This document shows, one piece after another, positions 1 through 64,000 of a stretch of 64,000 nucleotides of DNA. Source of the DNA: Pseudomonas furukawaii (GTDB lineage Bacteria > Pseudomonadota > Gammaproteobacteria > Pseudomonadales > Pseudomonadaceae); NCBI RefSeq assembly GCF_002355475.1, contig NZ_AP014862.1:2914001-2978000 (forward strand), given 5' to 3'. Position 1 is the first letter of the stretch. Every line of letters begins with the position of its first letter. The notes below the pieces were generated by a model, which worked only from the letters and a program-made list of their open reading frames with translations, was not told the DNA's origin and did not search any database. The translations under genes were made by a program, and so were the position numbers.

Positions 1-171
1 CCAATCACTGGGCGTGCTGCTACTGAACACCGGTGGCCGGCCGGGCTTCCTGAAACACAGGTGACCCCCTCGAGTCCGGGAAATGCTCCAGTGCTCCCGG
101 TTGGCGTATTGCGCCAGTTGCTGCAACGCCTTGCCGCAGCGGCGACCGCAGAGATGCGCCAGTTCGCTCAT
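1..171 (-). CDS. HicA-like small phage protein, 3' end outside window
   Basis: A partial reading frame that starts at 171 and runs off the left edge (57 codons seen). The visible C-terminal part contains W-S-I-S-R-T-R-G-G-H followed by a short strand and S-S-T-P-S-D, the signature of HicA/YcfA-type double-stranded-RNA-binding-fold proteins (G-G-H catalytic histidine). It begins 20 bases after the primase-helicase stop, so it is probably the next gene of the early operon. HicA proteins are mRNA interferases paired with HicB; phage members of the family are often orphans. Whether a HicB partner follows cannot be seen here. Confidence 0.5.
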   Translation of the reverse strand, partial: MSELAHLCGRRCGKALQQLAQYANREHWSISRTRGGHLCFRKPGRPPVFSSSTPSDW

Positions 172-190
172 GGTTCTCCCTCCTTGAGGG

Positions 191-3001
191 CTAGGCAACT
201 CCCGAGTTGCGGAACATCCAGCACTTCACCGTCCCCGGCCTGCCCAGCATCGGGTTGCGCTGCGCCTGATAGCTGCGCACGGCGCTGTCCACGGCCTTGC
301 TGGGGGTCAGGAACTTGCGGGAGCGGCTGTTGCGCAGCACCTCGCGCAGGGTGGCCACGTCGGCCAGTTGCTGGCGGTGCTCGCTGGCGCGCTGGATGAA
401 CTCGTTGAGGTTGATGGCGATGAGTTCCGGGTTCTTGCTGTGGTTCACCACCGGGCCGTCGTCCAGGCTCTCCAGGTACTCGAACACCTCCCAGAACTCC
501 GCTACGGCCGGGTGATCGGCGCTGATGGCGGACTGGCGCTCCAGGGCCATGGCGGCGAGGTAGAGGCGGGTTTCGTTGACCTGGTGCTCGCTGAGTTTCA
601 CCACCAGCCGCAGGCAATCCAGTCCGGCCAGGAGCTGAGCGTGGTTCTTGATGATGCGCTCTACGCGGATCTGCCCCCGCACCCGGTTGCCGCAGTGGCT
701 GCAGGCGGCCTTCTCGTCGCGGGGGTCGAACGCCTGCCCGCAGGCGAAGCAATGGCTGTGCATGCGCCGCAGGCGCGCGTCGTGCGCCTGCAGGCACTCG
801 GCGAAGCGTTCCAGCACCTGCGCCTCGTGCTTCACGGCACGCAGCAGGAAGTGGCTGAGCTTCTCGCCGTCCAGTGCGCTGAGGTTTTCCGCTGCCGTCT
901 TGCTCTCGTCGGTCACCCTGGGGCGAACGAAGTGCAGTTTGCAGATACGCGTGAGGATCGCCTCCGAGGCGCTTACCGGAGCGTTCTGGCTGATGACGAT
1001 GGTGCCGCGAAAGGGCGGCTCGTAGGTTTCGTTGCCAGCCGTCTTCATGCCCCGGGTACGCAGCGTGCCACCCCCGTAGAAGTCCTTCAGTTCGTCCCAG
1101 TCGAACGACTTCAGGTGCAGCCGGTCCGGCTCGCTGCGGTCGGCCTCGATCAGTACCACCGGCATGCCGGCGACCTGACCCATCAGGCGGGAGCGGCCCG
1201 CGACAGAGGATTTCGACGGGTCGAAGCCCTCGTAACCGGGTCGGCCGAGCAGCTTCCAGAGGAACATGAGCAAGGTGGATTTCCCCGCGCCGGCCTCGCC
1301 CGTCATTTCCAGGAAGGGGAAGGACTGCCAGCGGGCGCGGATCTGCTCGGCGAACAGCGAGGTGAAGAAGAAGGTCAGCCCGACCAGCCCCTGGGCGCCG
1401 AAGCAGGTCCAGAGCAGGGGCAGCCACGCCTCGTCGTAGCGTTTCGAATCCCGCTGCGGGCGGATGACGATGGATTTCTGCAGGGATTTCAGGCGCAGCT
1501 TTCCGAACTCGAAGAAGTCCTCCGCGTTCACCTGGTTCACCACGCCATTGCGCACGGCCACGTCGCCGAACAGGTAGCAGCCGTGCTCCTTGCTGTAGCC
1601 CACGTAGTCGATGGTCTCTACGGTTTTCAGGCTGTAGAGCTGGTCTTTCATGATCTTGTCGAGCTGCTGGCCGCTGCCGGTGAACACCGCGCCGGCGGCC
1701 ATGCTCAGCAGGCGCTTCTTGAACTCGCTGGCTGCTGCCACCTGGGCACCGGTGAAGGTGTTCTTCACGCTTGGCCCGTCGTGGGGAAAGTCCACGCGGA
1801 AGTAGTACCAGGACTCGTCCGTGATCTCGTTGCGCTGGAAGTACAGGGCCTGCGGGTAGCAGTTGGCGATTTCCGTCACGCAGCCGGATTGGCGCAGGGC
1901 CTTCTCGCGCACCTGTCGATCATTCAGCAACTGGTCGTCCTGGTGGTCGCTGTTCTCCAGCGCCTGAACGGCCTTGTTGTACTTGTCCAGGTCCAGCTTG
2001 AACCAGTACAGGCGCCGCTCGAAGCCGAAGTGGAACTCCTGGCGCTCCCGCCATTCGTACATCAGCAGCGCCTTCTCCGAGGCGCTTTCAGCCAGCAGCA
2101 ACGCCCCGTGATGGCGAGCCTCCCTGATGGCGCGCTCCCGCAGCTCGGCGCGCCTGCTCTCGTCTCCCTCGAAGCACCAGCGCTGGTGCAGGTCGTTCCA
2201 GTCCAGCTTGCGGCTGTCGGGCTGGGGTATCTGCGCCGCCTCGCAGCTGTATCCCAGCTCCCGCGCCTGCTTCACCCAGCGGCGGGTGTAGCGGTGCGCG
2301 CCGGGTTCGTTGTCCAGGGCCCAGACGAGCCTGGGCAGCTTGCCGCCCCGGTTGCGCGCCAGGGCCTTGAGGGATTCCTCGGGAAAGGCGTTGGACGAAA
2401 GCGCTGCCACCGCCGAAATGCCGTGATGCACCAGGGCGATGGCATCGAAGATGCCTTCGACGATCCACAGCTCCTGGACCTCGAACAGGTCCACGCAGGG
2501 CGGACACCACCACGCGCCCTTGTAGCTGTCCCCGGGCTTGAAGCGCGCTTTCTGCTTGCCGAAACGGTGAGGGCGGTCGATCAGCCGTTCCCAGTAGCCG
2601 CCTTTCTCCAGGGCGAAGCGCACCGTGGCCGACCCTTCACCCAGCTCCCGTGACCAGTAGTTCTCCTGGCTGAACCAGCCCTCGATCAGCTCCAGCCGAA
2701 AACCCCGGGCAAACTCCAGATAGGCCCGTGCGGTGGCGCTGGGCTGCTGCTCGGTTGCCGGAGCGCGGGCGCTCCAGTCGTCGAACAGGTCTTCATAGAG
2801 CTCCTTGACGTGCCACTGCTGGCCGCACTTGCTCTCGCGCCCGCAGTGAACCGTCCAGGGCGAGTCCATGCGGCTGTACAGTTCCCGATGGCCACAGGCC
2901 GGACAGGCACCCTTGCGCATGTACAGCGTGCCTTTCACCGGCTGCAGGCCGTAGTCCGCCTGCAGCCGGCGCAGCAACTCCTCGCGCAGAACCTCTCTCA
3001 T
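191..3001 (-). CDS. TOPRIM DNA primase-helicase (phage replication protein)
   Basis: 936 residues. An N-terminal zinc-binding motif (C-P-A-C-G about residue 33, then C near 53 and 59) is followed by a TOPRIM-like segment (V-E-G-I-F-D-A near 178 and a later acidic A-L-D-N-E) and a C-terminal ATPase with Walker A G-E-A-G-A-G-K-S-T near 580. A second zinc ribbon (C-F-A-C-G, C-S-H-C-G) lies near 750-775. This architecture fits a phage primase fused to an SF3/DnaB-like helicase that starts prophage DNA replication, replacing the rolling-circle protein A of P2. Residues 836-936 form a module also found at the C-termini of the two antirepressors in this prophage. The start overlaps the preceding gene's stop (TGATG), suggesting translational coupling. 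Confidence 0.85.
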   Translation of the reverse strand: MREVLREELLRRLQADYGLQPVKGTLYMRKGACPACGHRELYSRMDSPWTVHCGRESKCGQQWHVKELYEDLFDDWSARAPATEQQPSATARAYLEFARGFRLELIEGWFSQENYWSRELGEGSATVRFALEKGGYWERLIDRPHRFGKQKARFKPGDSYKGAWWCPPCVDLFEVQELWIVEGIFDAIALVHHGISAVAALSSNAFPEESLKALARNRGGKLPRLVWALDNEPGAHRYTRRWVKQARELGYSCEAAQIPQPDSRKLDWNDLHQRWCFEGDESRRAELRERAIREARHHGALLLAESASEKALLMYEWRERQEFHFGFERRLYWFKLDLDKYNKAVQALENSDHQDDQLLNDRQVREKALRQSGCVTEIANCYPQALYFQRNEITDESWYYFRVDFPHDGPSVKNTFTGAQVAAASEFKKRLLSMAAGAVFTGSGQQLDKIMKDQLYSLKTVETIDYVGYSKEHGCYLFGDVAVRNGVVNQVNAEDFFEFGKLRLKSLQKSIVIRPQRDSKRYDEAWLPLLWTCFGAQGLVGLTFFFTSLFAEQIRARWQSFPFLEMTGEAGAGKSTLLMFLWKLLGRPGYEGFDPSKSSVAGRSRLMGQVAGMPVVLIEADRSEPDRLHLKSFDWDELKDFYGGGTLRTRGMKTAGNETYEPPFRGTIVISQNAPVSASEAILTRICKLHFVRPRVTDESKTAAENLSALDGEKLSHFLLRAVKHEAQVLERFAECLQAHDARLRRMHSHCFACGQAFDPRDEKAACSHCGNRVRGQIRVERIIKNHAQLLAGLDCLRLVVKLSEHQVNETRLYLAAMALERQSAISADHPAVAEFWEVFEYLESLDDGPVVNHSKNPELIAINLNEFIQRASEHRQQLADVATLREVLRNSRSRKFLTPSKAVDSAVRSYQAQRNPMLGRPGTVKCWMFRNSGVA

Positions 3002-3240
3002 CAGTGCAGCTCCAGTTCCCTGACCGCGTGGCGTGCCGCCTGCAGGGTGCGGAACAGGGCCAGCAGTGCCGGGTGGTCATCGAGGATGCGCCGGGTGCGC
3101 AGGGGCGCCGGCACATAGCGGTAGCGATCGTCGAACCACTGCAGTTGCATCGAGTGCTCGTACTGCGCCACCAGGAAGCGGTGATAGGCCCTTACCTGCC
3201 GCGGTGTCAGCTCCAGGTCCAGCTTGATGGTGTGAGACAT
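3001..3240 (-). CDS. Hypothetical early phage protein, 79 aa
   Basis: Starts M-S-H-T-I-K-L-D-L-E-L-T-P-R-Q and ends in a leucine-rich helix with H-A-V-R-E-L-E-L-H. It is predicted mostly helical, with aromatic residues in the middle (W-F-D-D-R-Y-R-Y). It overlaps the start of the primase-helicase by one base and is probably translationally coupled to it. I chose the ATG at 3240 over an upstream in-frame start because the upstream extension is proline/arginine-rich out-of-frame-like sequence. No family recognised. Confidence 0.6.
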   Translation of the reverse strand: MSHTIKLDLELTPRQVRAYHRFLVAQYEHSMQLQWFDDRYRYVPAPLRTRRILDDHPALLALFRTLQAARHAVRELELH

Positions 3241-3303
3241 GCCAAGGTCCTCGTGCGGGCGTAGCTCGCCCAAACCCACGGCGTGGGTGAGGGCGGGACG
3301 GGT

Positions 3304-3666
3304 TCAGGAGTGGCCGGCGGGGGTGGCCGGGCGCTGGTCCAGCAGGCGCTGGGGCAACAGGCGGAGCGGTATGGGGAAGCGCAGGTTGGCGCGGGCATCC
3401 ACCAGGTAGGCGATGGTGGCGTGCGGGTCCGCACACCAGTCGATGCCCAGCCACAGGGGCTCCGGCCGGCCGTGAAGCTCGTTCCAGGCCAGCTGGCTGA
3501 CGCGCTGCGCCAGAAACAGCGGCACCTCCAGCCCGGTGGTGAGGTGGCGCACACAGTTGTCGAACAGCAGATCGGCGTCGCCCAGGTACTGCTCGCGGTG
3601 GCGACGCAGGTACGCCAGGGCGGCGTGCTGCATGCTGCTGCGGTAGTCGAGGGATTCCGGGGTCAT
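3304..3666 (-). CDS. Hypothetical early phage protein, 120 aa
   Basis: A 120-residue protein starting M-T-P-E-S-L-D-Y-R-S-S-M. It has a helical N-terminus (A-L-A-Y-L-R-R-H-R-E) and a segment with conserved-looking aromatics (L-W-L-G-I-D-W-C-A-D-P). No membrane segment or signal peptide. It starts three bases after the Ogr-like gene stops, in the same early operon. Function unknown; position suggests an accessory replication or host-takeover protein. Confidence 0.6.
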   Translation of the reverse strand: MTPESLDYRSSMQHAALAYLRRHREQYLGDADLLFDNCVRHLTTGLEVPLFLAQRVSQLAWNELHGRPEPLWLGIDWCADPHATIAYLVDARANLRFPIPLRLLPQRLLDQRPATPAGHS

Positions 3667-3668
3667 GG

Positions 3669-3956
3669 TCAGGCCTCCATCAGTGAATCCAGCAGATCCA
3701 GTTGAGAGGTGGGGGTGGCGGACATCATCGCGGCCCGTCGCAGGGCCCTGTCCGCCAGGGGCAGCTGCACGGCCGGGTTGGCCATGCCGCTGGGGCTGAG
3801 TTCGTGGGTCATCTCGAACTCGGCGCGCACGCTCCAGCCGCAGGCTTCGTTGCAGCACTGCAGGTAGGCGATGCGCAGGAAAATGTGCGTGCCCTCGCTG
3901 GTGCGGATACGCATGCGACTGTGGCAGTGGGGGCAGACGAGCTTGTAGGTGCTCAT
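3669..3956 (-). CDS. ogr: Ogr/Delta-type zinc-finger late transcription activator
   Basis: 95 residues. The N-terminal half has the Ogr/Delta arrangement C-P-H-C at residues 9-12 and C-C-N-E-A-C-G-W near 34-41, i.e. a C-X2-C ... C-X4-C zinc site, followed by the family's F-E-M-T-H/L-S-P-S-G segment. In P2-like phages this small protein binds dyad sites upstream of late promoters and recruits host RNA polymerase through its alpha subunit. Four TGTA-N11-TACA palindromes in this prophage are its likely targets. In P2 ogr lies just after D; here it sits within the early operon, so it is probably expressed together with replication. Confidence 0.9.
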   Translation of the reverse strand: MSTYKLVCPHCHSRMRIRTSEGTHIFLRIAYLQCCNEACGWSVRAEFEMTHELSPSGMANPAVQLPLADRALRRAAMMSATPTSQLDLLDSLMEA

Positions 3957-3960
3957 GGAG

Positions 3961-4233
3961 CTAGCGGGCGGCGCCGTTGTCGTGGATGGACAAGGTCACC
4001 AGCGTGTTGGTGGCGCTCCGGGCCAGCAGGTCTTCCCCCCAGCGTTTGACGAACTCGGGCGGCAGGTCCATCGGAAGGCCGTCTTCCAGGCAGTGGGTGC
4101 GAAACCCGGCCTGATTCAGGCAGTGGGCGATGAGCAGCAGCGCCGCGTCCTGCTCCATGCCCCTGCCGCCGCTGATCTGGATTCGGAGGCCGCCGCCCTG
4201 GCGGGTTTGCGGCGATGGGTGATCGAGGTTCAT
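3961..4233 (-). CDS. Hypothetical phage protein, 90 aa
   Basis: 90-residue soluble protein starting M-N-L-D-H-P-S-P-Q-T. The core reads as alternating strands and helices (L-R-I-Q-I-S-G-G, A-A-L-L-L-I-A-H-C-L). It ends four bases before the ogr-like start codon, so both are in one transcript. No recognised domain. Confidence 0.5.
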   Translation of the reverse strand: MNLDHPSPQTRQGGGLRIQISGGRGMEQDAALLLIAHCLNQAGFRTHCLEDGLPMDLPPEFVKRWGEDLLARSATNTLVTLSIHDNGAAR

Positions 4234-4266
4234 GAGACACCCCCTTGGGGTCGGTTGCTGAAAGGG

Positions 4267-4449
4267 CTATTCCCGCTTCACCAACACCAGGGCCCGGCTT
4301 CGCCCGGGGACCCGGTCGGCGTGCTTGCGCAACGCCTGCTTGGCCAGCCACTCGGCCACCTGCTGAATGCTCTCCAGCCCCTGCTGCCGGCGGACCTGCT
4401 CCAGCAGTTCCAGTTGCTCGGGCGTGAAGGTGAGGGTTTGGTCTGGCAT
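4267..4449 (-). CDS. Small hypothetical phage protein, 60 aa
   Basis: A 60-residue helical protein with two amphipathic helices (P-E-Q-L-E-L-L-E-Q-V-R-R and V-A-E-W-L-A-K-Q-A-L) and a basic C-terminus. The pattern could suit a small DNA-binding or ribbon-helix-helix-like regulator, but no diagnostic motif is visible. Spacing of 28 bases to the next minus-strand gene supports membership in the early operon. Confidence 0.45.
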   Translation of the reverse strand: MPDQTLTFTPEQLELLEQVRRQQGLESIQQVAEWLAKQALRKHADRVPGRSRALVLVKRE

Positions 4450-4477
4450 CTGTTCGGCTGCTCGTGTGGGCCTGCAC

Positions 4478-4666
4478 TCAGGCGCGGGCCTGGGGGATGC
4501 TGGCGCTGCCCAGCACCGCTGTCGCTTCGCGCATCACCATCTCGCGCAGCAGGGTGGCGAGCTGCTCGCCCTTGTAGTTGGCCAGCGCCTTGATCAGGTC
4601 GTGCTCGTAGTCGTCGAAGCGCAGCACAACGCGGTTGTCACGAACGCGGCGAGGGTCTGGGTACAT
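4478..4666 (-). CDS. Small ribbon-helix-helix-like phage protein, 62 aa
   Basis: 62 residues. The segment V-R-D-N-R-V-V-L-R-F-D-D-Y-E-H-D-L-I-K-A-L resembles a ribbon-helix-helix strand followed by helix A, and G-E-Q-L-A-T-L-L-R-E-M a second helix, so it may bind DNA as a dimer. It follows the BcepMu-gp16-like gene by 12 bases in the early operon. Assignment rests only on this pattern. Confidence 0.5.
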   Translation of the reverse strand: MYPDPRRVRDNRVVLRFDDYEHDLIKALANYKGEQLATLLREMVMREATAVLGSASIPQARA

Positions 4667-4678
4667 GGCGGTTGTCCC

Positions 4679-4906
4679 TTACTGGTTGGCCGGTGGAGTG
4701 GCGGAGGGGGAGGCGGCTTCGCCTTCCTTGATGCCCAGCAGCACGGCGGCGCGGTGGGATTCGCCGCGGTGACCTTTCTTGCGGCCGTTCAGCAGGTCGC
4801 TGACCAGGTTCTTGTTCAGGCCGTGCAGGCGGGAGAACTGGGCAAGGCTCATGCCCTTGCGGTCCAGGACCGCTCGGGCTTGCTCGGGTGAAAGCAGCGT
4901 GGGCAT
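4679..4906 (-). CDS. Cro-like DNA-binding protein (BcepMu gp16-type)
   Basis: 75 residues. Helix-turn-helix core: M-S-L-A-Q-F-S-R-L-H-G-L-N-K-N-L-V-S-D-L, then L-N-G-R-K-K-G-H-R-G-E-S-H-R-A-A-V-L-L-G-I, which closely follows the BcepMu gp16 phage-regulator pattern. It is the first gene of the minus-strand early operon, head-to-head with the plus-strand repressor at 4971, the position of Cro/Cox-type early regulators. It therefore probably controls the lytic side of the switch. The C-terminal 15 residues are low-complexity S/A/P. Confidence 0.8.
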   Translation of the reverse strand: MPTLLSPEQARAVLDRKGMSLAQFSRLHGLNKNLVSDLLNGRKKGHRGESHRAAVLLGIKEGEAASPSATPPANQ

Positions 4907-4970
4907 AGTCAGAAACCGTGTTTATTCGTGTTCACCAGCCGAATGAACGCATAAAAAAGTGCGCAATTGA
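4907..4970. promoter_or_regulatory. Divergent immunity promoter/operator region
   Basis: A 64-base AT-richer gap between the divergent Cro-like and repressor genes. It contains overlapping short inverted repeats: GTTCA (4930-4934) against TGAAC (4944-4948), and ATTCG (4924-4928) against CGAAT (4940-4944). This is where the repressor and Cro-like protein would be expected to bind. No strong -35/-10 pair could be assigned by eye. Confidence 0.5.
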
Positions 4971-5336
4971 ATGGGTGGTTGCTTGCAAACGAGCGCTTTG
5001 GGAAATCGGCTATTCGAAGAGAGGACTCGTCTTACATTGACGCAGGAAGAACTGGCGAAAATCGGTGGGGTAAACCGCAATACACAGCGTAACTATGAGA
5101 AGGGGGAACGGAGCCCGGACGCTGTGTACCTGATGGCAGTTGCCGCAATCGGCGTGGACATCATGTATGTGCTCACAGGCAGCCGGAATATCAGCACGGC
5201 AGACGGACTTACCCCGGCCGAATCAACTGTCCTGGCGAACTACCGATCATTGCCAGAAGAGGACAAAGCTTCGGTGCGGCGGCTTACTGATGCGCTTGCG
5301 CAATCGGTGAGTCGGATCGAGGAACGAGCAGGCTGA
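4971..5336 (+). CDS. XRE-family phage repressor (C-like)
   Basis: 121 residues with an N-terminal helix-turn-helix (L-T-Q-E-E-L-A-K-I-G-G-V-N-R-N-T-Q-R-N-Y-E-K-G-E-R-S-P-D), typical of lambda-repressor-like XRE proteins, then a short helical C-terminal half with no LexA-type peptidase motif. Its orientation opposite the early operon makes it the likely lysogeny repressor. Lacking a self-cleavage domain, it would need an antirepressor for induction, which fits the two antirepressor cassettes. No good ribosome binding site precedes the ATG at 4971; a start a few codons further in is possible. Confidence 0.8.
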   Translation: MGGCLQTSALGNRLFEERTRLTLTQEELAKIGGVNRNTQRNYEKGERSPDAVYLMAVAAIGVDIMYVLTGSRNISTADGLTPAESTVLANYRSLPEEDKASVRRLTDALAQSVSRIEERAG

Positions 5337-5535
5337 ACCTGCTGATCAGCCTCACGGCCGATGAGTGGATCCATACGTGAGGCCAACAAGGGCGTGCTGG
5401 ACGCACTGCTGCCATGCGGGCTGAGGCGGTCGGGTGGTATGAGAAGAGTAGAAGGATCAGCTAGCTCGGCGTCGAACTGGCATGCGTCGGCCACAATGAC
5501 TGGCTTCTTCTAAGGAAGCGAAGGGAGTAGTACGA

Positions 5536-6057
5536 ATGGCGTTGAAACCTTGCAAGTCCTGCAAGCATCAGGTTGATACCTCCGCGAAAACCTGCCCCAA
5601 CTGCGGCGTTGCCGAGCCAGGCATCACCACCGGTCAAACGTTGATTGGGCTCGTGTTTCTGATAGTGGTGATCGGTGTGGGCATTTCGATGTGTACCGGC
5701 GGTAAGGACGACGAAAAGGCTGAGGCGGAGCAAGCGAAAGCGCAGGTCGATGATGCAACATGCCGTAAGGACCTACAGTGCTGGGGGGACAAGTACAGCA
5801 TCAGAGCTGGGGCATCCTGCAAAGACCCGGTAGTGAAACTCGCCAATTACAGTGCCCGCTGGACTGACGGCGTCCTCGACACGAAGTTCAGTCATTTCCG
5901 CTGGTTGAATCAAGCGCAAGGCACGCTTACTTTCATTGGTGACAAGATCGAATTTCAAAACGGCTTCGGTGCATACCAGAAGCATATCTACGAATGCGAC
6001 TTCAACCCTGCGGGCGATCAGGTACTTTCCGTCCGGGCGCGTCCAGGTCAGCTGTGA
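5536..6057 (+). CDS. Zinc-ribbon membrane protein, 173 aa
   Basis: N-terminal zinc ribbon (C-K-S-C near residues 6-9 and C-P-N-C-G near 20-24), one transmembrane helix (about residues 31-52, L-I-G-L-V-F-L-I-V-V-I-G-V-G-I) and a C-terminal domain of about 110 residues with several cysteines. The ribbon should be cytoplasmic and the C-terminal domain probably periplasmic. It stands alone, on the opposite strand to the tail genes, in an accessory block between the immunity genes and gene D, so it is a candidate lysogenic-conversion gene. Similar small proteins occur widely in Pseudomonas with no assigned role. Confidence 0.65.
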   Translation: MALKPCKSCKHQVDTSAKTCPNCGVAEPGITTGQTLIGLVFLIVVIGVGISMCTGGKDDEKAEAEQAKAQVDDATCRKDLQCWGDKYSIRAGASCKDPVVKLANYSARWTDGVLDTKFSHFRWLNQAQGTLTFIGDKIEFQNGFGAYQKHIYECDFNPAGDQVLSVRARPGQL

Positions 6058-6153
6058 CGTCCCGCTATTTGGCCGGAAAAGGGGGCAGATTTATTCTCTT
6101 GTCCCCTTAGCATTTTGTTCAGTGCAGCACTAGCCATTCCACTCCTTTGAAAG

Positions 6154-7305
6154 CTATTTGGTCGTTGACTCTACGTGCTTCTTGGCGCGTTCCCACAAGT
6201 GGTACGCATCATCGACCAGGCCTACGGCGATCGACTGTCGTACTTCTGGATCGCGAAGCAGGGCCAGGTCGTCATTGGAAGGGGCGTGGAAGTTCACATT
6301 CACTTTCGGGTACTGCCAGTGCAGGTTGCCGGTACTCCGAGTCGTGGACGCGATTTCCCGGCTGAGCTCCATTAGGCGCTCTCGGTCTTCGGGGAACTGC
6401 TCGCCATCGCAGTAGTAGCCGCTGTAGAGCCGATGGTCGAGCTCGATGTACACCCCGCCTTTCATGAAGCCAAAGGGGAACGTCATGCCGAAGAATTTGC
6501 TGTTCTTGGCCTTCTTGTAATAGGCAGAAACCGCGTCCTTGGTGGCTGTGATTTCGGGGTTACCCAACTGCTCGTAGTGGCTTGCTTGGTAGGCCTCCAT
6601 GCGCTCCCAAATGTCGAACTGTAGGTCGGCCAGGACAGCCTTGAAAGCATGATTGATGTCGGCGATCAAGAAGAGATTCTCGCCCTGCAGGATCTGCTCT
6701 TTGAGTTTGCTCATGTAGATCTCGCCCTGTTCACTGGATGTCAGTTTTTGGAGTAGCTCGATGTATTGGAAAACGCTTTCCCGTACACCCGGCTCGCGGG
6801 CTACGAGTGGGATGCAATCCTTCAGCCAGGCGATAATCTCGGCTTCGTAGCTGAGTAGCATCACAGGCAGGGACTTGCGGCTCTGCTCGCTGGGCTCGGC
6901 GCCATCCAAGGTGAGGTAGGTGGTCCAAATCTCGCGGTAGCCTTCCGCCTGCATTCGCTGGTGATAGTTCCAGAGTTGATCCTTTTGGTCGCCAGCGTAA
7001 ATCTTGTTCTCAATGATCACGGCCTGCCCGGAAGGGTTGCGGATGAGGATGTCGATGTTCTGGTATTCAGTCAGCACGCTGGCGTTTTCCACATCGAACT
7101 GCTTGATGTCCAGCCGATCCAGCAGGCGCCTGAGCAGCGCGGTGCCCTGATTGTGGGATGCCTTGGGATCTAGCAGGAATGCCAGGAAGCGTGAGTGGAG
7201 ACGCACCTCGTCGCTTGAACTGCGGAGCACGGAGAAGAGATTGAAGCCTGGCGGGCGGTGGTGCTTTGCGCGCAGCAGGGCCACGGTTTGCAGAAAGTCG
7301 TCCAT
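6154..7305 (-). CDS. PD-(D/E)XK nuclease-family protein, 383 aa
   Basis: Contains the core of a PD-(D/E)XK nuclease: E-V-R-L-H-S-R-F-L-A-F-L-L-D-P near residue 33, D85 in N-I-D-I-L-I, and the E-N-K triad (E99, K101) in V-I-I-E-N-K-I-Y-A-G-D-Q. This arrangement matches the PDDEXK_4 group. The rest is helical with no helicase or methylase domain. ATG 7305 is preferred because AAGGACG lies seven bases upstream; an in-frame ATG at 7440 would extend it by 45 poorly protein-like residues. It is a single-gene cargo in the prophage accessory block, where defence nucleases are common. A defence role is inference from family and place. Confidence 0.75.
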   Translation of the reverse strand: MDDFLQTVALLRAKHHRPPGFNLFSVLRSSSDEVRLHSRFLAFLLDPKASHNQGTALLRRLLDRLDIKQFDVENASVLTEYQNIDILIRNPSGQAVIIENKIYAGDQKDQLWNYHQRMQAEGYREIWTTYLTLDGAEPSEQSRKSLPVMLLSYEAEIIAWLKDCIPLVAREPGVRESVFQYIELLQKLTSSEQGEIYMSKLKEQILQGENLFLIADINHAFKAVLADLQFDIWERMEAYQASHYEQLGNPEITATKDAVSAYYKKAKNSKFFGMTFPFGFMKGGVYIELDHRLYSGYYCDGEQFPEDRERLMELSREIASTTRSTGNLHWQYPKVNVNFHAPSNDDLALLRDPEVRQSIAVGLVDDAYHLWERAKKHVESTTK

Positions 7306-7506
7306 GCGGGAACGTCCTTGTGGTGTGGAACGGGCTTCGCAGTATCGTGCATAAGATTCAGCCAGGTAACGATTTTCTGATGATGCATTGCCCACCTGGC
7401 TGCAAAGCGCGTGATTCGTACCGGAGTGATTGGACGTCATTCAGTTGGATGACGCGGGCTATGGCTTTTTGCCATATTCTCCGCTCAAAAAGTTGGCCTT
7501 GGAGGC

Positions 7507-8739
7507 ATGATGAGCTGGAGCAGGATGACATTGGCGATCGTTCTTGGAGCAAGCCTGGCGGGATGCGCGGGCTGGAGGCCCAGCGGTGCTGAGGCTGAGC
7601 CGCCGTCCGATCCCGCCGTCCAGGTCAGTTCGAAGAATCCCGCTGCCGTTCAGCTGGTGGTAGACCCCAACCTGTTGCAACTGACGATGCCGAAGGGCGC
7701 TGAAGGCTTCATGGGCAGTGCCTGCATCGTTGCGTTCAGGCCGTACCCGGAGGTGTATGCGCAGGCACAGCAGTTTCTGGAGCGTGTGTTTGCCCGGGTG
7801 GATCTGACCACGCCTGACAAGCTCGTTCCCGGCTATTCGGTGGTGCTGGTGCCCAGCGTCCAGAGTTTCAAGTGGAGCTCTGCGGGCCCGACTACCAATG
7901 CTGCAGCCGTGGAGGTGCAGTGGACTGCAGTCAGCGGCGGTAAAACCGCCACCGACAGCGCCTACATCATGGGGAGTTCGTCGCTCGATCGCTGGCACCA
8001 GGGCTGCCATGATGCGACCGTGACGGCGACGGGGGCGGCCAACCGGTCGATCGCTTTCGGCATGGCCAGGCTGGTGGAGAAGCTTGCCGGTGCCCAGCTT
8101 CCTGCCCAGGGGCAACTTGCCCCGCGCAACGAGGCTGAACAGGCCGTGTTTCTCGCATCCATCAATAGCGCGCGTAGCAGCACTTCGGCCTTCACTGATA
8201 CCTCCAAGGGGAATCAGCAGATGATGGATAACACGATGGCCACCTTGGTGGCGCTGCAGGCTATTCAGGCCGCCCAGAACTCAGGCTCGGTGGGTGGCGG
8301 CACGGCAGTGTCTGCGATGCCGGTTGTAGCCACTGCCCAGAGCACGATGTCTACCGGTACCGCCATGGGGATGCCGCAGGTCCAGGGGATGGGGCAGAAC
8401 ACAATCAGTGACGCTCCGGCGCCGGTTCAGGCTGCCACGCCCGTCAGCAGTGGCGGCAACTATCGGGCCGCCCATGAATGTGTGCGCTTTGACAGCACCC
8501 GTGGAGATGGCAGGTACGACCGGATTGTGAACCTCTGCAACTTCGAGATATTCGCGCGCTGGGCAGATCCTGGTTATTGCAGGGATGTCTGCGGTGACTC
8601 GGTGCGTCCGGGTATGAGTGTGACGATAACGCCAGTCAGGCCGCCGGTGAATTTCGTTGCCTGTGAGTACCCGGGCTCGCCGGTCGGCCCCGGTGGGACG
8701 TCCTGGAGGGGCGGTCGCGAGTACCAGTGCCGAGGGTGA
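7507..8739 (+). CDS. Predicted outer-membrane lipoprotein, 410 aa
   Basis: Starts with a lipoprotein signal (L-A-I-V-L-G-A-S-L-A-G-C, lipobox L-A-G-C, cysteine at residue 20). The N-terminal 200 residues read as a compact mixed domain, the middle (about 220-310) is low-complexity A/S/G/M/Q-rich, and the last 90 residues are cysteine-rich (C near 321, 340, 354, 358, 381, 408), suggesting a disulfide-bonded domain. A purine-rich GGAGGC site lies upstream of the start. It is on the plus strand between nuclease and HigA genes in the accessory block; as a surface lipoprotein encoded by a prophage it may alter the lysogen's envelope. No family recognised. Confidence 0.65.
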   Translation: MMSWSRMTLAIVLGASLAGCAGWRPSGAEAEPPSDPAVQVSSKNPAAVQLVVDPNLLQLTMPKGAEGFMGSACIVAFRPYPEVYAQAQQFLERVFARVDLTTPDKLVPGYSVVLVPSVQSFKWSSAGPTTNAAAVEVQWTAVSGGKTATDSAYIMGSSSLDRWHQGCHDATVTATGAANRSIAFGMARLVEKLAGAQLPAQGQLAPRNEAEQAVFLASINSARSSTSAFTDTSKGNQQMMDNTMATLVALQAIQAAQNSGSVGGGTAVSAMPVVATAQSTMSTGTAMGMPQVQGMGQNTISDAPAPVQAATPVSSGGNYRAAHECVRFDSTRGDGRYDRIVNLCNFEIFARWADPGYCRDVCGDSVRPGMSVTITPVRPPVNFVACEYPGSPVGPGGTSWRGGREYQCRG

Positions 8740-8853
8740 TACCTGTGGGCCGGGTACTTTGCTGAGTCCGCCCTGCGCAGGCGGAGATTGCGTGGCCTGC
8801 TTGCATTGAATCTCTGGCGCCGGTCCCGTGGGGCCGGTGCCAAAGACGGCGGC

Positions 8854-9330
8854 TCAGGCCACTGGGAAGAACACGCTCGGCTCCACATGAAAGCGCTTCG
8901 ACAGCGCCTGGATGTCCGCACTGCTCAGTGTGCGCTTGCCGTTGAGGGTGCGTGAGACCACGGACTTGTCGCCGATCTCGGGCAGGTCGGAGCCGGTGAG
9001 GTGGTTCTGTTCCATCAGGAACCTGAGCATTTGCACGCCGGTGATGGCCGCTACGCCGGCGTTGAACTCGGCGAACTGGGGCGCGCTGTCTTCGTAGCGT
9101 TTGATGGCGACGCAGAGCTGGTCCACCAGGCGCTCGGTTTGTGGGGATTGCTCGGCCTGCTCGGTGAGTTCGTCCAGGAGGGCCAAGGCGCGGTCGTACT
9201 CGGCTTCGCTGGTGATGGTCTGGATGATGGTGCCGCCGGCGCGCTCAAGGGTGTGCTGGATTTTCTTCAGGCGTTCTGCCAGTTCATGGATGCCGGCAGT
9301 CGGGGCGTAATCGATGGCTACGGCGCTCAT
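8854..9330 (-). CDS. higA: HigA-type antitoxin
   Basis: 158 residues. The C-terminal part has the HigA-like helix-turn-helix (M-E-Q-N-H-L-T-G-S-D-L-P-E-I-G-D, then V-S-R-T-L-N-G-K-R-T-L) ending in H-V-E-P-S-V-F-F. The long N-terminal part (about 85 residues) is helical. The start overlaps the toxin stop by four bases (ATGA), so toxin precedes antitoxin, as usual for higBA. It should neutralise HigB and, with it, repress the operon at the palindrome upstream of higB. Start chosen at 9330 for this coupling. Confidence 0.85.
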   Translation of the reverse strand: MSAVAIDYAPTAGIHELAERLKKIQHTLERAGGTIIQTITSEAEYDRALALLDELTEQAEQSPQTERLVDQLCVAIKRYEDSAPQFAEFNAGVAAITGVQMLRFLMEQNHLTGSDLPEIGDKSVVSRTLNGKRTLSSADIQALSKRFHVEPSVFFPVA

Positions 9331-9653
9331 GGCATGACTCCTGTGTTCTTGGGGCTTCGGTACCACTTGTTTGCCTTGTCGTACTCGGCGTGGTTGAAGA
9401 TGTGTTTGACGAAAATCCGCTGCTTCTCGAAATCGATCGCGGCGATCAGGCGCAGTTCATTGCCGCCTATGTCGATTACCCACCAGCCGTGGCGGTGGGT
9501 GAAGTTGTCCAGCGATGACAAGGTCTCCTTCAGCTCCAGCGGGGTCTGAGCGGTGGACTTGTCCAGGACCTTGTAGATTTCCATGATGCTGGAGGCCTTC
9601 ACGGGGTACTGAGCACATGCATCAGTGAAGGCCTTCTTCTTGAAAACGTGCAT
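9327..9653 (-). CDS. higB: HigB-type mRNA interferase toxin
   Basis: 108 residues. The central N-F-T-H-R-H-G-W-W-V-I-D-I-G-G-N-E-L-R-L-I-A-type strands and the later R-I-F-V-K-H-I-F-N-H-A-E-Y-D-K match the HigB toxin family (RelE fold), which cleaves mRNA at the ribosome. It is directly upstream of and overlapping the antitoxin gene. It lies just downstream of gene D in the prophage, on the same strand, but has its own palindromic control site, so it is probably expressed in the lysogen to stabilise the element or act in defence. Confidence 0.85.
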   Translation of the reverse strand: MHVFKKKAFTDACAQYPVKASSIMEIYKVLDKSTAQTPLELKETLSSLDNFTHRHGWWVIDIGGNELRLIAAIDFEKQRIFVKHIFNHAEYDKANKWYRSPKNTGVMP

Positions 9654-9671
9654 GTCCGTCCTTGTTGATGT

Positions 9672-9700
9672 TTTAGCAACCTTAGGGGGTGGTTGCTAAA
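9672..9700. promoter_or_regulatory. Palindromic operator upstream of higBA
   Basis: A perfect 10-base inverted repeat, TTTAGCAACC (9672-9681) and GGTTGCTAAA (9691-9700), with a 9-base spacer. It begins 18 bases before the higB start codon and ends 3 bases from the gene D stop. Position and symmetry fit autoregulation by the HigA helix-turn-helix protein. No T-run follows on the minus strand, so it is less likely to be the terminator of the tail operon. Confidence 0.7.
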
Positions 9701-9703
9701 TTG

Positions 9704-10702
9704 TCAACTTTGGCCCGTGCGCTGTTCGAGCTCCAAACCCGTCGTCATTCCCCCATCTGCCAGCTCGTGCGTCACCCGCTCCCCAAGCCACTCGATGGCG
9801 CCAATCCCGGTCTTGATCCCCTCCACCCGATAACGCCACTCCGGGCTCAGGTCTGGTCGTCCGCGCGCCAGGGTGAAGCTGAGCGTTGCGCTGCCGCGTT
9901 GGATCTTCTTCCACTCCGCCTTCGCCGCGCGCAACGCACTCGATCTGTCCGCATAGGTGTGCCGCAACGTCTTGGCGTTGTCCTCATCGCCCACAATGGC
10001 CTCCAACCGCTCCGAGCCATCCAGGTCGTAGTAGTGCGCCTTCACGCCGCTGTAGGCGTCTCGATCCGCCTGCAGAAAGCGGTGCTGGTCGCCGTCGGCG
10101 CGGGTGAGGGTGACGACGGGTAGATCCTTTCCGCTGGCAGTTTCGCCCTGGCCGATGGGCATGAAGAGCAGGCGGCCATGCTTGATGGTGGCCACGGCAT
10201 CAAAGTCCTGGCCGAGGCGGGTGATGAGGTTGAGGTCGCTTTCGTCGGTCTGGTCCAGGTGGGGAATTTCCACCTGGTCGAACTGGGGGCTGATGGCGGG
10301 CTCGAGGTCGTGCTCCTGGCCGAGGGTGCGGAGGATGTCGCCGAGGGTGGTGTCGTGCCAGCTGCGTTCGCGCTTTTTGACGAGGGGACCGCGAAGGTCG
10401 GCGCTGCGGGCGCGGATGCTGAGGATGTCGGGTGGGCCGCTGTGTTCGGTTTCGTCGACGGTGAAGGTGCCTTTGTCGATGAGGCCGGTGTCGCTCCAGC
10501 CGAGCCACAGCTGCAGGGTGGCGCCGCGCGGGGGGATGGCGAGCAGGCCGTCGTGGTCGCTGAGTTCGATGTCGAGGGTGTCGGCCTCGGGGCCGCGGTG
10601 GTCGGTGAGGGTGAGGCTGATAAGGCGGGGGCTGACCTCGAGGGTGATGTCGCGGCCATTGACGGTGAGGCGGTAGCGGGGCGCGGGGTATCGGTTGTTC
10701 AT
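9704..10702 (-). CDS. D: Phage late control/tail protein D
   Basis: 332 residues; P2 gpD is of similar size. It has the family's beta-rich N-terminal domain (Y-R-L-T-V-N-G-R-D-I-T at residue 10) and the gpD-type centre (S-L-I-T-R-L-G-like L-N-L-I-T-R-L-G-Q-D-F-D-A). gpD is the baseplate hub/tail-tube cap protein. The start at 10702 overlaps the U stop by four bases (ATGA). It is the last gene of the tail operon; higB follows immediately. Confidence 0.92.
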   Translation of the reverse strand: MNNRYPAPRYRLTVNGRDITLEVSPRLISLTLTDHRGPEADTLDIELSDHDGLLAIPPRGATLQLWLGWSDTGLIDKGTFTVDETEHSGPPDILSIRARSADLRGPLVKKRERSWHDTTLGDILRTLGQEHDLEPAISPQFDQVEIPHLDQTDESDLNLITRLGQDFDAVATIKHGRLLFMPIGQGETASGKDLPVVTLTRADGDQHRFLQADRDAYSGVKAHYYDLDGSERLEAIVGDEDNAKTLRHTYADRSSALRAAKAEWKKIQRGSATLSFTLARGRPDLSPEWRYRVEGIKTGIGAIEWLGERVTHELADGGMTTGLELEQRTGQS

Positions 10703-11130
10703 GGCTGGAGGTTCCCGAGGGGTTCCAGCACGCTGCCGAGGAGGTCGATGCGGCTGTCGTCCACGCGCTGCAGGCGCAGGCTGAATTCGATGCGGCGGGC
10801 GGCGCCGTCCTGGAAGAAGAGGGTGCGGGTTTCCGACAGGTGTTCGATCACCCAGAGGCCGTGGATGCGCCCGGTGCCTTCCACCAGGGGCCAGGCGTGG
10901 CCGGTGTCGGCCATGGCGCGCAGGGTGTCGAGGCTGAGCAGGCTGCCGCAGAGTTCCGGTACCAGCACGCCGGGCAGGGTGATCTGGTCGTCGCCCCGGC
11001 CGAGGAACTGCCGCGCCGGCGGGGCGCCCACGCGGGAGGTGCCGGGGTGGCGCCAGTCGGTTTGCCGCTGGAGTTCCTGATAGGCGAGGGTGGGCAGGCC
11101 GAAGATGAACATTCCCAGGGCCATCATCAT
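10699..11130 (-). CDS. U: Tail protein U
   Basis: 143 residues starting M-M-M-A-L-G-M-F-I-F-G-L-P-T-L-A-Y, the recognisable N-terminus of P2 gpU, followed by W-R-H-P near residue 28 and G-R-G-D-D. gpU is a tail completion protein at the head-proximal end. Lies between T (5 bases upstream) and D (4-base overlap). Several ATGs are in tandem at 11124-11130; the first is used here. Confidence 0.9.
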   Translation of the reverse strand: MMMALGMFIFGLPTLAYQELQRQTDWRHPGTSRVGAPPARQFLGRGDDQITLPGVLVPELCGSLLSLDTLRAMADTGHAWPLVEGTGRIHGLWVIEHLSETRTLFFQDGAARRIEFSLRLQRVDDSRIDLLGSVLEPLGNLQP

Positions 11131-11135
11131 GGCGG

Positions 11136-13817
11136 TTACTCCCTGTCGAAGAGCGCGCTGCGGGCGCGGATGAGCCTGGCGCGCTCGCGCTTGTCCAGCT
11201 CCTGGGCCACGGCGCGGGCGATGGCCTGGGCATCCATGCCCTGGTGGGGCTGGATGATGATCTGGATGCTGTCGTGGCTGTCGATCTGGACCGGTCGCAG
11301 GCTGTGGGCGAGCGGTGGCCGGTTGTCGATGGCCACGGCGCTGCCGGCCATGCCGAGGGTGAGGGCGCCGATGCCGGTCATGCGCTTGGCCAGGTCGCCG
11401 AGTTGAGCGAGGGGGCCTTGCTCGCCAGCGGCCAGGCCCTGGGCAAGGCCGGCCATGGTGTCGCTGCCCAGGGCGGCGAAGACGCGGGAGGGGCTGTGGA
11501 TGCCGAGCTTGGTCTTGAACCAGTTGATGGTGGTTTCGCCCAGCGTGCCGATCGCGGATTTGATCTGGCTCAGGCCATTGAGCAGGCCGCTCACCAATCC
11601 GCGCACGATCATGTTGCCCAACTCGGCGAACTGCACCGGCAGGTTGGCGCCCAGGTAGTTCACCGCTTCGGCCATGGCGCGATAAAGCAGGCCCAAGGGG
11701 TTGAAGTTGCCCAGAACGTTGAGGATGCCGCCAATGCCATCCTGGAACCCTGCCTTCACCTCGGCCCACAGGCCTTGGAAGTAAGGCGCGAGGCGGTCCC
11801 AGTTGCGGTAGATGAGGTAGGCGGCGCCAACCAGCAAGGCCACGATTGCGGCGATGACCAGGACCACGGGATTCGCTGCCAGCCCCCAGAGGGCAATGCT
11901 GACGGTGCGCAGTGCAGTTATCAGCGGACCGGCGAGGGCAGTGGCCAAGCCGGCGAGGCTGGGGAAGAGGGCACCAAGCAATTGCAGAAGACCGAGCCCC
12001 CTGAACCTGAACAGGGCCATGCCGTAGCTGACCACGGCGAATGGCGCGATCAGAGAGGCGAGGGTGAGTGCCAGTGCGCCGAAGGCGGCGGCTAGTGCGC
12101 CGACGACCAAAAGACCTTTGAGCATCAAGGCCGTGGCCCTGGGGTTCTCCTTCATCCAACCAGTGATGCCATCGATGGCCTCGGTGATCGTCTCTAGCAG
12201 CTCCAGGTAGGCGGGCAGCAGGGTGTCGCTCATTTGCTTGTAGGCATTGGCGCGCTTGGCGAGCATTTCCAGCTCTTTGCCCTGGGCGGTCTGCAGCCCC
12301 TTGCCATAGAGCTGGTCGATGCCATCGGCGCCGGCGTTGAGGCCGGCGTTCTTGTGGATCTGCTCGCGTTGCAGGTACATCTGCGCGAACAGGTTGGAGG
12401 CGGTGCGGTTCGAGAAGATGCTGCCGAGGGTGTCCAGCACCTGGTTCTTCTCGGTGATGCCCTGGGCCGCAAGTTGGGGCAGCAGAACCTTCTCCAGCCA
12501 CTCGAATTGGTTGCTGCGGAACAGCTCGCTGCCCTTGATCGCGCCGACATCGAGGAAGGAGATCTGGCCTGCCTTGTCATGCTTGATCTTGGCCGGGTCG
12601 ATGAGGCCGAGCCGTTCCAGGTTCCGAGCAGCGCGTTTGGTGGTGCGGCCCTGGTAGAGGTTGGAGTAGGCACTCATCATCGCGGTACCGACGCGGAAGC
12701 CACCCATTTCCTGCACCAGCGGCTCCATCTGGTAGTAGAAGGCTTCGTCTTTGAGGCCCTTGGCGGCGATACCTCCGGTCTTGATGACGTTCAGCCATTC
12801 CTCCGGGCCGACGCGCCCGCCGGTGGCGGTGAGCACCTGCTGCACGATGTTGGCCTGGCGCTTGAACGCGTCGGCGCTGGCAAGACCACCGCGCAGCTCG
12901 ATGACCTTGAGCATGTCCATGAACTTGCGTTCGTAGTCGGCGCCTTGCTCCTCGCCGAACATCGCCTCGTTGGCGAACTTCATTCGGGCAAGAGTCGGGG
13001 CGACCAACTCGGCATGGTGGACGTCGGCGAACACCGCCATGGCATCGCGCACCAAGGCGATGTTGTCGGTGGCGCTGGTGCCGTAGGTTTTCATGGCCTT
13101 GGCGAACTTGATCGCGTCTGCGCTGGCCGCGTCTCCCAGGCCGAAGGCGGCGATGCGGTTTTCTTCCAGGGCGAAGTGCTTACCTTCCCGGATCGGGGCG
13201 TACAGGCCACGTCCGATGCCGTAGGCTGCGGCCATGCTGCCGGCGCCGGACATGGCGGCACTGCGACCGAAGGCCCGGCGCTGGTCATAGGTGCGGCGGG
13301 CAGTGCGAATCCCGGCTTGGATTTTGCTGACGGCCGCGAGGCGGTCCTTCTGGGTCTTGAGGGAGCGGTTGGTGGCGTCAATCTCGCTCTTCAGGCGAGT
13401 TTCGTGTTCGCGGAACTTGTTCGCCGAGATGCCTGCTTCCCGCAGGCTTGTGGCGTAGGGGCCAAGCCCCTTGCGCTGCTCCTGGATCTTGTCGGTGAGG
13501 CCTTTGACAGCATCCAAGGCCTTTCGCATGTCCGTCCTGAATGTTGCGGGTACGGGGCCTTTCTTCAATTCAGCCTTCAGTTGGCGCACCTTGCCGTGGG
13601 CCGCTTCCAACTTGGTGGCTGTTGCGCTGATGGCGGCCTGGTGTTTGCGATAGGCGGCGATGTCTGACTGCTGATTATTCAGGGCTTTCAGCTGGTCATA
13701 GGTGGCCTTGAGCGCCTTCGCAGTATTGCCGCTGCCGTCGCGGATCTTCTTCAGGGGGCCGCTGACCTTGTCGAGCGCCGAGAGCAGCACGCGGAGCTGC
13801 AGCACATTATTTGCCAT
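11136..13817 (-). CDS. T: Tail tape measure protein T
   Basis: 893 residues, the longest tail gene. N-terminal about 170 residues are coiled-coil (L-R-V-L-L-S-A-L-D-K-V-S-G-P-L-K-K-I, then repeated K/Q/A helices), the middle is helical, and residues about 565-690 contain hydrophobic segments (V-V-G-A-L-A-A-A-F-G-A-L-A-L-T-L and V-V-L-V-I-A-A-I-V-A-L-L-V-G) typical of tape measures. It sets tail length and is ejected with the DNA. It overlaps the end of the E' frame by 11 bases, as in P2. Confidence 0.93.
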   Translation of the reverse strand: MANNVLQLRVLLSALDKVSGPLKKIRDGSGNTAKALKATYDQLKALNNQQSDIAAYRKHQAAISATATKLEAAHGKVRQLKAELKKGPVPATFRTDMRKALDAVKGLTDKIQEQRKGLGPYATSLREAGISANKFREHETRLKSEIDATNRSLKTQKDRLAAVSKIQAGIRTARRTYDQRRAFGRSAAMSGAGSMAAAYGIGRGLYAPIREGKHFALEENRIAAFGLGDAASADAIKFAKAMKTYGTSATDNIALVRDAMAVFADVHHAELVAPTLARMKFANEAMFGEEQGADYERKFMDMLKVIELRGGLASADAFKRQANIVQQVLTATGGRVGPEEWLNVIKTGGIAAKGLKDEAFYYQMEPLVQEMGGFRVGTAMMSAYSNLYQGRTTKRAARNLERLGLIDPAKIKHDKAGQISFLDVGAIKGSELFRSNQFEWLEKVLLPQLAAQGITEKNQVLDTLGSIFSNRTASNLFAQMYLQREQIHKNAGLNAGADGIDQLYGKGLQTAQGKELEMLAKRANAYKQMSDTLLPAYLELLETITEAIDGITGWMKENPRATALMLKGLLVVGALAAAFGALALTLASLIAPFAVVSYGMALFRFRGLGLLQLLGALFPSLAGLATALAGPLITALRTVSIALWGLAANPVVLVIAAIVALLVGAAYLIYRNWDRLAPYFQGLWAEVKAGFQDGIGGILNVLGNFNPLGLLYRAMAEAVNYLGANLPVQFAELGNMIVRGLVSGLLNGLSQIKSAIGTLGETTINWFKTKLGIHSPSRVFAALGSDTMAGLAQGLAAGEQGPLAQLGDLAKRMTGIGALTLGMAGSAVAIDNRPPLAHSLRPVQIDSHDSIQIIIQPHQGMDAQAIARAVAQELDKRERARLIRARSALFDRE

Positions 13818-14243
13818 CGCTTTCCACTCTCACCCGCGCGCGCTCGCGCCAGTCCATCAGTTCGCCGAGGCCGAGGTCGTCCATGTGGGCGGGCGCCCAG
13901 TGGAAGACCACGGCGAGATCCGCCATGGCGTCTTCTACGCGAGCAGGGAGGCGGCCGCCCGGTCCTGCTTCTGCAGCAAAAAACCGGCGATCCTGGTGCC
14001 GCAGGCGAGCAGGTCGGCCGGGTCCATGGTCGCGGCTTCCGGTTCGGTGAGGGTGGGGCTGCTGATGCGTGGCAGCACCTTGATCAGCGCGCCGACATCG
14101 AGCTGCAGCAGCTCGGCCAGGTGCAGGCCGCGTAGTTCGCCGGCGCTGGGCTTGCGCAGGGTGAGTTCGCGGATCTCGCTGTCGCCGCGTTTGATCGGCT
14201 GGTCGAGGGTGATGGTGTTGTCGGCGTCGGTTTTTTTGGCCAT
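13807..14243 (-). CDS. E': Tail assembly chaperone E+E' (-1 frameshift product)
   Basis: The zero frame (gpE) starts at 14243. At 13983-13977 the coding strand carries the heptamer T TTT TTG in the right phase (codons GGT TTT TTG). A -1 slip gives F-F-A-A-E and continues open to 13807, encoding the conserved E' tail with V-V-F-H-W-A-P-A-H-M and L-M-D-W-R-E-R-A. P2 makes E+E' by the same slip at the same heptamer. The extended form is the tail tape-measure chaperone. Confidence 0.9.
13935..14243 (-). CDS. E: Tail assembly protein E
   Basis: 102 residues; starts M-A-K-K-T-D-A-D-N-T-I-T-L-D-Q-P, typical of P2 gpE (I-T-L-D-x-P-I-x-R-G). It contains L-R-K-P-S-A-G-E-L-R-G-L near the middle. The slippery heptamer lies close to its 3' end, so a fraction of ribosomes make the longer E+E'. 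An Ogr-like palindrome is 74 bases upstream, suggesting the start of a late operon E-T-U-D. Confidence 0.92.
   Translation of the reverse strand: MAKKTDADNTITLDQPIKRGDSEIRELTLRKPSAGELRGLHLAELLQLDVGALIKVLPRISSPTLTEPEAATMDPADLLACGTRIAGFLLQKQDRAAASLLA
13977..13983 (-). other. Programmed -1 ribosomal frameshift heptamer
   Basis: Coding strand T-TTT-TTG, read GGT TTT TTG in the E frame. It is the same heptamer used by P2 E/E'. The downstream frame switches to one encoding the conserved E' residues (F-H-W and D-W-R-E), so the shift is functionally supported by the protein sequence rather than by the heptamer alone. Confidence 0.9.
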
Positions 14244-14316
14244 GGGGCACCTCGGCGGGATTGGTTGGTCCCGAGCAAGATGGCGGAGGTGCCTGGTGCG
14301 GCCTAGCAGCGAGGTG

Positions 14317-14335
14317 TGTAGCTCGTGCGGTTACA
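14317..14335. promoter_or_regulatory. Ogr-type activator site upstream of E
   Basis: TGTA at 14317-14320 and TACA at 14332-14335 with 11 bases between. The near end is 74 bases upstream of the E start. The same TGTA-N11-TACA dyad occurs before FI (same distance), V and O/P. P2 Ogr sites are TGT-N12-ACA dyads; here the equivalent spacing is N13. It overlaps the stop codon of the antitoxin-like gene. Confidence 0.7.
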
Positions 14336-14486
14336 AGCTGTCGGTCCACCTATCCAAGGTGGCATTCACTTCTTCGGCAGTGGCGAAGTCGCCTTCATCG
14401 GCTTCGGCGATGGCGCGATGCGTTTCGGCGATCTGCCAGCTCTCGCGACGATAGTCATCCGGCAGGTTGAGGGGTTCACGGGACAT
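14331..14486 (-). CDS. Orphan antitoxin-like small protein, 51 aa
   Basis: 51 residues: S-W-Q-I-A-E-T-H-R-A-I-A-E-A-D-E-G-D-F-A-T-A-E-E-V follows the C-terminal pattern of ribbon-helix-helix (CopG/ParD-like) antitoxins, where W/I-A-E-A-D-x-G-D-F-A-x-x-E-E-V precedes a final R-W. The ATG at 14486 is preceded by GAGG at good spacing. No toxin gene is adjacent: FII lies upstream and E downstream. It may inhibit a host toxin, or be a remnant. The identity is a pattern match only. Confidence 0.55.
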   Translation of the reverse strand: MSREPLNLPDDYRRESWQIAETHRAIAEADEGDFATAEEVNATLDRWTDSL

Positions 14487-14555
14487 GCAGACCTCGGAGG
14501 GTGCAAGTAAGTCGCGCCCAGTGTACACCCTGGGCGCGGCAAGGGGCGGGAGGGC

Positions 14556-15071
14556 CTACAGGCCAATGGCCCGACGGTGCTCGGCGAGCAGGTCGCGGCC
14601 GTCGACGATGAGGATGAAGTTGAGCAGGTCGATTTCGATTTCGACGCGGCCGTCCACCAGCAGTTTGTAGTAGCTGCAGGTGGTGGTGATCTTGTGTTCG
14701 GTGTCTTCCCCGGGTTCGGCATCACCGAGGTCGATTTCTTCGTGGCGGCCGCGCACGACGATTTCCACGGCGCTGACCTGGCCGGTGTCGTCCCGTTGCA
14801 CGGAGCCGGCCCAGCGCAGTTGCACGCCGCTGGCGCCGACCATGCCGAACTGGCGCAGGGGCAGGAGGTCCCAGCCGCCGAGGCTCCATTCGATCTGGAT
14901 GCCGTCGTCGCTCATGCCGAGGTCGGCCTTGACCGGGCCGTCCATGCCGGCGCCGCGCCAGGCTTCGAGCTTGCGGGCGAGTTTGGGCAGGGTGACGGTC
15001 TTGGCCACGCCGATGTAGCTGTTGCCGTCGTTGAAGAGGTTCATGTGCTTGAGCTTGCGGGGCAGGGCCAT
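14556..15071 (-). CDS. FII: Major tail tube protein FII
   Basis: 171 residues starting M-A-L-P-R-K-L-K-H-M-N-L-F-N-D-G-N-S-Y, the hallmark N-terminus of P2 FII tail tube proteins, then L-P-K-L-A-R-K-L-E-A-W-R-G-G-like segment. Forms the inner tube of the contractile tail. It follows FI with an 87-base gap and is presumably in the same late operon (site at 16402). Confidence 0.95.
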   Translation of the reverse strand: MALPRKLKHMNLFNDGNSYIGVAKTVTLPKLARKLEAWRGAGMDGPVKADLGMSDDGIQIEWSLGGWDLLPLRQFGMVGASGVQLRWAGSVQRDDTGQVSAVEIVVRGRHEEIDLGDAEPGEDTEHKITTTCSYYKLLVDGRVEIEIDLLNFILIVDGRDLLAEHRRAIGL

Positions 15072-15158
15072 GGGGAGACTCCTGGGTTCGGTGTTGGGGC
15101 TCCCTCACCCCCAGCCCCTCTCCCGGAGGGAGAAGGGAGCAAAGCGGGGAGAGTGGGT

Positions 15159-16328
15159 TCAGGCGGTTACGCGGGTGGCGAAGTCGAGCAGGTAGCGGTC
15201 GGTGATGCGCTGGCGCAGGCTGAGGTCTTCCAGCGGTGGCACCGGGGTGTAGTCGTAGTCCAGGAAGAGGCGCCCGGCCTTTAGGCTGTCGGCCTGGTTG
15301 AGGGCGGGGTCGTACCAGCACTGGCCGTCGATCAGGTAGCCCTGGCCGGTGAGGTCGCGCAGCTTGGCGTTGATGCCTTCGACGATGTCGCGCACCAGGC
15401 TCGGGTGCATGGGTTTGTCGATGGCCCAGAAGTGGGCTTCGGCCATGGTGTCGGCCAGCACCTGGGCGGTGCGGGTGTAGTTCTCGAAGGCGAAGAGGGG
15501 GTCTGAGCTGCAGGTGCGCGAGCCCCAGAAGCGGAAGCCTTCCTGGCGGATGAGGGTGGTGACTTCGTTGGCGTTGAGGTAGCCGGCATCGCTGGCGGGG
15601 TTCTGCAGGTCCCAGTAGAGGTCCTGGCTGATGCCGCTGACGCCGCGCACGGGGATGTTGGAGAGGGTCTTGTGCCAGCCGGTTTCCTGGTCGAGGCGGG
15701 CGCGCAGGCCCAGGGCCCGGGCGCTGGCCGCCGCCCTGTCGGGGGTGCGGGTGGCGCTGTTCCAGGTGAGGAAGTCGGGCCAGATGAGCATGAGCTCCCG
15801 GGCGCCGAAGTTCTGCCGGTAGGCGACGGCGTCTTCGCGGGTTTCGCAGCCCCATGCGCTGGCGTAGGCGAAGGCGCGAAGCTTGGCGGCGATGGCGGCC
15901 AGCTCGGTGGTGACCTGCAGGTCGTCCAGCCCCGGGCAGCCGAGAATGCGCGGGGTGACGCCCAGGCGGCCCCTGGCGGCCAGCAGGGCCTTGAGGCCGG
16001 TGAACTGGCCGGAGGGGGTGACCTGGCCGATGAGGTTGCTGGTGGTTTCTTCCGGGGACTCGCCTTCCGGCACCCGGACTACGACGGTGATGGGGCTGGC
16101 GTTGTCGGCGATGGCGGAAAGGCTCGGCGCCAGGGTGCCCTTGTCGCCGGCCTTGCCACTGGCTGAGAGGACGTCGGTGAGCAGGACGGGCGTGTTGAAG
16201 GGGAAGAGTTGGTCGTCGGCATCGGCACTGGTGCAGGCCAGGCCGACGACGGCGGTGGAGACGGTGCGGATGGGGCGGATGCCGTCGTTGATTTCGACGA
16301 CACGGAGGCCGTGGTGGTAGTCGGACAT
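15159..16328 (-). CDS. FI: Tail sheath protein FI
   Basis: 389 residues, starting M-S-D-Y-H-H-G-L-R-V-V-E-I-N-D-G, as in P2 FI sheath proteins, and carrying D-L-Y-W-D-L-Q-N-P and F-R-F-W-G-S-R-T-C in the C-terminal half, both family hallmarks. Polymerises as the contractile sheath around FII. A TGTA-N11-TACA dyad is 74 bases upstream of its ATG. Confidence 0.95.
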   Translation of the reverse strand: MSDYHHGLRVVEINDGIRPIRTVSTAVVGLACTSADADDQLFPFNTPVLLTDVLSASGKAGDKGTLAPSLSAIADNASPITVVVRVPEGESPEETTSNLIGQVTPSGQFTGLKALLAARGRLGVTPRILGCPGLDDLQVTTELAAIAAKLRAFAYASAWGCETREDAVAYRQNFGARELMLIWPDFLTWNSATRTPDRAAASARALGLRARLDQETGWHKTLSNIPVRGVSGISQDLYWDLQNPASDAGYLNANEVTTLIRQEGFRFWGSRTCSSDPLFAFENYTRTAQVLADTMAEAHFWAIDKPMHPSLVRDIVEGINAKLRDLTGQGYLIDGQCWYDPALNQADSLKAGRLFLDYDYTPVPPLEDLSLRQRITDRYLLDFATRVTA

Positions 16329-16401
16329 GGCATGCCTGCGGCGCTGTTGGGTGACAGCAGCAGGCTGCCCCGCGCGTGCGGCGAGTGCGAGGGGCGGATC
16401 C

Positions 16402-16420
16402 TGTAGGCGGTGTGCCTACA
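16402..16420. promoter_or_regulatory. Ogr-type activator site upstream of FI
   Basis: TGTA (16402-16405) and TACA (16417-16420) separated by 11 bases, embedded in a longer dyad (CCTGTAGGC ... GCCTACAGG). Lies 74 bases upstream of FI, exactly the distance seen upstream of E. It overlaps the 3' end of the tail-fibre assembly gene. Confidence 0.75.
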
Positions 16421-17147
16421 GGCTGGGGAGTTGTTTGAGGGTGGTGCTGAGGATCTGTTCAGCCTTGACGGTGTTGCCTTCGGCCACGGCGTCGCGCAGT
16501 GCTTCCTTGGCGTTCACCACGAGGGCGTGCAGGTGAGCTTGCCGGTCATGCCGGGCTTCGTCTTCCTGAAGTATGCGCTCGGCCGTGGCCTGGGCAGTCT
16601 CGCCGGGGGCCCCCAGTGTGCTGAGTGGGGCGGGGATGTCGTCCTCCGGGTAGCCGGCCGCGCGGTAGCTGCTGGCGGCCAGTATGGCGAGCTGCCGCGT
16701 TTGCAGCGCGAGGCTGTCGTCATCGAGGGCTGACAGGGCCTCCGCCAAGGCGGTGTCCAGGTGCTCCCAGAGTTGGCGGGTGAGCTGGCGCCGGTTCTCT
16801 TCCTGGAGCGCACGGTCGAGTTGCCAGCGGCTGCCGGCCCAGCGGTGGTCGGGGCTGGTACGTGGACGATGGGTAAGGTGCTCGGGCAACGGTCCCAATT
16901 CGTGGTGCTGCACCGGCGCGCCCGTGGCGGTTTCGTAGACGGTGCCGCGTAGGTCGGGCACGGCCTGCCAGCCCTGTTCGGTGCGGACTATGGCTTCGCC
17001 TCGTCCGGCTGGCGGAGGGGCGTCGATGTAGGCGTGGGCGGGGATCAGCCAAGCGCCTTCGGCCATGGGGTCAGGGTCGGCCTGGCCCGGGCCGAGGTAC
17101 TCCCCGGTAAGCGGGTGGGCGTGGTGGATCACGAGCAGATTGACCAT
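16416..17147 (-). CDS. G: Tail fibre assembly protein
   Basis: 243 residues. The N-terminal third has a small beta-rich domain with D-P-M-A-E-G-A-W-L-I-P-A-H-A, and W-Q-A-V-P-D-L-R-G-T-V-Y-E-T-A-T-G, the typical fibre-assembly/DUF4376 pattern. The C-terminal third is helical (A-K-E-A-L-R-D-A-V-A-E-G). It starts 7 bases after the fibre gene ends. Start chosen at 17147; the longer frame upstream translates the fibre gene out of frame. It acts as chaperone for trimerisation of the fibre. Confidence 0.8.
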   Translation of the reverse strand: MVNLLVIHHAHPLTGEYLGPGQADPDPMAEGAWLIPAHAYIDAPPPAGRGEAIVRTEQGWQAVPDLRGTVYETATGAPVQHHELGPLPEHLTHRPRTSPDHRWAGSRWQLDRALQEENRRQLTRQLWEHLDTALAEALSALDDDSLALQTRQLAILAASSYRAAGYPEDDIPAPLSTLGAPGETAQATAERILQEDEARHDRQAHLHALVVNAKEALRDAVAEGNTVKAEQILSTTLKQLPSL

Positions 17148-17154
17148 GGGCACC

Positions 17155-18735
17155 TCAGTACTTGATGCAGTAGAGCAGGGCGAGATTTCGCGGGCGGGTT
17201 TCGTGGCCGCCGGTCGCGGTGACGCTGATGGCGTGGTTGTGGGAGCCATTGGCGGCGACGTTGATGGGGTGGACGTGGGTGCCGTCGGTGGAGGTGGTGA
17301 ATGTGCCGCTGGGGTTGTGTCCGGGGAATGGGACGTTGGTGAAGGTTCCACCGTTGGCCGCGCGGCTGAGGGTGTGGCTGTGCGCCCCTGCCGCTCCGGC
17401 GGTCGCCACGTGGTTGTGTTGTCCGGCTGCTGCGGAGGTGGCCGCGTGGCTATGTGTGCCCAGCAGGTGGCCCTGGACGCTGCCCAGGGTACGGCTTGCA
17501 TCCAGTCCCCGTGCATCGTCCCAACCCCGGATGAACTCGCCGCGCAGGTCCGGCAGGTTGAAGGTGGTTTTACCGTCGCCCGCGCCATAGCGGGTGCCAA
17601 TGGCCGCGAACAGGCGGGCGTAGTGGGTACGGCTGACCGCCGCGCCATTGGCCTTGAGCCAGCCGGGGGGCGGTGCCGCTCCGGCGAAGGCGGCCACCTG
17701 GCCCGGTGCGCCGGCGTGCAGGTGCTGGTTGTTGCTGTCGAGGAGGTAGCTGTAGTTGCCCCAGACGTTGTTGTAGCGGTGCCGGTAGATCAGGCCACCG
17801 GTGCTGTACGGCACCAGGAGCTGGGTCAGGTTGGTGCCGGCGTACTCGAATACCAGGACGTAGTAGTACCCGCCTCCCGGCCCGTTGCGGTTGGCGCCGT
17901 GCATGAGGATGTCGTGGCAGCCGGGGCGGGTGATGAGGTTGAAGTCGCCGCCGGCCTCGTTGGCGGTGGCCGCCGAGCGAGTTCTCCAGCCCAGGGTACG
18001 CACCAGTTCAGGAACCTCGGTAATGCCATAGCCCGCCAAGGTGCCGGGGGTGCCGCTGATGGCGCTCCAGGGGTGAGTGTGGCTGGAGGGTGGGAATGCG
18101 CCGGGTTTGCCGGTGAGGTTCGCCCAGGTGAGGGCGTTGGCGCGCAGCGCGTCGGTGATGCCGTAGCCGGCCAGTGTGGTGGGCGTGGCAGCGATTTCAC
18201 TCCAGGCATGGCCGTGGCGTTCGGGGAGGAAGGTGGTGGGCTTGCCAGGCAGGTTGAGCCAGTTGAAGGCGCTCGCGGGCAGGGCATCGGTGATGCCATA
18301 GCCGGCCAGCGAGGTGGGTTTGCCGCTGGTGATGCGGCTCCAGGGTAGCGCTGGAATGTCGTCGGGGCGCAGCGCCCGGCCGGCGGTGACCAGGCCCTTG
18401 GCATCGATGCTGACCACCGGGTAGGTGCCGGCCTTGGCGCCGCTGTTGGCCAGGGTGAGTTCCACCACGGCGTTGCTGCTGCCATCGAAGCTGGCTTCGC
18501 CAGTGGCGGCGCCCCTGAAGATGAAGCGACGGGCGCTTTCCAGTTGCGATGCCCTGGCGACGACCTGGGCGCCGCTGAGGATGCGCTCGATGGCCTGTCT
18601 GAGCCAGCCGGTGCGGCCCGCCAGTTGACGGGCCTGGCGATTGGAGATGCCCTCGACGCCGCCCACCACTGGGTCGGTGAGTTCGATCTGGTAGATGCCC
18701 TCTGCGTATTCGGGCCGTTCGGGCAGGTTTGCCAT
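17155..18735 (-). CDS. H: Tail fibre protein (H) with HxH-rich C-terminal domain
   Basis: 526 residues. The middle carries three copies of L-A-G-Y-G-I-T-(D/E) spaced 40-50 residues apart, followed by a collar-type domain (P-P-G-W-L-K-A-N-G, then G-E-F-I-R-G-W-D-D-A-R-G-L-D). The last 120 residues have at least five H-x-H motifs (H-S-H, H-N-H, H-S-H, H-V-H, H-N-H), which in T4-type fibres bind metal along the trimer axis. This is the receptor-binding fibre and the part likeliest to set host range. The start overlaps the I stop by one base. Confidence 0.88.
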   Translation of the reverse strand: MANLPERPEYAEGIYQIELTDPVVGGVEGISNRQARQLAGRTGWLRQAIERILSGAQVVARASQLESARRFIFRGAATGEASFDGSSNAVVELTLANSGAKAGTYPVVSIDAKGLVTAGRALRPDDIPALPWSRITSGKPTSLAGYGITDALPASAFNWLNLPGKPTTFLPERHGHAWSEIAATPTTLAGYGITDALRANALTWANLTGKPGAFPPSSHTHPWSAISGTPGTLAGYGITEVPELVRTLGWRTRSAATANEAGGDFNLITRPGCHDILMHGANRNGPGGGYYYVLVFEYAGTNLTQLLVPYSTGGLIYRHRYNNVWGNYSYLLDSNNQHLHAGAPGQVAAFAGAAPPPGWLKANGAAVSRTHYARLFAAIGTRYGAGDGKTTFNLPDLRGEFIRGWDDARGLDASRTLGSVQGHLLGTHSHAATSAAAGQHNHVATAGAAGAHSHTLSRAANGGTFTNVPFPGHNPSGTFTTSTDGTHVHPINVAANGSHNHAISVTATGGHETRPRNLALLYCIKY

Positions 18736-19298
18736 TACGCGACTCCATGGGGGTAGCGGTTGTCATGTCGGATGGCGCCGTCATGGGCATGGGCGGCGCG
18801 GGTGTAGTCCAGGACCAGCAGCTGGCAGCGGGCCGGTGCGACGGCGGCGAGCACGCGACGGGCCTCGGCCGCCTGCTGGAAGGTGATGGGCTGGCGGATG
18901 AGGACGCTGTAGCGGGCCCAGTTGCCCTCGCGGCCATGGAAGTGCAGGCCGTTGTAGTGCGCGCGGCCGTCGTAGAGACCGGCGACGGCGCCTTCCACCA
19001 GGGTGAAGCCATCGGTGCCGAAGAGGGTTTCCAGGGCGCGGCGTACGGCGCCGCGAGTGCCCTTGCGGCGGTGAACCGCAACGCTTTCGGCCACGCTGCG
19101 GCGCTTGCGGTCGTCGCCCCAGTGGGGGTTCCACTCGTCCACCGACAGCTCCCAGGCGAGGTAGGGGAGCAAGCCCGCCGGGCACCGGTCGGGGTCGCGC
19201 AGGTGTCGGATGGCCACTGGCAACTCGGAAAGCCCGGACGCCGTCCGGGCCAGGCGGCGCTCCAGCGGGGTGCTGTTGGGGGGGAGCAGCTCAGGCAT
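18735..19298 (-). CDS. I: Baseplate/tail protein I
   Basis: 187 residues. L-L-P-P-N-S-T-P-L-E-R-R-L-A at the N-terminus and C-P-A-G-L-L-P-Y-L-A-W-E-L-S-V-D-E-W are hallmarks of P2 gpI. Overlaps J by 8 bases (start at 19298 within the J 3' end). Component of the baseplate wedge. Confidence 0.92.
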   Translation of the reverse strand: MPELLPPNSTPLERRLARTASGLSELPVAIRHLRDPDRCPAGLLPYLAWELSVDEWNPHWGDDRKRRSVAESVAVHRRKGTRGAVRRALETLFGTDGFTLVEGAVAGLYDGRAHYNGLHFHGREGNWARYSVLIRQPITFQQAAEARRVLAAVAPARCQLLVLDYTRAAHAHDGAIRHDNRYPHGVA

Positions 19299-20211
19299 CG
19301 AGACCTCCTGATTCCAGCTGGATGCCGGTGCAATAGGCCGCCTGGTGGTCCGCGACGGGGATATCAGCGGCAGGGGCCAGCAGGGTGACGTTGTGGACAC
19401 CGGGTTGATGCAGGGCGGCGAACAGCCCGGAGCGGGTGATGTCGTGGCCGAGGCGATGGTGTTCATCCACGTAGGCACGGGTGGCGGCTTCGGCGGCGGC
19501 CATGGCCAGGGCCTGGTCCGGCCCGCGGTAGAAGCTGAGGCGGGCGATGACCTGGTACTCCAGGACGTCGGCGGGCCTTACTTCCACGGTGTCGCACAGG
19601 GGGCGCACGTCTTCGTCGGACAGCGCGGCGTAGACCTGGGCCCGCAATTCGGCGTCGGGCACGCCCTTGCCCCGTGTTTCCAGCAGCACGACGCGCACGA
19701 CACCGGGCTCGGGGGTGAGGATGGCCACGTCCTTGACCCGGGGGGAGGCGCTGAGGGCGTGGTAGCTGTAGGCGGCCTTGGGACCGGCGGTGCTGAAGCC
19801 TTCGAGGGAGAGCTGGATGCGCTGGCGCAGGCGCTCATCGGTTTCGTACTGGGGTGGTTGCGGTGGCAGGGCGTCAGGGTTGCCGGGGCTGACGAGTTGC
19901 CGGCTGACGTCGAACAGGGCGCCCAGGTGCTCGAGGTCGTGGCCGGTGGCAAAGGCGAGCATCACCGCGCGACAGGCATCGTTGATGCGCTGGCGCAGCA
20001 GCAGTTCGCGGTAGGTGTTCTCCTGGAGGAGCTTGTGCAGCGGGTCGGACTCCAGGGCCAGGCGCTCGCCTATGGCGGCCCGTTCCGGCTCGGGCCAGAG
20101 GCTGAGCAGGTGTGCCTTGCGCTCCGCGAGGAGGATTTCGTAGTCCAGGGCCTCGATGACGTCGGGGGCCGGCAGGCGCGAAAGGTCGATGGGGTTGAAG
20201 GTGCCGCTCAT
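19291..20211 (-). CDS. J: Baseplate assembly protein J
   Basis: 306 residues; N-terminal I-D-L-S-R-L-P-A-P-D-V-I-E-A-L-D-Y-E is diagnostic of P2 gpJ. The central part has A-T-G-H-D-L-E-H-L-G, another conserved gpJ motif. Forms the wedge of the baseplate with W and I. Overlaps W by four bases (ATGA). Confidence 0.95.
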   Translation of the reverse strand: MSGTFNPIDLSRLPAPDVIEALDYEILLAERKAHLLSLWPEPERAAIGERLALESDPLHKLLQENTYRELLLRQRINDACRAVMLAFATGHDLEHLGALFDVSRQLVSPGNPDALPPQPPQYETDERLRQRIQLSLEGFSTAGPKAAYSYHALSASPRVKDVAILTPEPGVVRVVLLETRGKGVPDAELRAQVYAALSDEDVRPLCDTVEVRPADVLEYQVIARLSFYRGPDQALAMAAAEAATRAYVDEHHRLGHDITRSGLFAALHQPGVHNVTLLAPAADIPVADHQAAYCTGIQLESGGLDA

Positions 20212-20552
20212 GGGCTGCCCCCGAAGCGCAGCGGCACCTGCAGGTTGAGGCGCTCGTTGCTGTCCACGCGGGCGCCTTCCAGGGTCAGGACTACCCGGCC
20301 CGGCTCGCTGCCGGCTTCCAGTTGAATGCGGCCAATGTGCAGCCGGGGTTCCCAGCGCATGAGCGCCAGGGCGGTGGCGGCGTAGGCGCGCAGGCGGGTT
20401 TGCGGGTTGAGGGGGTGGTCCAGGAGTTGGAACAGGCGGCTGCCATAGTCCCGGCGCATCAGGCGTGAGCCCAGGGGCGTGGTGAGGATGTCGGCAATGG
20501 ACTGGCGCAGGTGCGCCACGTCATCCAGGCGGAAGCCGGTGTGGCGGTTCAT
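20208..20552 (-). CDS. W: Baseplate wedge protein W (gp25-like)
   Basis: 114 residues. I-A-D-I-L-T-T-P-L-G-S-R-L-M-R-R-D-Y-G-S is the T4 gp25/P2 gpW lysozyme-like fold signature (T-P-x-G-S-R-x-M-R-x-x-Y-G-S). Overlaps V by four bases. Confidence 0.95.
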   Translation of the reverse strand: MNRHTGFRLDDVAHLRQSIADILTTPLGSRLMRRDYGSRLFQLLDHPLNPQTRLRAYAATALALMRWEPRLHIGRIQLEAGSEPGRVVLTLEGARVDSNERLNLQVPLRFGGSP

Positions 20553-21115
20553 TGCGGCGGACTCGTGGGCACGCCCAGGTTTCCCAGGTGGAGGTGCTTG
20601 ACCAGGCTCTTGTCGGCCCCGAGCACATCGATGGCCGCGCGGGCCGTGCCTTCGATCTCGGCGTCGCCGGTGACCTTGAGTTTGCCGTCCACCGTGACGT
20701 CGCCCTCGATGGTGACGCCGCCGGTGGCCTGCAGCATGACGGTGGCACCTCCGGGCAGGGTGGCGTCGAGCGCATGGGTGGCGTGGTCGTAGTCGATGAT
20801 GGCGCCGTCCGGGTATTGGCGGCGGTGAAGGTCGGGGCTCTTCTCGGGAGCGCGGTGTGCGTCGCTGTACAGCCCGGTCAGCACCAGGGCCTGGGCGGTC
20901 TCCCCGCTGGGACTGAACAGCAGGCACTGCTCGCCGACCGTGGGCGGGTTCCAGTCAAGGGTGCCGCCCGCGCGCAGGGCGATCCAGGGCAACCAGGTGG
21001 TGAGCAGGCGGCCGCTTTTGACCCGGCAGCGGGCGGCGGCGTGGTCCACCTCGGCGATGGTGCCAAGGCGGATCAGGTTATCGAGGCGGCGGGCGAGTTC
21101 GGCAAGGCTGTCCAT
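20549..21115 (-). CDS. V: Baseplate spike protein V
   Basis: 188 residues: an N-terminal OB-like domain (V-D-H-A-A-A-R-C-R-V-K-S-G), P-x-V-G-E-Q at about residue 59, then a beta-helix (G-G-V-T-I-E-G-D-V-T-V-D-G-K-L-K-V-T-G-D-A) ending in K-H-L-H-L-G, which contains the H-x-H that binds iron at the tip of P2 gpV. First gene of the V-W-J-I-H-G group. An Ogr-like dyad is 47 bases upstream of the ATG, nearer than at the other late operons, and no clear Shine-Dalgarno precedes the start. Confidence 0.93.
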   Translation of the reverse strand: MDSLAELARRLDNLIRLGTIAEVDHAAARCRVKSGRLLTTWLPWIALRAGGTLDWNPPTVGEQCLLFSPSGETAQALVLTGLYSDAHRAPEKSPDLHRRQYPDGAIIDYDHATHALDATLPGGATVMLQATGGVTIEGDVTVDGKLKVTGDAEIEGTARAAIDVLGADKSLVKHLHLGNLGVPTSPPQ

Positions 21116-21161
21116 GCGCCGATGGTGGGGGAGGGGCGTGTGGGGTGCATGGCGGTGGCTT

Positions 21162-21180
21162 TGTAGAGGAGGCGACTACA
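21162..21180. promoter_or_regulatory. Ogr-type activator site upstream of V
   Basis: TGTA (21162-21165) and TACA (21177-21180) with an 11-base spacer, in the extended dyad TTGTAG ... CTACAA. It is 47 bases upstream of the V ATG, nearer than the 74-77 bases at the other sites. Confidence 0.72.
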
Positions 21181-21297
21181 AGGTAGGCTTGGGCCTTCAA
21201 TTATCACCACCGGCAGCAGTCGTTCGAATGCTGGCAACACTCGGCGCGCATTGATATTGGCGAACTGCAACTCAGCCAAAAACAAAAATTTTAGTTG

Positions 21298-21816
21298 TTA
21301 TTCAGCCAAGCCAAACATCTTTCTTGTTATCTCTAGCGTAGTTGCAAAGTCTGGATATTCCCCATCAGCTCTTCTTGATCTTTCCTGTTCAAATTTTTCT
21401 TTATAATGGCCCGGCTTTTGATTTGTCTTGCTTGGCTCTTCAGTGCTGATTCTATATAGCTGTGCTAACGCAAATGGATTGCCTTGCTCAGCGGAGTTGT
21501 CAAGGAGGCTTATAAACTGCATCGAGCCATAGACGATCTCATTTCGCCTAACCCCTAAAAGTGCTGAGTAAAATTCTACCTCGCCGTTAGTCTCGCACTC
21601 AGACGCCCTGGAAAGCAAAAGATTGGCGAGCCTGTATTCTTGCTCGCTTTCGTTGACGATTATCAGTTTTGCACTTAGCAAGTCATGACTGCAAAGGAGG
21701 ACTTTGTCCTCCCAATACTCATGGGTTTGTTCTTTTTCATTGTCGGCCATTGCTGAGTTGAAAAATATTGATGCCGCCATGATTGAGAGTGTTGGTTTTA
21801 TTAAAGATTTTCTCAT
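21298..21816 (-). CDS. AT-rich exported protein, 172 aa (cargo)
   Basis: 172 residues with a cleavable signal peptide (M-R-K-S-L-I-K-P-T-L-S-I-M-A-A-S-I-F-F, predicted cut after S-A-M-A). The mature part is soluble and helix-rich, with F-A-L-A-Q-L-Y-R-I reminiscent of a Sel1-like helix, too weak to assign. Base composition is markedly AT-rich against the surrounding tail genes, and it sits as a single gene between V and antirepressor cassette A. It is therefore a likely recently acquired lysogenic-conversion gene acting in the periplasm. Function unknown. Confidence 0.65.
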   Translation of the reverse strand: MRKSLIKPTLSIMAASIFFNSAMADNEKEQTHEYWEDKVLLCSHDLLSAKLIIVNESEQEYRLANLLLSRASECETNGEVEFYSALLGVRRNEIVYGSMQFISLLDNSAEQGNPFALAQLYRISTEEPSKTNQKPGHYKEKFEQERSRRADGEYPDFATTLEITRKMFGLAE

Positions 21817-22114
21817 TTCCTGTCCTTGTTTGATAATCAGTTCCTAAAAAATATTGCGCCGACATTCAGCGTTATAAAGGATGAAGCCAGAAGAAGTCAG
21901 TCCTGGCCGCCCCGCCTATCGAAGGCGGACACGCGAACGAGGGAAATGGACAGGGTGCGCTTGATCATTGTCTCTCCATGTGGTGTTACTCCTTGGGCAG
22001 CGAATGCAATATGCCACTACTCAATCGTCAGGGAAATCCTGATGGCTGGTTGGTGCGCTGTGGTGATTTCCACAACGGTTGCGGAACGCGGAATTACCTC
22101 AGTGCCGACAACCA

Positions 22115-22129
22115 TGGTGATCATCACCA
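22115..22129. repeat. Perfect palindrome TGGTGAT-C-ATCACCA
   Basis: Seven-base arms around a single C. A related palindrome, GTGGTGA-TGT-TCACCAC, lies 74 bases further on; both contain TGGTGA ... TCACCA. The spacing is close to seven helical turns. They look like binding sites of one dimeric regulator. Confidence 0.6.
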
Positions 22130-22188
22130 CGGTTGGGGAGGTATAGCTGACAAGAGCCCAGGCGAGGGATCAGGCACTGTTGGCAGTT

Positions 22189-22205
22189 GTGGTGATGTTC
22201 ACCAC
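22189..22205. repeat. Palindrome GTGGTGA-TGT-TCACCAC
   Basis: Perfect 7-base arms with a 3-base centre, sharing the TGGTGA/TCACCA half-sites with the palindrome at 22115. It lies 28 bases downstream of the stop codon of antirepressor A. No T-run follows on the minus strand (which would be the terminator sense), so an operator is more likely than a terminator. Confidence 0.55.
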
Positions 22206-22232
22206 TACTGAGGGAAACTCTGGTGGAAGACC

Positions 22233-23054
22233 TCAAGCGCGTTTGAATACCCAGCACCTGACACTCTTGCGGATAAGCCGGCTGAACACTGGTTTGTGCT
22301 CCAGGAACTGTGGCGAATGGCTCTGCCGCAGCGCTTCATGCAAAGGCCGGGTGGGTCGGAACGGCTGTCCGTGTTCCTTTAGTAGCTCGGCGAGGTGGAC
22401 GAGGTTGATTGCCAACAGACCGGGATCGATCGCGTGGTTGTAGTCGACTCCCTTTCCGTCCAGGAAGGCGAGCTGTTCCCAGAAGCGGGTGAGCAGGTCG
22501 GGCGCTTCGGGGGCGGCGCGGCCAAGGCTGTCCAGTTCTGGCGTTGGCAGGCCCATGGCGCGGGAGACTTCGTCGAGCTGCTGGTGGATGACCACGCGCA
22601 AGTCGTGATCGCGGGTGCGGTGGAGTTCCTTGGCCAGGGCGAGGCGGTGACGGGAGAGGGCGATGCGCTGGGTGATGCCGGTGGAGCCGGGGCGTTGGGC
22701 GCTGCCTTGGGTCCAGTAGGCCCAGAGTGCGTCGTCGCATTCTTCCTGGTAGCGGATGACCTTGTCCCGGAGCTCGGGTTTCACCTTGTTAGGGCTGATG
22801 GAGTAGAGCCAGGCCGGGAGTTTGCGCAAGGGCATGCACGTCATGCTGCGCATCTTGCCATCATCGGCAACCGTTTCGATTTCCGAAACGGTTGAACTGA
22901 ACCGCTCCATGATCTTCACGTACTGAGCCGCCCAAACCAGGCCCATGTTGTTAACGATGGGTCTCATCGCTACGAACGGTTCGTTGTCCTGACCGACCAG
23001 GACAACAGTGTCTTCATAGAAGGGGACGGCGATCAGCTGTTGTGCGGTGTTCAT
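22233..23054 (-). CDS. Antirepressor A (P22_AR N-terminal domain)
   Basis: 273 residues. Residues 1-115 match the P22 antirepressor N-domain (V-P-F-Y-E-D-T-V-V-L-V near 9, then P-F-V-A-M-R-P-I-V, A-A-Q, L-P-A-W-L-Y-S-I). A middle region of about 65 residues with T-R-D-H-D-L-R and H-Q-Q-L and G-L-P-T-P-E-L-D-S, and a C-terminal module (191-273, F-W-E ... A-I-N-L ... R-C-W-V-F) are shared with antirepressor B. Such proteins bind and inactivate the phage repressor. It follows a C4-type RNA and a small ORF, the P1 c4-icd-ant layout, so it should be silenced in the lysogen by the antisense RNA. Confidence 0.82.
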   Translation of the reverse strand: MNTAQQLIAVPFYEDTVVLVGQDNEPFVAMRPIVNNMGLVWAAQYVKIMERFSSTVSEIETVADDGKMRSMTCMPLRKLPAWLYSISPNKVKPELRDKVIRYQEECDDALWAYWTQGSAQRPGSTGITQRIALSRHRLALAKELHRTRDHDLRVVIHQQLDEVSRAMGLPTPELDSLGRAAPEAPDLLTRFWEQLAFLDGKGVDYNHAIDPGLLAINLVHLAELLKEHGQPFRPTRPLHEALRQSHSPQFLEHKPVFSRLIRKSVRCWVFKRA

Positions 23055-23080
23055 TGCAGCACTCCTTGCAGAGGACTTGT

Positions 23081-23111
23081 CCCAACCGTCACCAAAATGG
23101 TGACGGTTGGG
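23081..23111 (-). repeat. 14-bp hairpin between small ORF and antirepressor A
   Basis: CCCAACCGTCACCA (23081-23094) pairs perfectly with TGGTGACGGTTGGG (23098-23111) over a 3-base loop. It lies in the 71-base gap between the small ORF stop and the antirepressor start. No U-run follows, so it is more likely a translation, processing or stability element or an operator than a terminator. Confidence 0.6.
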
Positions 23112-23125
23112 TTGGCGGCCGAGAA

Positions 23126-23443
23126 CTAGATAATCGCTTCCATCTCATTCAGCGCCCGGTACAGCTTCCCGCGCAGCGGTTCCATCAAGCAGTGCAGGTG
23201 GTCGCTGTAGAGTTTTTCGGCGTGGGCCGCGTGTAGAAGCTCCAGGAGCATCTCCAGGGCGCCATCAATGCTGGTCAGGTTGAAGTAAGTTTCCCGCTGC
23301 CGCTCCAGCTCATCCACCAGGTGCCCGAGGTGGTTGAGCTTGGTGTCGAAGTTGTTGGCTTTGAGCAGGGCGCTGTCGGCACCACGGAGCAGGTTGAAGT
23401 GAGTGTGAAGGTCGCGGAGTTCGTCTAGGGCGTTCACTGCCAT
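23126..23443 (-). CDS. Small ORF in the icd position, cassette A (105 aa)
   Basis: 105 helical residues (M-A-V-N-A-L-D-E-L-R-D-L-H-T-H-F, then repeated leucine-rich helices to L-N-E-M-E-A-I-I). No recognised domain. Its Shine-Dalgarno GGAG at 23454-23451 is the direct target of the upstream C4-like RNA: bases 23453-23459 are complementary to the RNA's hairpin loop. By analogy with P1 icd, translation of this ORF is probably the controlled step for the downstream antirepressor. Unlike cassette B, it is not overlapped with the antirepressor. Confidence 0.7.
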   Translation of the reverse strand: MAVNALDELRDLHTHFNLLRGADSALLKANNFDTKLNHLGHLVDELERQRETYFNLTSIDGALEMLLELLHAAHAEKLYSDHLHCLMEPLRGKLYRALNEMEAII

Positions 23444-23493
23444 GGTGGTTCTCCAGAGAGTTTGTCCTTCACCGTCCACCACCTCTGCCACGA

Positions 23494-23573
23494 GTGGTGG
23501 ACGGAGCCGTGCGGGTTGGCGGACCAGTCTCTGGGCTGGCGGGGCGGTGAAGCCCCCCACGCACGGCTCGTCC
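23494..23573 (-). ncRNA. C4-type antisense RNA, cassette A
   Basis: Read on the minus strand, GCCGTGCG (23567-23560) pairs with CGCACGGC (23513-23506) as the closing stem of a three-way junction. Inside are hairpin 1 (23556 to 23537, GGGGGC/GCCCC type) and hairpin 2 (CCAG/CTGG with an 8-base loop at 23535-23528). The hairpin-2 loop is complementary to the Shine-Dalgarno of the next ORF (23453-23459, 7 bases), and the 3' end (23504-23494) is complementary over 11 bases to 23472-23482. This is the a/a' and b/b' arrangement of the P1/P7 C4 RNA. A second copy with compensating changes is at 36706-36785. Confidence 0.82.
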
Positions 23574-23598
23574 ATTTGGGACAAAGCAATGCAGCGAG

Positions 23599-23630
23599 CA
23601 CAAAAAACCGCCGAAGCGGCGGTTGTGTCC
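23599..23630 (-). terminator. Terminator-like hairpin upstream of C4 RNA A
   Basis: On the minus strand AACCGCC (23624-23618) pairs with GGCGGTT (23612-23606) and is followed by a run of six T (23607-23602), overlapping the end of the stem. A matching hairpin precedes the C4 RNA of cassette B. It may end transcripts from genes S/R, or be part of the cassette's leader. Confidence 0.6.
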
Positions 23631-23830
23631 GCCAGAGATGCTAAGGGCCGCCAAGCCCTTACTGCTGCCGATGCAGCATCGGCAGCACCCTACGAGCGGC
23701 ACGCGAAGGCTAGCAACCTGAGTTCCTTGTTGAAATTTCCGAGAAGCTGAGCCGCGTGTAGGACACTGCTACTTCAAGCCGAAGTCCAACCTCAACTACA
23801 AGGGGTTGCGATCATCACAACGCCTTCGCT

Positions 23831-24286
23831 TCAAGGCCCCACCAGGTGCGCCAACAACTGATCCCGAATGTGCTGTAGCTCCGCATCACTGAACCCCAAC
23901 AACTCCCGCTGGCTGTACTGCACCTGCGGCGCATTCCGTCCTGCCCGGTCTCTCAGACCGTACTGGTGGATGCGGGCCAGGCGCGCGGTGCGGCCGAGGA
24001 AGCCGATGGCGATGCGCTCGGCGCTGCTCTGCAGCTTGAGGTGCCGGGCGGTGCGCAGCTTGGCGAACATTTTGCGGCGGATGCGCCCGGCCTTGCTGCG
24101 CAGCTTGCGGGGTTTGCGCGGGGCGTAGGCGCTGCCGTCCGGGTTGCGCTGGCTGGCGATGCGTTGCTGCTGGCTGCGGCGCAGGTCGCGGGCGATGGAT
24201 TGGGTGAGGCGCCGGCGCTCGGTGGGGCCGAGTTTGACCAGGAGCGCGCCGGCCCAGTCCTCCAGGGCGCGCAGGTCATTCGACAC
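23831..24286 (-). CDS. S: Tail completion protein S
   Basis: 151 residues, L-E-D-W-A-G-A-L-L-V-K-L near the N-terminus and S-Q-R-N-P-D-G-S-A-Y-A-P-R-K are P2 gpS hallmarks; basic centre (R-K-P-R-K-L-R-S-K-A-G-R-I-R-R-K). Overlaps R by 11 bases. In P2 V follows directly; here an accessory insertion of about 2.6 kb separates S from V. Confidence 0.9.
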   Translation of the reverse strand: MSNDLRALEDWAGALLVKLGPTERRRLTQSIARDLRRSQQQRIASQRNPDGSAYAPRKPRKLRSKAGRIRRKMFAKLRTARHLKLQSSAERIAIGFLGRTARLARIHQYGLRDRAGRNAPQVQYSQRELLGFSDAELQHIRDQLLAHLVGP

Positions 24287-24806
24287 GGGTGGGGCCCGGA
24301 TGCGGGGTTTCGAGGTCCACGCCCCTGGGCGGCGCGCTGTCCCAGGCGGCGAGCAGGGTATTGCCCGAATAGAGGGCGTAGCGCGCGGCGGGCTGGTGTG
24401 GGGTGAGTGGGGGTTCGTCCGGGTGTTGCAGTTCCAGGCGGCCCTCGCGGTGGCGCTGGACGATGACGCGCTCGGTGAGGGGAAGGGTGATGGCGAGGTC
24501 GACCTTGCTGTTGTCGAGGCGGTCGGCTTCGAAGGTGATGGCGTCCTTGCCCCTGTCGTGGTTGGCCAGCAGTTCCGGCTGGTGTTCGCGCAGCCAGGCG
24601 AGGAGGGGCACGGCGATGGCGTCGGCGTGGCCGGCGTAGTCGGTGAAGATGAGGTTGAGGCTGTAGCTGTACTCGAAGGAGAGGCCGGCCGCGGCGGTGC
24701 TGCGGATCCTGCCGTTGTCGATGAACAGCAGCAGGCGCTCGGGGTTGTGGCTGAGCTCGGGGATGCTGGCGAGGAGGTGGCGGCGCAGGGAGTCGGGCTT
24801 GTTCAT
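24276..24806 (-). CDS. R: Tail completion protein R
   Basis: 176 residues starting M-N-K-P-D-S-L-R-R-H-L, with N-P-E-R-L-L-L-F-I-D-N-G and L-S-F-E-Y-S-Y-S-L-N-L, a recognisable P2 gpR pattern. Start overlaps the preceding small gene's stop (ATGA). Confidence 0.9.
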   Translation of the reverse strand: MNKPDSLRRHLLASIPELSHNPERLLLFIDNGRIRSTAAAGLSFEYSYSLNLIFTDYAGHADAIAVPLLAWLREHQPELLANHDRGKDAITFEADRLDNSKVDLAITLPLTERVIVQRHREGRLELQHPDEPPLTPHQPAARYALYSGNTLLAAWDSAPPRGVDLETPHPGPTRVE

Positions 24807-25009
24807 GCGCGGTACCAGCCGAGGGCGTTCATTTCACTGACTTCCAGTTTGCGCAGGTCGCCGATGACCACGGCGCAGCGGATGTGGGGGTGGATGCGGG
24901 CGAGGTGGGCGACGAACCGGCGGACCGCTTCGCTGGGGGTGCCTTCCGGCAGGGCGAAGATGTCGCCGTTCTGGGGGCTGAGCTGACGAATCTGCTTGAG
25001 GGTGATCAT
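24803..25009 (-). CDS. Hypothetical protein between endolysin and R, 68 aa
   Basis: 68 residues, M-I-T-L-K-Q-I-R-Q-L-S-P-Q-N-G-D-I-F, no signal or membrane segment. ATGA overlaps at both ends (endolysin upstream, R downstream) show it is a real, coupled gene. It occupies the place of the lysA/lysB/lysC genes of P2 but has no spanin features. Function unknown. Confidence 0.65.
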   Translation of the reverse strand: MITLKQIRQLSPQNGDIFALPEGTPSEAVRRFVAHLARIHPHIRCAVVIGDLRKLEVSEMNALGWYRA

Positions 25010-25809
25010 GCCGCGTTCTCCGCGTTGGCGTGGCGCTTGTAGGCGCGGGCCAGCTTCACGTCGTAGAGGTTCCGGGCGTAGGCGGGGCCGTTGTAGAGCC
25101 TGGCGAAGGCGGCCCAGCGTTTGCCCTGGAGGGCGCTCAGGAGCTGGGGGTCGGTTTCGATGAAGCGGGCGAAGGCTTCGAACTGCTGGTCTTCGCTTTC
25201 TTCCATGGCGGTGGCGAATGCCTGGACGCTGGGGTAGCCGAGGCGTTGCCAGTGGAAGCCCATGATCTGGAACGCTCCCCAACTGGTGGACTGGAGGGCG
25301 CAGCTGTCGTCCAGAAGACGGGCGTTGGCCAGGCGCTGGTGTTCGGCCGTGCCGCCGACGTAGCCACCCGGGCGGGGGTTGATGAGGTTGGGGTGAAGGG
25401 CTGCGAGCGGGTCGGCCTGCTGCGGGCGGGTGGCGCTGAGTTGCCGGTACATGATGTGGCGCTCGAAGAGGATGACGGGCTTGCCGTTGGGCAGGAAGCC
25501 CTGGCCGCGGCTTTCCACTTCGTTGATGGCGTAGAGGGCGGCGGGTTCGACCCGGAGCCGCTCGGCGATGGCGGTGAGGGTGCGGTTGCGGAGCAGGCGC
25601 GGGTCGTCCTGGTTGGCGAGGGCGGCCTGGGTCTTGGGCCCGGCGATGCCGTCGGGGACGAGGCCGGTCTGGCGCTGGTAGGTGCGCACGGCGGCTTCGG
25701 TGGCATCGCCGAAGTGGCCGTCGACATAGAGCTCTGCGCCGGCCAGGTTGAGTTGTTGTTGCAGTTGACGGACAGCCTGGCCGCGTTGCCCGTGGCGAAG
25801 GAGGGTCAT
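25006..25809 (-). CDS. Endolysin: peptidoglycan-binding domain plus N-acetylmuramidase
   Basis: 267 residues. Residues 1-70 form a peptidoglycan-binding domain (L-R-H-G-Q-R-G-Q-A-V-R-Q-L-Q, then D-G-H-F-G-D-A-T-E-A-A-V-R-T-Y-Q). The rest is a DUF3380-type muramidase: the catalytic Glu is in I-N-E-V-E-S-R-G, followed by L-F-E-R-H and S-W-G-A-F-Q-I-M-G. It lacks a signal peptide, so it needs the adjacent holin for release. Overlaps the holin by four bases. Confidence 0.9.
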   Translation of the reverse strand: MTLLRHGQRGQAVRQLQQQLNLAGAELYVDGHFGDATEAAVRTYQRQTGLVPDGIAGPKTQAALANQDDPRLLRNRTLTAIAERLRVEPAALYAINEVESRGQGFLPNGKPVILFERHIMYRQLSATRPQQADPLAALHPNLINPRPGGYVGGTAEHQRLANARLLDDSCALQSTSWGAFQIMGFHWQRLGYPSVQAFATAMEESEDQQFEAFARFIETDPQLLSALQGKRWAAFARLYNGPAYARNLYDVKLARAYKRHANAENAA

Positions 25810-26120
25810 TGCGGGCCTCCGTTCTGGTGGAGGTGGCGCCGGGCGATGGCACGGACACCCTCGACGCCGAGCAGGCCGATGACGCCGCCGAAGAAGGGGG
25901 CGGCGCTGGCCGGGATGGCGATGAGCTGGAGGCCGGCGCTGGCGGAGAGGGTGATGGCGCCGCACAGGGGGGCTTCGAGACCGACCTGGCGCAGGCCTCC
26001 GCCGCCGTAGAGAACCCGCAGGCCGGCGATGACGGTGCCGAGCAGGGCGGCGTAGACGGCGGGCCAGTGTTCTTCCAGCCAGGTGGCGAACCAGGCCCAG
26101 TGTTCGGGCTTTTCGGGCAT
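25806..26120 (-). CDS. Holin
   Basis: 104 residues. Hydrophobic segments at roughly 20-37 (A-V-Y-A-A-L-L-G-T-V-I-A-G-L), 53-72 and 74-92 (A-P-F-F-G-G-V-I-G-L-L-G-V), with a charged C-terminus (R-R-H-L-H-Q-N-G-G). Start M-P-E-K-P-E-H-W-A-W-F with GGAGCC upstream. It fits phage holins of the HP1/lambda-S class and is directly coupled to the endolysin. I see no separate Rz/Rz1 spanin pair near it. Confidence 0.8.
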   Translation of the reverse strand: MPEKPEHWAWFATWLEEHWPAVYAALLGTVIAGLRVLYGGGGLRQVGLEAPLCGAITLSASAGLQLIAIPASAAPFFGGVIGLLGVEGVRAIARRHLHQNGGPQ

Positions 26121-26136
26121 GGGGGGCTCCTTTGGG

Positions 26137-26343
26137 TCAGTCCCAGAGTCGGATGGGCGTCCGCTCGGGCTCGGGTGGTTGTGGGGGCAGGCGGACGGCG
26201 GTGCCCTGGTGCAGGACGGGGCCCTGTTCGGCGAGGCCGGGGTTGGCCTGGAGCACGGCCTCGGTGATGCCGGCGGTGCGTCCGTAGATTCGCCAGCAGA
26301 GGGCATCGAGGGTTTCGTCCTGGTGGGCGATGGCGATGTCCAT
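26137..26343 (-). CDS. X: Tail protein X
   Basis: 68 residues. D-E-T-L-D-A-L-C-W-R-I-Y-G-R-T and V-L-Q-A-N-P-G-L-A are the gpX LysM-like pattern. Overlaps L by one base. Needed for tail assembly. Confidence 0.93.
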   Translation of the reverse strand: MDIAIAHQDETLDALCWRIYGRTAGITEAVLQANPGLAEQGPVLHQGTAVRLPPQPPEPERTPIRLWD

Positions 26344-26804
26344 CAGATGAGTTCCACGGTGGTGCGTGGGCGGCCGAGCAGGTCGCGGATGGCCCAGCGC
26401 TGGTCGCGGCGCAGTTCGTCGATGCTGGGGGTGAGGGCATCGGCGTTGGCCTGGCCTTCGCCGCTGCTGTCGAGGCTGCGGTAGCGTTCGGCGAGTTCGG
26501 CTCCGGTACCGCAGGCGATGGCGCGCAGGTAGAGCAGGACGAGCGGGCTCCGGTCGCCCAGGCGTTGGGTCGGGACGGCGTCCAGGTGGGGGTGGCCGGC
26601 GGCCTGGTGATGGGCTTTGTAGGGGGCCAGTTCACGGTTGGTGTGAAGCATGGCGCTGAGGGCGGCGGCCTTGAGCCGGGCGTTGGTGATGGAGGCGTCG
26701 AGGCGCAGTTCGGCGCGCAGGGACTCCGCCTGGATGTCGGGCCACCATCCGTCGTTGGCGAGGGTGAGGGGGGCGCTGTGGCCGCCGGCGATGAATCCGC
26801 TCAT
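26343..26804 (-). CDS. L: Head completion protein L
   Basis: 153 residues. I-T-N-A-R-L-K-A-A-A-L-S-A-M-L-H-T-N-R-E-L and A-I-R-D-L-L-G-R-P-R-T-T-V-E-L-I are typical of P2 gpL. Acts after DNA packaging. A gap of 100 bases separates it from M. Confidence 0.92.
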   Translation of the reverse strand: MSGFIAGGHSAPLTLANDGWWPDIQAESLRAELRLDASITNARLKAAALSAMLHTNRELAPYKAHHQAAGHPHLDAVPTQRLGDRSPLVLLYLRAIACGTGAELAERYRSLDSSGEGQANADALTPSIDELRRDQRWAIRDLLGRPRTTVELI

Positions 26805-26904
26805 GGCTGCTCCTGGGTCGGCGGTGGTCGGGGCCGTTCCGTCTCACTTCGCTAACGCAAGTCGGTTGGGCCCCGAGCCGCCGGGGTTGCGGGGGTCCGC
26901 TCGG

Positions 26905-27603
26905 TCAGCTGCCGGTGGCAGCGATTCGTTTTTGCAGGCGTTCGGCCTGCTCCAGGTCCTTTTTGCCGCCGCAGGCGCTGTGCAGTTCGATGGCGCGCTT
27001 GAGCAGCTCGATGCCGGCGGCGACTTGCCCGGGGCGGCCGGGCTCTTCCTCGGTGAGGCCGGCGAGGGTGGCCCGGCCCATGGCGAGGTGGAGTTTGGCG
27101 CGCACTTCGTCGGGCATGTCCTGGTCGACGGTGAGCAGGGCGGTGCGGTGCAGGGTGGCGAGGTCGAAGTGCTCGCCGGTCTTCTGCGCCTTGAGTGCGG
27201 CTTCGGCGATCTCCTCGGCCACCAGGCAGCCGGTGGTGCGCTGGAAGCGGTCGGGCATGACCAGTTGGTGCTCCAGCACGTAGGCGGCGATGTCCAGGGC
27301 GCCTTTGTAGTCGCCGGCGTCGATGTGCCAGACCATGAGGGTGGTGAGCACTTCGTCCTGGGCGCCGCGGCCTTCCGCGAGTACGCCCTGGAGGTAGGGG
27401 GCGTATTCGGGCAACAGCTGGCGCTTGAGCTCGGCCTTGCCCTGGTTGGACTGGATCTGCCGCAGGCGCAGGCGGTGCTGCAGGAGCTGGGCGAGCTGCA
27501 GCTCGTAGGCGTTGGCGCCTTCCATGCTGTCGTCGCGGCCGGCCTGGGCCGCCTCGAGGGCGGCGGTGACGCGCTGGAAGTGCTGGCGGGCAGGGCTGCT
27601 CAT
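26905..27603 (-). CDS. M: Terminase small subunit M
   Basis: 232 residues. M-S-S-P-A-R-Q-H-F-Q-R-V-T-A-A at the N-terminus and M-V-W-H-I-D-A-G-D-Y near 120 are gpM hallmarks. It recognises cos. Start at 27603 follows the N stop by 2 bases; a much longer open frame upstream is a shadow of capsid genes. Confidence 0.93.
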   Translation of the reverse strand: MSSPARQHFQRVTAALEAAQAGRDDSMEGANAYELQLAQLLQHRLRLRQIQSNQGKAELKRQLLPEYAPYLQGVLAEGRGAQDEVLTTLMVWHIDAGDYKGALDIAAYVLEHQLVMPDRFQRTTGCLVAEEIAEAALKAQKTGEHFDLATLHRTALLTVDQDMPDEVRAKLHLAMGRATLAGLTEEEPGRPGQVAAGIELLKRAIELHSACGGKKDLEQAERLQKRIAATGS

Positions 27604-27605
27604 GG

Positions 27606-28616
27606 TCAGGGCCCGACCAGGATGTTTTCCGCCAGGCTGGCTGCGGCCAGTTCTTCGATCACGTAGCTCTCGTTGACTGACTCGTAGTTCTCGATGCGGT
27701 CGCGGGCGGCGTGATCGACCAGGGTGCGGCGGCGAGTCTCCAGTTGCCAGTAGATGGAGAGGTTTTCCAGCGGGGTGATCATCAGCCCGTCGGCAGGGAA
27801 GTAGGGCACGCGCACGGCGGGCAGGTTGCCCAGGCGTTTCTGGCTGGTGACGATGTCGGAGGCGAGCATTTCGCTGGGCGCGTGTTGCTGGTTGATGATG
27901 GGGAAGTATTTGTCGGCCAGCAGCTTGCGGCCGCAGATGGCGACCAGGCGGGTGTCTTCCTGGAAGACGGGGTGGATGAACTCCTCGACCATGTCGAACA
28001 CCAGGGCGTCGAGGTTCTTGTAGTCGCCGTCGGCGCCGATGACGATCTTGCCGCTGCCTTTCTTTCCTTCCGTCATCACGCGCGCGGCGTTCTCGACGCG
28101 CATTTTCTGCAGCCAGCCGATGTTCACGTCCTGCAGGAGGGGGTTCTTGGCCTTGTTGGAGGTGGCGGCGCGGCTGACGCCGTTCCAGCCGATCATGATC
28201 CGCGCCAGGGCCTGGTTGTGGACGATGAGGTTGCGGATGCGCGTCTGGAAGTCGGGGAACTTGGCCCAGGCGTCGAGCTTCTGGTAGCGGATGTGGGTGT
28301 CGAAGTTGGTCTGTTCGCAACGGTAGCGACGCTGGTCCAGGCCGGTCGGGTCGTGGGTCTGGCGCGCCTGTTTTTCGGTGTCGGTGGTGCTGGCGGTGGG
28401 GCTGTCGATGTCCAGGCCGACCTTCTCGCCTTCCTGCTCGCGCACGCCGTAGACGTTGATCCGCGAGAGGAAGGAGCTGGATTCCTGGATGCGGGTTTCG
28501 AGCTTCTGCTCGATGGTGGGCTCGACGTTGAATTTCTTGCTGACGTCGGGCACGCCGTTGAGCTGGCCCAGTTGCTGGGTGAAGGCGTTGTAGAGGACGC
28601 GGGTTTCGTTGCGCAT
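27606..28616 (-). CDS. N: Major capsid protein N
   Basis: 336 residues; starts M-R-N-E-T-R-V-L-Y-N-A-F-T-Q-Q-L-G-Q-L-N-G-V, the conserved gpN start. Q-T-N-F-D-T-H-I-R-Y and I-M-I-G-W-N-G are further hallmarks. The N-terminal scaffold-proximal part is removed by the O protease in P2; cleavage site not predicted here. Confidence 0.95.
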   Translation of the reverse strand: MRNETRVLYNAFTQQLGQLNGVPDVSKKFNVEPTIEQKLETRIQESSSFLSRINVYGVREQEGEKVGLDIDSPTASTTDTEKQARQTHDPTGLDQRRYRCEQTNFDTHIRYQKLDAWAKFPDFQTRIRNLIVHNQALARIMIGWNGVSRAATSNKAKNPLLQDVNIGWLQKMRVENAARVMTEGKKGSGKIVIGADGDYKNLDALVFDMVEEFIHPVFQEDTRLVAICGRKLLADKYFPIINQQHAPSEMLASDIVTSQKRLGNLPAVRVPYFPADGLMITPLENLSIYWQLETRRRTLVDHAARDRIENYESVNESYVIEELAAASLAENILVGP

Positions 28617-28640
28617 GGGGTTCTCCGATGGGGCTCCGGG

Positions 28641-29480
28641 TCAGCAGTCGGTGAGGATCTGGCCGTTCTCGCCTGTGGCCGGCGGTCGCTTGGGCTGGCC
28701 GGGGTCGTCGCTTTCGCCGAGTTGCTGTTTGAGGGCGGCGAAGTCCTGGGCGAGCTGGGTCAGCTGCTGCTTGAGCACGCTGACTTCCTGGGCGGTGCCG
28801 GCGGCGGCCTGGCTCTGTTCGTCGGCGAAGCTGAGCAGGCCGGTGAGGGCCTCGCCCAGTTCGGCGAACTGGGTGTCGTCCTGGCTGGCCTTGGCTTTGT
28901 TGCGGCCGACCAGGCCGTTGACCAGGTCGAGCAGTTCCTTGAAGCGACCGGGGGCTTCGCTGACTTCCTCGAACTCCAGTTCGGCCTCGATGGCTTCGCT
29001 GAACATGGCGGTGGCGGAGTAGTGCCGGTCGCGGAAGGGGCTGGCTTCGGGCTTTTCGGCGGAGAAGGCGAGCACGTCGGTGCCGAGGCTGGCCGGGGAG
29101 TCGGTGACGGCCATGCCGACCAGGTAGGCCTCGCCGGTGTCGGCGAAGTTCTCGTCCAGTTCGATGGAGGCGTAGATCTTCTGCCTGGCCTTGTTGAGGG
29201 CGATGAGGTCGGCGGTGGGCTCGATCTGGGCGAAGAGGGCGAGCTTGCGTTCGCCGTTGACTTCGACCTCTTCGGCCTTGACGGCCAGGACGTCGCCGTA
29301 GGCGCGGAAGGGGCCGTCCGGCAGCAGGCTGCGCAGGTGTTCCAGCCAGACGCGGGCGCCGTAGGTGCTGCGGTTGAAGTTGCGGGCGGCTTGCTCCAGC
29401 CAGTTGCGCTTGATGGTGCGCTTGTCGGTGGTGGCGCCTTCCACGGCGACTCGGAACCATTTGGAGCGGTATTTCTTCAT
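28641..29480 (-). CDS. O: Capsid scaffolding protein/protease O
   Basis: 279 residues. N-terminal serine protease part with M-K-K-Y-R-S-K-W-F-R-V-A-V-E-G, W-L-E-H-L-R (candidate His) and P-A-S-L-G-T-D (candidate Ser); C-terminal half is a coiled-coil scaffold (E-V-S-V-L-K-Q-Q-L-T-Q-L-A-Q-D-F-A-A-L-K-Q-Q). First gene of the O-N-M-L operon; divergently placed from P with a shared Ogr-like site between them. Confidence 0.93.
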   Translation of the reverse strand: MKKYRSKWFRVAVEGATTDKRTIKRNWLEQAARNFNRSTYGARVWLEHLRSLLPDGPFRAYGDVLAVKAEEVEVNGERKLALFAQIEPTADLIALNKARQKIYASIELDENFADTGEAYLVGMAVTDSPASLGTDVLAFSAEKPEASPFRDRHYSATAMFSEAIEAELEFEEVSEAPGRFKELLDLVNGLVGRNKAKASQDDTQFAELGEALTGLLSFADEQSQAAAGTAQEVSVLKQQLTQLAQDFAALKQQLGESDDPGQPKRPPATGENGQILTDC

Positions 29481-29556
29481 GCTGGGGTGCCCTCACGGCG
29501 CGGTTGGCGTGGGGGCATGGTGGGAACTGGTGCGGGGAGCGGCAACGAGGCGGACT

Positions 29557-29575
29557 TGTAGCGGGCGAGGTTACA
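29557..29575. promoter_or_regulatory. Ogr-type activator site between O and P
   Basis: TGTA (29557-29560) and TACA (29572-29575), 11 bases between. It is 77 bases upstream of the O start and 49 upstream of the P start, so one palindrome may activate both divergent late operons, or there may be a second, weaker site that I cannot see. Confidence 0.72.
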
Positions 29576-29623
29576 GGCCGGCCGACTACTGAAGGTCGCG
29601 CGCGCGGCGGCAGCATCCGGGCC

Positions 29624-31384
29624 ATGAATGCCGCCGTTGATATCCCGCCCCGAGATGATCGCCGCCAGGCCAAGTTCCTGTACTGGATGGGCTGGCGGGT
29701 GTGCGAGATCGCCCAGCACCTGGTGCTGAACGAGAAGACGCTGCACGCCTGGAAGACTCGCGATGGCTGGGACCGCGCCGACAATGTGGAGCGCATTGGT
29801 GGCGCCCTGGAGGCGCGGCTGGTGCAGCTGATCCTGAAGGACGGCAAGAGCGGCGGCGACTTCAAGGAGATCGATCTGCTGCACCGCCAGTTGGAGCGGC
29901 AGGCGCGCATCCAGCGCTTCCAGGATGGCGGCACCGAAACGGAGCTGAACCCGAAGCTGGCGGCGCGCAACGAGGCGCCGAAGCGCAAGCCCAAGCGCAA
30001 TGACATCGACGAGTCGCTGACCGAGAAGCTGGTCGAGGCCTTCCTCGATGGCTGTTTCGACTACCAGCGCGACTGGTACCGGGCCAGCGACCAGAGAACC
30101 CGCGTGATCCTCAAGAGCCGGCAGATCGGTGCGACCTGGTATTTCGCCCGTGAGGCGCTGATCGATGCGCTGACCACGGGGCGCAACCAGATCTTTCTCA
30201 GCGCCTCGAAGAGCCAGGCGTATCTGTTTCGCGGCTATATCCAGGCCTTCGCCCGTGAGGTGGTGGGCGTGGAGCTGACCGGCGACCCGATCCTGCTGCC
30301 CAACGGGGCGTCGCTGTACTTCCTCGGCACCAACGCGCGCACGGCCCAGGGCTATCACGGCAATTTCTACTTCGATGAGTTTTTCTGGACCTTTCGTTTC
30401 GAGGAGCTGAACAAGGTCGCCTCGGGCATGGCGATGCACAAGAAGTGGCGCAAGACCTACTTCTCCACGCCCAGTTCGATGGCGCACGAGGCCTACAGCT
30501 TCTGGACCGGGGAGCGCTTCAACAAGGGCAAGCCGGCCGCGCAGCGGATCCAACTGGATGTGAGCCATGACTCCCTGCGTCAGGGACGGCTGTGCGAGGA
30601 CCGCATCTGGCGGCAGATCGTGACCATCCTGGATGCGGAGCAGGGCGGTTGCGACCTGTTCGACATCGAGGAGCTGCGCCTGGAGTACAGCGCCGAGGCC
30701 TTCGCCAACCTGCTGATGTGCGAGTTCGTCGACGACGGCGCCTCGATCTTTCCGCTGGCCATGCTGCAGCCCTGCATGGTGGACAGCTGGGAGGCGTGGG
30801 CGGAGGAGTACAAGCCACATGCGATGCGGCCGTTCGGTGACCGCCAGGTGTGGGTGGGCTACGACCCGGCCGAGACCGGCGACAGCGCCGGCCTGGTGGT
30901 GGTGGCGCCGCCGGCGGTTCCGGGTGGGAAGTTCCGCGTGCTGGAGCGGCATCAGTTCCGTGGCATGGACTTCGCCGCCCAGGCCGAGGCGATCCGCAAG
31001 GTGACCCAGCGCTTCTGGGTGACTTACATCGGCATCGACACCACGGGCCTGGGTTCCGGCGTGGCCCAGCTGGTGCGGCAGTTCTTCCCGAATGTGAAGA
31101 CCTTCAGCTACTCGCCGGAGGTGAAGACGCGCCTGGTGCTCAAGGCCTTCGACGTGGTGAAGAACGGCCGCCTGGAGTTCGACGCCGGCTGGACGGACTT
31201 CGCCCAGTCCCTCATGGCTATCCGCAAGACCATCACTGCTGGCGGTCGCCAGTTCACCTACAGCGCCGGCCGCAACGACGCCACCGGCCACGCCGACCTG
31301 GCCTGGGCGCTGTTCCATGCCCTGCACAACGAGCCGCTGGAAGGGCAGACCACGGCCAACACCGGCTTCATGGAGATCAACTGA
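29624..31384 (+). CDS. P: Terminase large subunit P
   Basis: 586 residues (P2 gpP about 590). N-terminal helix-turn-helix (A-K-F-L-Y-W-M-G-W-R-V-C-E-I-A), Walker A-like L-K-S-R-Q-I-G-A-T-W about 160, Walker B F-Y-F-D-E-F-F-W about 245 and nuclease-type G-Y-D-P-A-E-T-G-D-S near 410. ATG 29624 was chosen over the upstream frame start by homology to the P2 N-terminus. Confidence 0.95.
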   Translation: MNAAVDIPPRDDRRQAKFLYWMGWRVCEIAQHLVLNEKTLHAWKTRDGWDRADNVERIGGALEARLVQLILKDGKSGGDFKEIDLLHRQLERQARIQRFQDGGTETELNPKLAARNEAPKRKPKRNDIDESLTEKLVEAFLDGCFDYQRDWYRASDQRTRVILKSRQIGATWYFAREALIDALTTGRNQIFLSASKSQAYLFRGYIQAFAREVVGVELTGDPILLPNGASLYFLGTNARTAQGYHGNFYFDEFFWTFRFEELNKVASGMAMHKKWRKTYFSTPSSMAHEAYSFWTGERFNKGKPAAQRIQLDVSHDSLRQGRLCEDRIWRQIVTILDAEQGGCDLFDIEELRLEYSAEAFANLLMCEFVDDGASIFPLAMLQPCMVDSWEAWAEEYKPHAMRPFGDRQVWVGYDPAETGDSAGLVVVAPPAVPGGKFRVLERHQFRGMDFAAQAEAIRKVTQRFWVTYIGIDTTGLGSGVAQLVRQFFPNVKTFSYSPEVKTRLVLKAFDVVKNGRLEFDAGWTDFAQSLMAIRKTITAGGRQFTYSAGRNDATGHADLAWALFHALHNEPLEGQTTANTGFMEIN

Positions 31385-32373
31385 TGAGCGAAACCACCGC
31401 CCCGTCCTTGAGCACGGCGCTGTTCACCTTCGGCGATCCGACGCCCGTACTCGATGGCCGTGAGGTCCTGGACTACCTGGAGATCTGGAGCAACGGCCGC
31501 TGGTACGAGCCGCCGATCTCACCGGCCGGGCTGGCGAAGTCGGTGCGTGCCGGGGTGTTCCTGCAGTCGGGGCTGAACTTCAAGCGCAACATGCTGGCGA
31601 AGTCGTTCATCCCGCACCGGTTGCTGTCACGCCAGGCCTTCGAGCAGTTCGCCCTGGACTGGCTGACCTTCGGCAATGCCTACCTGGAGATGCGGCGCAA
31701 TCGCCTGAAGGGCAGCCTCGGCCTGCAGCCCGCCCTGGCCAAGTACATGCGCCGGGGCGCGGACCTGGACCGCTACTACATGGTGCGGGGCTGGCAGGAG
31801 GAGCACGCCTTCGAGAAGGGCAGCATCTGTCATCTGCGCGAGGCGGATATCAACCAGGAGGTGTACGGCCTGCCGGAGTGGTTCGTCGCCTTGCAAAGCG
31901 CGCTGCTGAACGAGTCCGCCACGCTGTTCCGCCGGCGCTACTACAACAACGGCAGCCACGCGGGTTTCATCCTCTACATGACCGACGCCGCGCAGAACGA
32001 GCAGGATATCGACGACCTGCGCACGGCGCTGAAAAGCGCGAAGGGGCCGGGCAACTTCCGCAACCTGTTCGTGTACTCACCCAGTGGCAAGAAGGACGGC
32101 ATCCAGCTCATCCCGGTGAGCGAGGTGGCGGCCAAGGACGAGTTCGGCTCGATCAAGAACATCAGCCGTGACGACATGCTGGCCGCGCTGCGGATTCCGC
32201 CGCAGCTGATGGGCATCGTGCCGGTGAACGCGGGTGGATTCGGCTCGATCAAGGATGCGGCGGAGGTGTGGACGGCGAACGAGCTGGAGCCGGTTCAGGC
32301 GCGGCTCCAGCAGGTGAATGAGTGGGTGGGGGAGGAGGTGGTGAGGTTTGGGACATACGGCAATGTAAGTTAG
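31384..32373 (+). CDS. Q: Portal protein Q
   Basis: 329 residues. Y-L-E-I-W-S-N-G-R-W-Y-E-P-P-I, R-R-R-Y-Y-N-N-G-S-H-A-G-F and P-P-Q-L-M-G-I-V-P are P2 gpQ hallmarks. Starts at the base where P ends (TGATG). After its stop the composition drops abruptly to AT-rich cargo sequence. Confidence 0.95.
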   Translation: MSETTAPSLSTALFTFGDPTPVLDGREVLDYLEIWSNGRWYEPPISPAGLAKSVRAGVFLQSGLNFKRNMLAKSFIPHRLLSRQAFEQFALDWLTFGNAYLEMRRNRLKGSLGLQPALAKYMRRGADLDRYYMVRGWQEEHAFEKGSICHLREADINQEVYGLPEWFVALQSALLNESATLFRRRYYNNGSHAGFILYMTDAAQNEQDIDDLRTALKSAKGPGNFRNLFVYSPSGKKDGIQLIPVSEVAAKDEFGSIKNISRDDMLAALRIPPQLMGIVPVNAGGFGSIKDAAEVWTANELEPVQARLQQVNEWVGEEVVRFGTYGNVS

Positions 32374-32537
32374 GCTCCAATCTAAGTTATTTAACCTTTG
32401 TGATATGTGTTCGGAAAATGAAAATTTGAAGAGGGGGAAGCGATGGCTACGAATGGCTATTAGTCTATTGTTTATTTATTCTTGTAAAAACAGGTTTGGC
32501 TGCAGATGTGGGTTCGTGTTATGGCCCTTCGATTGAT

Positions 32538-32582
32538 CTCGGATTGGCATCTTGATGCTTTGCGGAGAGAAGCCAATCCGAG
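32538..32582. repeat. 11-bp inverted repeat between convergent Q and lipoprotein genes
   Basis: CTCGGATTGGC (32538-32548) and GCCAATCCGAG (32572-32582). It lies in the 242-base gap where plus-strand Q transcription meets the minus-strand cargo operon. Could form a bidirectional stop signal, though a classical T-run is missing. I see nothing else in this gap. Confidence 0.5.
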
Positions 32583-32615
32583 CCTGAAATTATAGGGATT
32601 TTCTGTGGTTTAATT

Positions 32616-33431
32616 TTATTGTGGCGGGTTGATTTTTGCATTATTAGTTGCGGGGACCCAATCACCAATGGCTTCTCCACTGCCTGCAGCAACTCCACTT
32701 GGAGATAGTTTTCTAAGTACGCCAGCGATATAGAGTTCCTGGGAGCTTGAAATTTCTAGCGTGTTGTTGCTTGTAAGTTTGATCGCGGCATCTAATGAGC
32801 CTGTTGCAACTTCTGAATCAAGTGCTGCCTTGGCGCTTAAGGCCTGGTCCCCTTCATAGGTTAGAAGTGCATGGAATCCCGTTATCTTCCAGGCTCGACC
32901 AACAATGTAACGGTTTCCCAGCTCTGCGCCTCTCTTGATTGAGCTGTCTGCTGGGAGTTTTGTGAATTCATCGTTGAAGCGGTCCCAGTAGGCATCCTCT
33001 TGAACTATGCTGCTGACACTAACTATGGCGGTTTTTGCGCTGCTAATGCTAGCTTGGACGTCCACGGAAACAGGGTAGACTACTGGTTTGGCATTTGCGC
33101 CAACTTCGAAGTTTAGTCCGTCCTTTACTTTTCCCGAGCATTGGAACTCTCGGTTTGTAAAAAGTACATCGCTGCGTGCGGTTATGTCTGTAAATTGAGA
33201 ACGGGGCCAATAGTCCCCGGTTTCCGAGTCAAGCGCCCATATTGATCCCACTCCATTGGCATTTGCTGCCCCAAAAAAAAGTGGCTCAGACTTATTGAAG
33301 TCACTGACCCCGCACTGCGAAAGAACTTGCTCCCACGATTGCCTAGATACCTCGCCGTTGATTGAGGAACAGCTTGCAATTGTCATGGTTAGGGCTGATA
33401 CGGTAGCGACGGATATGGTTTTTTTGTACAT
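32616..33431 (-). CDS. AT-rich lipoprotein partner of the subtilase (271 aa)
   Basis: Signal M-Y-K-K-T-I-S-V-A-T-V-S-A-L-T-M-T followed by lipobox I-A-S-C (cysteine near residue 21), so it is a membrane-anchored lipoprotein. The mature part has about 250 residues with no recognised domain; Q-C-G near 39 and C near 99 may form a disulfide. AAGGAG lies 8 bases before the ATG. It starts 16 bases after the subtilase stop, so both are one operon. Low GC against the phage, hence acquired cargo. It may be a chaperone, inhibitor or anchor for the peptidase; this is inference. Confidence 0.7.
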   Translation of the reverse strand: MYKKTISVATVSALTMTIASCSSINGEVSRQSWEQVLSQCGVSDFNKSEPLFFGAANANGVGSIWALDSETGDYWPRSQFTDITARSDVLFTNREFQCSGKVKDGLNFEVGANAKPVVYPVSVDVQASISSAKTAIVSVSSIVQEDAYWDRFNDEFTKLPADSSIKRGAELGNRYIVGRAWKITGFHALLTYEGDQALSAKAALDSEVATGSLDAAIKLTSNNTLEISSSQELYIAGVLRKLSPSGVAAGSGEAIGDWVPATNNAKINPPQ

Positions 33432-33447
33432 GGGGCTTCTCCTTTTG

Positions 33448-35259
33448 TTACTTTTTGAATAAAAGCTTTATGCTGATAGGTGCTGCATTAGGGTCTGACT
33501 CTACTTTTGTCCTGCTTTTTAATAACCGTTTGCTAAGAGCCTTCGGCCAATATTCATTGTGGTTCTCAAATGAAATGTCAGTGGCGGCAGAGATCCACGC
33601 GAGTCGAGGTGTCGAGAAACTGGTGCCCCCTCCAGATCCCGGGCATATGGACGACGGAGCGTTGCTTAGCCTTCCAGGGAAGGATGCTATGTTGCTATCA
33701 ATGTTTTGCTCATTCCAAATGTTGTTAATTCTTGCCGATTTGCATGTTAGTCCCCCTGAGCTTTCATCGCTATTCATTACGGTAAAGACTCGGTAACCCA
33801 TCGCGGCCTCGCTAGCAAAGAGACGGCGGGATGCGACGAAGTCTGTTTGGTCGTTCCCAGCGGCGACAAAGACTAGATAAGCAGAAGAGGACGGAAGTGA
33901 TGGGGCTGCACTATATTTTGTGAAGTTCCAAGAAAGGCTTATCCAGAATCTGGCGTGTACCATAGGCTGCCCTGGTCTGCTTACGTCGTCTATTTTTGTG
34001 TAGGCATCGAATACCCTAATCAATCCGCTAGTTACTGGTTCGAAAATGCGTACAACATCGTCCCCTGTTGACCAAGGCTCCTTTAATGCTGTTATTTCTT
34101 TGAGCGCCTTATCGGCATATGCTCGTGCACTTTCAAGAACCCCGTTGGAGGGGGAGTTTGTGTATAGTGCGTGGCCCTTTGCTTGAATTATGAAGTCAAG
34201 CTCTAACAACTCCCTGAAATAGTCTTTGGCTCCAGGTTGTCCGGGGCGTAATGGAATGTAAACAATCTTGATTGTATTCTTTTTGTCTATTGAGGTGAAC
34301 TCTATAAGTGATTGGTAGATCATGCACGCGTGTGGATGGGTAGGAGAGGAGAACGAGCCTTCCGGTAGGCTTTCTTTAAATTTGCTGATTCCGTTTTCGG
34401 GTACTTTGAGGCTGGTTCTTACTTCATTAAAAATTCTTCTGATAGCCTGAAGTGAGAGAGCTTGTTGCTCGTAATTTGGCCATCCGGTGTCGACTATAAT
34501 CAAGTATCTCTCGATGTTCGTGGTAGATTCACTTATTGCTCGAGAAATGATTTCTCGATCATCCTCGGATAAAACTTTTTGCGAGGGATTGTCGCAGTCG
34601 GTTGAGTTGCTGGATATTTGAACTTCGGCTTCGCTTCCTGCAACTATTGATTCGCCAGCCTCAGCTGCACGGCTTATGAGTTGGGCTGCGTCAGTCGCGG
34701 AATAGCGATCAATTCGTCCGTAGTTAAGGGATTCTTGGATTGGATTGCTTATTGTGATGGGCTTTGTGTAGGCAATGCTAGGCGAGTCAAAAGGATATGA
34801 CGTAAAACTTCTAATGATTTTGGAATTGTTGCGCGCGACCGGCCAAGAGGCCTCGGATTCAGAAGGGCGAGTGCTTGTCATTTTGGGGATGTCCGGAATA
34901 ATAATTTTCCCGGCAGGAAAGAGTGTAGCCTCTTTTGCTCCATTTAGAGATAGGACCTTGGCTTCAATGGCCGAGTAGGCCTCCTGGGAGTCGGAGATCC
35001 CAAATCCATATTGGCGTCTAATCAATTCGGAGGGGGATCTGCCAGGAGGATTATTGATTTCCACGACAGGGGCAAGGTCAAGTGTTGATCTCAAGCGATC
35101 TACATCGCTAAATGAGCGGGTCTGTGGTACCCATACTATGGATGAAAGTTCAGACTGCGGTTCGCTGTGTGCACCAGAACAGAATGCTAGAAGAGAGATC
35201 ATTAGATAGTGACGGAAAATCTTCGGCTTTTTTTGCCTGTCCATTGCAAAAGACACCAT
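33448..35259 (-). CDS. Exported subtilisin-like (S8) serine peptidase, divergent
   Basis: 603 residues. Signal peptide (Y-L-M-I-S-L-L-A-F-C-S-G-A-H-S, cut near residue 32). Residues 72-125 resemble a LysM-like fold (S-P-S-E-L-I-R-R-Q-Y-G ... L-F-P-A-G-K-I-I-I-P-D-I-P). The peptidase follows: Asp257 in I-I-V-D-T-G-W, a His near 308-310 (T-H-P-H-A-C-M-I), Asn469 in V-A-A-G-N-D and Ser547 in G-G-G-T-S-F-S-T-P, i.e. all four S8 landmarks in order. The ATG at 35259 is chosen because AGGAG lies 8 bases before it. AT-rich, directly next to Q, where phiCTX carries its cytotoxin gene. Role inferred: conversion, exclusion or toxin. Confidence 0.78.
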   Translation of the reverse strand: MVSFAMDRQKKPKIFRHYLMISLLAFCSGAHSEPQSELSSIVWVPQTRSFSDVDRLRSTLDLAPVVEINNPPGRSPSELIRRQYGFGISDSQEAYSAIEAKVLSLNGAKEATLFPAGKIIIPDIPKMTSTRPSESEASWPVARNNSKIIRSFTSYPFDSPSIAYTKPITISNPIQESLNYGRIDRYSATDAAQLISRAAEAGESIVAGSEAEVQISSNSTDCDNPSQKVLSEDDREIISRAISESTTNIERYLIIVDTGWPNYEQQALSLQAIRRIFNEVRTSLKVPENGISKFKESLPEGSFSSPTHPHACMIYQSLIEFTSIDKKNTIKIVYIPLRPGQPGAKDYFRELLELDFIIQAKGHALYTNSPSNGVLESARAYADKALKEITALKEPWSTGDDVVRIFEPVTSGLIRVFDAYTKIDDVSRPGQPMVHARFWISLSWNFTKYSAAPSLPSSSAYLVFVAAGNDQTDFVASRRLFASEAAMGYRVFTVMNSDESSGGLTCKSARINNIWNEQNIDSNIASFPGRLSNAPSSICPGSGGGTSFSTPRLAWISAATDISFENHNEYWPKALSKRLLKSRTKVESDPNAAPISIKLLFKK

Positions 35260-35674
35260 TCTTGTGTCTCCTCTCAAAGTTATTAGTAACTTTGAATTAA
35301 TCCTTCTTCTTGATCAGGGTCGGCTCGTGGTTGAAATGAAGAATTCATTGCTTCCACCAGTTCGCCGGCCTCTCATTGCCGAGTGTCTTGTTTCGAATCG
35401 CCTCTGTTAAATTGCCTTTGCTTACGGATGGTGAAAGAGCTACTGAGAGCTTTCAAGTTCCCTGAGTTTAGTGTCTAAGCTAAAGCTCTTGATGGGATTC
35501 CATCTATCCCAGTCAAGCACCAGTGGAACACATGTGAAATTCTTTAATGTGAATTTCAGTCGAGAATTTCGACCGTTCGTCTCCTAAGAGCAGTGCAGAG
35601 GACTCTCGATAAGATTTTTGCTGACTTGTCGTAAAGTGGTTAGGGCGCTATCAATGCAGTTATTGCTATAAGGG
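35260..35674. other. AT-rich intergenic stretch upstream of subtilase
   Basis: About 415 bases between antirepressor B (ends 35675) and the subtilase start. It should hold the cargo operon promoter. No open frame with a credible start, no repeat and no tRNA is visible. The composition changes back to GC-rich at about 35690, marking the edge of the imported segment. Confidence 0.4.
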
Positions 35675-36475
35675 CTAGAAAATTCGGGGCCATTCGAATA
35701 ACCAGCACCTGATGCTTTTGCCTGCGATCCGGCTATCCACCGGGTGGTTCTTGCGCAGGCAGCGCGGGTTCTGACTCTGCCAGAGCGCGTGGCGCAGCGG
35801 GGTGTCGAAGATCAGCGAGTGGCCGTGTTGAGCCAGCAAGCGGGTCAGCTCGGGCAGGTTGACCGCCAGTACGTCTGGCGCTTTTGCGTGGTTGTAGTCC
35901 ACGCCCTTGCCGTCGAGAAAGGCCAGCGCCTCCCAGAATGCCTTCAGAACATCTGGAGCCTTGGGCGCGGAGCGGCCAATGCTATCGATATCGGGAGTAG
36001 GCAGGCCCAAAGCATCAGACACGTCGGCGAGCTGTTGGTGGATCAGATTGCGCAGCTCAGGATCGCGCGTATGAAAGAGCTCTTTGCCGAGGGAGAGGCG
36101 CAGGCGGTGGTTGGCGATGCGAGCCGCTTCGGCCGAGCGATTGCCCGTCTGGTAGCTGCCGGCTTTACGGAGAGCCGGAAGTACTTCGTCGCAGACCCAC
36201 GACTCGAAGCGCTTGGCCTCTTCCTTTCGGCTCTTGATGATCAAGCGGTAGAGGTTGCCTTCGTTGATGAAGGCCAGCTCGCGTCGCTGGCCTCCCGAGC
36301 TGGTATATCGTTTCGATACACCAGCCTCACGGCAGTGGTCTTCGACCGTCTGGCTCGTGTTGTTGTATCCGAGCACCTCGCAGACATCCTTGGCGCAGAA
36401 CCAATGCTCGCCATCTTCCTCAGTCATCACGCGCACTGGCAGTGCTTCAAACTCAAACAGTACGGGCAAGCTCAT
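35675..36475 (-). CDS. Antirepressor B (BRO-N N-terminal domain)
   Basis: 266 residues. Residues 1-105 are a BRO-N domain (V-L-F-E-F-E-A-L-P-V-R-V, W-F-C-A-K-D-V-C-E-V-L-G-Y, F-I-N-E-G-N-L-Y-R-L-I, R-F-E-S-W-V-C-D-E-V-L-P). The remaining 160 residues (T-R-D-P-E-L-R, H-Q-Q-L, G-L-P-T-P-D-I-D-S, then F-W-E to R-C-W-L-F) are homologous to antirepressor A. The start overlaps the preceding ORF's stop (ATGA), coupling its translation to the C4-controlled ORF. Probable antirepressor of the XRE repressor or of another prophage's repressor. Confidence 0.82.
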   Translation of the reverse strand: MSLPVLFEFEALPVRVMTEEDGEHWFCAKDVCEVLGYNNTSQTVEDHCREAGVSKRYTSSGGQRRELAFINEGNLYRLIIKSRKEEAKRFESWVCDEVLPALRKAGSYQTGNRSAEAARIANHRLRLSLGKELFHTRDPELRNLIHQQLADVSDALGLPTPDIDSIGRSAPKAPDVLKAFWEALAFLDGKGVDYNHAKAPDVLAVNLPELTRLLAQHGHSLIFDTPLRHALWQSQNPRCLRKNHPVDSRIAGKSIRCWLFEWPRIF

Positions 36476-36657
36476 GCCTTCTCTCCTTGTTCCATGGCCG
36501 AGTACCGCGACAGCGCCTGGGCAGAGCGGCGGATGAAGCACCGGTCGGCCTGGCTGAGCTGGCGATAGTACTGCAATAGCACCTGTTCATCGGGCGTATG
36601 CAGCAGGCAGTAGGGGGCAAGGCTGGCGAGCGAGCGCCGTTCGGTCCGTATGCTCAT
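36472..36657 (-). CDS. Small ORF in the icd position, cassette B (61 aa)
   Basis: 61 residues, M-S-I-R-T-E-R-R-S-L-A-S-L-A-P-Y-C-L-L, with no resemblance to its cassette A counterpart. Shine-Dalgarno AGGAG at 36670-36666; bases 36668-36674 are complementary to the C4-like RNA's hairpin loop. ATGA overlap with antirepressor B implies translational coupling as in P1 icd-ant. Confidence 0.7.
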   Translation of the reverse strand: MSIRTERRSLASLAPYCLLHTPDEQVLLQYYRQLSQADRCFIRRSAQALSRYSAMEQGEKA

Positions 36658-36705
36658 GGCAAAGACTCCTGTGAGGCGGTGCGTTTTCCGCTCCCCAAAC
36701 GCCAA

Positions 36706-36785
36706 TTTGGGTGGGCGGAACCGTGCGGGTTGGCGTACCGGTCACAGGGCCGGTGTGCCCGAAGGCACCCACGCACGGCCCGCCC
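36706..36785 (-). ncRNA. C4-type antisense RNA, cassette B
   Basis: Minus-strand fold: closing stem GGGCGG and CCGTGCG (36785-36772) with CGCACGG and CCGCCC (36727-36713); hairpin 1 GTGCC-TTCG-GGCAC (36768-36755); hairpin 2 CCGG/CCGG with 8-base loop CCCTGTGA (36749-36742). The loop is complementary to the ORF's Shine-Dalgarno region (36668-36674). The 3' end (36718-36706) is complementary to 36688-36699 in two blocks. Fold and pairings match cassette A although the paired bases differ, as expected for a C4 RNA family member. Confidence 0.83.
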
Positions 36786-36806
36786 ATAACAGGCTTGCCA
36801 TGCTGC

Positions 36807-36842
36807 GGACACAAAAAAACCGCGTTATCGGCGGTCGTGTCC
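36807..36842 (-). terminator. Terminator-like hairpin upstream of C4 RNA B
   Basis: On the minus strand ACCGC (36835-36831) pairs with GCGGT (36823-36819), followed by seven T (36819-36813), and an outer stem GGACAC/GTGTCC encloses both. The same element precedes the C4 RNA of cassette A, so it appears to be a conserved part of the cassette. Confidence 0.6.
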
Positions 36843-36998
36843 GCCTGTGAAGTCCGGGACGCCAATCCCGTGCCGCTGGACGTACAGCGACGGGCGCACG
36901 ATATCCGCAAGCTCTCGGGTGGTCAACTTCAGCGCGCCTCACCGACTGAACGCGTCGGACAGCAGAGGGCCACCGACCATCTGCACCTGGCGCGCGCC

Positions 36999-37017
36999 GT
37001 CGTCCCCCCGCCACGCC
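36999..37017 (-). other. cos: Probable cos site (packaging end)
   Basis: Minus strand GGCGTGGCGGGGGGACGAC. The first 12 bases equal the start of the phage 186 cohesive end as I remember it (GGCGTGGCGGGG...), and P2 differs at one of these. Orientation is right: reading away from it on the minus strand one meets Q transcribed towards cos, as in P2. It lies 630 bases from attR, between att and the first virion genes, like phiCTX. Confidence 0.7.
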
Positions 37018-37186
37018 TGCGCGCTAGATAGGTCGATTTTTCTGCATTCCTTCGGTGCCCTGGAAAGTGGGCAGGGTGGCTGCTGGTCGTGCGCGCAAAG
37101 GGAGGGTGCGACCCTGCGGATTTCTGCAGCTGGCGGTGCAGATCTGATGGCCCACGGAGCCGTGCAGAGGAGGGAATGGCCTCTGC

Positions 37187-37512
37187 GATTTTCAGGAAGG
37201 CCATCGGGAAAAGGTAATTTTGGGAATTTGGTCTTTTAGCCGTGCTGAAAGGCGCGTGGCACTAGGTGTTGAGTACTTACCCGGCTGGGTAATTCTGGGT
37301 AATTTTTTAGGCGGGGCAGGGTGAGGTTATTGATTTATAAAGATTTTTTATTTTACGAAAAATACCCGGCCTTCGGTAATTGACTTACCATCCACTTACC
37401 CAAAAATTACCTTCAATATATTCTTCTAAGTCATTGAATCTATTTGATTAAATGTGATCTGGGAAAGTCGATTACCAGGATTACCATTTTCCGATGGCCT
37501 TCCTGAAAAATC
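37187..37512. repeat. Long inverted repeat enclosing an AT-rich GGTAAT-iteron region
   Basis: Arm 1 (37187-37218) and arm 2 (37480-37512) are inverted copies of about 32 bases differing by single-base indels and one substitution; a 19-base core (TTTTCAGGAAGGCCATCGG) is identical. The 260 bases between are AT-rich and hold many GGTAA(T) repeats in both directions (for example 37213, 37289, 37300, 37375, 37391, 37428, 37472). The position next to attR suggests integrase arm or excisionase sites; an iteron-type origin is another option. No gene is visible in this stretch. Confidence 0.65.
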
Positions 37513-37646
37513 GGAACTGGTAAATCGGGGGAGGTTTTCTCTCTCCACGCGTTCACGTCTGGGAACACTCTGGGAACAGATTTCCTCATTTTCGATTTGC
37601 AGAGGCCCCGGATTACGCGGGCTCCAGAGGCGCAAGGGCTTCCGGC

Positions 37647-37674
37647 ATGAGTTCGAATCTCACCGCTTCCGCCA
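37647..37674 (+). other. attR: attR: 3' end of a tRNA-Ser gene
   Basis: TGAG-TTCGAAT-CTCA forms a T-arm, followed by CGCTTCC, discriminator G and CCA, i.e. the 3' end of a serine tRNA of the GGAAGCG type. The 5' part of a tRNA is absent upstream, so this is the fragment left at one prophage end; the intact tRNA should be at the other. phiCTX also integrates in a tRNA-Ser gene. Confidence 0.8.
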
Positions 37675-37724
37675 TATATGTGTGTTTCCGCTGGTTCCCT
37701 TGAACAGCGGCAGGTGAAGCTCAG

Positions 37725-37756
37725 AATTGGGGGCCTTCGAGAGAAGGCCCCCAATT
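37725..37756. terminator. Bidirectional terminator after the tRNA-Ser fragment
   Basis: 14-bp stem AATTGGGGGCCTTC / GAAGGCCCCCAATT with loop GAGA, followed by TGTTTC on plus. Probably the original terminator of the tRNA-Ser transcript, now just right of attR. Confidence 0.75.
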
Positions 37757-37773
37757 TGTTTCAAGGGGTGGTT

Positions 37774-38001
37774 TCATTGCGGGGCGGCTTGTTGTCGCGC
37801 TGGGGCGAAGCCAGTTCGGGAATTAAGGCGCTCGCATTCGCTTGCCGCCTTCGACTCATCGTCATGCTGGCCCCCCACGAAATTACCGGTCGCCTTGTCG
37901 ATGATCCGGTACCAGTAGGCCTCAAAGCCTGACTTCTCGTTCTTCCTGTCACCGCTGGGGCGTGAGCGTAGAACCCTTTTCACCGAGAAGCGTGCACTCA
38001 T
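37774..38001 (-). CDS. Hypothetical host protein, 75 aa
   Basis: 75 residues: basic N-terminus, then F-E-A-Y-W-Y-R-I-I-D-K-A-T-G-N-F-V-G-G-Q, which reads like a short beta-sheet domain, and a helical end. A GGAGTTCC sequence precedes the start. No recognised family. First gene on the chromosomal side of attR. Confidence 0.5.
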   Translation of the reverse strand: MSARFSVKRVLRSRPSGDRKNEKSGFEAYWYRIIDKATGNFVGGQHDDESKAASECERLNSRTGFAPARQQAAPQ

Positions 38002-38285
38002 GGCAGGAACTCCTTGTACTGATTGAAGTGGAGCTTTGTTGATAGACGCTCCAGTCCGGATCTCGCAACCTCTAAGTCGCTACGGAACGTGTCATCGAAC
38101 GTCATGCCGGCTCGCTTCTCCCATGCACCAGGGGGTTCAGGTCATGAGTCCGTTTGTTTCACGCGATGAACGGCTCCGGGTACAGCGTGCAAACGTGCCT
38201 CTTGACCGGCGGTATCCGTTTTTGGCCGTCCGAACTGGCGTCCTCTGCCCGCCTGCGCTATTGCTAAACGGGTGCATCTGGTCAA

Positions 38286-38549
38286 GTGGTGCACCGGGAG
38301 CGATTCGTGGTCGAAATGATCTATTGGGCGGAGCTTCGTCGGTTGTCGCTCAACGCTGCCGCCGCCCACATTGCCGTCGTGGCCTTTCTGGAAGAAGCGC
38401 CAGTTCCCTGGACGGACGATCAGACGCTGGAGTTCGAGGGATTGGTCCTGGCTGAGCGCATTGCACTTCGTGCGTACAGTGCATTCGTCGACGACCCTCG
38501 GCAACGTCCGGCTGTGGGTCAGGGATTGCGTCTGGCCGCAGGAGAGTAG
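38286..38549 (+). CDS. Hypothetical protein, 87 aa
   Basis: 87 residues, possibly starting at the second ATG (M-I-Y-W-A-E-L-R-R-L, 38310). Helical, with P-W-T-D-D-Q-T-L-E-F-E-G-L-V-L-A. Weak ribosome binding site. A minus-strand frame overlaps it; I prefer the plus frame for its protein-like composition. The about 440 bases between its stop and gacA' show no further gene and should contain the gacA promoter. Confidence 0.35.
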   Translation: MVHRERFVVEMIYWAELRRLSLNAAAAHIAVVAFLEEAPVPWTDDQTLEFEGLVLAERIALRAYSAFVDDPRQRPAVGQGLRLAAGE

Positions 38550-38987
38550 TCGCGGTCATTGTCATATCCAATGTGTGTCTGCAAGGGCTGCGCGTGAGAT
38601 TCGTGGCGGGTCTCTCTCAGGGTTGTTACTTGATAACCCGGCAGTCATGTCTGAGGGGATGGGCTGGCCAAGGGGCTCCGAGTAACCTTGCCAGATGCTG
38701 CTTCAATGCAGGTAAGGCCGCTCCGAAATCTCTGCCGTGTCCTCGGTTTCTTCCGCGCTGTTTCCTAAGCATCACCTCGTGGTGCCTCGTGCAGACTATC
38801 GCGCCATACATCGTCAGCGGTTCCTGGGGTTCTGGGGCATTGCATTTCTGTCGGATCGTTTGACGCTGTTACTTTGACGTCTCGAACAACTCGCGCTAGG
38901 TCATTCCCCGGTCATTTGATAATGTGAGCCTCATTTGATGAACATGCCTGCTGCTGCGGTGGCGCGCGATGCACAGAGAGGTGTCGC

Positions 38988-40205
38988 TTGATTAGGGTGC
39001 TGGTGGTCGATGACCACGATCTGGTACGAATGGGGATCACCCGCATGCTGGCCGACGTCGATGGCTTGCAGGTGGTGGGGCAGGCCGACAGTGGCGAAGA
39101 GGCCTTGAAGAAGGCTCGAGAGCTCAAGCCCGATGTGGTGCTGATGGATGTGAAGATGCCAGGCATCGGAGGGTTGGAAGCGACACGCAAACTGTTGCGT
39201 CGTGTGCTGGGCAGCAAGAACTTCTTTCCCCAGGTGGCCATCGAGGAGGAGGCAGGGGACATCCTTTCCGCCTTCATAGGCCAGTACTACCTCGGAAACC
39301 AGGAGCGCGATCTGCCTTCGGAGCTGATCGTGAACACCACCCATGAGGATTTTCCCACCCTCGTGGCCGCGATCGCGGAGCTGCGCGGGCGGGAAATCAG
39401 CATCAGCCATAGCGTAAGGGCCACCCGGGCGCGCTGGCAGCAGTTGGCCGTCACCAATGCGGAGCAGGCGCTGGCCGCGCGGCTGGCGAATCGCCAACAC
39501 ACGGCTGCCCGTTTCGATGCGCTGGCGGAGGCGCTTGGCCTGGACGAGGCACCTCAGCGGCTGGAGTGCTATGACATCAGTCACTCCAGCGGCGAGGCGA
39601 CCGTGGCCTCCTGCGTTGTATTCGGTCCGGAGGGTCCGCTGAAGTCGGACTATCGCCGCTACAACATCGAAGGCGTCACGGCGGGCGATGACTACGCGGC
39701 GATGCATCAGGCATTGACCCGTCGTTTCAGCAAACTCAAAGATGGTGAGGGCAAGTTGCCCGACGTCCTGCTGGTGGACGGCGGCAAAGGACAGCTGGCT
39801 ATGGCGCAGGAGGTCCTGGAGGAGCTGGCGGTGCCAGAACTCATTCTGCTTGGGGTGGCCAAGGGTGTGACCCGCAAGCCAGGCTTCGAGACGCTCTATC
39901 TCAACGATGCCGCCCATGAGTTCACCTTGCCGGCGGACTCTCCCGCTCTGCACCTGATCCAGCAGATCCGCGACGAAGCGCACCGATTTGCGATCACCGG
40001 CCATCGGGCGCGTCGCGGAAAGGCGCGTCGTACATCCAGCCTGGAAGAGGTGGCCGGGGTAGGGCCCAAGCGTCGTCGCGAGCTGCTCAAGCATTTCGGT
40101 GGGTTGCAGGAGTTGAGCAGGGCCAGTATCGAAGAAATTGCCAAAGCACCGGGCATCAGTAAAAAGCTGGCGGAGTCGATTTATGCCGCCTTGCACAGCG
40201 AGTAG
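38988..40205 (+). pseudogene. gacA-uvrC: In-frame gacA'-'uvrC deletion fusion
   Basis: Residues 1-71 are the start of GacA (TTG start; [14 protein letters not shown], phosphoacceptor D54 in [21 protein letters not shown] is kept). From residue 72 ([11 protein letters not shown]) it is UvrC from about its residue 275 to the end, including the RNase-H-like nuclease ([17 protein letters not shown]) and two HhH motifs. GacA loses the rest of its receiver and its LuxR-type helix-turn-helix; UvrC loses the GIY-YIG nuclease and UvrB-binding region. In pseudomonads gacA lies directly upstream of uvrC, so a single deletion of roughly 1.3 kb explains it. Neither protein should work normally. Confidence 0.9.
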
Positions 40206-40237
40206 AATGCCGCCTTCCCTCAGACCCAGCCGTAGCG

Positions 40238-40798
40238 ATGAATATTCCTAACCTGCTCACTGTTCTGCGCGTACTGCTCATCCCCGTTTTCATATTCCTC
40301 TTCTACCTGCCGTTTTCCTGGAGCTACCTGGCTGCCAGCGTGGTCTTCGCCATTGCAGCGGTCACCGACTGGTTCGATGGCTATCTCGCCCGTCGTTGGC
40401 AGCAGAGCACGCCATTCGGTGCCTTCCTCGACCCGGTCGCGGACAAGCTGATGGTGGCGGTGGCCCTGGTGTTGCTGGTGGAGGAGCATCACAACCTGTG
40501 GTTGACGCTGCCAGCAGCCATCATCATCGGGCGTGAGATCGTGGTCTCCGCGTTGCGAGAGTGGATGGCTGAACTGGGCGCCCGTGCGCATGTAGCGGTG
40601 TCCAATCTTGGAAAGTGGAAGACGGCCGCCCAGATGCTGGCCCTGGTGATCCTCCTGGCCAATCCGCCGCTTATCAATTTCTGGGTGGGGCTGGGTTATT
40701 TCCTGCTGATCCTGGCAGCGGCACTGACCCTCTGGTCGATGCTGCACTACCTCCTGGCCGCCTGGCCGCACCTGCGGCCAGACCCGCAAGAAAAATAA
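40238..40798 (+). CDS. pgsA: CDP-diacylglycerol-glycerol-3-phosphate phosphatidyltransferase
   Basis: 186 residues, multi-pass membrane protein. Contains the CDP-alcohol phosphotransferase motif D-G-x2-A-R-x8-G-x3-D-x3-D (D-G-Y-L-A-R-R, then G-A-F-L-D-P-V-A-D). Makes phosphatidylglycerophosphate, the first committed step to phosphatidylglycerol and cardiolipin. Follows uvrC as in P. aeruginosa, 32 bases downstream. Confidence 0.95.
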
Positions 40799-40819
40799 AA
40801 GTTTTTTTGAATCAAGGGG

Positions 40820-40847
40820 TTGACGGCTGTTCTTGTTGCTATAGAAT
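40820..40847 (+). promoter_or_regulatory. Sigma-70 promoter for the tRNA cluster
   Basis: TTGACG (40820-40825), 16-base spacer, TAGAAT (40842-40847), 33 bases upstream of tRNA-Gly. Confidence 0.7.
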
Positions 40848-40879
40848 GGCGCCCGTCTTCAGCGCAAACCGAAGACGAC

Positions 40880-40955
<76 letters not shown>

Positions 40956-40989
40956 GTTTCACGCGATGACCTCTCTGGGGTTGTTGTAA

Positions 40990-41063
40990 GGCCGGATGGC
41001 AGAGTGGTCATGCAGCGGATTGCAAATCCGTGTACGCCGGTTCGATTCCGACTTCGGCCTCCA
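40990..41063 (+). tRNA. tRNA-Cys (GCA)
   Basis: 74 bases with encoded CCA; acceptor GGCCGGA with TTCGGCC, anticodon loop TTGCAAA, T-loop TTCGATT. Confidence 0.96.
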
Positions 41064-41066
41064 TCT

Positions 41067-41104
41067 AAAAAGCCCCGTAGATCAAAAGTCTACGGGGCTT
41101 TTTT
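41067..41104 (+). terminator. Rho-independent terminator after tRNA-Cys
   Basis: AGCCCCGTAGA / TCTACGGGGCT stem followed by a run of T; A-run upstream, so it may act in both directions. Confidence 0.88.
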
Positions 41105-41246
41105 CATGGGCTTGAATAAGTTGCTCCAGATGCCAACCGCTCGCCTGTGGCCGTTGGGAACGAGAAGGGCGTTGAATCATGCCTAAGTGATTGATTCAGA
41201 ATTTTATTTGGGCTTAAATCAGCGCCCTGCACCATATGCCCCTCCT

Positions 41247-41332
41247 GCCCGGATGGCGAAATCGGTATACGCAGAGCACTTAAAATGCTTCGCCCTTTGG
41301 GCTTGCGGGTTCGAGTCCCGCTCCGGGCACCA
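41247..41332 (+). tRNA. tRNA-Leu (TAA)
   Basis: 86 bases including long variable arm and encoded CCA; acceptor GCCCGGA/TCCGGGC, anticodon loop CTTAAAA, T-loop TTCGAGT. It lies after the terminator at 41067 and may have its own promoter. Confidence 0.96.
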
Positions 41333-41876
41333 TTTCAATATCAATACCTTGCGCATCCCTTCTCGAAAAATTCCTGGTTAGGCAACCTGGGGGTTCCAGC
41401 AAGGGTTCTTCTCGGAAGCAATCGATCTAATTCCTTGCACGAACCTTTGCTAGCCTGAGATTCAGTAGGTGGATACGCAGACTGATGCGCAAGCGGATAG
41501 CAAGGAAACGTGGGGCGCGTTCCGAAGGGTACACGGTTAGAAAGATCTCCCGCGATGAGATCCAGCCCTTATGCCGTGTGAAGCAGGAGCCGTGATGGGC
41601 TGCTGTCAGATGCCTGAGAAACCTTGTAAGCCGGAAACCAGCACCGGCCACCTACTTCAAATTTCTCCTGGGGCTCGCCTTGTGCGGGCCCTTTTCTTTG
41701 AGGGCGATTTCTAGGGGATTGGCTTTCCTATATGATTTGTCGTCCCACGTCCTAGGACAGAACGGGGGATGTTGTAGAACCTTTCGCATGATTGGCAGGA
41801 CTAAGACTGAAATCCACAGTCGTCTTGAGCGTGCGTTGAAAACGCCTGGGCGACCCAGGCGCAGGAGAGGAAACGA
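41333..41876. other. About 540 bases without a confident gene
   Basis: After tRNA-Leu. A plus-strand frame at 41484-41594 encodes a 36-residue basic peptide (M-R-K-R-I-A-R-K-R-G), without a clear ribosome binding site. The rest shows no tRNA, repeat or coding signal that I can support. Confidence 0.4.
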
Positions 41877-42161
41877 ATGGAATCGAAAGATCAGGATCTG
41901 GTGCGCTTGCTCAGCCTGACCACCCGAAGTCTCACGCACCTGACGGCGGCGATGAGCGAAATGTCCTTCGAGATGATGCGCAGTGACGACCCGGCGGTTA
42001 AGAGCGCGGGCCGGCGCATGATCGATCACCTGGCCTTCATTGGCGCGGGGCTCGATCAGCACTGGGAGTCCCTGGCCGCGTACAGCGATCTGCCCGTTCC
42101 GTACGAGAGTGCGGAGCCCCTGGTGGAGATGGAACTCAACGTGCTTCCCCAGGAATCCTGA
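41877..42161 (+). CDS. Hypothetical conserved protein, 94 aa
   Basis: 94 residues, helical (L-V-R-L-L-S-L-T-T-R-S-L-T-H-L-T-A-A-M-S-E-M-S), acidic C-terminus. GGAGAGGAAACGA precedes the ATG. It sits upstream of ugd, where P. aeruginosa also has a small hypothetical gene. No domain recognised. Confidence 0.75.
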   Translation: MESKDQDLVRLLSLTTRSLTHLTAAMSEMSFEMMRSDDPAVKSAGRRMIDHLAFIGAGLDQHWESLAAYSDLPVPYESAEPLVEMELNVLPQES

Positions 42162-42257
42162 CCGCTACTTTCCCATTACTTTTTTTCGTCATGCCGGCGT
42201 CACGCGCTTGCCATGGCGCTTGGATGGAATCCGCTTATCGAAGTGGAGGTTCCAGCC

Positions 42258-43619
42258 ATGCGACTGTGCGTGATCGGTGCGGGATACGTGGGATTGGTGA
42301 CGGCGACCTGCTTCGCCGAGATGGGGAATCAGGTGATGTGCGTGGAGCGCGATCCGTTTCGCCTCGCACGTCTGGCCAAGGGGCAAGCGCCGCTCTACGA
42401 GCCAGGCCTGGAATCCATGCTCCAGGACCAGGTTGCGGCAGGACGACTGGGCTTTACCGCGTCGTTGGCGGAGGGGATCGACCGCGCAGATGTCATCTTC
42501 ATCGCCGTGGGCACGCCCAGCGGCGAGGATGGCTCGGCTGATCTTTCCCATGTCCTCGAAGTCGCCGAAGAGCTGGGCGCCGGCCTGAAGCGGCCCTGCC
42601 TGGTGGTGGACAAGTCCACGGTCCCCGTGGGCACCGCGGAGCGTGTCGCGGACCGGATCCACAGCGGACTGGCTGCGCGGGGGCTCGGTTTCCGGGTGGA
42701 GGTGGCAAGTAACCCCGAGTTTCTCAAGGAAGGTTCGGCCATCGAGGACTTCATGCGCCCGGATCGGGTCGTCATTGGCTGCGAGAGTCCGGAGGCCGCC
42801 GAGTGCCTGCGGCGCCTGTACGCGCCGTTCCTGCGCAACCACGACCGGTTGCTGGTCATGGGGCTGCGTGCGGCGGAATTCACCAAATATGCCGCCAATG
42901 CCTTTCTGGCCACCAAGATTTCCTTCATGAACGAGATGGCGGGCATCTGCGCTCGCCTCGAGGTGGACATCGAGGAAGTGCGGCGCGGCGTGGGCAGTGA
43001 CAAGCGCATCGGTACCCATTTCATCTACGCGGGTTGTGGCTATGGCGGTTCCTGCTTTCCCAAGGATGTACGCGCGCTGATCCGAACGGCTGAGCAGGAG
43101 GGGATCGAGCCGGGCATCCTGCGTGCCGTAGAGGCGCGCAATGCCTTGCAGAAAACCCTCCTGTACCAGTCCGTGCGGGAGCACTTCAACGGATTCCTGA
43201 AGGGCAGGGTGATCGCACTCTGGGGGCTGGCGTTCAAGCCGGGAACGGATGACTTGCGCGAGGCGCCGAGCCTGGTGCTGCTGGAGGCCCTGTTGCAGGC
43301 CGGAGCGAGGGTCCGTGCCCATGACCCGGTGGCCAACGCCGGGGTGGCGGCGCGCTTTCCCCGGGCGGTGGAGACCGGGCAGTTGCGACTGGATGACTCC
43401 CCCTACGAGGTCACGGACGGCGCCGACGCCCTGGTCCTGGTAACCGAATGGAAGCAATTCCGGCAGCCGAACTTCGAGCGAATTCGTGGTCTCATGCGCA
43501 TGCCCGTGATCTTCGATGGACGCAATCTCTACGAGCCGGAACAACTGGTGGAGTCAGGGTTCGTCTATCGGGGCGTCGGACGGCCCCAGAGGGGCCATTG
43601 TAAGGCGACTGCGGCGTGA
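42258..43619 (+). CDS. ugd: UDP-glucose 6-dehydrogenase
   Basis: 453 residues. N-terminal NAD-binding G-A-G-Y-V-G-L, catalytic cysteine in G-C-G-Y-G-G-S-C-F-P-K-D, and C-terminal Rossmann half (W-G-L-A-F-K-P-G-T-D-D-L-R). Oxidises UDP-glucose to UDP-glucuronate for polysaccharide and lipid A modification. ATG 42258 is chosen: GTGGAGG is 11 bases upstream and M-R-L-C-V-I-G-A-G begins the fold directly. galU, which makes its substrate, is 49 bases downstream. Confidence 0.95.
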   Translation: MRLCVIGAGYVGLVTATCFAEMGNQVMCVERDPFRLARLAKGQAPLYEPGLESMLQDQVAAGRLGFTASLAEGIDRADVIFIAVGTPSGEDGSADLSHVLEVAEELGAGLKRPCLVVDKSTVPVGTAERVADRIHSGLAARGLGFRVEVASNPEFLKEGSAIEDFMRPDRVVIGCESPEAAECLRRLYAPFLRNHDRLLVMGLRAAEFTKYAANAFLATKISFMNEMAGICARLEVDIEEVRRGVGSDKRIGTHFIYAGCGYGGSCFPKDVRALIRTAEQEGIEPGILRAVEARNALQKTLLYQSVREHFNGFLKGRVIALWGLAFKPGTDDLREAPSLVLLEALLQAGARVRAHDPVANAGVAARFPRAVETGQLRLDDSPYEVTDGADALVLVTEWKQFRQPNFERIRGLMRMPVIFDGRNLYEPEQLVESGFVYRGVGRPQRGHCKATAA

Positions 43620-43668
43620 TTAGACTGCGCGCCAAATTGCCACCACACCCACCTTCCCAAGGTTTGAA

Positions 43669-44508
43669 ATGATCAAGAAATGCCTGTTCCCCGCTGCTGG
43701 TTACGGTACCCGCTTCCTGCCGGCCACCAAGGCGATGCCCAAGGAAATGCTGCCGGTGGTGAACAAGCCACTGATTCAGTATGGCGTTGAAGAGGCCCTG
43801 GACGCCGGTCTCAACGAGATCTCCATCGTCACCGGCCGCGGCAAACGCGCCCTCGAAGACCATTTCGACATCAGCTACGAGCTGGAGCACCAGATCAAGG
43901 GCACCGACAAGGAGAAGTACCTGGTCGGCATCCGTCGCCTGATCGACGAGTGCAGCTTCTCCTACACCCGCCAGGTGGAGATGAAGGGGCTGGGCCACGC
44001 CATCCTCAGTGGACGGCCGCTGATCGGCGACGAACCCTTCGCCGTCGTACTGGCGGACGACCTGTGCCTGAACCTGGCCGGTGACGGTGTCCTGACCCAG
44101 ATGGTCAAGCTGTACAACCAGTTCCGCTGCTCCATCGTCGCCATCCAGGAAGTGCCCCGCGAGGAGACCTCCAAGTACGGCGTCATTGCCGGCGAGATGA
44201 TCCGTGACGACATCTTCCGCGTGAACAGCATGGTGGAGAAGCCCAAGCCGGAGGACGCGCCATCCAACCTGGCCATCATCGGCCGTTACATCCTGACGCC
44301 GGACATCTTCAAGCTCATCGAGGAAACCGAGCCGGGCAAGGGTGGCGAGATCCAGATCACCGACGCCCTGATGAAGCAGGCCCAGGATGGCTGCGTGCTG
44401 GCCTACAAGTTCAAGGGCAAGCGATTCGACTGCGGCGGAGCCGAAGGCTACATCGAGGCCACCAATTACTGCTTCGAAAACCTCTACAAGACCGGCAAGG
44501 CGTACTGA
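43669..44508 (+). CDS. galU: UTP-glucose-1-phosphate uridylyltransferase
   Basis: 279 residues. Nucleotidyltransferase signature G-Y-G-T-R-F-L-P-A-T-K-A-M-P-K-E-M and substrate site V-M-x-x-K-P-type V-E-K-P-K-P-E-D. Makes UDP-glucose. A strong terminator follows. Confidence 0.97.
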   Translation: MIKKCLFPAAGYGTRFLPATKAMPKEMLPVVNKPLIQYGVEEALDAGLNEISIVTGRGKRALEDHFDISYELEHQIKGTDKEKYLVGIRRLIDECSFSYTRQVEMKGLGHAILSGRPLIGDEPFAVVLADDLCLNLAGDGVLTQMVKLYNQFRCSIVAIQEVPREETSKYGVIAGEMIRDDIFRVNSMVEKPKPEDAPSNLAIIGRYILTPDIFKLIEETEPGKGGEIQITDALMKQAQDGCVLAYKFKGKRFDCGGAEGYIEATNYCFENLYKTGKAY

Positions 44509-44520
44509 TCGCCATTGCTG

Positions 44521-44554
44521 CGAACAGGCCGCCTTCGGGCGGCCTGTTCGTTTT
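44521..44554 (+). terminator. Terminator after galU
   Basis: 13-bp stem CGAACAGGCCGCC / GGCGGCCTGTTCG with TTCG loop, followed by TTTT. Confidence 0.92.
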
Positions 44555-44573
44555 CAGTCAGGTCATTTCCGGA

Positions 44574-44996
44574 TCATGGGATCGGCATCGCCTCCGATCC
44601 CGGTCCCAATGGCTGGCCGTAACTGAACTCCACGTAGTTTCCCGCCGGGTCCTTGAGCCCACAGTAGTAGCCCACCGGATAGGGCTCGTCCCTGGGGGCC
44701 CAGATCAGGCACCCCGTCGCTTCGGCGCGGCGGGCGATGTCGTCCACCTGCTCGCGGCTATCCACGGCGAAGCCGAAATGGCTGTAGTCGGTGGGCGCCA
44801 GGTTGCGGTCCTGGCCGCCGGGCATGATGACGAAGATGAAACTGTGTTCCTTGCCCGGCTCCGCCATCCAGACGATCTTCGAACCCTTGGCGGCGCGCTC
44901 GTGGATCACCCGCATGCCGCAGAAGGTTTCGTAGAAACGGACGCAGGGCTCCAGCTCCGGTACATGCAGGGCCACGTGGGTGAGGGTAGGGCGCAT
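44574..44996 (-). CDS. VOC-family (glyoxalase/dioxygenase-like) protein
   Basis: 140 residues with the paired beta-alpha-beta-beta-beta units of the vicinal oxygen chelate fold: T-H-V-A-L-H-V-P-E-L (metal His), F-G-F-A-V-D near 83, and K-D-P-A-G-N-Y-V-E-F-S (metal Glu). Fits the P. aeruginosa gene between galU and gor. Substrate unknown. GGAGACG... precedes the ATG at 44996. Confidence 0.85.
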   Translation of the reverse strand: MRPTLTHVALHVPELEPCVRFYETFCGMRVIHERAAKGSKIVWMAEPGKEHSFIFVIMPGGQDRNLAPTDYSHFGFAVDSREQVDDIARRAEATGCLIWAPRDEPYPVGYYCGLKDPAGNYVEFSYGQPLGPGSEAMPIP

Positions 44997-45090
44997 GGTC
45001 GTCTCCTGTTCGATGCTTTCAGGATAGGCCCGGCAACTGGTCAGGTGCATATCTTCCGGTATGCTGGCGGCTTGTTTCTGGAGGCTTGCC

Positions 45091-46449
45091 ATGGATTACG
45101 ACTTCGACCTTTTCGTCATAGGTGCCGGTTCCGGCGGTGTACGTGCGGCGCGCTTCGCGGCCGGATTCGGGGCGCGCGTGGCGATCGCCGAAAGCCGCTA
45201 CCTGGGCGGCACCTGCGTGAACGTCGGCTGCGTGCCGAAGAAGCTGCTGGTCTACGGTGCCCATTTCTCCGAGGACTTCGAGCAGGCCAGTGGCTTCGGC
45301 TGGTCCCTGGGCGAGGCGAATTTCAGCTGGCCCACGCTGATCGCCAACAAGAACCGCGAGATCCATCGTCTCAACGGCATCTACCGCAACCTGCTGGTGA
45401 ACAGCGGCGTCACGCTGCTGGAAGGCCACGCCCGACTGCTGGACCCGAACAGCGTCGAGGTGGCCGGCCAACGCTGCACGGCCAGGAACATCCTCATCGC
45501 CACTGGCGGCTGGCCGCAGATACCGGACATCCCGGGCCGTGAGCTGGCCATCAGCTCCAACGAGGCCTTCTTCCTCGAGCAGCTGCCCAAGCGCGTACTG
45601 GTGGTGGGCGGCGGCTATATCGCCGTGGAGTTCGCGTCCATCTTCCAGGGCCTGGGCGCCCGGACGTCGTTGCTCTATCGGCGCGAACTCTTCCTGCGGG
45701 GCTTCGACGACGCCGTGCGCGTCCACCTGCGGGACGAGCTGTCGAAGAAGGGCATGGACCTGCAGTTCAACGCCGATATCGCCCGCATCGACAAACAGCC
45801 CGATGGCAGCCTCCTGGCCACGCTCAAGGATGGCCGCCACCTGGAAACCGACTGCGTCTTCTACGCCACCGGCCGTCGTCCGATGCTCGATAACCTGGGC
45901 CTGGAGAACACCGGCGTCGAGCTGGACGAGCGCGGCTTCATCAAGGTGAGCGACCTTTTCCAGACCTCCGAACCCTCGATCCTCGCGCTCGGCGACGTGA
46001 TCGGCCGCGTGCAGCTCACCCCGGTGGCGCTGGCTGAAGGCATGGCGGTGGCGCGCCGCCTGTTCAAGCCGGAGGAGTACCGTCCGGTGGACTACGACGG
46101 CATTCCCACCGCTGTTTTCAGCCTGCCCAACATAGGCACAGTGGGCCTGACCGAGCAGCAGGCCCGTGCTCGGGGCCACAAGGTCCGGATCTTCGAAAGC
46201 CGCTTCCGGCCGATGAAGCTGACCCTCACCGAAAACCAGGAGCGCACCCTGATGAAACTGGTGGTCGACGCCGAGTCCGACCGCGTCCTGGGCTGCCACA
46301 TGGTCGGCCCGGAAGCCGGCGAGATCATCCAGGGGCTGGCGGTCGCGCTCAAGGCCGGTGCCACCAAGCGCATCTTCGACGAGACCATCGGCGTGCATCC
46401 CACCGCCGCCGAGGAATTTGTGACCCTGCGTACCCCGGTCGGTGCCTGA
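45091..46449 (+). CDS. gor: Glutathione reductase
   Basis: 452 residues. FAD motif G-A-G-S-G-G, redox disulfide [17 protein letters not shown] motif G-G-G-Y-I-A-V-E-F and the C-terminal H-P-T-A-A-E-E of the partner active site. Reduces GSSG with NADPH in the cytoplasm. GGAGG lies 7 bases before the ATG. Confidence 0.96.
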
Positions 46450-46454
46450 CCTGA

Positions 46455-47078
46455 ATGGAACAACTCTTCTACCTATCCGACCTGTTTGGCGTGGCGGTCT
46501 TCGCCATCACCGGCGCGCTCATGGCCGGGCGCAAATCCATGGACCTGTTCGGGGTGCTGGTGATCGCCGTCATCACCGCCCTGGGCGGCGGTACCCTGCG
46601 CGACGTGATCCTCGGCAACCACCCGGTCAGCTGGATTCGCGATGACACCTACATCCTGGTCGCCTCCCTGGCGGCCGTGGGCACGGTGATCTGGGTACGC
46701 CTGACCCGTCCCATCAACGAAACCGGATTGCTCCTGGCCGACGCCTTCGGTCTTGCCGTGTTCTCCGTCTACGGCACCGAAGTCGCGCTGCAGCACGGCC
46801 TGCAGCCCGGCACCGCAGTGATCATGGGCGTGATCACCGGCGTGGGCGGCGGGGTGATGCGCGACATCATCTGCAACGAGGTGCCGCTGATCTTCCAGAA
46901 AGAGATCTACGCCATCGCCTGCATCGCCGGCTCCCTGGTGTTCATCGGCCTGCGGGAAATCGCTGTGCCGGGCTGGCTGGGAACCTCGATGGCGATGCTG
47001 GTGGTGCTGCTGATCCGCCTGGCCGCCATCCACTGGAAACTCTCGCTGCCGCGTTTCCACCTCCTCGACCGGGACTGA
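46455..47078 (+). CDS. TRIC/UPF0126-family membrane protein
   Basis: 207 residues with seven predicted membrane helices in two repeats; both repeats carry the family motif G-G-G-T-L-R-D-V and G-G-G-V-M-R-D-I. Bacterial TRIC homologues form trimeric cation (K+) channels. Starts 5 bases after gor and is probably cotranscribed. Confidence 0.9.
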   Translation: MEQLFYLSDLFGVAVFAITGALMAGRKSMDLFGVLVIAVITALGGGTLRDVILGNHPVSWIRDDTYILVASLAAVGTVIWVRLTRPINETGLLLADAFGLAVFSVYGTEVALQHGLQPGTAVIMGVITGVGGGVMRDIICNEVPLIFQKEIYAIACIAGSLVFIGLREIAVPGWLGTSMAMLVVLLIRLAAIHWKLSLPRFHLLDRD

Positions 47079-47082
47079 CGCC

Positions 47083-47463
47083 ATGCTCGAACGCCTGGAC
47101 CATCTGGTCCTCACCGTCGCGGACATTGCCCGCACCCTGGACTTCTACCAGCGGGTGTTGGGGATGCGCCACGAAACCTTCGGCAACGGTCGACACGCCC
47201 TCGCGTTCGGCCAACAGAAGTTCAACCTTCACCAGGCCGGCCAGGAGTTCGAGCCGAAGGCGGCTCATCCCTTGCCCGGCGCCATCGACCTTTGCCTGAT
47301 CACGCGATGGCCCCTGGAACGGGTGCTGGAGCACCTGGCGGAGCAGGGTGTCGAGGTGGAGGAGGGGCCGGTGATGCGCACGGGCGCACTGGGTCCCATC
47401 GAGTCCGTGTATTTCCGCGACCCGGACGGCAACCTGATCGAGGTCAGCCGGTACCCGGACTAG
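47083..47463 (+). CDS. VOC-family protein, 126 aa
   Basis: 126 residues: L-D-H-L-V-L-T-V-A-D-I at the N-terminus with metal His, F-N-L-H-Q-A-G and a final F-R-D-P-D-G-N-L-I-E-V-S with metal Glu. Belongs to the glyoxalase/fosfomycin-resistance-like group. Starts 4 bases after the TRIC gene. Substrate unknown. Confidence 0.88.
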   Translation: MLERLDHLVLTVADIARTLDFYQRVLGMRHETFGNGRHALAFGQQKFNLHQAGQEFEPKAAHPLPGAIDLCLITRWPLERVLEHLAEQGVEVEEGPVMRTGALGPIESVYFRDPDGNLIEVSRYPD

Positions 47464-47563
47464 CGCTCCACCCCGGGGCGATTCATCAGGGGCGCTGGCG
47501 AAATCCGGCAAACACGCAACACTGGTTGCAGCCGCCTTCCATTGCCCAGGCCGGAGTACGCCC

Positions 47564-48373
47564 ATGAACAGAGTCGCCCTGCTGCTCGCGCTGCTTGCCG
47601 GCGCGGGCCTTGCCCACGCGGAGATCATGACCCGCGAGATTCCCTACAAGGCCCCCGATGGAACCGCCCTGATCGGCTACCACGCCTACGACGATGCGCT
47701 GGCCGGCAAACGCCCCGGCGTGGTGGTCGTCCATGAATGGTGGGGCCTGAACGACTACGCCAAGCGCCGCGCCCGTGACCTCGCCGCCCTCGGCTACAGC
47801 GCGCTGGCCATCGACATGTACGGCGACGGCAAGAACACCGAGCACCCGGCCGATGCCCAGGCCTTCATGCAGGCCGCGCTGGCCAGTGCGCCCGCCGCGA
47901 AGGCGCGCTTCCTCGCCGGGCTCGAACTGCTCAAGGCCCAGCCCCAGACCGACCCGGACCGCCTCGCCGCCATTGGCTACTGCTTTGGCGGCAAGGTGGT
48001 CCTGGACATGGCGCGCCAGGGCGTGCCCCTGGCCGCGGTGGTGAGCTTTCATGGCGCACTGGCCACCACCACGCCGGCCACCCCCGGCAGCGTCAAGGCC
48101 AAGGTCCTGGTGGAACACGGTGGCAAGGACAGCCTGGTGCCCGCCAGTGCGGTGAATGCCTTCAAGGCCGAGTTCGACCAGGCCAAGGCCGACTACCGCG
48201 TGGTGATCCAGCCCAACGCCAAGCACAGCTTCACCAATCCCGACGCCGATCGCCTGAGCCATGCCGGCCATGGCGACGAGAAGGGACCTGACCTGGGCTA
48301 CAGCCAGGTGGCGGACGAGAACGCCTGGGCCGATATGCAGGCCCTGTTCAAGGAGGTCTTCCCGCAGCCGTGA
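47564..48373 (+). CDS. Exported dienelactone hydrolase-family protein
   Basis: 269 residues with a signal peptide (V-A-L-L-L-A-L-L-A-G-A-G-L-A-H-A). Alpha/beta-hydrolase triad: Cys in G-Y-C-F-G-G, Asp in H-G-G-K-D-S, His in N-A-K-H-S-F-T-N-P. Nucleophile Cys instead of Ser identifies the dienelactone hydrolase class. Periplasmic; substrate unknown. Confidence 0.9.
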   Translation: MNRVALLLALLAGAGLAHAEIMTREIPYKAPDGTALIGYHAYDDALAGKRPGVVVVHEWWGLNDYAKRRARDLAALGYSALAIDMYGDGKNTEHPADAQAFMQAALASAPAAKARFLAGLELLKAQPQTDPDRLAAIGYCFGGKVVLDMARQGVPLAAVVSFHGALATTTPATPGSVKAKVLVEHGGKDSLVPASAVNAFKAEFDQAKADYRVVIQPNAKHSFTNPDADRLSHAGHGDEKGPDLGYSQVADENAWADMQALFKEVFPQP

Positions 48374-48470
48374 CACCTGGCCGGGCGGCCTTCGAACGGC
48401 GCGGGCTGCCTTGGCATTCGCCGTCCATCGACTAGAGTTTCGAGGACGGCAACGTTCGCAGGGGTTGGGC

Positions 48471-48980
48471 ATGTTCAATGCCATGGGCGCCTACATCAGG
48501 GCAGTGGAAGGGCTTAACCGCGTGGTTGGCCGCTTCACCATGTACCTGATCTTCGCGATGCTCGCCGTCCTGCTGTACTCCTCGATCTCCAAGGCCTTCT
48601 TCCAGCCTTCCATCTGGACCCTGGAGTCCGCCCAGTTCCTCATGGTCGCCTACTTCCTACTGGGCGGCGCCTATTCGATGCAGCTGGACGCCCACGTCCG
48701 CATGGACCTCATCTACTCCCGCTTCAGCCTTCGCTCCCGGGCGCTGATCGACGTGCTCACAGCGGGCTTCCTGCTGTTCTACCTGGTGATGCTGCTCTAC
48801 GGCGGCTTCTCGTCCACCCAGTACGCCCTCGAGTACAAGGAGACCAGCTACTCGTCCTGGTCGCCGCAGATGGCCCCGATCAAGGTGGTGATGACCGTCG
48901 GCATCCTGCTGATGATGCTCCAGGCCATCGCCAACTTCTTTCGCGACCTGGGGCTGATCCTGGGCAGGGAGTTCCCATGA
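48471..48980 (+). CDS. dctQ: TRAP transporter small membrane subunit (DctQ)
   Basis: 169 residues with four membrane helices; Q-F-L-M-V-A-Y-F-L-L-G-G-A-Y near residue 58 and H-V-R-M-D-L-I are DctQ hallmarks. ATGA overlap with DctM. Part of a tripartite ATP-independent uptake system for an organic acid. Confidence 0.92.
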   Translation: MFNAMGAYIRAVEGLNRVVGRFTMYLIFAMLAVLLYSSISKAFFQPSIWTLESAQFLMVAYFLLGGAYSMQLDAHVRMDLIYSRFSLRSRALIDVLTAGFLLFYLVMLLYGGFSSTQYALEYKETSYSSWSPQMAPIKVVMTVGILLMMLQAIANFFRDLGLILGREFP

Positions 48981-50308
48981 GCTACGAGCTCATCGCCCTG
49001 CTGATGTTCAGTTCCATGATGCTGCTCCTGCTGACCGGCAAGCGGGTGTTCGGCGCCATCGGCTTCGTCGCGGCGGCGGCGGCCCTCGCGCTGTGGGGCG
49101 AAGGTGGTTCGGAGATGGCCTTCAGCGCCGCCATGAAGCTGATGAAGTGGTACCCCCTCCTGACCCTGCCGATGTTCGTCTTCATGGGCTACATGCTGTC
49201 GGAGTCGCGCATCGCCGACGACCTCTATCGCATGTTCCATGTCTGGATGGGACCCCTGCATGGCGGCCTGGCCATCGGCACCATCCTGCTGATGGTGGTC
49301 ATCTCCGCCATGAACGGGCTCAGCGTCGCCGGCATGGCCATCGGCGCCACCATCGCCTTGCCGGAACTGCTGCGCAGGGGCTACGACAAGATCATGGTCA
49401 CCGGCGTGATCCAGGCCGGCAGCACGCTCGGCATCCTGATCCCGCCCAGCGTCGTGCTGGTGCTCTACGGCATGATCGCTCGCCAGCCGGTGGGGCAGTT
49501 ATGGCTGGCCGGAGTGTTCCCCGGGCTCCTGATGGCCACGCTGTTCATCCTCTACGTGGTCATTCGCTGCCGCCTGCAGCCGCGCCTTGGCCCGCCGCTG
49601 GACTCGGTCGAACGGGCGCAGATCACCTGGGGCGAACGTTTCCGCCTGCTTCGTGCGGGCCTGGTGCCCCTGTTCATCTTCCTGGCCATGACCGGCCTCT
49701 TCCTGATGGGCTACACCAGCCTGGTGGAGAGTTCGGCGGTCGGCGCCCTGGCGGCGACCCTCGCGGCCCTGTTCCAGGGCCGGCTGACCCGCCATGTGCT
49801 CGAGGAGACCTTGCGCAAGACCCTCGGCATCACCTGCATGTTCATGTGGATCATCCTGGCCGCCCTGTGCTTCGGCGCGGTGTTCGACGGCCTCGGTGCC
49901 GTCAAGGCCATCGAGGGGCTGTTCGTGCAGCAGATGGGGCTGAGTCCCTGGCAGATCCTCGTCCTGATGCAGATGTCCTTCATCATCATGGGCATGTTCC
50001 TCGACGACACCGCCATGCTGGTGATAGTCGCGCCGCTCTACGTACCCCTGGTGGGCGCCCTGGGCTTCGACCTGGTCTGGTATGGCGTGCTCTACACCAT
50101 CACCTGCCAGATGGCCTACATGACCCCGCCATTCGGCTACAACCTGTTTCTCATGCGGGCCATGGCGCCCCCGGAAGTGACCCTGGGCGATATCTACCGC
50201 TCCGTGGGGCCCTTCGTCGTGATCATGATCATCACCCTCGCAGTGGTGATGATCTTTCCCCAGATCGCCCTCTGGCTGCCCCAGTGGCACTACGGCGTGG
50301 GGAGCTAG
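48977..50308 (+). CDS. dctM: TRAP transporter large permease (DctM)
   Basis: 443 residues, about 12 membrane helices. I-P-P-S-V-V-L-V-L-Y-G and G-M-F-L-D-D-T-A-M are DctM signatures. Sodium-coupled transport channel working with DctQ and DctP. Confidence 0.94.
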   Translation: MSYELIALLMFSSMMLLLLTGKRVFGAIGFVAAAAALALWGEGGSEMAFSAAMKLMKWYPLLTLPMFVFMGYMLSESRIADDLYRMFHVWMGPLHGGLAIGTILLMVVISAMNGLSVAGMAIGATIALPELLRRGYDKIMVTGVIQAGSTLGILIPPSVVLVLYGMIARQPVGQLWLAGVFPGLLMATLFILYVVIRCRLQPRLGPPLDSVERAQITWGERFRLLRAGLVPLFIFLAMTGLFLMGYTSLVESSAVGALAATLAALFQGRLTRHVLEETLRKTLGITCMFMWIILAALCFGAVFDGLGAVKAIEGLFVQQMGLSPWQILVLMQMSFIIMGMFLDDTAMLVIVAPLYVPLVGALGFDLVWYGVLYTITCQMAYMTPPFGYNLFLMRAMAPPEVTLGDIYRSVGPFVVIMIITLAVVMIFPQIALWLPQWHYGVGS

Positions 50309-50464
50309 TTCGTCAGGAACGGCAAGGTGCGCAATGTCGTAGCGGCGCACGGGAATGGGTGGAGTAACGCAGGGCCAGATGCCGACCTGAGAAAGCCGCG
50401 CCGCCAGTGGCGGTGCGGTGTTGGGCGGGTGCCAGTCACCCCATCCACATTCCTGGAGGTAACC

Positions 50465-51517
50465 ATGAGTACCAGACGCACCTTCCTCAAGGGGGCCGCC
50501 GTCGCCACCGGCGCGGTGGGGGCGACCACCCTCGGCGCCCCCTTCGTCCACGCACAGTCCGGCAAGAAGATCACCTGGCGCCTGCAGACCTACGCGGGGC
50601 CGGCCCTGGCCGAGCACGTGATCAAACCCTCCATCGACGCCTTCAACAAGGCCGCCAATGGCGAGATGGAAATCCAGCTCTACTTCGCCGACCAGCTGGT
50701 GCCCACCGGCGAGCTGTTCCGCGCCATGCAGAAGGGCACCATCGACGCGGTGCAGAGCGATGACGACTCCATCGCGGCCCCCGTGGACGTCGCGGTGTTC
50801 GGGGGCTACTTCCCCTTCGCCACCCGCTACAGCCTGGACGTGCCGACCCTGTTTCACCAGTGGGGCCTCAACGCGATCTGGGAAGAGGCCTATGCCGAAG
50901 TGAAAGGCGTGACCTGGCTGGGCGCCGGTTCCTGGGATCCCTGCAACTTCGCCACGGTCGAGCCCATCCGCAGCCTGGCGGACCTGAAGGGCAAGCGGGT
51001 ATTCACCTTCCCCACGGCAGGCAAGTTCCTGGCCCGCTTCGGCGTGATTCCGGTCACGCTGCCTTGGGAAGACGTGGAAGTCGCCGTGCAGACGGGCGAG
51101 CTGGATGGCATCGCCTGGTCGGGGATCACCGAGGACTACACGGTGGGCTGGGCCAACGTCACCAAGTACTTCCTCACCAACAATATCTCCGGCGCCTGGA
51201 TCGGCTCCTACTTCGCCAACTCCGAGCGCTGGGCCGAAGTGCCGGAGCACCTCAAGGTGCTCTTCCGCCTGTGCATGGACAGCTCCCACTACTACCGCCA
51301 GCACTGGTACTGGGGCGGTGAGGCCAAGCTGCGGGTGGAGGGCACCAAGCTGAAGCTCACCTCCATTCCCGCCGAAGAGTGGAAGACCGTGGAGGCCGAA
51401 GCGCACAAGTTCTGGGACGAGATCGCCAAGACCAGCCCTCGCTGCGCCAAGGTCGTGGAGATCTTCAAGCAGTACAACGCGCTGATGGAAAAGGCCGGCC
51501 CGCCCTACCGTTATTGA
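50465..51517 (+). CDS. dctP: TRAP transporter solute-binding protein (DctP), Tat-exported
   Basis: 350 residues. Twin-arginine signal S-T-R-R-T-F-L-K-G, cut near A-H-A. Mature part has the DctP/TAXI-like W-R-L-Q-T-Y-A-G and later G-S-W-D-P-C-N-F and K-Y-F-L-T-N-N, suggesting the carboxylate-binding subclass (arginine clamp not located). GGAGG sits before the ATG. The ligand is not deducible; adjacent dehydrogenases suggest an aldehyde- or alcohol-yielding acid. Confidence 0.92.
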   Translation: MSTRRTFLKGAAVATGAVGATTLGAPFVHAQSGKKITWRLQTYAGPALAEHVIKPSIDAFNKAANGEMEIQLYFADQLVPTGELFRAMQKGTIDAVQSDDDSIAAPVDVAVFGGYFPFATRYSLDVPTLFHQWGLNAIWEEAYAEVKGVTWLGAGSWDPCNFATVEPIRSLADLKGKRVFTFPTAGKFLARFGVIPVTLPWEDVEVAVQTGELDGIAWSGITEDYTVGWANVTKYFLTNNISGAWIGSYFANSERWAEVPEHLKVLFRLCMDSSHYYRQHWYWGGEAKLRVEGTKLKLTSIPAEEWKTVEAEAHKFWDEIAKTSPRCAKVVEIFKQYNALMEKAGPPYRY

Positions 51518-51573
51518 GTCGCCTGGCCTGGCCCGCCTGTGCGGGCCAGGCGTTCGAGCACAAGGACCGAACC

Positions 51574-52962
51574 ATGGACCTGTTGCATTGCATTTCGCCC
51601 ATCGACGGCTCCACATACGTCGAGCGTCCCCTGGCGGTCGCCGCCGAGATCGCCGCCGCCCTTGAGCGTGCCGAACGGGCGCGCGGGCCCTGGAAAGCCA
51701 CGCCGGTGGCCGAGCGGGTCGCCATCGCCCGGCGTGCCATCGCCGCCTTCGCGCAGCGCGAGACCGCATTGGCGGAGGAACTCTGCTGGATGATGGGCCG
51801 GCCGATCCGCTATGCGCCCGGGGAGATTCGCGGCTTCGTCGAGCGCGCCAGCTACATGGCTGACATCGCCGAATCCGCGCTGGCCGATATCCGGCTCCCC
51901 GAAAAGCCCGGCTTCATGCGGATGATCCGCCGCGAGCCGCTGGGGCTGGCGCTGGTCATCGCGCCCTGGAACTACCCCTACCTGACTGCGGTGAACGCCG
52001 TCGTCCCCGCGTTGCTCGCCGGGAACTGCGTGCTGCTCAAGCATTCGGCGCAGACGCCGCTCTGTGCCGAACGCATGGTGGAGGCCTTCGTCGAAGCCGG
52101 CCTGCCGAGCGGCGTCTTCCAGTACCTGCACCTGAGCCATGGCGACACCGAGCGCCTGATCCAGGCCGATTCCGTGCGCCATGTCGCCTTCACCGGCTCC
52201 GTGGCCGGCGGGACCATGGTGGAGCGGGCCGCCGCCGGGCGCTTCATCAGTGCCGGGCTGGAACTGGGCGGAAAGGACCCGGCCTATGTACGGGCCGACG
52301 CCAACCTCGGCCACGCCGTGGAAACCGCCGTCGACGGCGCTTTCTTCAACTCCGGCCAGTCCTGCTGCGGCATCGAGCGGATCTACGTGCATGCGGACCT
52401 GTACGACGCATTCGTCGAGCAGGCCGTCGCCCTGGTGAGTCAGTACCGCCTGGGGCGCTCCGACGACCCGGAAACCACGCTGGGACCGCTGGTACGCGCC
52501 GAGGCCGCGGACTTCGTCCGTGGGCAGACCCGCGAGGCGGTGGAGCAGGGCGCCCGCGCCCACCTTGATCCGGCAGCCTTCGGCCTCGATCGGCCGGGCA
52601 GCGCCTACCTGGCGCCCCAGGTGCTCACCGGGGTGCATCACGGCATGCGGGTCATGCGTGAGGAATCCTTCGGTCCCGTGGTGGGGATCCAGCGAGTGCG
52701 CGACGACGAGGAAGCGCTGGCCCTCATGAACGACAGTCCCTATGGCCTCACCGCCGCCATCTTCAGCCAGGACGAGGCCGCCGCCCTTGGCCTGGCGGAC
52801 AGGGTCGAGGCCGGTACCGTCTTCCTCAACCGGTGCGACTACCTGGACCCGGCGCTGGCCTGGACCGGCGTGAAACACTCCGGTCGCGGCTGCACCCTGT
52901 CGCGGGTGGGCTACGAACACCTGACCCGGCCCAAGTCCTTCCACTTCAAGACCGTCCCCTGA
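51574..52962 (+). CDS. NAD(P)-dependent aldehyde dehydrogenase
   Basis: 462 residues. W-N-Y-P near 148, cofactor motif F-T-G-S-V-A-G-G, general base in L-E-L-G-G-K-D and catalytic Cys in N-S-G-Q-S-C-C-G. Follows the TRAP operon by 56 bases and overlaps none; the next gene is 8 bases downstream. Likely oxidises the aldehyde produced by the adjacent alcohol dehydrogenase. Confidence 0.92.
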   Translation: MDLLHCISPIDGSTYVERPLAVAAEIAAALERAERARGPWKATPVAERVAIARRAIAAFAQRETALAEELCWMMGRPIRYAPGEIRGFVERASYMADIAESALADIRLPEKPGFMRMIRREPLGLALVIAPWNYPYLTAVNAVVPALLAGNCVLLKHSAQTPLCAERMVEAFVEAGLPSGVFQYLHLSHGDTERLIQADSVRHVAFTGSVAGGTMVERAAAGRFISAGLELGGKDPAYVRADANLGHAVETAVDGAFFNSGQSCCGIERIYVHADLYDAFVEQAVALVSQYRLGRSDDPETTLGPLVRAEAADFVRGQTREAVEQGARAHLDPAAFGLDRPGSAYLAPQVLTGVHHGMRVMREESFGPVVGIQRVRDDEEALALMNDSPYGLTAAIFSQDEAAALGLADRVEAGTVFLNRCDYLDPALAWTGVKHSGRGCTLSRVGYEHLTRPKSFHFKTVP

Positions 52963-52970
52963 GGTACGCC

Positions 52971-54140
52971 ATGGAACCCAGTCACTTCCGCATGAACTGG
53001 AACTACCCCACCTCGGTGCGGGTCGGTGTCGGCCGGATCGCCGAGCTGGCCAGCGCCTGCCGTGAACTCGGCATGGCCGCACCGCTGCTGGTGACCGACC
53101 CGGGCCTGTCCGGGTTGCCGATGATCGATGCGGCGCTGGCGCGCTGCCGCGATGCCGGGCTCCAGGCCGGCCTGTTCCATCGGATCAAGGGCAATCCCAC
53201 CGGGACCAACGTCATGGACGGCGTCGAGGCCTTTTGGTCGGGAGGGCACGACGGGGTGATCGCCTTCGGCGGCGGCTCGGCGCTGGACGCCGGCAAGGCC
53301 ATCGCGCTGATGGTGGGCCAGGACCGTCCCCTCTGGGATTTCGAGGACGTGGGGGACAACGCCAGCCGGGTGAAGGTGGCCGGCATGGCGCCGGTGGTCG
53401 CGGTGCCCACCACGGCGGGCACCGGCTCCGAGGTGGGGCGGGCGGCGGTCATCACGGACGACCAGGCCCGGCTCAAGCGCATCATCTTTCACGCACGGAT
53501 GCTGCCGGCCATCGTCCTTCTCGACCCGGAGCTCACCTTGGGCCTGCCGCGCACGCTCACCGCGGCCACCGGGATGGATGCGCTGTCCCATAGCCTGGAA
53601 GCCTTCTGCTCACCGCTTTACCACCCCATGGCCGAGGGCATCGCACTGGAAGGCATGCGCCTGGTGAAGGATTTCCTGCCCCGGGCCTGCGCGGACGGTG
53701 GCGATGTCGAGGCGCGGCTGCAGATGCTGGTGGCCTCCAGCATGGGCGCGACGGCCTTCCAGCGGGGCCTGGGCGGCATGCACGCCCTGGCCCATCCGCT
53801 CGGGGCGCTCTACGACGCCCATCACGGACTGCTCAATGCGGTGCTGATGCCCTTTGTGCTGCAGGCCAACCGCGCCAGCATCGAGGCGCCGATGGAGCGA
53901 CTGGCGCGTTACCTGGGGCTGCCGCAAGCGGGCTTCGGTGCGGTGCTGGACTGGGTACTGGACCTGCGCGCCGGCCTGGGCATCCCCCACAGCCTCGCGG
54001 AAATCGGCATAGACGGCGCCCGGGTCGAGCAGGTGGGACGCATGGCGGAAGTCGACCCCTCGGCCGGTACCAACCCGATTCCCTTCGATGCCGCGCAGTA
54101 CAGCCGGATTTTCCAGCATGCGCTGGAGGGGCGGCTCTAG
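52971..54140 (+). CDS. Iron-containing alcohol dehydrogenase
   Basis: 389 residues. Group III signature: G-G-G-S-A-L-D-A-G-K, metal ligands in T-G-M-D-A-L-S-H-S-L-E-A-F, and A-H-P-L-G-A-L-Y-D-A-H-H-G. Converts an alcohol to an aldehyde with NAD. Last gene of the TRAP-dehydrogenase cluster. Confidence 0.93.
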   Translation: MEPSHFRMNWNYPTSVRVGVGRIAELASACRELGMAAPLLVTDPGLSGLPMIDAALARCRDAGLQAGLFHRIKGNPTGTNVMDGVEAFWSGGHDGVIAFGGGSALDAGKAIALMVGQDRPLWDFEDVGDNASRVKVAGMAPVVAVPTTAGTGSEVGRAAVITDDQARLKRIIFHARMLPAIVLLDPELTLGLPRTLTAATGMDALSHSLEAFCSPLYHPMAEGIALEGMRLVKDFLPRACADGGDVEARLQMLVASSMGATAFQRGLGGMHALAHPLGALYDAHHGLLNAVLMPFVLQANRASIEAPMERLARYLGLPQAGFGAVLDWVLDLRAGLGIPHSLAEIGIDGARVEQVGRMAEVDPSAGTNPIPFDAAQYSRIFQHALEGRL

Positions 54141-54200
54141 GCCCGGCAGAAAGCCCGGGCGGCCTTGCGGTCGCTCGGGCAAGGGGCGCGAAGCCCCGGA

Positions 54201-54407
54201 TCATCCAGGGTTCCGCTGACGGTACTCGGTGGTGGTGATCCCCTTGTAGCCCCAGTTATCGGTATCCACTTCCTCGATCACGATATGGGTCAGGTCCGGG
54301 CGCTTGCCCAGTACCCGTTGCAGGGTGTCGGTGATTTCGGCGATGACCTGGGCTTTCTGTTCGCGGGTCACGCCGTCGCGGGTGATGCGTACGCTGACGA
54401 AGGGCAT
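54201..54407 (-). CDS. 4-oxalocrotonate tautomerase-family enzyme
   Basis: 68 residues with the catalytic N-terminal proline (M-P-F-V-S-V-R-I-T) and V-I-E-E-V-D-T-D-N-W-G. Keto-enol isomerase; substrate unknown. Starts 13 bases after the SDR gene stops. Confidence 0.9.
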   Translation of the reverse strand: MPFVSVRITRDGVTREQKAQVIAEITDTLQRVLGKRPDLTHIVIEEVDTDNWGYKGITTTEYRQRNPG

Positions 54408-54420
54408 GTCGTCGTCCTCC

Positions 54421-55158
54421 TTACCAGGTCCCGGTGCTCATGCCGCCGTCTACCGGCAGCACGGCGCCTGTGGTGAAGCCGGAGTGGGTCAGGTACAGCA
54501 CCGCATCGGCGATGTCCTGGACCCGGCCGATGTAGCCCACCGGTTGCAGGCCGTTGAGGAACTCGCGGGCGCCCGGGTCGTGCATCGGGGTTTCGATGAT
54601 GCCGGGAGCCACGGCGTTGACCCGGATGTCGTGGGGCGACAGCTCCAGCGCCAGCGCGCGGGTGAACTGGTTCAGGCCGCCCTTGATCAGCGTCGGCAGC
54701 GAGGCCGGCACGTCACGGTTGGGCTGCAGGCCGACCGATGCGGTGATGTTGACGATATGGCCGCGACGACGGGGGATCATGTGCCGCGCGGCCGCCTGTG
54801 AGGCATAGACCACGCCCTTGAGGTTGGTGGCGAGCATCGCGTCCAGGTCCTCCTCGCTGTACTCGGTGAAGGGGCTGGGCACGAAGATGCCGGCGTTGTT
54901 CACCAGCACGTCCACCTGCCCGAAACGCTCGACGGCGGTTTCGATGAGGCGCGTGGCGGTGCCGCTCTGGCCGATGTCGCCAGCCACGCCGATGAAGTTC
55001 TCGGGGTTGCCAAGCTCCTCGGCGGCGGCCGCCAGGCGTTCCGCGTTGCGGGCCGAGCCGACCACGTTGAAGCCCTGGTCCAGGTAGGCTTTTGCCAGGC
55101 CGAGTCCGATACCGCTGGAGGCGCCGGTGACGACGACGGTTCTGCTGTTTGGGTTCAT
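54421..55158 (-). CDS. SDR oxidoreductase lacking the catalytic tyrosine
   Basis: 245 residues. Cofactor motif T-G-A-S-S-G-I-G, N-N-A-G, and the Ser region I-T-A-S-V-G. At the Y-x3-K position the sequence reads P-T-L-I-K: lysine is kept but tyrosine is proline. Checked on the DNA (codon CCG). The enzyme may be inactive or use another residue. Divergent from a LysR gene, with the tautomerase downstream. Confidence 0.88.
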   Translation of the reverse strand: MNPNSRTVVVTGASSGIGLGLAKAYLDQGFNVVGSARNAERLAAAAEELGNPENFIGVAGDIGQSGTATRLIETAVERFGQVDVLVNNAGIFVPSPFTEYSEEDLDAMLATNLKGVVYASQAAARHMIPRRRGHIVNITASVGLQPNRDVPASLPTLIKGGLNQFTRALALELSPHDIRVNAVAPGIIETPMHDPGAREFLNGLQPVGYIGRVQDIADAVLYLTHSGFTTGAVLPVDGGMSTGTW

Positions 55159-55293
55159 GTCGATGATCCTCGATGGCTGAACGGGTTCGAATGTCCCAGA
55201 GGGCGCCTCTCTGTTGGGACCGACTATATTTGTGCTCACACAGCGGATAAATAAGCTGTCCAGTACTTCAGTTGATACCTAGTGTAATGAATC

Positions 55294-56235
55294 ATGAAGC
55301 GTCAGTTCGACGACATCCTGCTGGGCAGCATCGAGCTGTTCTGCCTGGCCGCCGAGGAGGGCGGTTTCACCGCTGCGGCCCAGGTGGCGGGCGTCACGCC
55401 GGCGGCGGTGAGCCGCTCAATCGGGCGCCTGGAAGCGCGCCTGGGGGTGCGGCTGTTTTCCCGCACCACGCGCAGCATCCGCCTGACCGAAAGCGGCCGC
55501 AGCTACTACGAGGAGTGCCGCCAGGCATTGACCCAGCTGGTGGAGGCGGAGCGCTCGGTGATGGGCCAGCAGCAGGAACCCGCTGGAGTCCTGCGCATCA
55601 GCATCCCGACGGTCTACGGTCATTTCCGCGTGCTGCCGCTCCTGCCGGAATTCCGCCGGCGCTACCCCCAGGTGAAGATCGAGGTGCACCTCAGCAACCG
55701 CAATATCGACTTTGCCGCCGAGGGCTACGACATGGCCATCCGGGTGAGGGCCCAGCCCGACTCGACCCTGATCGCCCGTCATCTGGAGGACGCCGCATTG
55801 GTGGTCATCGCCACCCCGGACTACCTGGGCCGGATGGGCACGCCGCGCACGCTGGAGGACCTGGCCCGGCATGAGTGCATCCAGTTCGAGTTGCCCAGCA
55901 GCGGTCGGCGCATCGCCTGGCTGTTCAATGAGCAGGGGCGCGAGCGGGAGGTCCTGGCCGAGGGCAGCTACGTGATCACCGATGATGTGGTCATGGGGGG
56001 CGTGACCCTGGCCCGGCATGGCGCCGGACTCTTCCAGACCTACCGCTTCATCGTCGAGAAGGAGCTGGCCGAGGGCAGCCTGGTGGAGGTGTTGCAGGAC
56101 TATGGCGGGCGTTCGCGGCCCTTCACCTTGCTCTATCCGCAGAACCGCCATGTCCCCCTGCGCCTGCGGGCGTTCGTGGATTTCCTGATGGAACGGCGGG
56201 AGGGTTGGCGGCCCGCCGATCCGAGCATTACCTGA
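55294..56235 (+). CDS. LysR-family regulator
   Basis: 313 residues. N-terminal winged helix (F-C-L-A-A-E-E-G-G-F-T-A-A-A-Q-V-A-G-V-T-P-A-A-V-S-R-S-I-G-R-L-E), then a substrate-binding domain. Divergent from the SDR-tautomerase operon, whose promoter it probably controls from the 135-base gap. Confidence 0.92.
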   Translation: MKRQFDDILLGSIELFCLAAEEGGFTAAAQVAGVTPAAVSRSIGRLEARLGVRLFSRTTRSIRLTESGRSYYEECRQALTQLVEAERSVMGQQQEPAGVLRISIPTVYGHFRVLPLLPEFRRRYPQVKIEVHLSNRNIDFAAEGYDMAIRVRAQPDSTLIARHLEDAALVVIATPDYLGRMGTPRTLEDLARHECIQFELPSSGRRIAWLFNEQGREREVLAEGSYVITDDVVMGGVTLARHGAGLFQTYRFIVEKELAEGSLVEVLQDYGGRSRPFTLLYPQNRHVPLRLRAFVDFLMERREGWRPADPSIT

Positions 56236-56295
56236 GGGGGCGGCTCCGGCACGCTGGCGCGGTTTCGCGAGCCGCCGGGCCGGAATTGCGCCGCC

Positions 56296-57279
<984 letters not shown>

Positions 57280-57294
57280 CGTCACACCTCCATT

Positions 57295-57309
57295 TAGACC
57301 AGTCGTCTA
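57295..57309. promoter_or_regulatory. TetR operator upstream of the AcuI-like gene
   Basis: TAGAC-CAGTC-GTCTA. The same 5-5-5 dyad recurs at 57990-58004 upstream of the TetR gene. Confidence 0.8.
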
Positions 57310-57343
57310 TTAATAGGCGCGGAACGCCGCGAGCCCTTGTGGG

Positions 57344-57976
57344 CTAGCGCGGCAAACCGGCGAGAAAACCCTTGATGAAAATATCCAGCGGGACGTTGTC
57401 CCGCGTCAGCCGGGCACGCTGGATCGCGCCTTCCCAGCCAATCCAGAAGAAGGCCGCCAGGGCCTCGCAATCCGCGTCCGGGGCCAGTTCGCCCGCATCC
57501 CGGGCGGCGACCAGGCAGCGCGCCAGCCTTGCCTGCCAGTCGCACAAGGTCGCCTCCAGTTGCAGGCGGAAGCTTTCCGGCAAGAGGCTCACTTCCTGGC
57601 CCAGGTTGCCCACCAGGCAACCCCGGCAGAACGCGTAGCGGGCCATGCCGGCCTTGGCGTCCTCGACGAAGTCCACAAGGCGTTGCAGGGGCGCTACGTC
57701 GTCCTGCAGGAACCAGCGATCCAGCTTGCGCGCGAAGTACCCGGCGAAGGCCTCCAGCACCGCCTGGCCGAAGGCCTCCTTGCTCTCGAAGTAGTGATAG
57801 AAGGAGCCCTTGGGCACGCCCACCCGCTTGAGCACCGTGTCGATGCCGGTGGTCATGAAGCCCTGTTCGGTAAGCAGTTCCATGCCGCAGCGGATCAGCG
57901 CGGCACGGGTGTCGGAGAAATCGCGTTCCACCTTGGGCGGACGTCCGCGACGGGGAGGGGATTGGGCGTCGGTCAT
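57344..57976 (-). CDS. TetR-family regulator (AcuR/NemR-like)
   Basis: 210 residues. Helix-turn-helix: G-I-D-T-V-L-K-R-V-G-V-P-K-G-S-F-Y-H-Y-F-E-S-K. The effector domain has F-C-R-G-C-L-V-G-N-L-G-Q-E-V, typical of regulators sensing electrophiles by cysteine. Represses itself and the AcuI-like gene, by inference from the two operators. Confidence 0.9.
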   Translation of the reverse strand: MTDAQSPPRRGRPPKVERDFSDTRAALIRCGMELLTEQGFMTTGIDTVLKRVGVPKGSFYHYFESKEAFGQAVLEAFAGYFARKLDRWFLQDDVAPLQRLVDFVEDAKAGMARYAFCRGCLVGNLGQEVSLLPESFRLQLEATLCDWQARLARCLVAARDAGELAPDADCEALAAFFWIGWEGAIQRARLTRDNVPLDIFIKGFLAGLPR

Positions 57977-57989
57977 GGGAAAGGGATTT

Positions 57990-58004
57990 TAGACTGGTCG
58001 TCTA
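57990..58004. promoter_or_regulatory. TetR operator upstream of the TetR gene
   Basis: TAGAC-TGGTC-GTCTA, starting 14 bases upstream of the TetR start codon; matches the site at 57295 in 13 of 15 bases. Confidence 0.8.
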
Positions 58005-58177
58005 GAAACGCAATCGCCAGAATGCCATCCGTTCGATCTTGCGTGGGCCCGGCTTGTCTCCACGGAAGCTAGGCGCCGTCGATGTCCACGGGGTCGGCGG
58101 CCAGATCCGCTGACAGGATGTCGACGACGCGAGCATGGTCTAGAGTGGGTTCCGATCCCCTCGGCAAGGAGGCCACC

Positions 58178-58978
58178 ATGCCCAGTCTTCCCCTGTACTT
58201 TCCCCCGGATTTCTCCCTTCCCGTCGCCCTGCAGTCTGCCCAGCTGGTCGCCGCCGCCTACGACCAGTACGCGCAATGGCTGACGCAGGACAAGCCGCGC
58301 AAACCCGCCGACTTCAACTGGCAGCCGCCGGCCATGAGCGGCTGGAGCCTGTCCGCCCCGATCTGGAGCATCCTCAGCGAACTGCGCTTCCTCAATGAAT
58401 CGGAGCCCTTCGGCTTCGCCGCCCGCGACGCCCAGGGAGTCGTGTACCTGGTGTTCCGGGGGACCGAGTCACCCCAGGACTGGCTCGACGACCTGGACGC
58501 GGACCAGGCCGGCTATCCCTGGCAAGCGGGCGCCGGGAAGGTCCACGATGGCTTCCTCAAGCTCTACGCCTCCCTTCGGGACATGGCGCTGCAGGCGGCT
58601 GATGGCCTGCAGCCAGGCGGCCTGATCCGCGTGTGCGGCCACAGCCTGGGGTGCGCGCTCTCCAGCCTGGCGGTGCCGGACCTTCGCGAGCGCTGGCCGG
58701 ACCAGCCGCTGGAACACTACAACTTCGCCAGCCCGCGCCTGGCGGCCCCGGATTTCGCCGCCTTCTACAACGGCCTGGGCGTTCCCACCTTTCGGGTGGT
58801 CAACGACAGCGACCTGGTGCCCGAGGTCCCCCCGGGTGTCACCGGCGACTGGATCTACCAGCACCTGGGGCGGGCCGTCACCTTCACCGCCAGCTACGGC
58901 AGCGTCGAGGCCGACCACAGCCTGGCGGGCTGTTACCTCTACGCCCTGGAGAATCCCACGGCGCCCATGAAGGGGTGA
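58178..58978 (+). CDS. Class 3 lipase-family protein
   Basis: 266 residues. Nucleophile elbow G-H-S-L-G and V-F-R-G-T-E-S (oxyanion side), with D in N-D-S-D-L-V-P and His in D-H-S-L-A-G. No signal peptide visible. AAGGAGG before the ATG. Substrate unknown. Confidence 0.9.
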   Translation: MPSLPLYFPPDFSLPVALQSAQLVAAAYDQYAQWLTQDKPRKPADFNWQPPAMSGWSLSAPIWSILSELRFLNESEPFGFAARDAQGVVYLVFRGTESPQDWLDDLDADQAGYPWQAGAGKVHDGFLKLYASLRDMALQAADGLQPGGLIRVCGHSLGCALSSLAVPDLRERWPDQPLEHYNFASPRLAAPDFAAFYNGLGVPTFRVVNDSDLVPEVPPGVTGDWIYQHLGRAVTFTASYGSVEADHSLAGCYLYALENPTAPMKG

Positions 58979-59233
58979 GGCACGTCGGCACGCGATGCGC
59001 TGGAGCCGGCCTGGGCAGCGGCCCGGCGGTCACCGGTGCGTCGTTGTGCTCGCCCCCCGGTCCCGGGAACGAGGAGGGCGGGCTGCAGTGTCTATACTTG
59101 CCAGCAACTGTGTGAAAGGGGGGAAAGTGGCCGCGCTTCCGGTCGCCCGGAAGACGGATATCGAATCTGTTGCATGGTCGATGACCGGCATCCACCACGG
59201 GCGCCGGAGCATCGGTGAAGAGGCGATGGGATC

Positions 59234-60679
59234 ATGGCGATCGCAATCATCCTGGCTCTCATCCTGGTCGCGTCCGTACTCTTCCATTTCCTCGCGCCCT
59301 GGCACCTGACCCCGCCTGCCTCCAACTGGGGCTCCATCGACACCACCCTGCTCATCACCCTGGTCATCACCGGCGTCTTCTTCATCGCCGTCGTGGGCTT
59401 CATGGTGGTGGCGATCATCCGCTTCCGCCATCGTGAAGGCCGGCGCGCCCGTTACGAACCGGAAAGCCGCCGCCTGGAGTGGTGGCTGATGGTGGTCACC
59501 TCCCTGGGCATCGTCGGCATGCTGGCGCCCGGTCTGGTGGTCTACAGCGACTTCGTCCGGGTGCCGAAGGACGCCTATCCCCTGGAGGTGGTCGCCCAGC
59601 AGTGGCAGTGGGCATTCCGCTTCCCGGGGCAGGACGGCCAGCTGGGCCGCGCCGACGTGAGTTGGGTCGACGCCCGCAACCCGCTCGGGCTGGATCCGCG
59701 AGACCCCCACGGCCAGGACGACGTGCTGGTTCGCGGGAACGAGGTACGCCTGCCCCTGGACCGCCCGGTGAAAGTGCTGCTGCGCTCGAAGGATGTGCTG
59801 CACAATTTCTACATCCCGCAGATACGGGGAAAGATGGACATGGTGCCGGGCATGGTCTCGCACTTCTGGTTCACCCCGACGCTGGCCGGGGAGTACGAGA
59901 TCCTCTGCGCCGAGTTCTGTGGGGTCGGGCACTTCAACATGCGCGGAAAGCTGCAGGTGGAGCCGGCCCCGGCCTTCGAGCAATGGCTGGCGACCCAGCC
60001 CACCTTCGCCCAGGTCCTCGCCAGTGCCGGTGCGCCCAGCCAGGGCGGCCTGATCGAACGGGGGCGCCAGCTGGCGGACACCCACGGCTGTCCCGCCTGC
60101 CACAGCCAGGACGGCAGCCAGAGCCTGGGACCGGGCTGGAAGGACCTCTATGGTCGTGAGGTGCAATTGGCGGACGGCTCCCGGCTGAAGGCGGATGCGG
60201 CCTACCTGCGGGAGTCCATCCTCGATCCCCGGGCCCGCCTGGTGCAGGGCTATCCGCCGGTCATGGTGCCCTATACTTTCAGCCAGGATGAGCTGGCCGC
60301 CCTGGTGGCCTTCATCCGGTCCCTGAGCGCCGTCGGCCAGCAGGAGTCCGGTGGTGCGGGAAACCTGGTGGAGCAGGGCGAGAAGCTCGCCCAGTCCCTG
60401 GGTTGCCTGGCCTGCCACAGCTTGGACGGCAGCAAGGGCGTGGGGCCGAGCTGGAAGGGGCTCTACGGCCACCCTGTGACCCTGGCGGACGGTAGCCAGG
60501 TGGAGGCCGACGCGGCCTACCTGCGTGAATCGGTGCTGGCCCCGGCCGCCAGGCTGGTGCAGGGATACTCGCCGCTGATGCCGGCGTTCACCCCCAGCGA
60601 CACCGAACTGGATGCCCTGATCGCCTTCATCAGGTCCAGGGCCGATCCCGACTCCGACGACCAGGAACAGGCGCCCTAG
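59234..60679 (+). CDS. coxB: Cytochrome c oxidase subunit II with two C-terminal haem-c domains
   Basis: 481 residues. Two N-terminal membrane helices, CuA site (H190, C225, E227, C229, H233, M236) in a cupredoxin domain, then two cytochrome c domains with C-P-A-C-H (286-290; ligand M344) and C-L-A-C-H (391-395; ligand M449). The two haem domains are clear duplicates (L-A-D-G-S ... A-D-A-A-Y-L-R-E-S ... L-V-Q-G-Y). One haem-c domain is the usual caa3 pattern. Confidence 0.95.
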   Translation: MAIAIILALILVASVLFHFLAPWHLTPPASNWGSIDTTLLITLVITGVFFIAVVGFMVVAIIRFRHREGRRARYEPESRRLEWWLMVVTSLGIVGMLAPGLVVYSDFVRVPKDAYPLEVVAQQWQWAFRFPGQDGQLGRADVSWVDARNPLGLDPRDPHGQDDVLVRGNEVRLPLDRPVKVLLRSKDVLHNFYIPQIRGKMDMVPGMVSHFWFTPTLAGEYEILCAEFCGVGHFNMRGKLQVEPAPAFEQWLATQPTFAQVLASAGAPSQGGLIERGRQLADTHGCPACHSQDGSQSLGPGWKDLYGREVQLADGSRLKADAAYLRESILDPRARLVQGYPPVMVPYTFSQDELAALVAFIRSLSAVGQQESGGAGNLVEQGEKLAQSLGCLACHSLDGSKGVGPSWKGLYGHPVTLADGSQVEADAAYLRESVLAPAARLVQGYSPLMPAFTPSDTELDALIAFIRSRADPDSDDQEQAP

Positions 60680-60715
60680 AAGCGGACGGACCCGACGCGA
60701 TACGGAGGGCTTGCA

Positions 60716-62482
60716 ATGGCCCATGTCGAGCATGCCGAAGCCGATGTGCTGCATGAACCGAAAAGCTTCCTGACCCGCTACATCTGGAGCCAGGACCACA
60801 AGGTCATCGCCATCCAGTATTCCCTGACCGCGATCTTCGTCGGCCTGGTGGCGCTGGTGCTGTCCGGCCTCATGCGCATGCAGATCGGATTCCCCGGCAG
60901 CCTGGAATTCATGGACCCCGGCGCCTACTACCAGGCCATGACCATGCACGGGATGATCATGGTGATCTACCTGCTGACGGCGCTGTTCCTGGGCGGCTTC
61001 GGCAATTACCTGATTCCGCTCATGGTGGGCGCGCGGGACATGGTCTTCCCCTACGTCAACATGCTGAGCTACTGGTTCTACCTGCTGTCGGTACTGGTCC
61101 TGCTGGCCAGCTTCTTCGTGCCCGGCGGACCCACCGGCGCGGGCTGGACCCTCTATCCGCCCCAGGCCATCCTCCCGGGCACGCCGGGCACCGAGTGGGG
61201 CATCGTGCTCATGCTGGTGTCCCTGGCGATCTTCATCGTCGCCGCCACCATGGGCGGCCTCAACTACGTGACCACGGTGCTGCAGGCGCGCACCCATGGC
61301 ATGACCCTGTTCCGCATGCCGCTGTCGGTGTGGGGCATCTTCATGGCCTCGATCCTCGCGCTGCTGGCGTTCCCGGCGCTCTTCGTCAGCGCGATCATGA
61401 TGCTCTTCGACCGCCTGCTGGGCACCAGCTTCTTCATGCCGGCGCTGATCTCCATGGGGCAGGCGCTGGATCACCAGGGCGGCAGCCCGATCCTCTTCCA
61501 GCACCTGTTCTGGTTCTTCGGCCACCCCGAGGTCTACATCGTGGCGCTGCCGGCCTTCGGCCTGGTGTCGGACCTGATCAGCACCCATGCGCGGAAGAAC
61601 ATCTTCGGCTACCGGATGATGGTCTGGGCCATAGTCGCCATCGGCGTGCTGAGCTTCGTGGTCTGGGCCCACCACATGTACGTCAGCGGGATGAATCCCT
61701 ACTTCGGCTTCTTCTTCGCCATCTCCACCCTGGTGATCGCGGTGCCCACCGCCCTCAAGGTCTACAACTGGACACTCACCCTCTGGCACGGCGACATCCA
61801 CCTGACCGTCCCCATGCTGTTCGCCCTGGCCTTCATCGTCACCTTCCTGGTGGGCGGGCTCACCGGGCTGTTCCTCGGCAATGTCATCGTCGACATCCCG
61901 CTGTCCGACACCTACTTCGTGGTGGCGCACTTCCACATGGTCATGGGCGTGGCGCCGATCCTGGTGGTGTTCGGCTCCATCTACCACTGGTTCCCGAAGA
62001 TCACCGGGCGGATGCTGGACGACCGGCTCGGCAAGCTGCATTTCTGGATCACCTTCCTCGGCACCTACGCCATCTATTTCCCCATGCACTACCTGGGCTT
62101 CCTGGGCATGCCGAGGCGCTACTACGCCTATCCCGACTACCAGTTCATCCCCCAGTCCGCCCAGGACCTGAATGCCTTCATCACGGTGGCGGCCCTGGTG
62201 GTGGGTGCCGCGCAGCTGCTGTTCCTGTTCAACCTGGCCTGGAGCACCTTCAAGGGGCGGCCCGCCGGCGGCAATCCCTGGCGGGCCACCAGCCTGGAGT
62301 GGCAGACCCCGGATACGCCTCCGGTGCATGGCAACTGGCGCGAGCGCCTGCCCGTGGTGCATCGCTGGGCCTACGACTACAGCATGCCGGGCGTCGAGCA
62401 GGATTTCGTGCCGCAGACGGTCTCCGATGAGGAACTGCAGCGGCTGCGCGAAGCCGGCGGCCAGGCGGAGGGTCGACCATGA
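60716..62482 (+). CDS. coxA: Cytochrome c oxidase subunit I
   Basis: 588 residues, 12 membrane helices. Haem/CuB ligands in T-M-H-G-M-I-M, F-W-F-F-G-H-P-E-V-Y, H-H-M-Y and H-F-H-M-V. Contains the catalytic haem-copper centre. Overlaps the next gene by four bases. Confidence 0.97.
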   Translation: MAHVEHAEADVLHEPKSFLTRYIWSQDHKVIAIQYSLTAIFVGLVALVLSGLMRMQIGFPGSLEFMDPGAYYQAMTMHGMIMVIYLLTALFLGGFGNYLIPLMVGARDMVFPYVNMLSYWFYLLSVLVLLASFFVPGGPTGAGWTLYPPQAILPGTPGTEWGIVLMLVSLAIFIVAATMGGLNYVTTVLQARTHGMTLFRMPLSVWGIFMASILALLAFPALFVSAIMMLFDRLLGTSFFMPALISMGQALDHQGGSPILFQHLFWFFGHPEVYIVALPAFGLVSDLISTHARKNIFGYRMMVWAIVAIGVLSFVVWAHHMYVSGMNPYFGFFFAISTLVIAVPTALKVYNWTLTLWHGDIHLTVPMLFALAFIVTFLVGGLTGLFLGNVIVDIPLSDTYFVVAHFHMVMGVAPILVVFGSIYHWFPKITGRMLDDRLGKLHFWITFLGTYAIYFPMHYLGFLGMPRRYYAYPDYQFIPQSAQDLNAFITVAALVVGAAQLLFLFNLAWSTFKGRPAGGNPWRATSLEWQTPDTPPVHGNWRERLPVVHRWAYDYSMPGVEQDFVPQTVSDEELQRLREAGGQAEGRP

Positions 62483-63168
62483 GCACGCAACCCTGGAAAG
62501 ACGCAGACGGTGGCGGGGAGGGAGGCTGGTTGCCGGGCGGCCGCTCCGGCCAGGAGGCGCCGATCCAGGACCCCGAGCGCACCGCCAGGGTGGGGCTCTG
62601 GGTGTTCCTCGGGGTGGTGACCTCCCTGTTCCTGCTGTTCCTGCTGGCTTTCATCGCACGCTCGCAGGTCTCTGACTGGCGGGCCCTGACCGACCCGCTG
62701 GCGCCCCTGGCCCATCCCTGGATGCTCTGGGTCAACACCGCTTCGCTGGCGCTGGGCAGCGTCTGCCTGCAGGGCGCCAAGCTGGCGCTGGAGGGGGGGC
62801 GGAGGACTGACGCCAGCCTGGCGTTCCTGCTTGGTGGAGCCTTCGCGCTGGCCTTCCTCGCCGGACAACTCTGGGTCTGGCAGCAATTCAGCGCCTGGGG
62901 CTACGGCGTCGCCGGCAATCCGGCCAACAGCTTCTTCTTCCTGCTGACCGGGCTGCACGGCATCCACCTGGCGGGCGGCCTGGTGGCCTGGCTGCTGGTG
63001 GCGCGCCGCCTCCTGGGCACGGGTTCAGTGGAGCGCCTGCGTGCCAGCATGGGACTCTGCGCCTTCTACTGGCACTACCTGCTGGGGTTGTGGCTGGTGC
63101 TCTTCGCGCTGCTCACCAGCACCCCGGAAACCTACCAGGCCATCGCGGCCTTCTGCGGTCTGAGGTGA
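62479..63168 (+). CDS. Cytochrome c oxidase subunit III-family protein (first copy)
   Basis: 229 residues, five membrane helices. G-L-H-G-I-H-L-A-G-G-L and Y-W-H-Y-L-L-G-L-W-L-V are subunit III signatures. The soluble N-terminus (about 40 residues) is Gly/Asp-rich. A second subunit III gene follows directly. Confidence 0.9.
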   Translation: MSTQPWKDADGGGEGGWLPGGRSGQEAPIQDPERTARVGLWVFLGVVTSLFLLFLLAFIARSQVSDWRALTDPLAPLAHPWMLWVNTASLALGSVCLQGAKLALEGGRRTDASLAFLLGGAFALAFLAGQLWVWQQFSAWGYGVAGNPANSFFFLLTGLHGIHLAGGLVAWLLVARRLLGTGSVERLRASMGLCAFYWHYLLGLWLVLFALLTSTPETYQAIAAFCGLR

Positions 63169-63172
63169 CGCC

Positions 63173-63856
63173 ATGGCCATGACCCGGCAATCCCCGACCG
63201 AGACCACCACGAACTGGCGCGACATCGCCCGGGACTGGGCTTCGGACCGCGACGCCTTCAAGCAGGTGCCCTGGGGCAAGGCGATGATGTGGATCTTCCT
63301 GCTCAGCGACACCTTCGTCTTCACCTGCTTCCTCACCGGCTACATGTCGGTGCGCATGAGCACCACCGCCGCCTGGCCCAACCCCAGCGAGGTCTTCGCC
63401 CTGACGCTGTTCGGGGCCCATATCCCCCTGATCCTCATCGCCATCATGACCTTCGTGCTCATCACCAGCAGCGGCACCATGGCCATGGCGGTGAGCTACG
63501 GCTATCGGCGCAACCGCGTGCGCAGCGCGGCGCTGATGCTTGCCACCGCGCTGCTGGGTGCCACCTTCGTCGGCATGCAGGCCTTCGAGTGGAGCAAGCT
63601 GATCGCCGAAGGCGTGCGGCCCTGGGGCAATCCCATGGGCGCGGCGCAGTTCGGCGCCAGCTTCTTCATGATCACCGGGTTCCACGGACTGCACGTGTCC
63701 ATCGGGGTGATCTATCTCAGCATCGTGGCCTTCAAGGTGTTGCGTGGGGACTACGAACGGCGCGGGAACTACCAGATCGTCGAGATCGCCGGGCTCTACT
63801 GGCACTTCGTCGACCTGGTCTGGGTGTTCATCTTCGCTTTCTTCTACCTGTGGTAG
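63173..63856 (+). CDS. Cytochrome c oxidase subunit III (second copy)
   Basis: 227 residues, five or six membrane helices. F-L-L-S-D-T-F-V-F near 42, F-H-G-L-H-V-S-I-G-V-I and L-Y-W-H-F-V-D-L-V-W-V-F are typical of subunit III. Only 4 bases separate it from the first copy. Confidence 0.92.
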   Translation: MAMTRQSPTETTTNWRDIARDWASDRDAFKQVPWGKAMMWIFLLSDTFVFTCFLTGYMSVRMSTTAAWPNPSEVFALTLFGAHIPLILIAIMTFVLITSSGTMAMAVSYGYRRNRVRSAALMLATALLGATFVGMQAFEWSKLIAEGVRPWGNPMGAAQFGASFFMITGFHGLHVSIGVIYLSIVAFKVLRGDYERRGNYQIVEIAGLYWHFVDLVWVFIFAFFYLW

Positions 63857-63874
63857 CGCAGGGGAGTGACGCAC

Positions 63875-64000
63875 ATGGCCCACACCGAAGGTCAACAACA
63901 CCCCATCACCCTGTACCTGAAGATCTGGGGACTGCTGTTCATCCTCAGCGGCCTGTCCTACATGGTGGATTACCTCCACTTCACGGGCTATCTGCGCTGG
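63875..64000 (+). CDS. Cytochrome c oxidase subunit IV-like protein, 3' end outside window
   Basis: 42 codons seen: M-A-H-T-E-G-Q-Q-H-P-I-T-L-Y-L-K-I-W-G-L-L-F-I-L-S-G-L. A membrane helix starts at about 15. Last visible gene of the oxidase operon, 18 bases after the previous stop. Confidence 0.75.
   Translation, partial: MAHTEGQQHPITLYLKIWGLLFILSGLSYMVDYLHFTGYLRW

Follow-up and report, generated by a model that had tools for sequence, protein, structure and literature searches.

In the genome of Pseudomonas furukawaii KF707, a soil bacterium used in the study of PCB breakdown, the beginning of gacA and the end of uvrC are joined into a single open frame. The window, by which we mean the whole stretch of 64,000 nucleotides that was analysed, carries this frame on the forward strand at 38988–40205, where it runs uninterrupted from a TTG start to a TAG stop and encodes 405 amino acids, GacA codons 1–71 being followed in frame by UvrC residues 274–607. 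The arrangement is very probably the product of one spontaneous deletion, about 1,252 bp long, that would have made the strain Gac-null and cost it UvrC as well, with selection for loss of Gac as the likely driver. The features of the locus and its surroundings are collected in Table 1.

Table 1. Features of the fused locus and of the prophage genes upstream of it (window positions).
Feature	Position	Strand	Remarks
Terminase large subunit	29504–31384	+	Prophage
Anti-repressor with Bro-N domain	35675–36541	−	Prophage
C4 antisense RNA	36707–36791	−	Prophage
Retained gacA upstream region with the bases ahead of the TTG start	38868–38987	+	GAGAGGTGTCGCTTG common to L028, L029 and L111
gacA remnant: first half of the receiver (codons 1–70 plus two bases from codon 71)	38988–39199	+	
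Junction base T, from gacA or uvrC	39200	+	About 1,252 bases absent here relative to most congeners
uvrC remnant: residues 274–607 and stop; RNase H-like 5′-incision nuclease and (HhH)2 DNA-binding part	39201–40205	+	
pgsA, next gene of the gacA–uvrC–pgsA operon, 186-codon open frame	40238–40798	+	Matched in 102 of 102 loci, not all independent

The region was compared by BLAST with 19 relatives, 17 of them congeners and two from the same family. In each the alignment splits at or near 39199–39201 (the left piece stops at 39193 in L025, and the right piece begins at 39208 in L026), and where the window has one base between the gacA and uvrC blocks all 19 relatives have 1,250–1,322. The interval is 1,253 bases in 15 of the 17 congeners, 1,250 and 1,251 in the other two (L013 and L027), and 1,256 and 1,322 in the two relatives from outside the genus. 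Set against the single base in the window, these lengths mean that the window lacks some 1,252 bases (1,249–1,252 across the congeners; 1,252 in 15 of 17); the missing segment was re-measured in seven loci. The last shared bases of gacA are TTGCG and the first of uvrC CGTGTG, and as the T between them can be assigned to either gene, some one or two bases would be shared at the ends, judged from the relatives. In the congener L028, GacA has 214 codons and UvrC 607, and the UvrC block begins at residue 274 (uvrC start at 7182, block start at 8001 of that locus), so that the fusion is without GacA codons 72–214 and UvrC residues 1–273. The original prediction, an in-frame deletion between gacA and uvrC with UvrC resuming at about residue 275, thus fits the comparison with all 17 congeners.

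In P. syringae, gacA, uvrC and pgsA are described as a predicted operon in the available text of PMC6786584. Of 102 loci compared here, 101 have gacA and uvrC next to each other on one strand, the two blocks lying 1,247–1,347 bases apart; the loci are not all independent, some being the same contig fetched twice, and in the remaining one, L043, the contig ends before gacA. At the protein level, the C-terminal half of UvrC was matched in all 18 genomes of the genus, and the match starts from residue 1 only in KF707. It begins at residue 70 or 71 in the other 17, within open frames of 612–713 codons, and a GIY-YIG match lies within a uvrC-sized frame in every one of them. When the fusion was used as the query against 57 relatives, 56 were matched (the exception, G046, is 81% complete), and all matches except its own start at query residue 48 or beyond. 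A search of 398 genomes of the family matched 394, the lowest start outside KF707 being residue 58 among the matches listed.

Sequence features that could have promoted the deletion were sought around its ends. No long direct repeats are present within 30–40 bases on each side of the ends in the relatives, and folding of the join gave nothing unusual (z of −0.34, equalled by 68 of 200 shuffles, for the joined and not the ancestral sequence). The genes of a prophage, P2-like by its gpP-like terminase, lie upstream of gacA at about 29504–36791 of the window; its recognised features end at 36791, sequence in common with some of the relatives resumes near 37814, and neither breakpoint is inside, so a role for the prophage was set aside. 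Beside the prophage genes is a stretch of low GC content on the reverse strand (32616–35277; 48–50%, against 57–70% in the other 2-kb steps) that holds two genes, neither of which had a match at the thresholds applied in Pfam, PHROGs and PADLOC (the 271-codon frame was searched minus its first codon). The product of the 271-codon frame resembles a lipoprotein, and the 609-codon frame has a GTSFSTP stretch that we take to resemble subtilisin-type proteases. The short frames at 37426–37754 look, by eye, like those produced when a tRNA gene is read in antisense, and a prophage may attach at this site; ARAGORN reported no tRNA there.

Pfam searches recovered parts of both parent proteins in the fused frame. 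Response_reg aligns at residues 4–71 over positions 1–66 of 111, UvrC_RNaseH (PF22920) at 72–164 over positions 25–115 of 116, UvrC_RNaseH_dom (PF08459) at 181–336 over positions 2–159 of 159, and HhH domains, HHH_5 among them, at 351–403; the HhH part also matches the solved structure 1kft. Against NCBIfam, the N-terminal end scored 96.3 bits with PRK09483 (UvrY/SirA/GacA; cut-off 280; positions 1–75 of 217) and the C-terminal end 282.1 with TIGR00194 (UvrC), just under the cut-off of 285.45; both fall below the curated cut-offs, as fragments would be expected to do. Likeness to nine intact GacA proteins ends after fusion residue 71. The aspartate of VLMD is D54, as counted in the fusion translation, and D8, D9 and D54 (acidic pocket and phosphoacceptor) are all present and invariant in a 10-row alignment. 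The first 71 codons are therefore those of GacA with its TTG start and D54, as had been proposed, and the description of the RNase H-like nuclease and HhH motifs as intact-looking also held.

The GacA output domain and the GIY-YIG and UvrB-binding regions of UvrC had been predicted to be missing. All are absent: no LuxR-type DNA-binding output domain is among the six Pfam families matched in the fusion, and Pfam found in the frame neither the GIY-YIG domain, responsible for 3′ incision, nor the UvrB-binding UVR domain, which the genome search did not find at the locus either. That account understated the loss, as the second half of the receiver has gone too and a complete receiver domain is absent from the Pfam matches. 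In the UvrC part, D196, D235, D264 and H332 are invariant in an alignment of 20 rows; by our own mapping we equate them with E. coli D399, D438, D466 and H538, residues listed in a reference title in PMC7835731. A structure model of the fusion had a mean pLDDT of 66.5 and a pTM of 0.48 (20 alignment rows, none over the receiver part). Values below 50 were obtained at residues 48–92 around the join, and from residue 171 to the end 23 of 24 ten-residue blocks lie at 62–90, block 341–350 being at 34.

We then consider whether intact copies reside elsewhere. The genome searched comprises two contigs of 6,183,134 and 59,815 bases (6,242,949 in all) and is listed as 100% complete. PMC6563109, in its available text, gives 6,242,949 bp for the KF707 chromosome, which is the sum of both contigs of this assembly, and 59,819 bp for the plasmid, four bases from the 59,815 found here. 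At E 0.001 the fusion protein matches 23 places in its own genome. One is its own locus; the other 22 match only within fusion residues 2–124, at 30–46% identity, and we read them as receiver domains. No other place in the genome is gacA-like over the length of the fusion, and the protein search found no second UvrC place. The GIY-YIG profile had one match, elsewhere, in a 113-codon frame, and no Cho-like GIY-YIG protein was found in the genome. One UVR match exceeded the cut-off, in a 703-codon frame that we read as UvrB from this domain and the frame length, and two more fell below it. The lost segment, represented by 1,248 bases from the congener L009, is absent from the genome except for a 40-base match at 83%. 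A translocation or second copy is thus unsupported by the UvrC, GIY-YIG, UVR and lost-segment searches, and the search for another gacA or uvrC that the original prediction had proposed yielded no second full copy of both.

The partners of the two proteins appear to have been kept. UvrA is encoded by a 982-codon frame and a GacS-like kinase by one of 931 codons, both without internal stops; the kinase scored 824.5 bits, under the BarA model cut-off of 890. RsmZ (102.3 bits) and RsmY (94.5 bits) cover their whole models. GacS, RsmY, RsmZ and UvrA therefore look intact by these measures, and the coding capacity of gacA has been lost while the GacS-like kinase, RsmZ and RsmY remain in the genome. 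No decay of GacS, RsmY or RsmZ was seen, so the genome searches offer no further confirmation that Gac has been lost.

Selection on the joined pieces was estimated from pairwise omega, with pairs of dS below 0.3 or above 3 dropped; all 17 KF707 pairs were kept, and of 136 other congener pairs 127 (gacA), 133 (uvrC) and 131 (pgsA). Median omega in the KF707 pairs compared with the other pairs was 0.016 against 0.030 for the gacA part, 0.032 against 0.035 for the uvrC part and 0.032 against 0.046 for pgsA. For the uvrC part the median dN was slightly higher with KF707 (0.0424 against 0.0357), as was dS (1.305 against 0.960). Private amino-acid changes in KF707 numbered 0 in 71 codons of gacA (0–3 in other congeners), 6 in 334 codons of uvrC (0–8) and 3 in 186 codons of pgsA (0–10). 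Pseudogene decay was rejected, there being no excess of amino-acid change in the fused parts. A rough Poisson bound, with an assumed terminal dS of 0.3–0.6, limits any neutral phase to less than about 3–6% of the KF707 branch; the intact control pgsA yields a nearly equal bound, and the pieces can only be said to look constrained to the degree of an intact gene. Since selection is not relaxed in the joined pieces, either the deletion happened recently or constraint acts on the fusion. Compared with the divergence of the species the event is probably young, and perhaps only a single KF707 stock carries it.

On the reading that we favour, a single spontaneous deletion would have had its breakpoints within gacA and within uvrC, at sites sharing at most a couple of bases (judged from the relatives, the ancestral sequence not being known). 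It would have taken 143 codons from the 214 of GacA and 273 from the 607 of UvrC, and the remainder would have been joined in frame by a one-in-three chance; this reading does not require the join to be in frame, a point that counts against it. Because only half of the receiver and no LuxR-type output domain are left, we infer that KF707 is Gac-null, GacS being unable to switch on rsmY and rsmZ through the fused GacA. According to the available part of PMC7835731, UvrC cuts on the 3′ side with its N-terminal GIY-YIG domain and on the 5′ side with its C-terminal domain. The likeliest reading of the UvrC part is that it keeps the 5′-incision nuclease and HhH motifs and is without 3′ incision and UvrB binding. 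With no GIY-YIG domain, no UvrB-binding domain and no Cho-like substitute found, the strain would be deficient in nucleotide excision repair, and raised UV sensitivity is a reasonable expectation, a raised mutation rate a more speculative one. The accessible text of PMC5924801 calls spontaneous gac mutants frequent in Pseudomonas and says that they often come to dominate fermentation cultures; this agrees with the original statement that GacA loss arises readily in pseudomonads, and is the reason for regarding selection for Gac loss as the likely driver, with uvrC loss as a passenger. Also counted against this reading is a KF707 motility paper that reports swimming, swarming and mutants, and in whose available text ‘gac’ does not occur (PMC4912153).

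It is improbable that the true locus is intact and that 1.25 kb was lost in assembly or finishing. For KF707, 454 and HiSeq reads were assembled and the gaps were closed afterwards by PCR and Sanger sequencing (PMC6563109, available text), which counts in favour of such an error; the frame across the join is nevertheless clean and open, and pgsA and the region upstream of gacA align normally, the BLAST alignment extending upstream of the gacA start to 38859–38887 in L109, L110 and L111. The PCR- and Sanger-finished state of the genome, together with the lack around either end in the relatives of a long repeat able to collapse, makes an artefact unlikely.

Less probable still is that the fusion is a working protein under selection, in which the start and upstream region of gacA drive the UvrC C-terminal nuclease to make the 5′ cut or nicks elsewhere. 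The pieces are in frame, the RNase H domain model is near-complete, the HhH part is present, the four putative catalytic residues are invariant and there is no relaxed selection; but absence of relaxation is expected equally from a recent deletion, and the join is modelled with low confidence. The lack of a Cho-like GIY-YIG protein in the genome searches also counts against it. A fusion of maltose-binding protein with the last 314 residues of E. coli UvrC reportedly restored UV resistance, a rescue that is said to have been attributed later to Cho making the 3′ cut. By sequence the KF707 fusion retains the same UvrC half as that construct, and as no Cho-like protein was found in KF707 no rescue would be expected. 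We give similarly little weight to the idea that the chimera, expressed from the gacA start, acts as a free RNase H/HhH nuclease, leaving excision altered, partly working or deregulated and not null.

A double loss by spontaneous deletion in one strain or stock is thus the most likely account, and one that matters to those who work with KF707. The literature searched, most subscription papers lying outside its scope, contains no paper treating KF707 together with uvrC, and among the papers listed no title or opening of an abstract reports this gacA–uvrC deletion; in the available text of one KF707 paper, PMC6726644, gacA occurs in the references only. PMC6563109 counts the strain among the best characterised of those that use biphenyl, and it has served in genetic work on motility (PMC4912153) and respiration (PMC5492768), as far as the available texts state. 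If the stocks in use carry the deletion, data on biofilm, motility, secondary metabolism, stress and mutagenesis would come from a strain that probably lacks Gac function and excision repair, and a congener would then serve better as wild type. The deletion would also offer a natural test of the cost of Gac loss with repair lost too, since one event hits two neighbouring genes.

Among known systems, the spontaneous gacS and gacA mutants of Pseudomonas likewise lose GacS/GacA by spontaneous mutation (PMC5924801 and PMC7695008, available text); KF707 differs in that one deletion also takes much of uvrC and makes an in-frame chimera. The Tn5::gacA mutant AC811 of P. syringae DC3000 resembles KF707 in that one gacA lesion lowers uvrC function, and gacA mutants of several species are described as UV-hypersensitive, likely by polarity on uvrC (PMC6786584, available text). 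AC811 is a laboratory insertion with polarity on uvrC, whereas in KF707 part of each coding sequence is gone. Fusion residues of about 176–403 match the UvrC C-terminal halves 2nrt, 3c65 and 8b0q (E of 1.8e-40, 1e-39 and 2.6e-37); those are fragments made for crystallography, whereas the KF707 piece forms the end of a natural chimera and is preceded by half a receiver.
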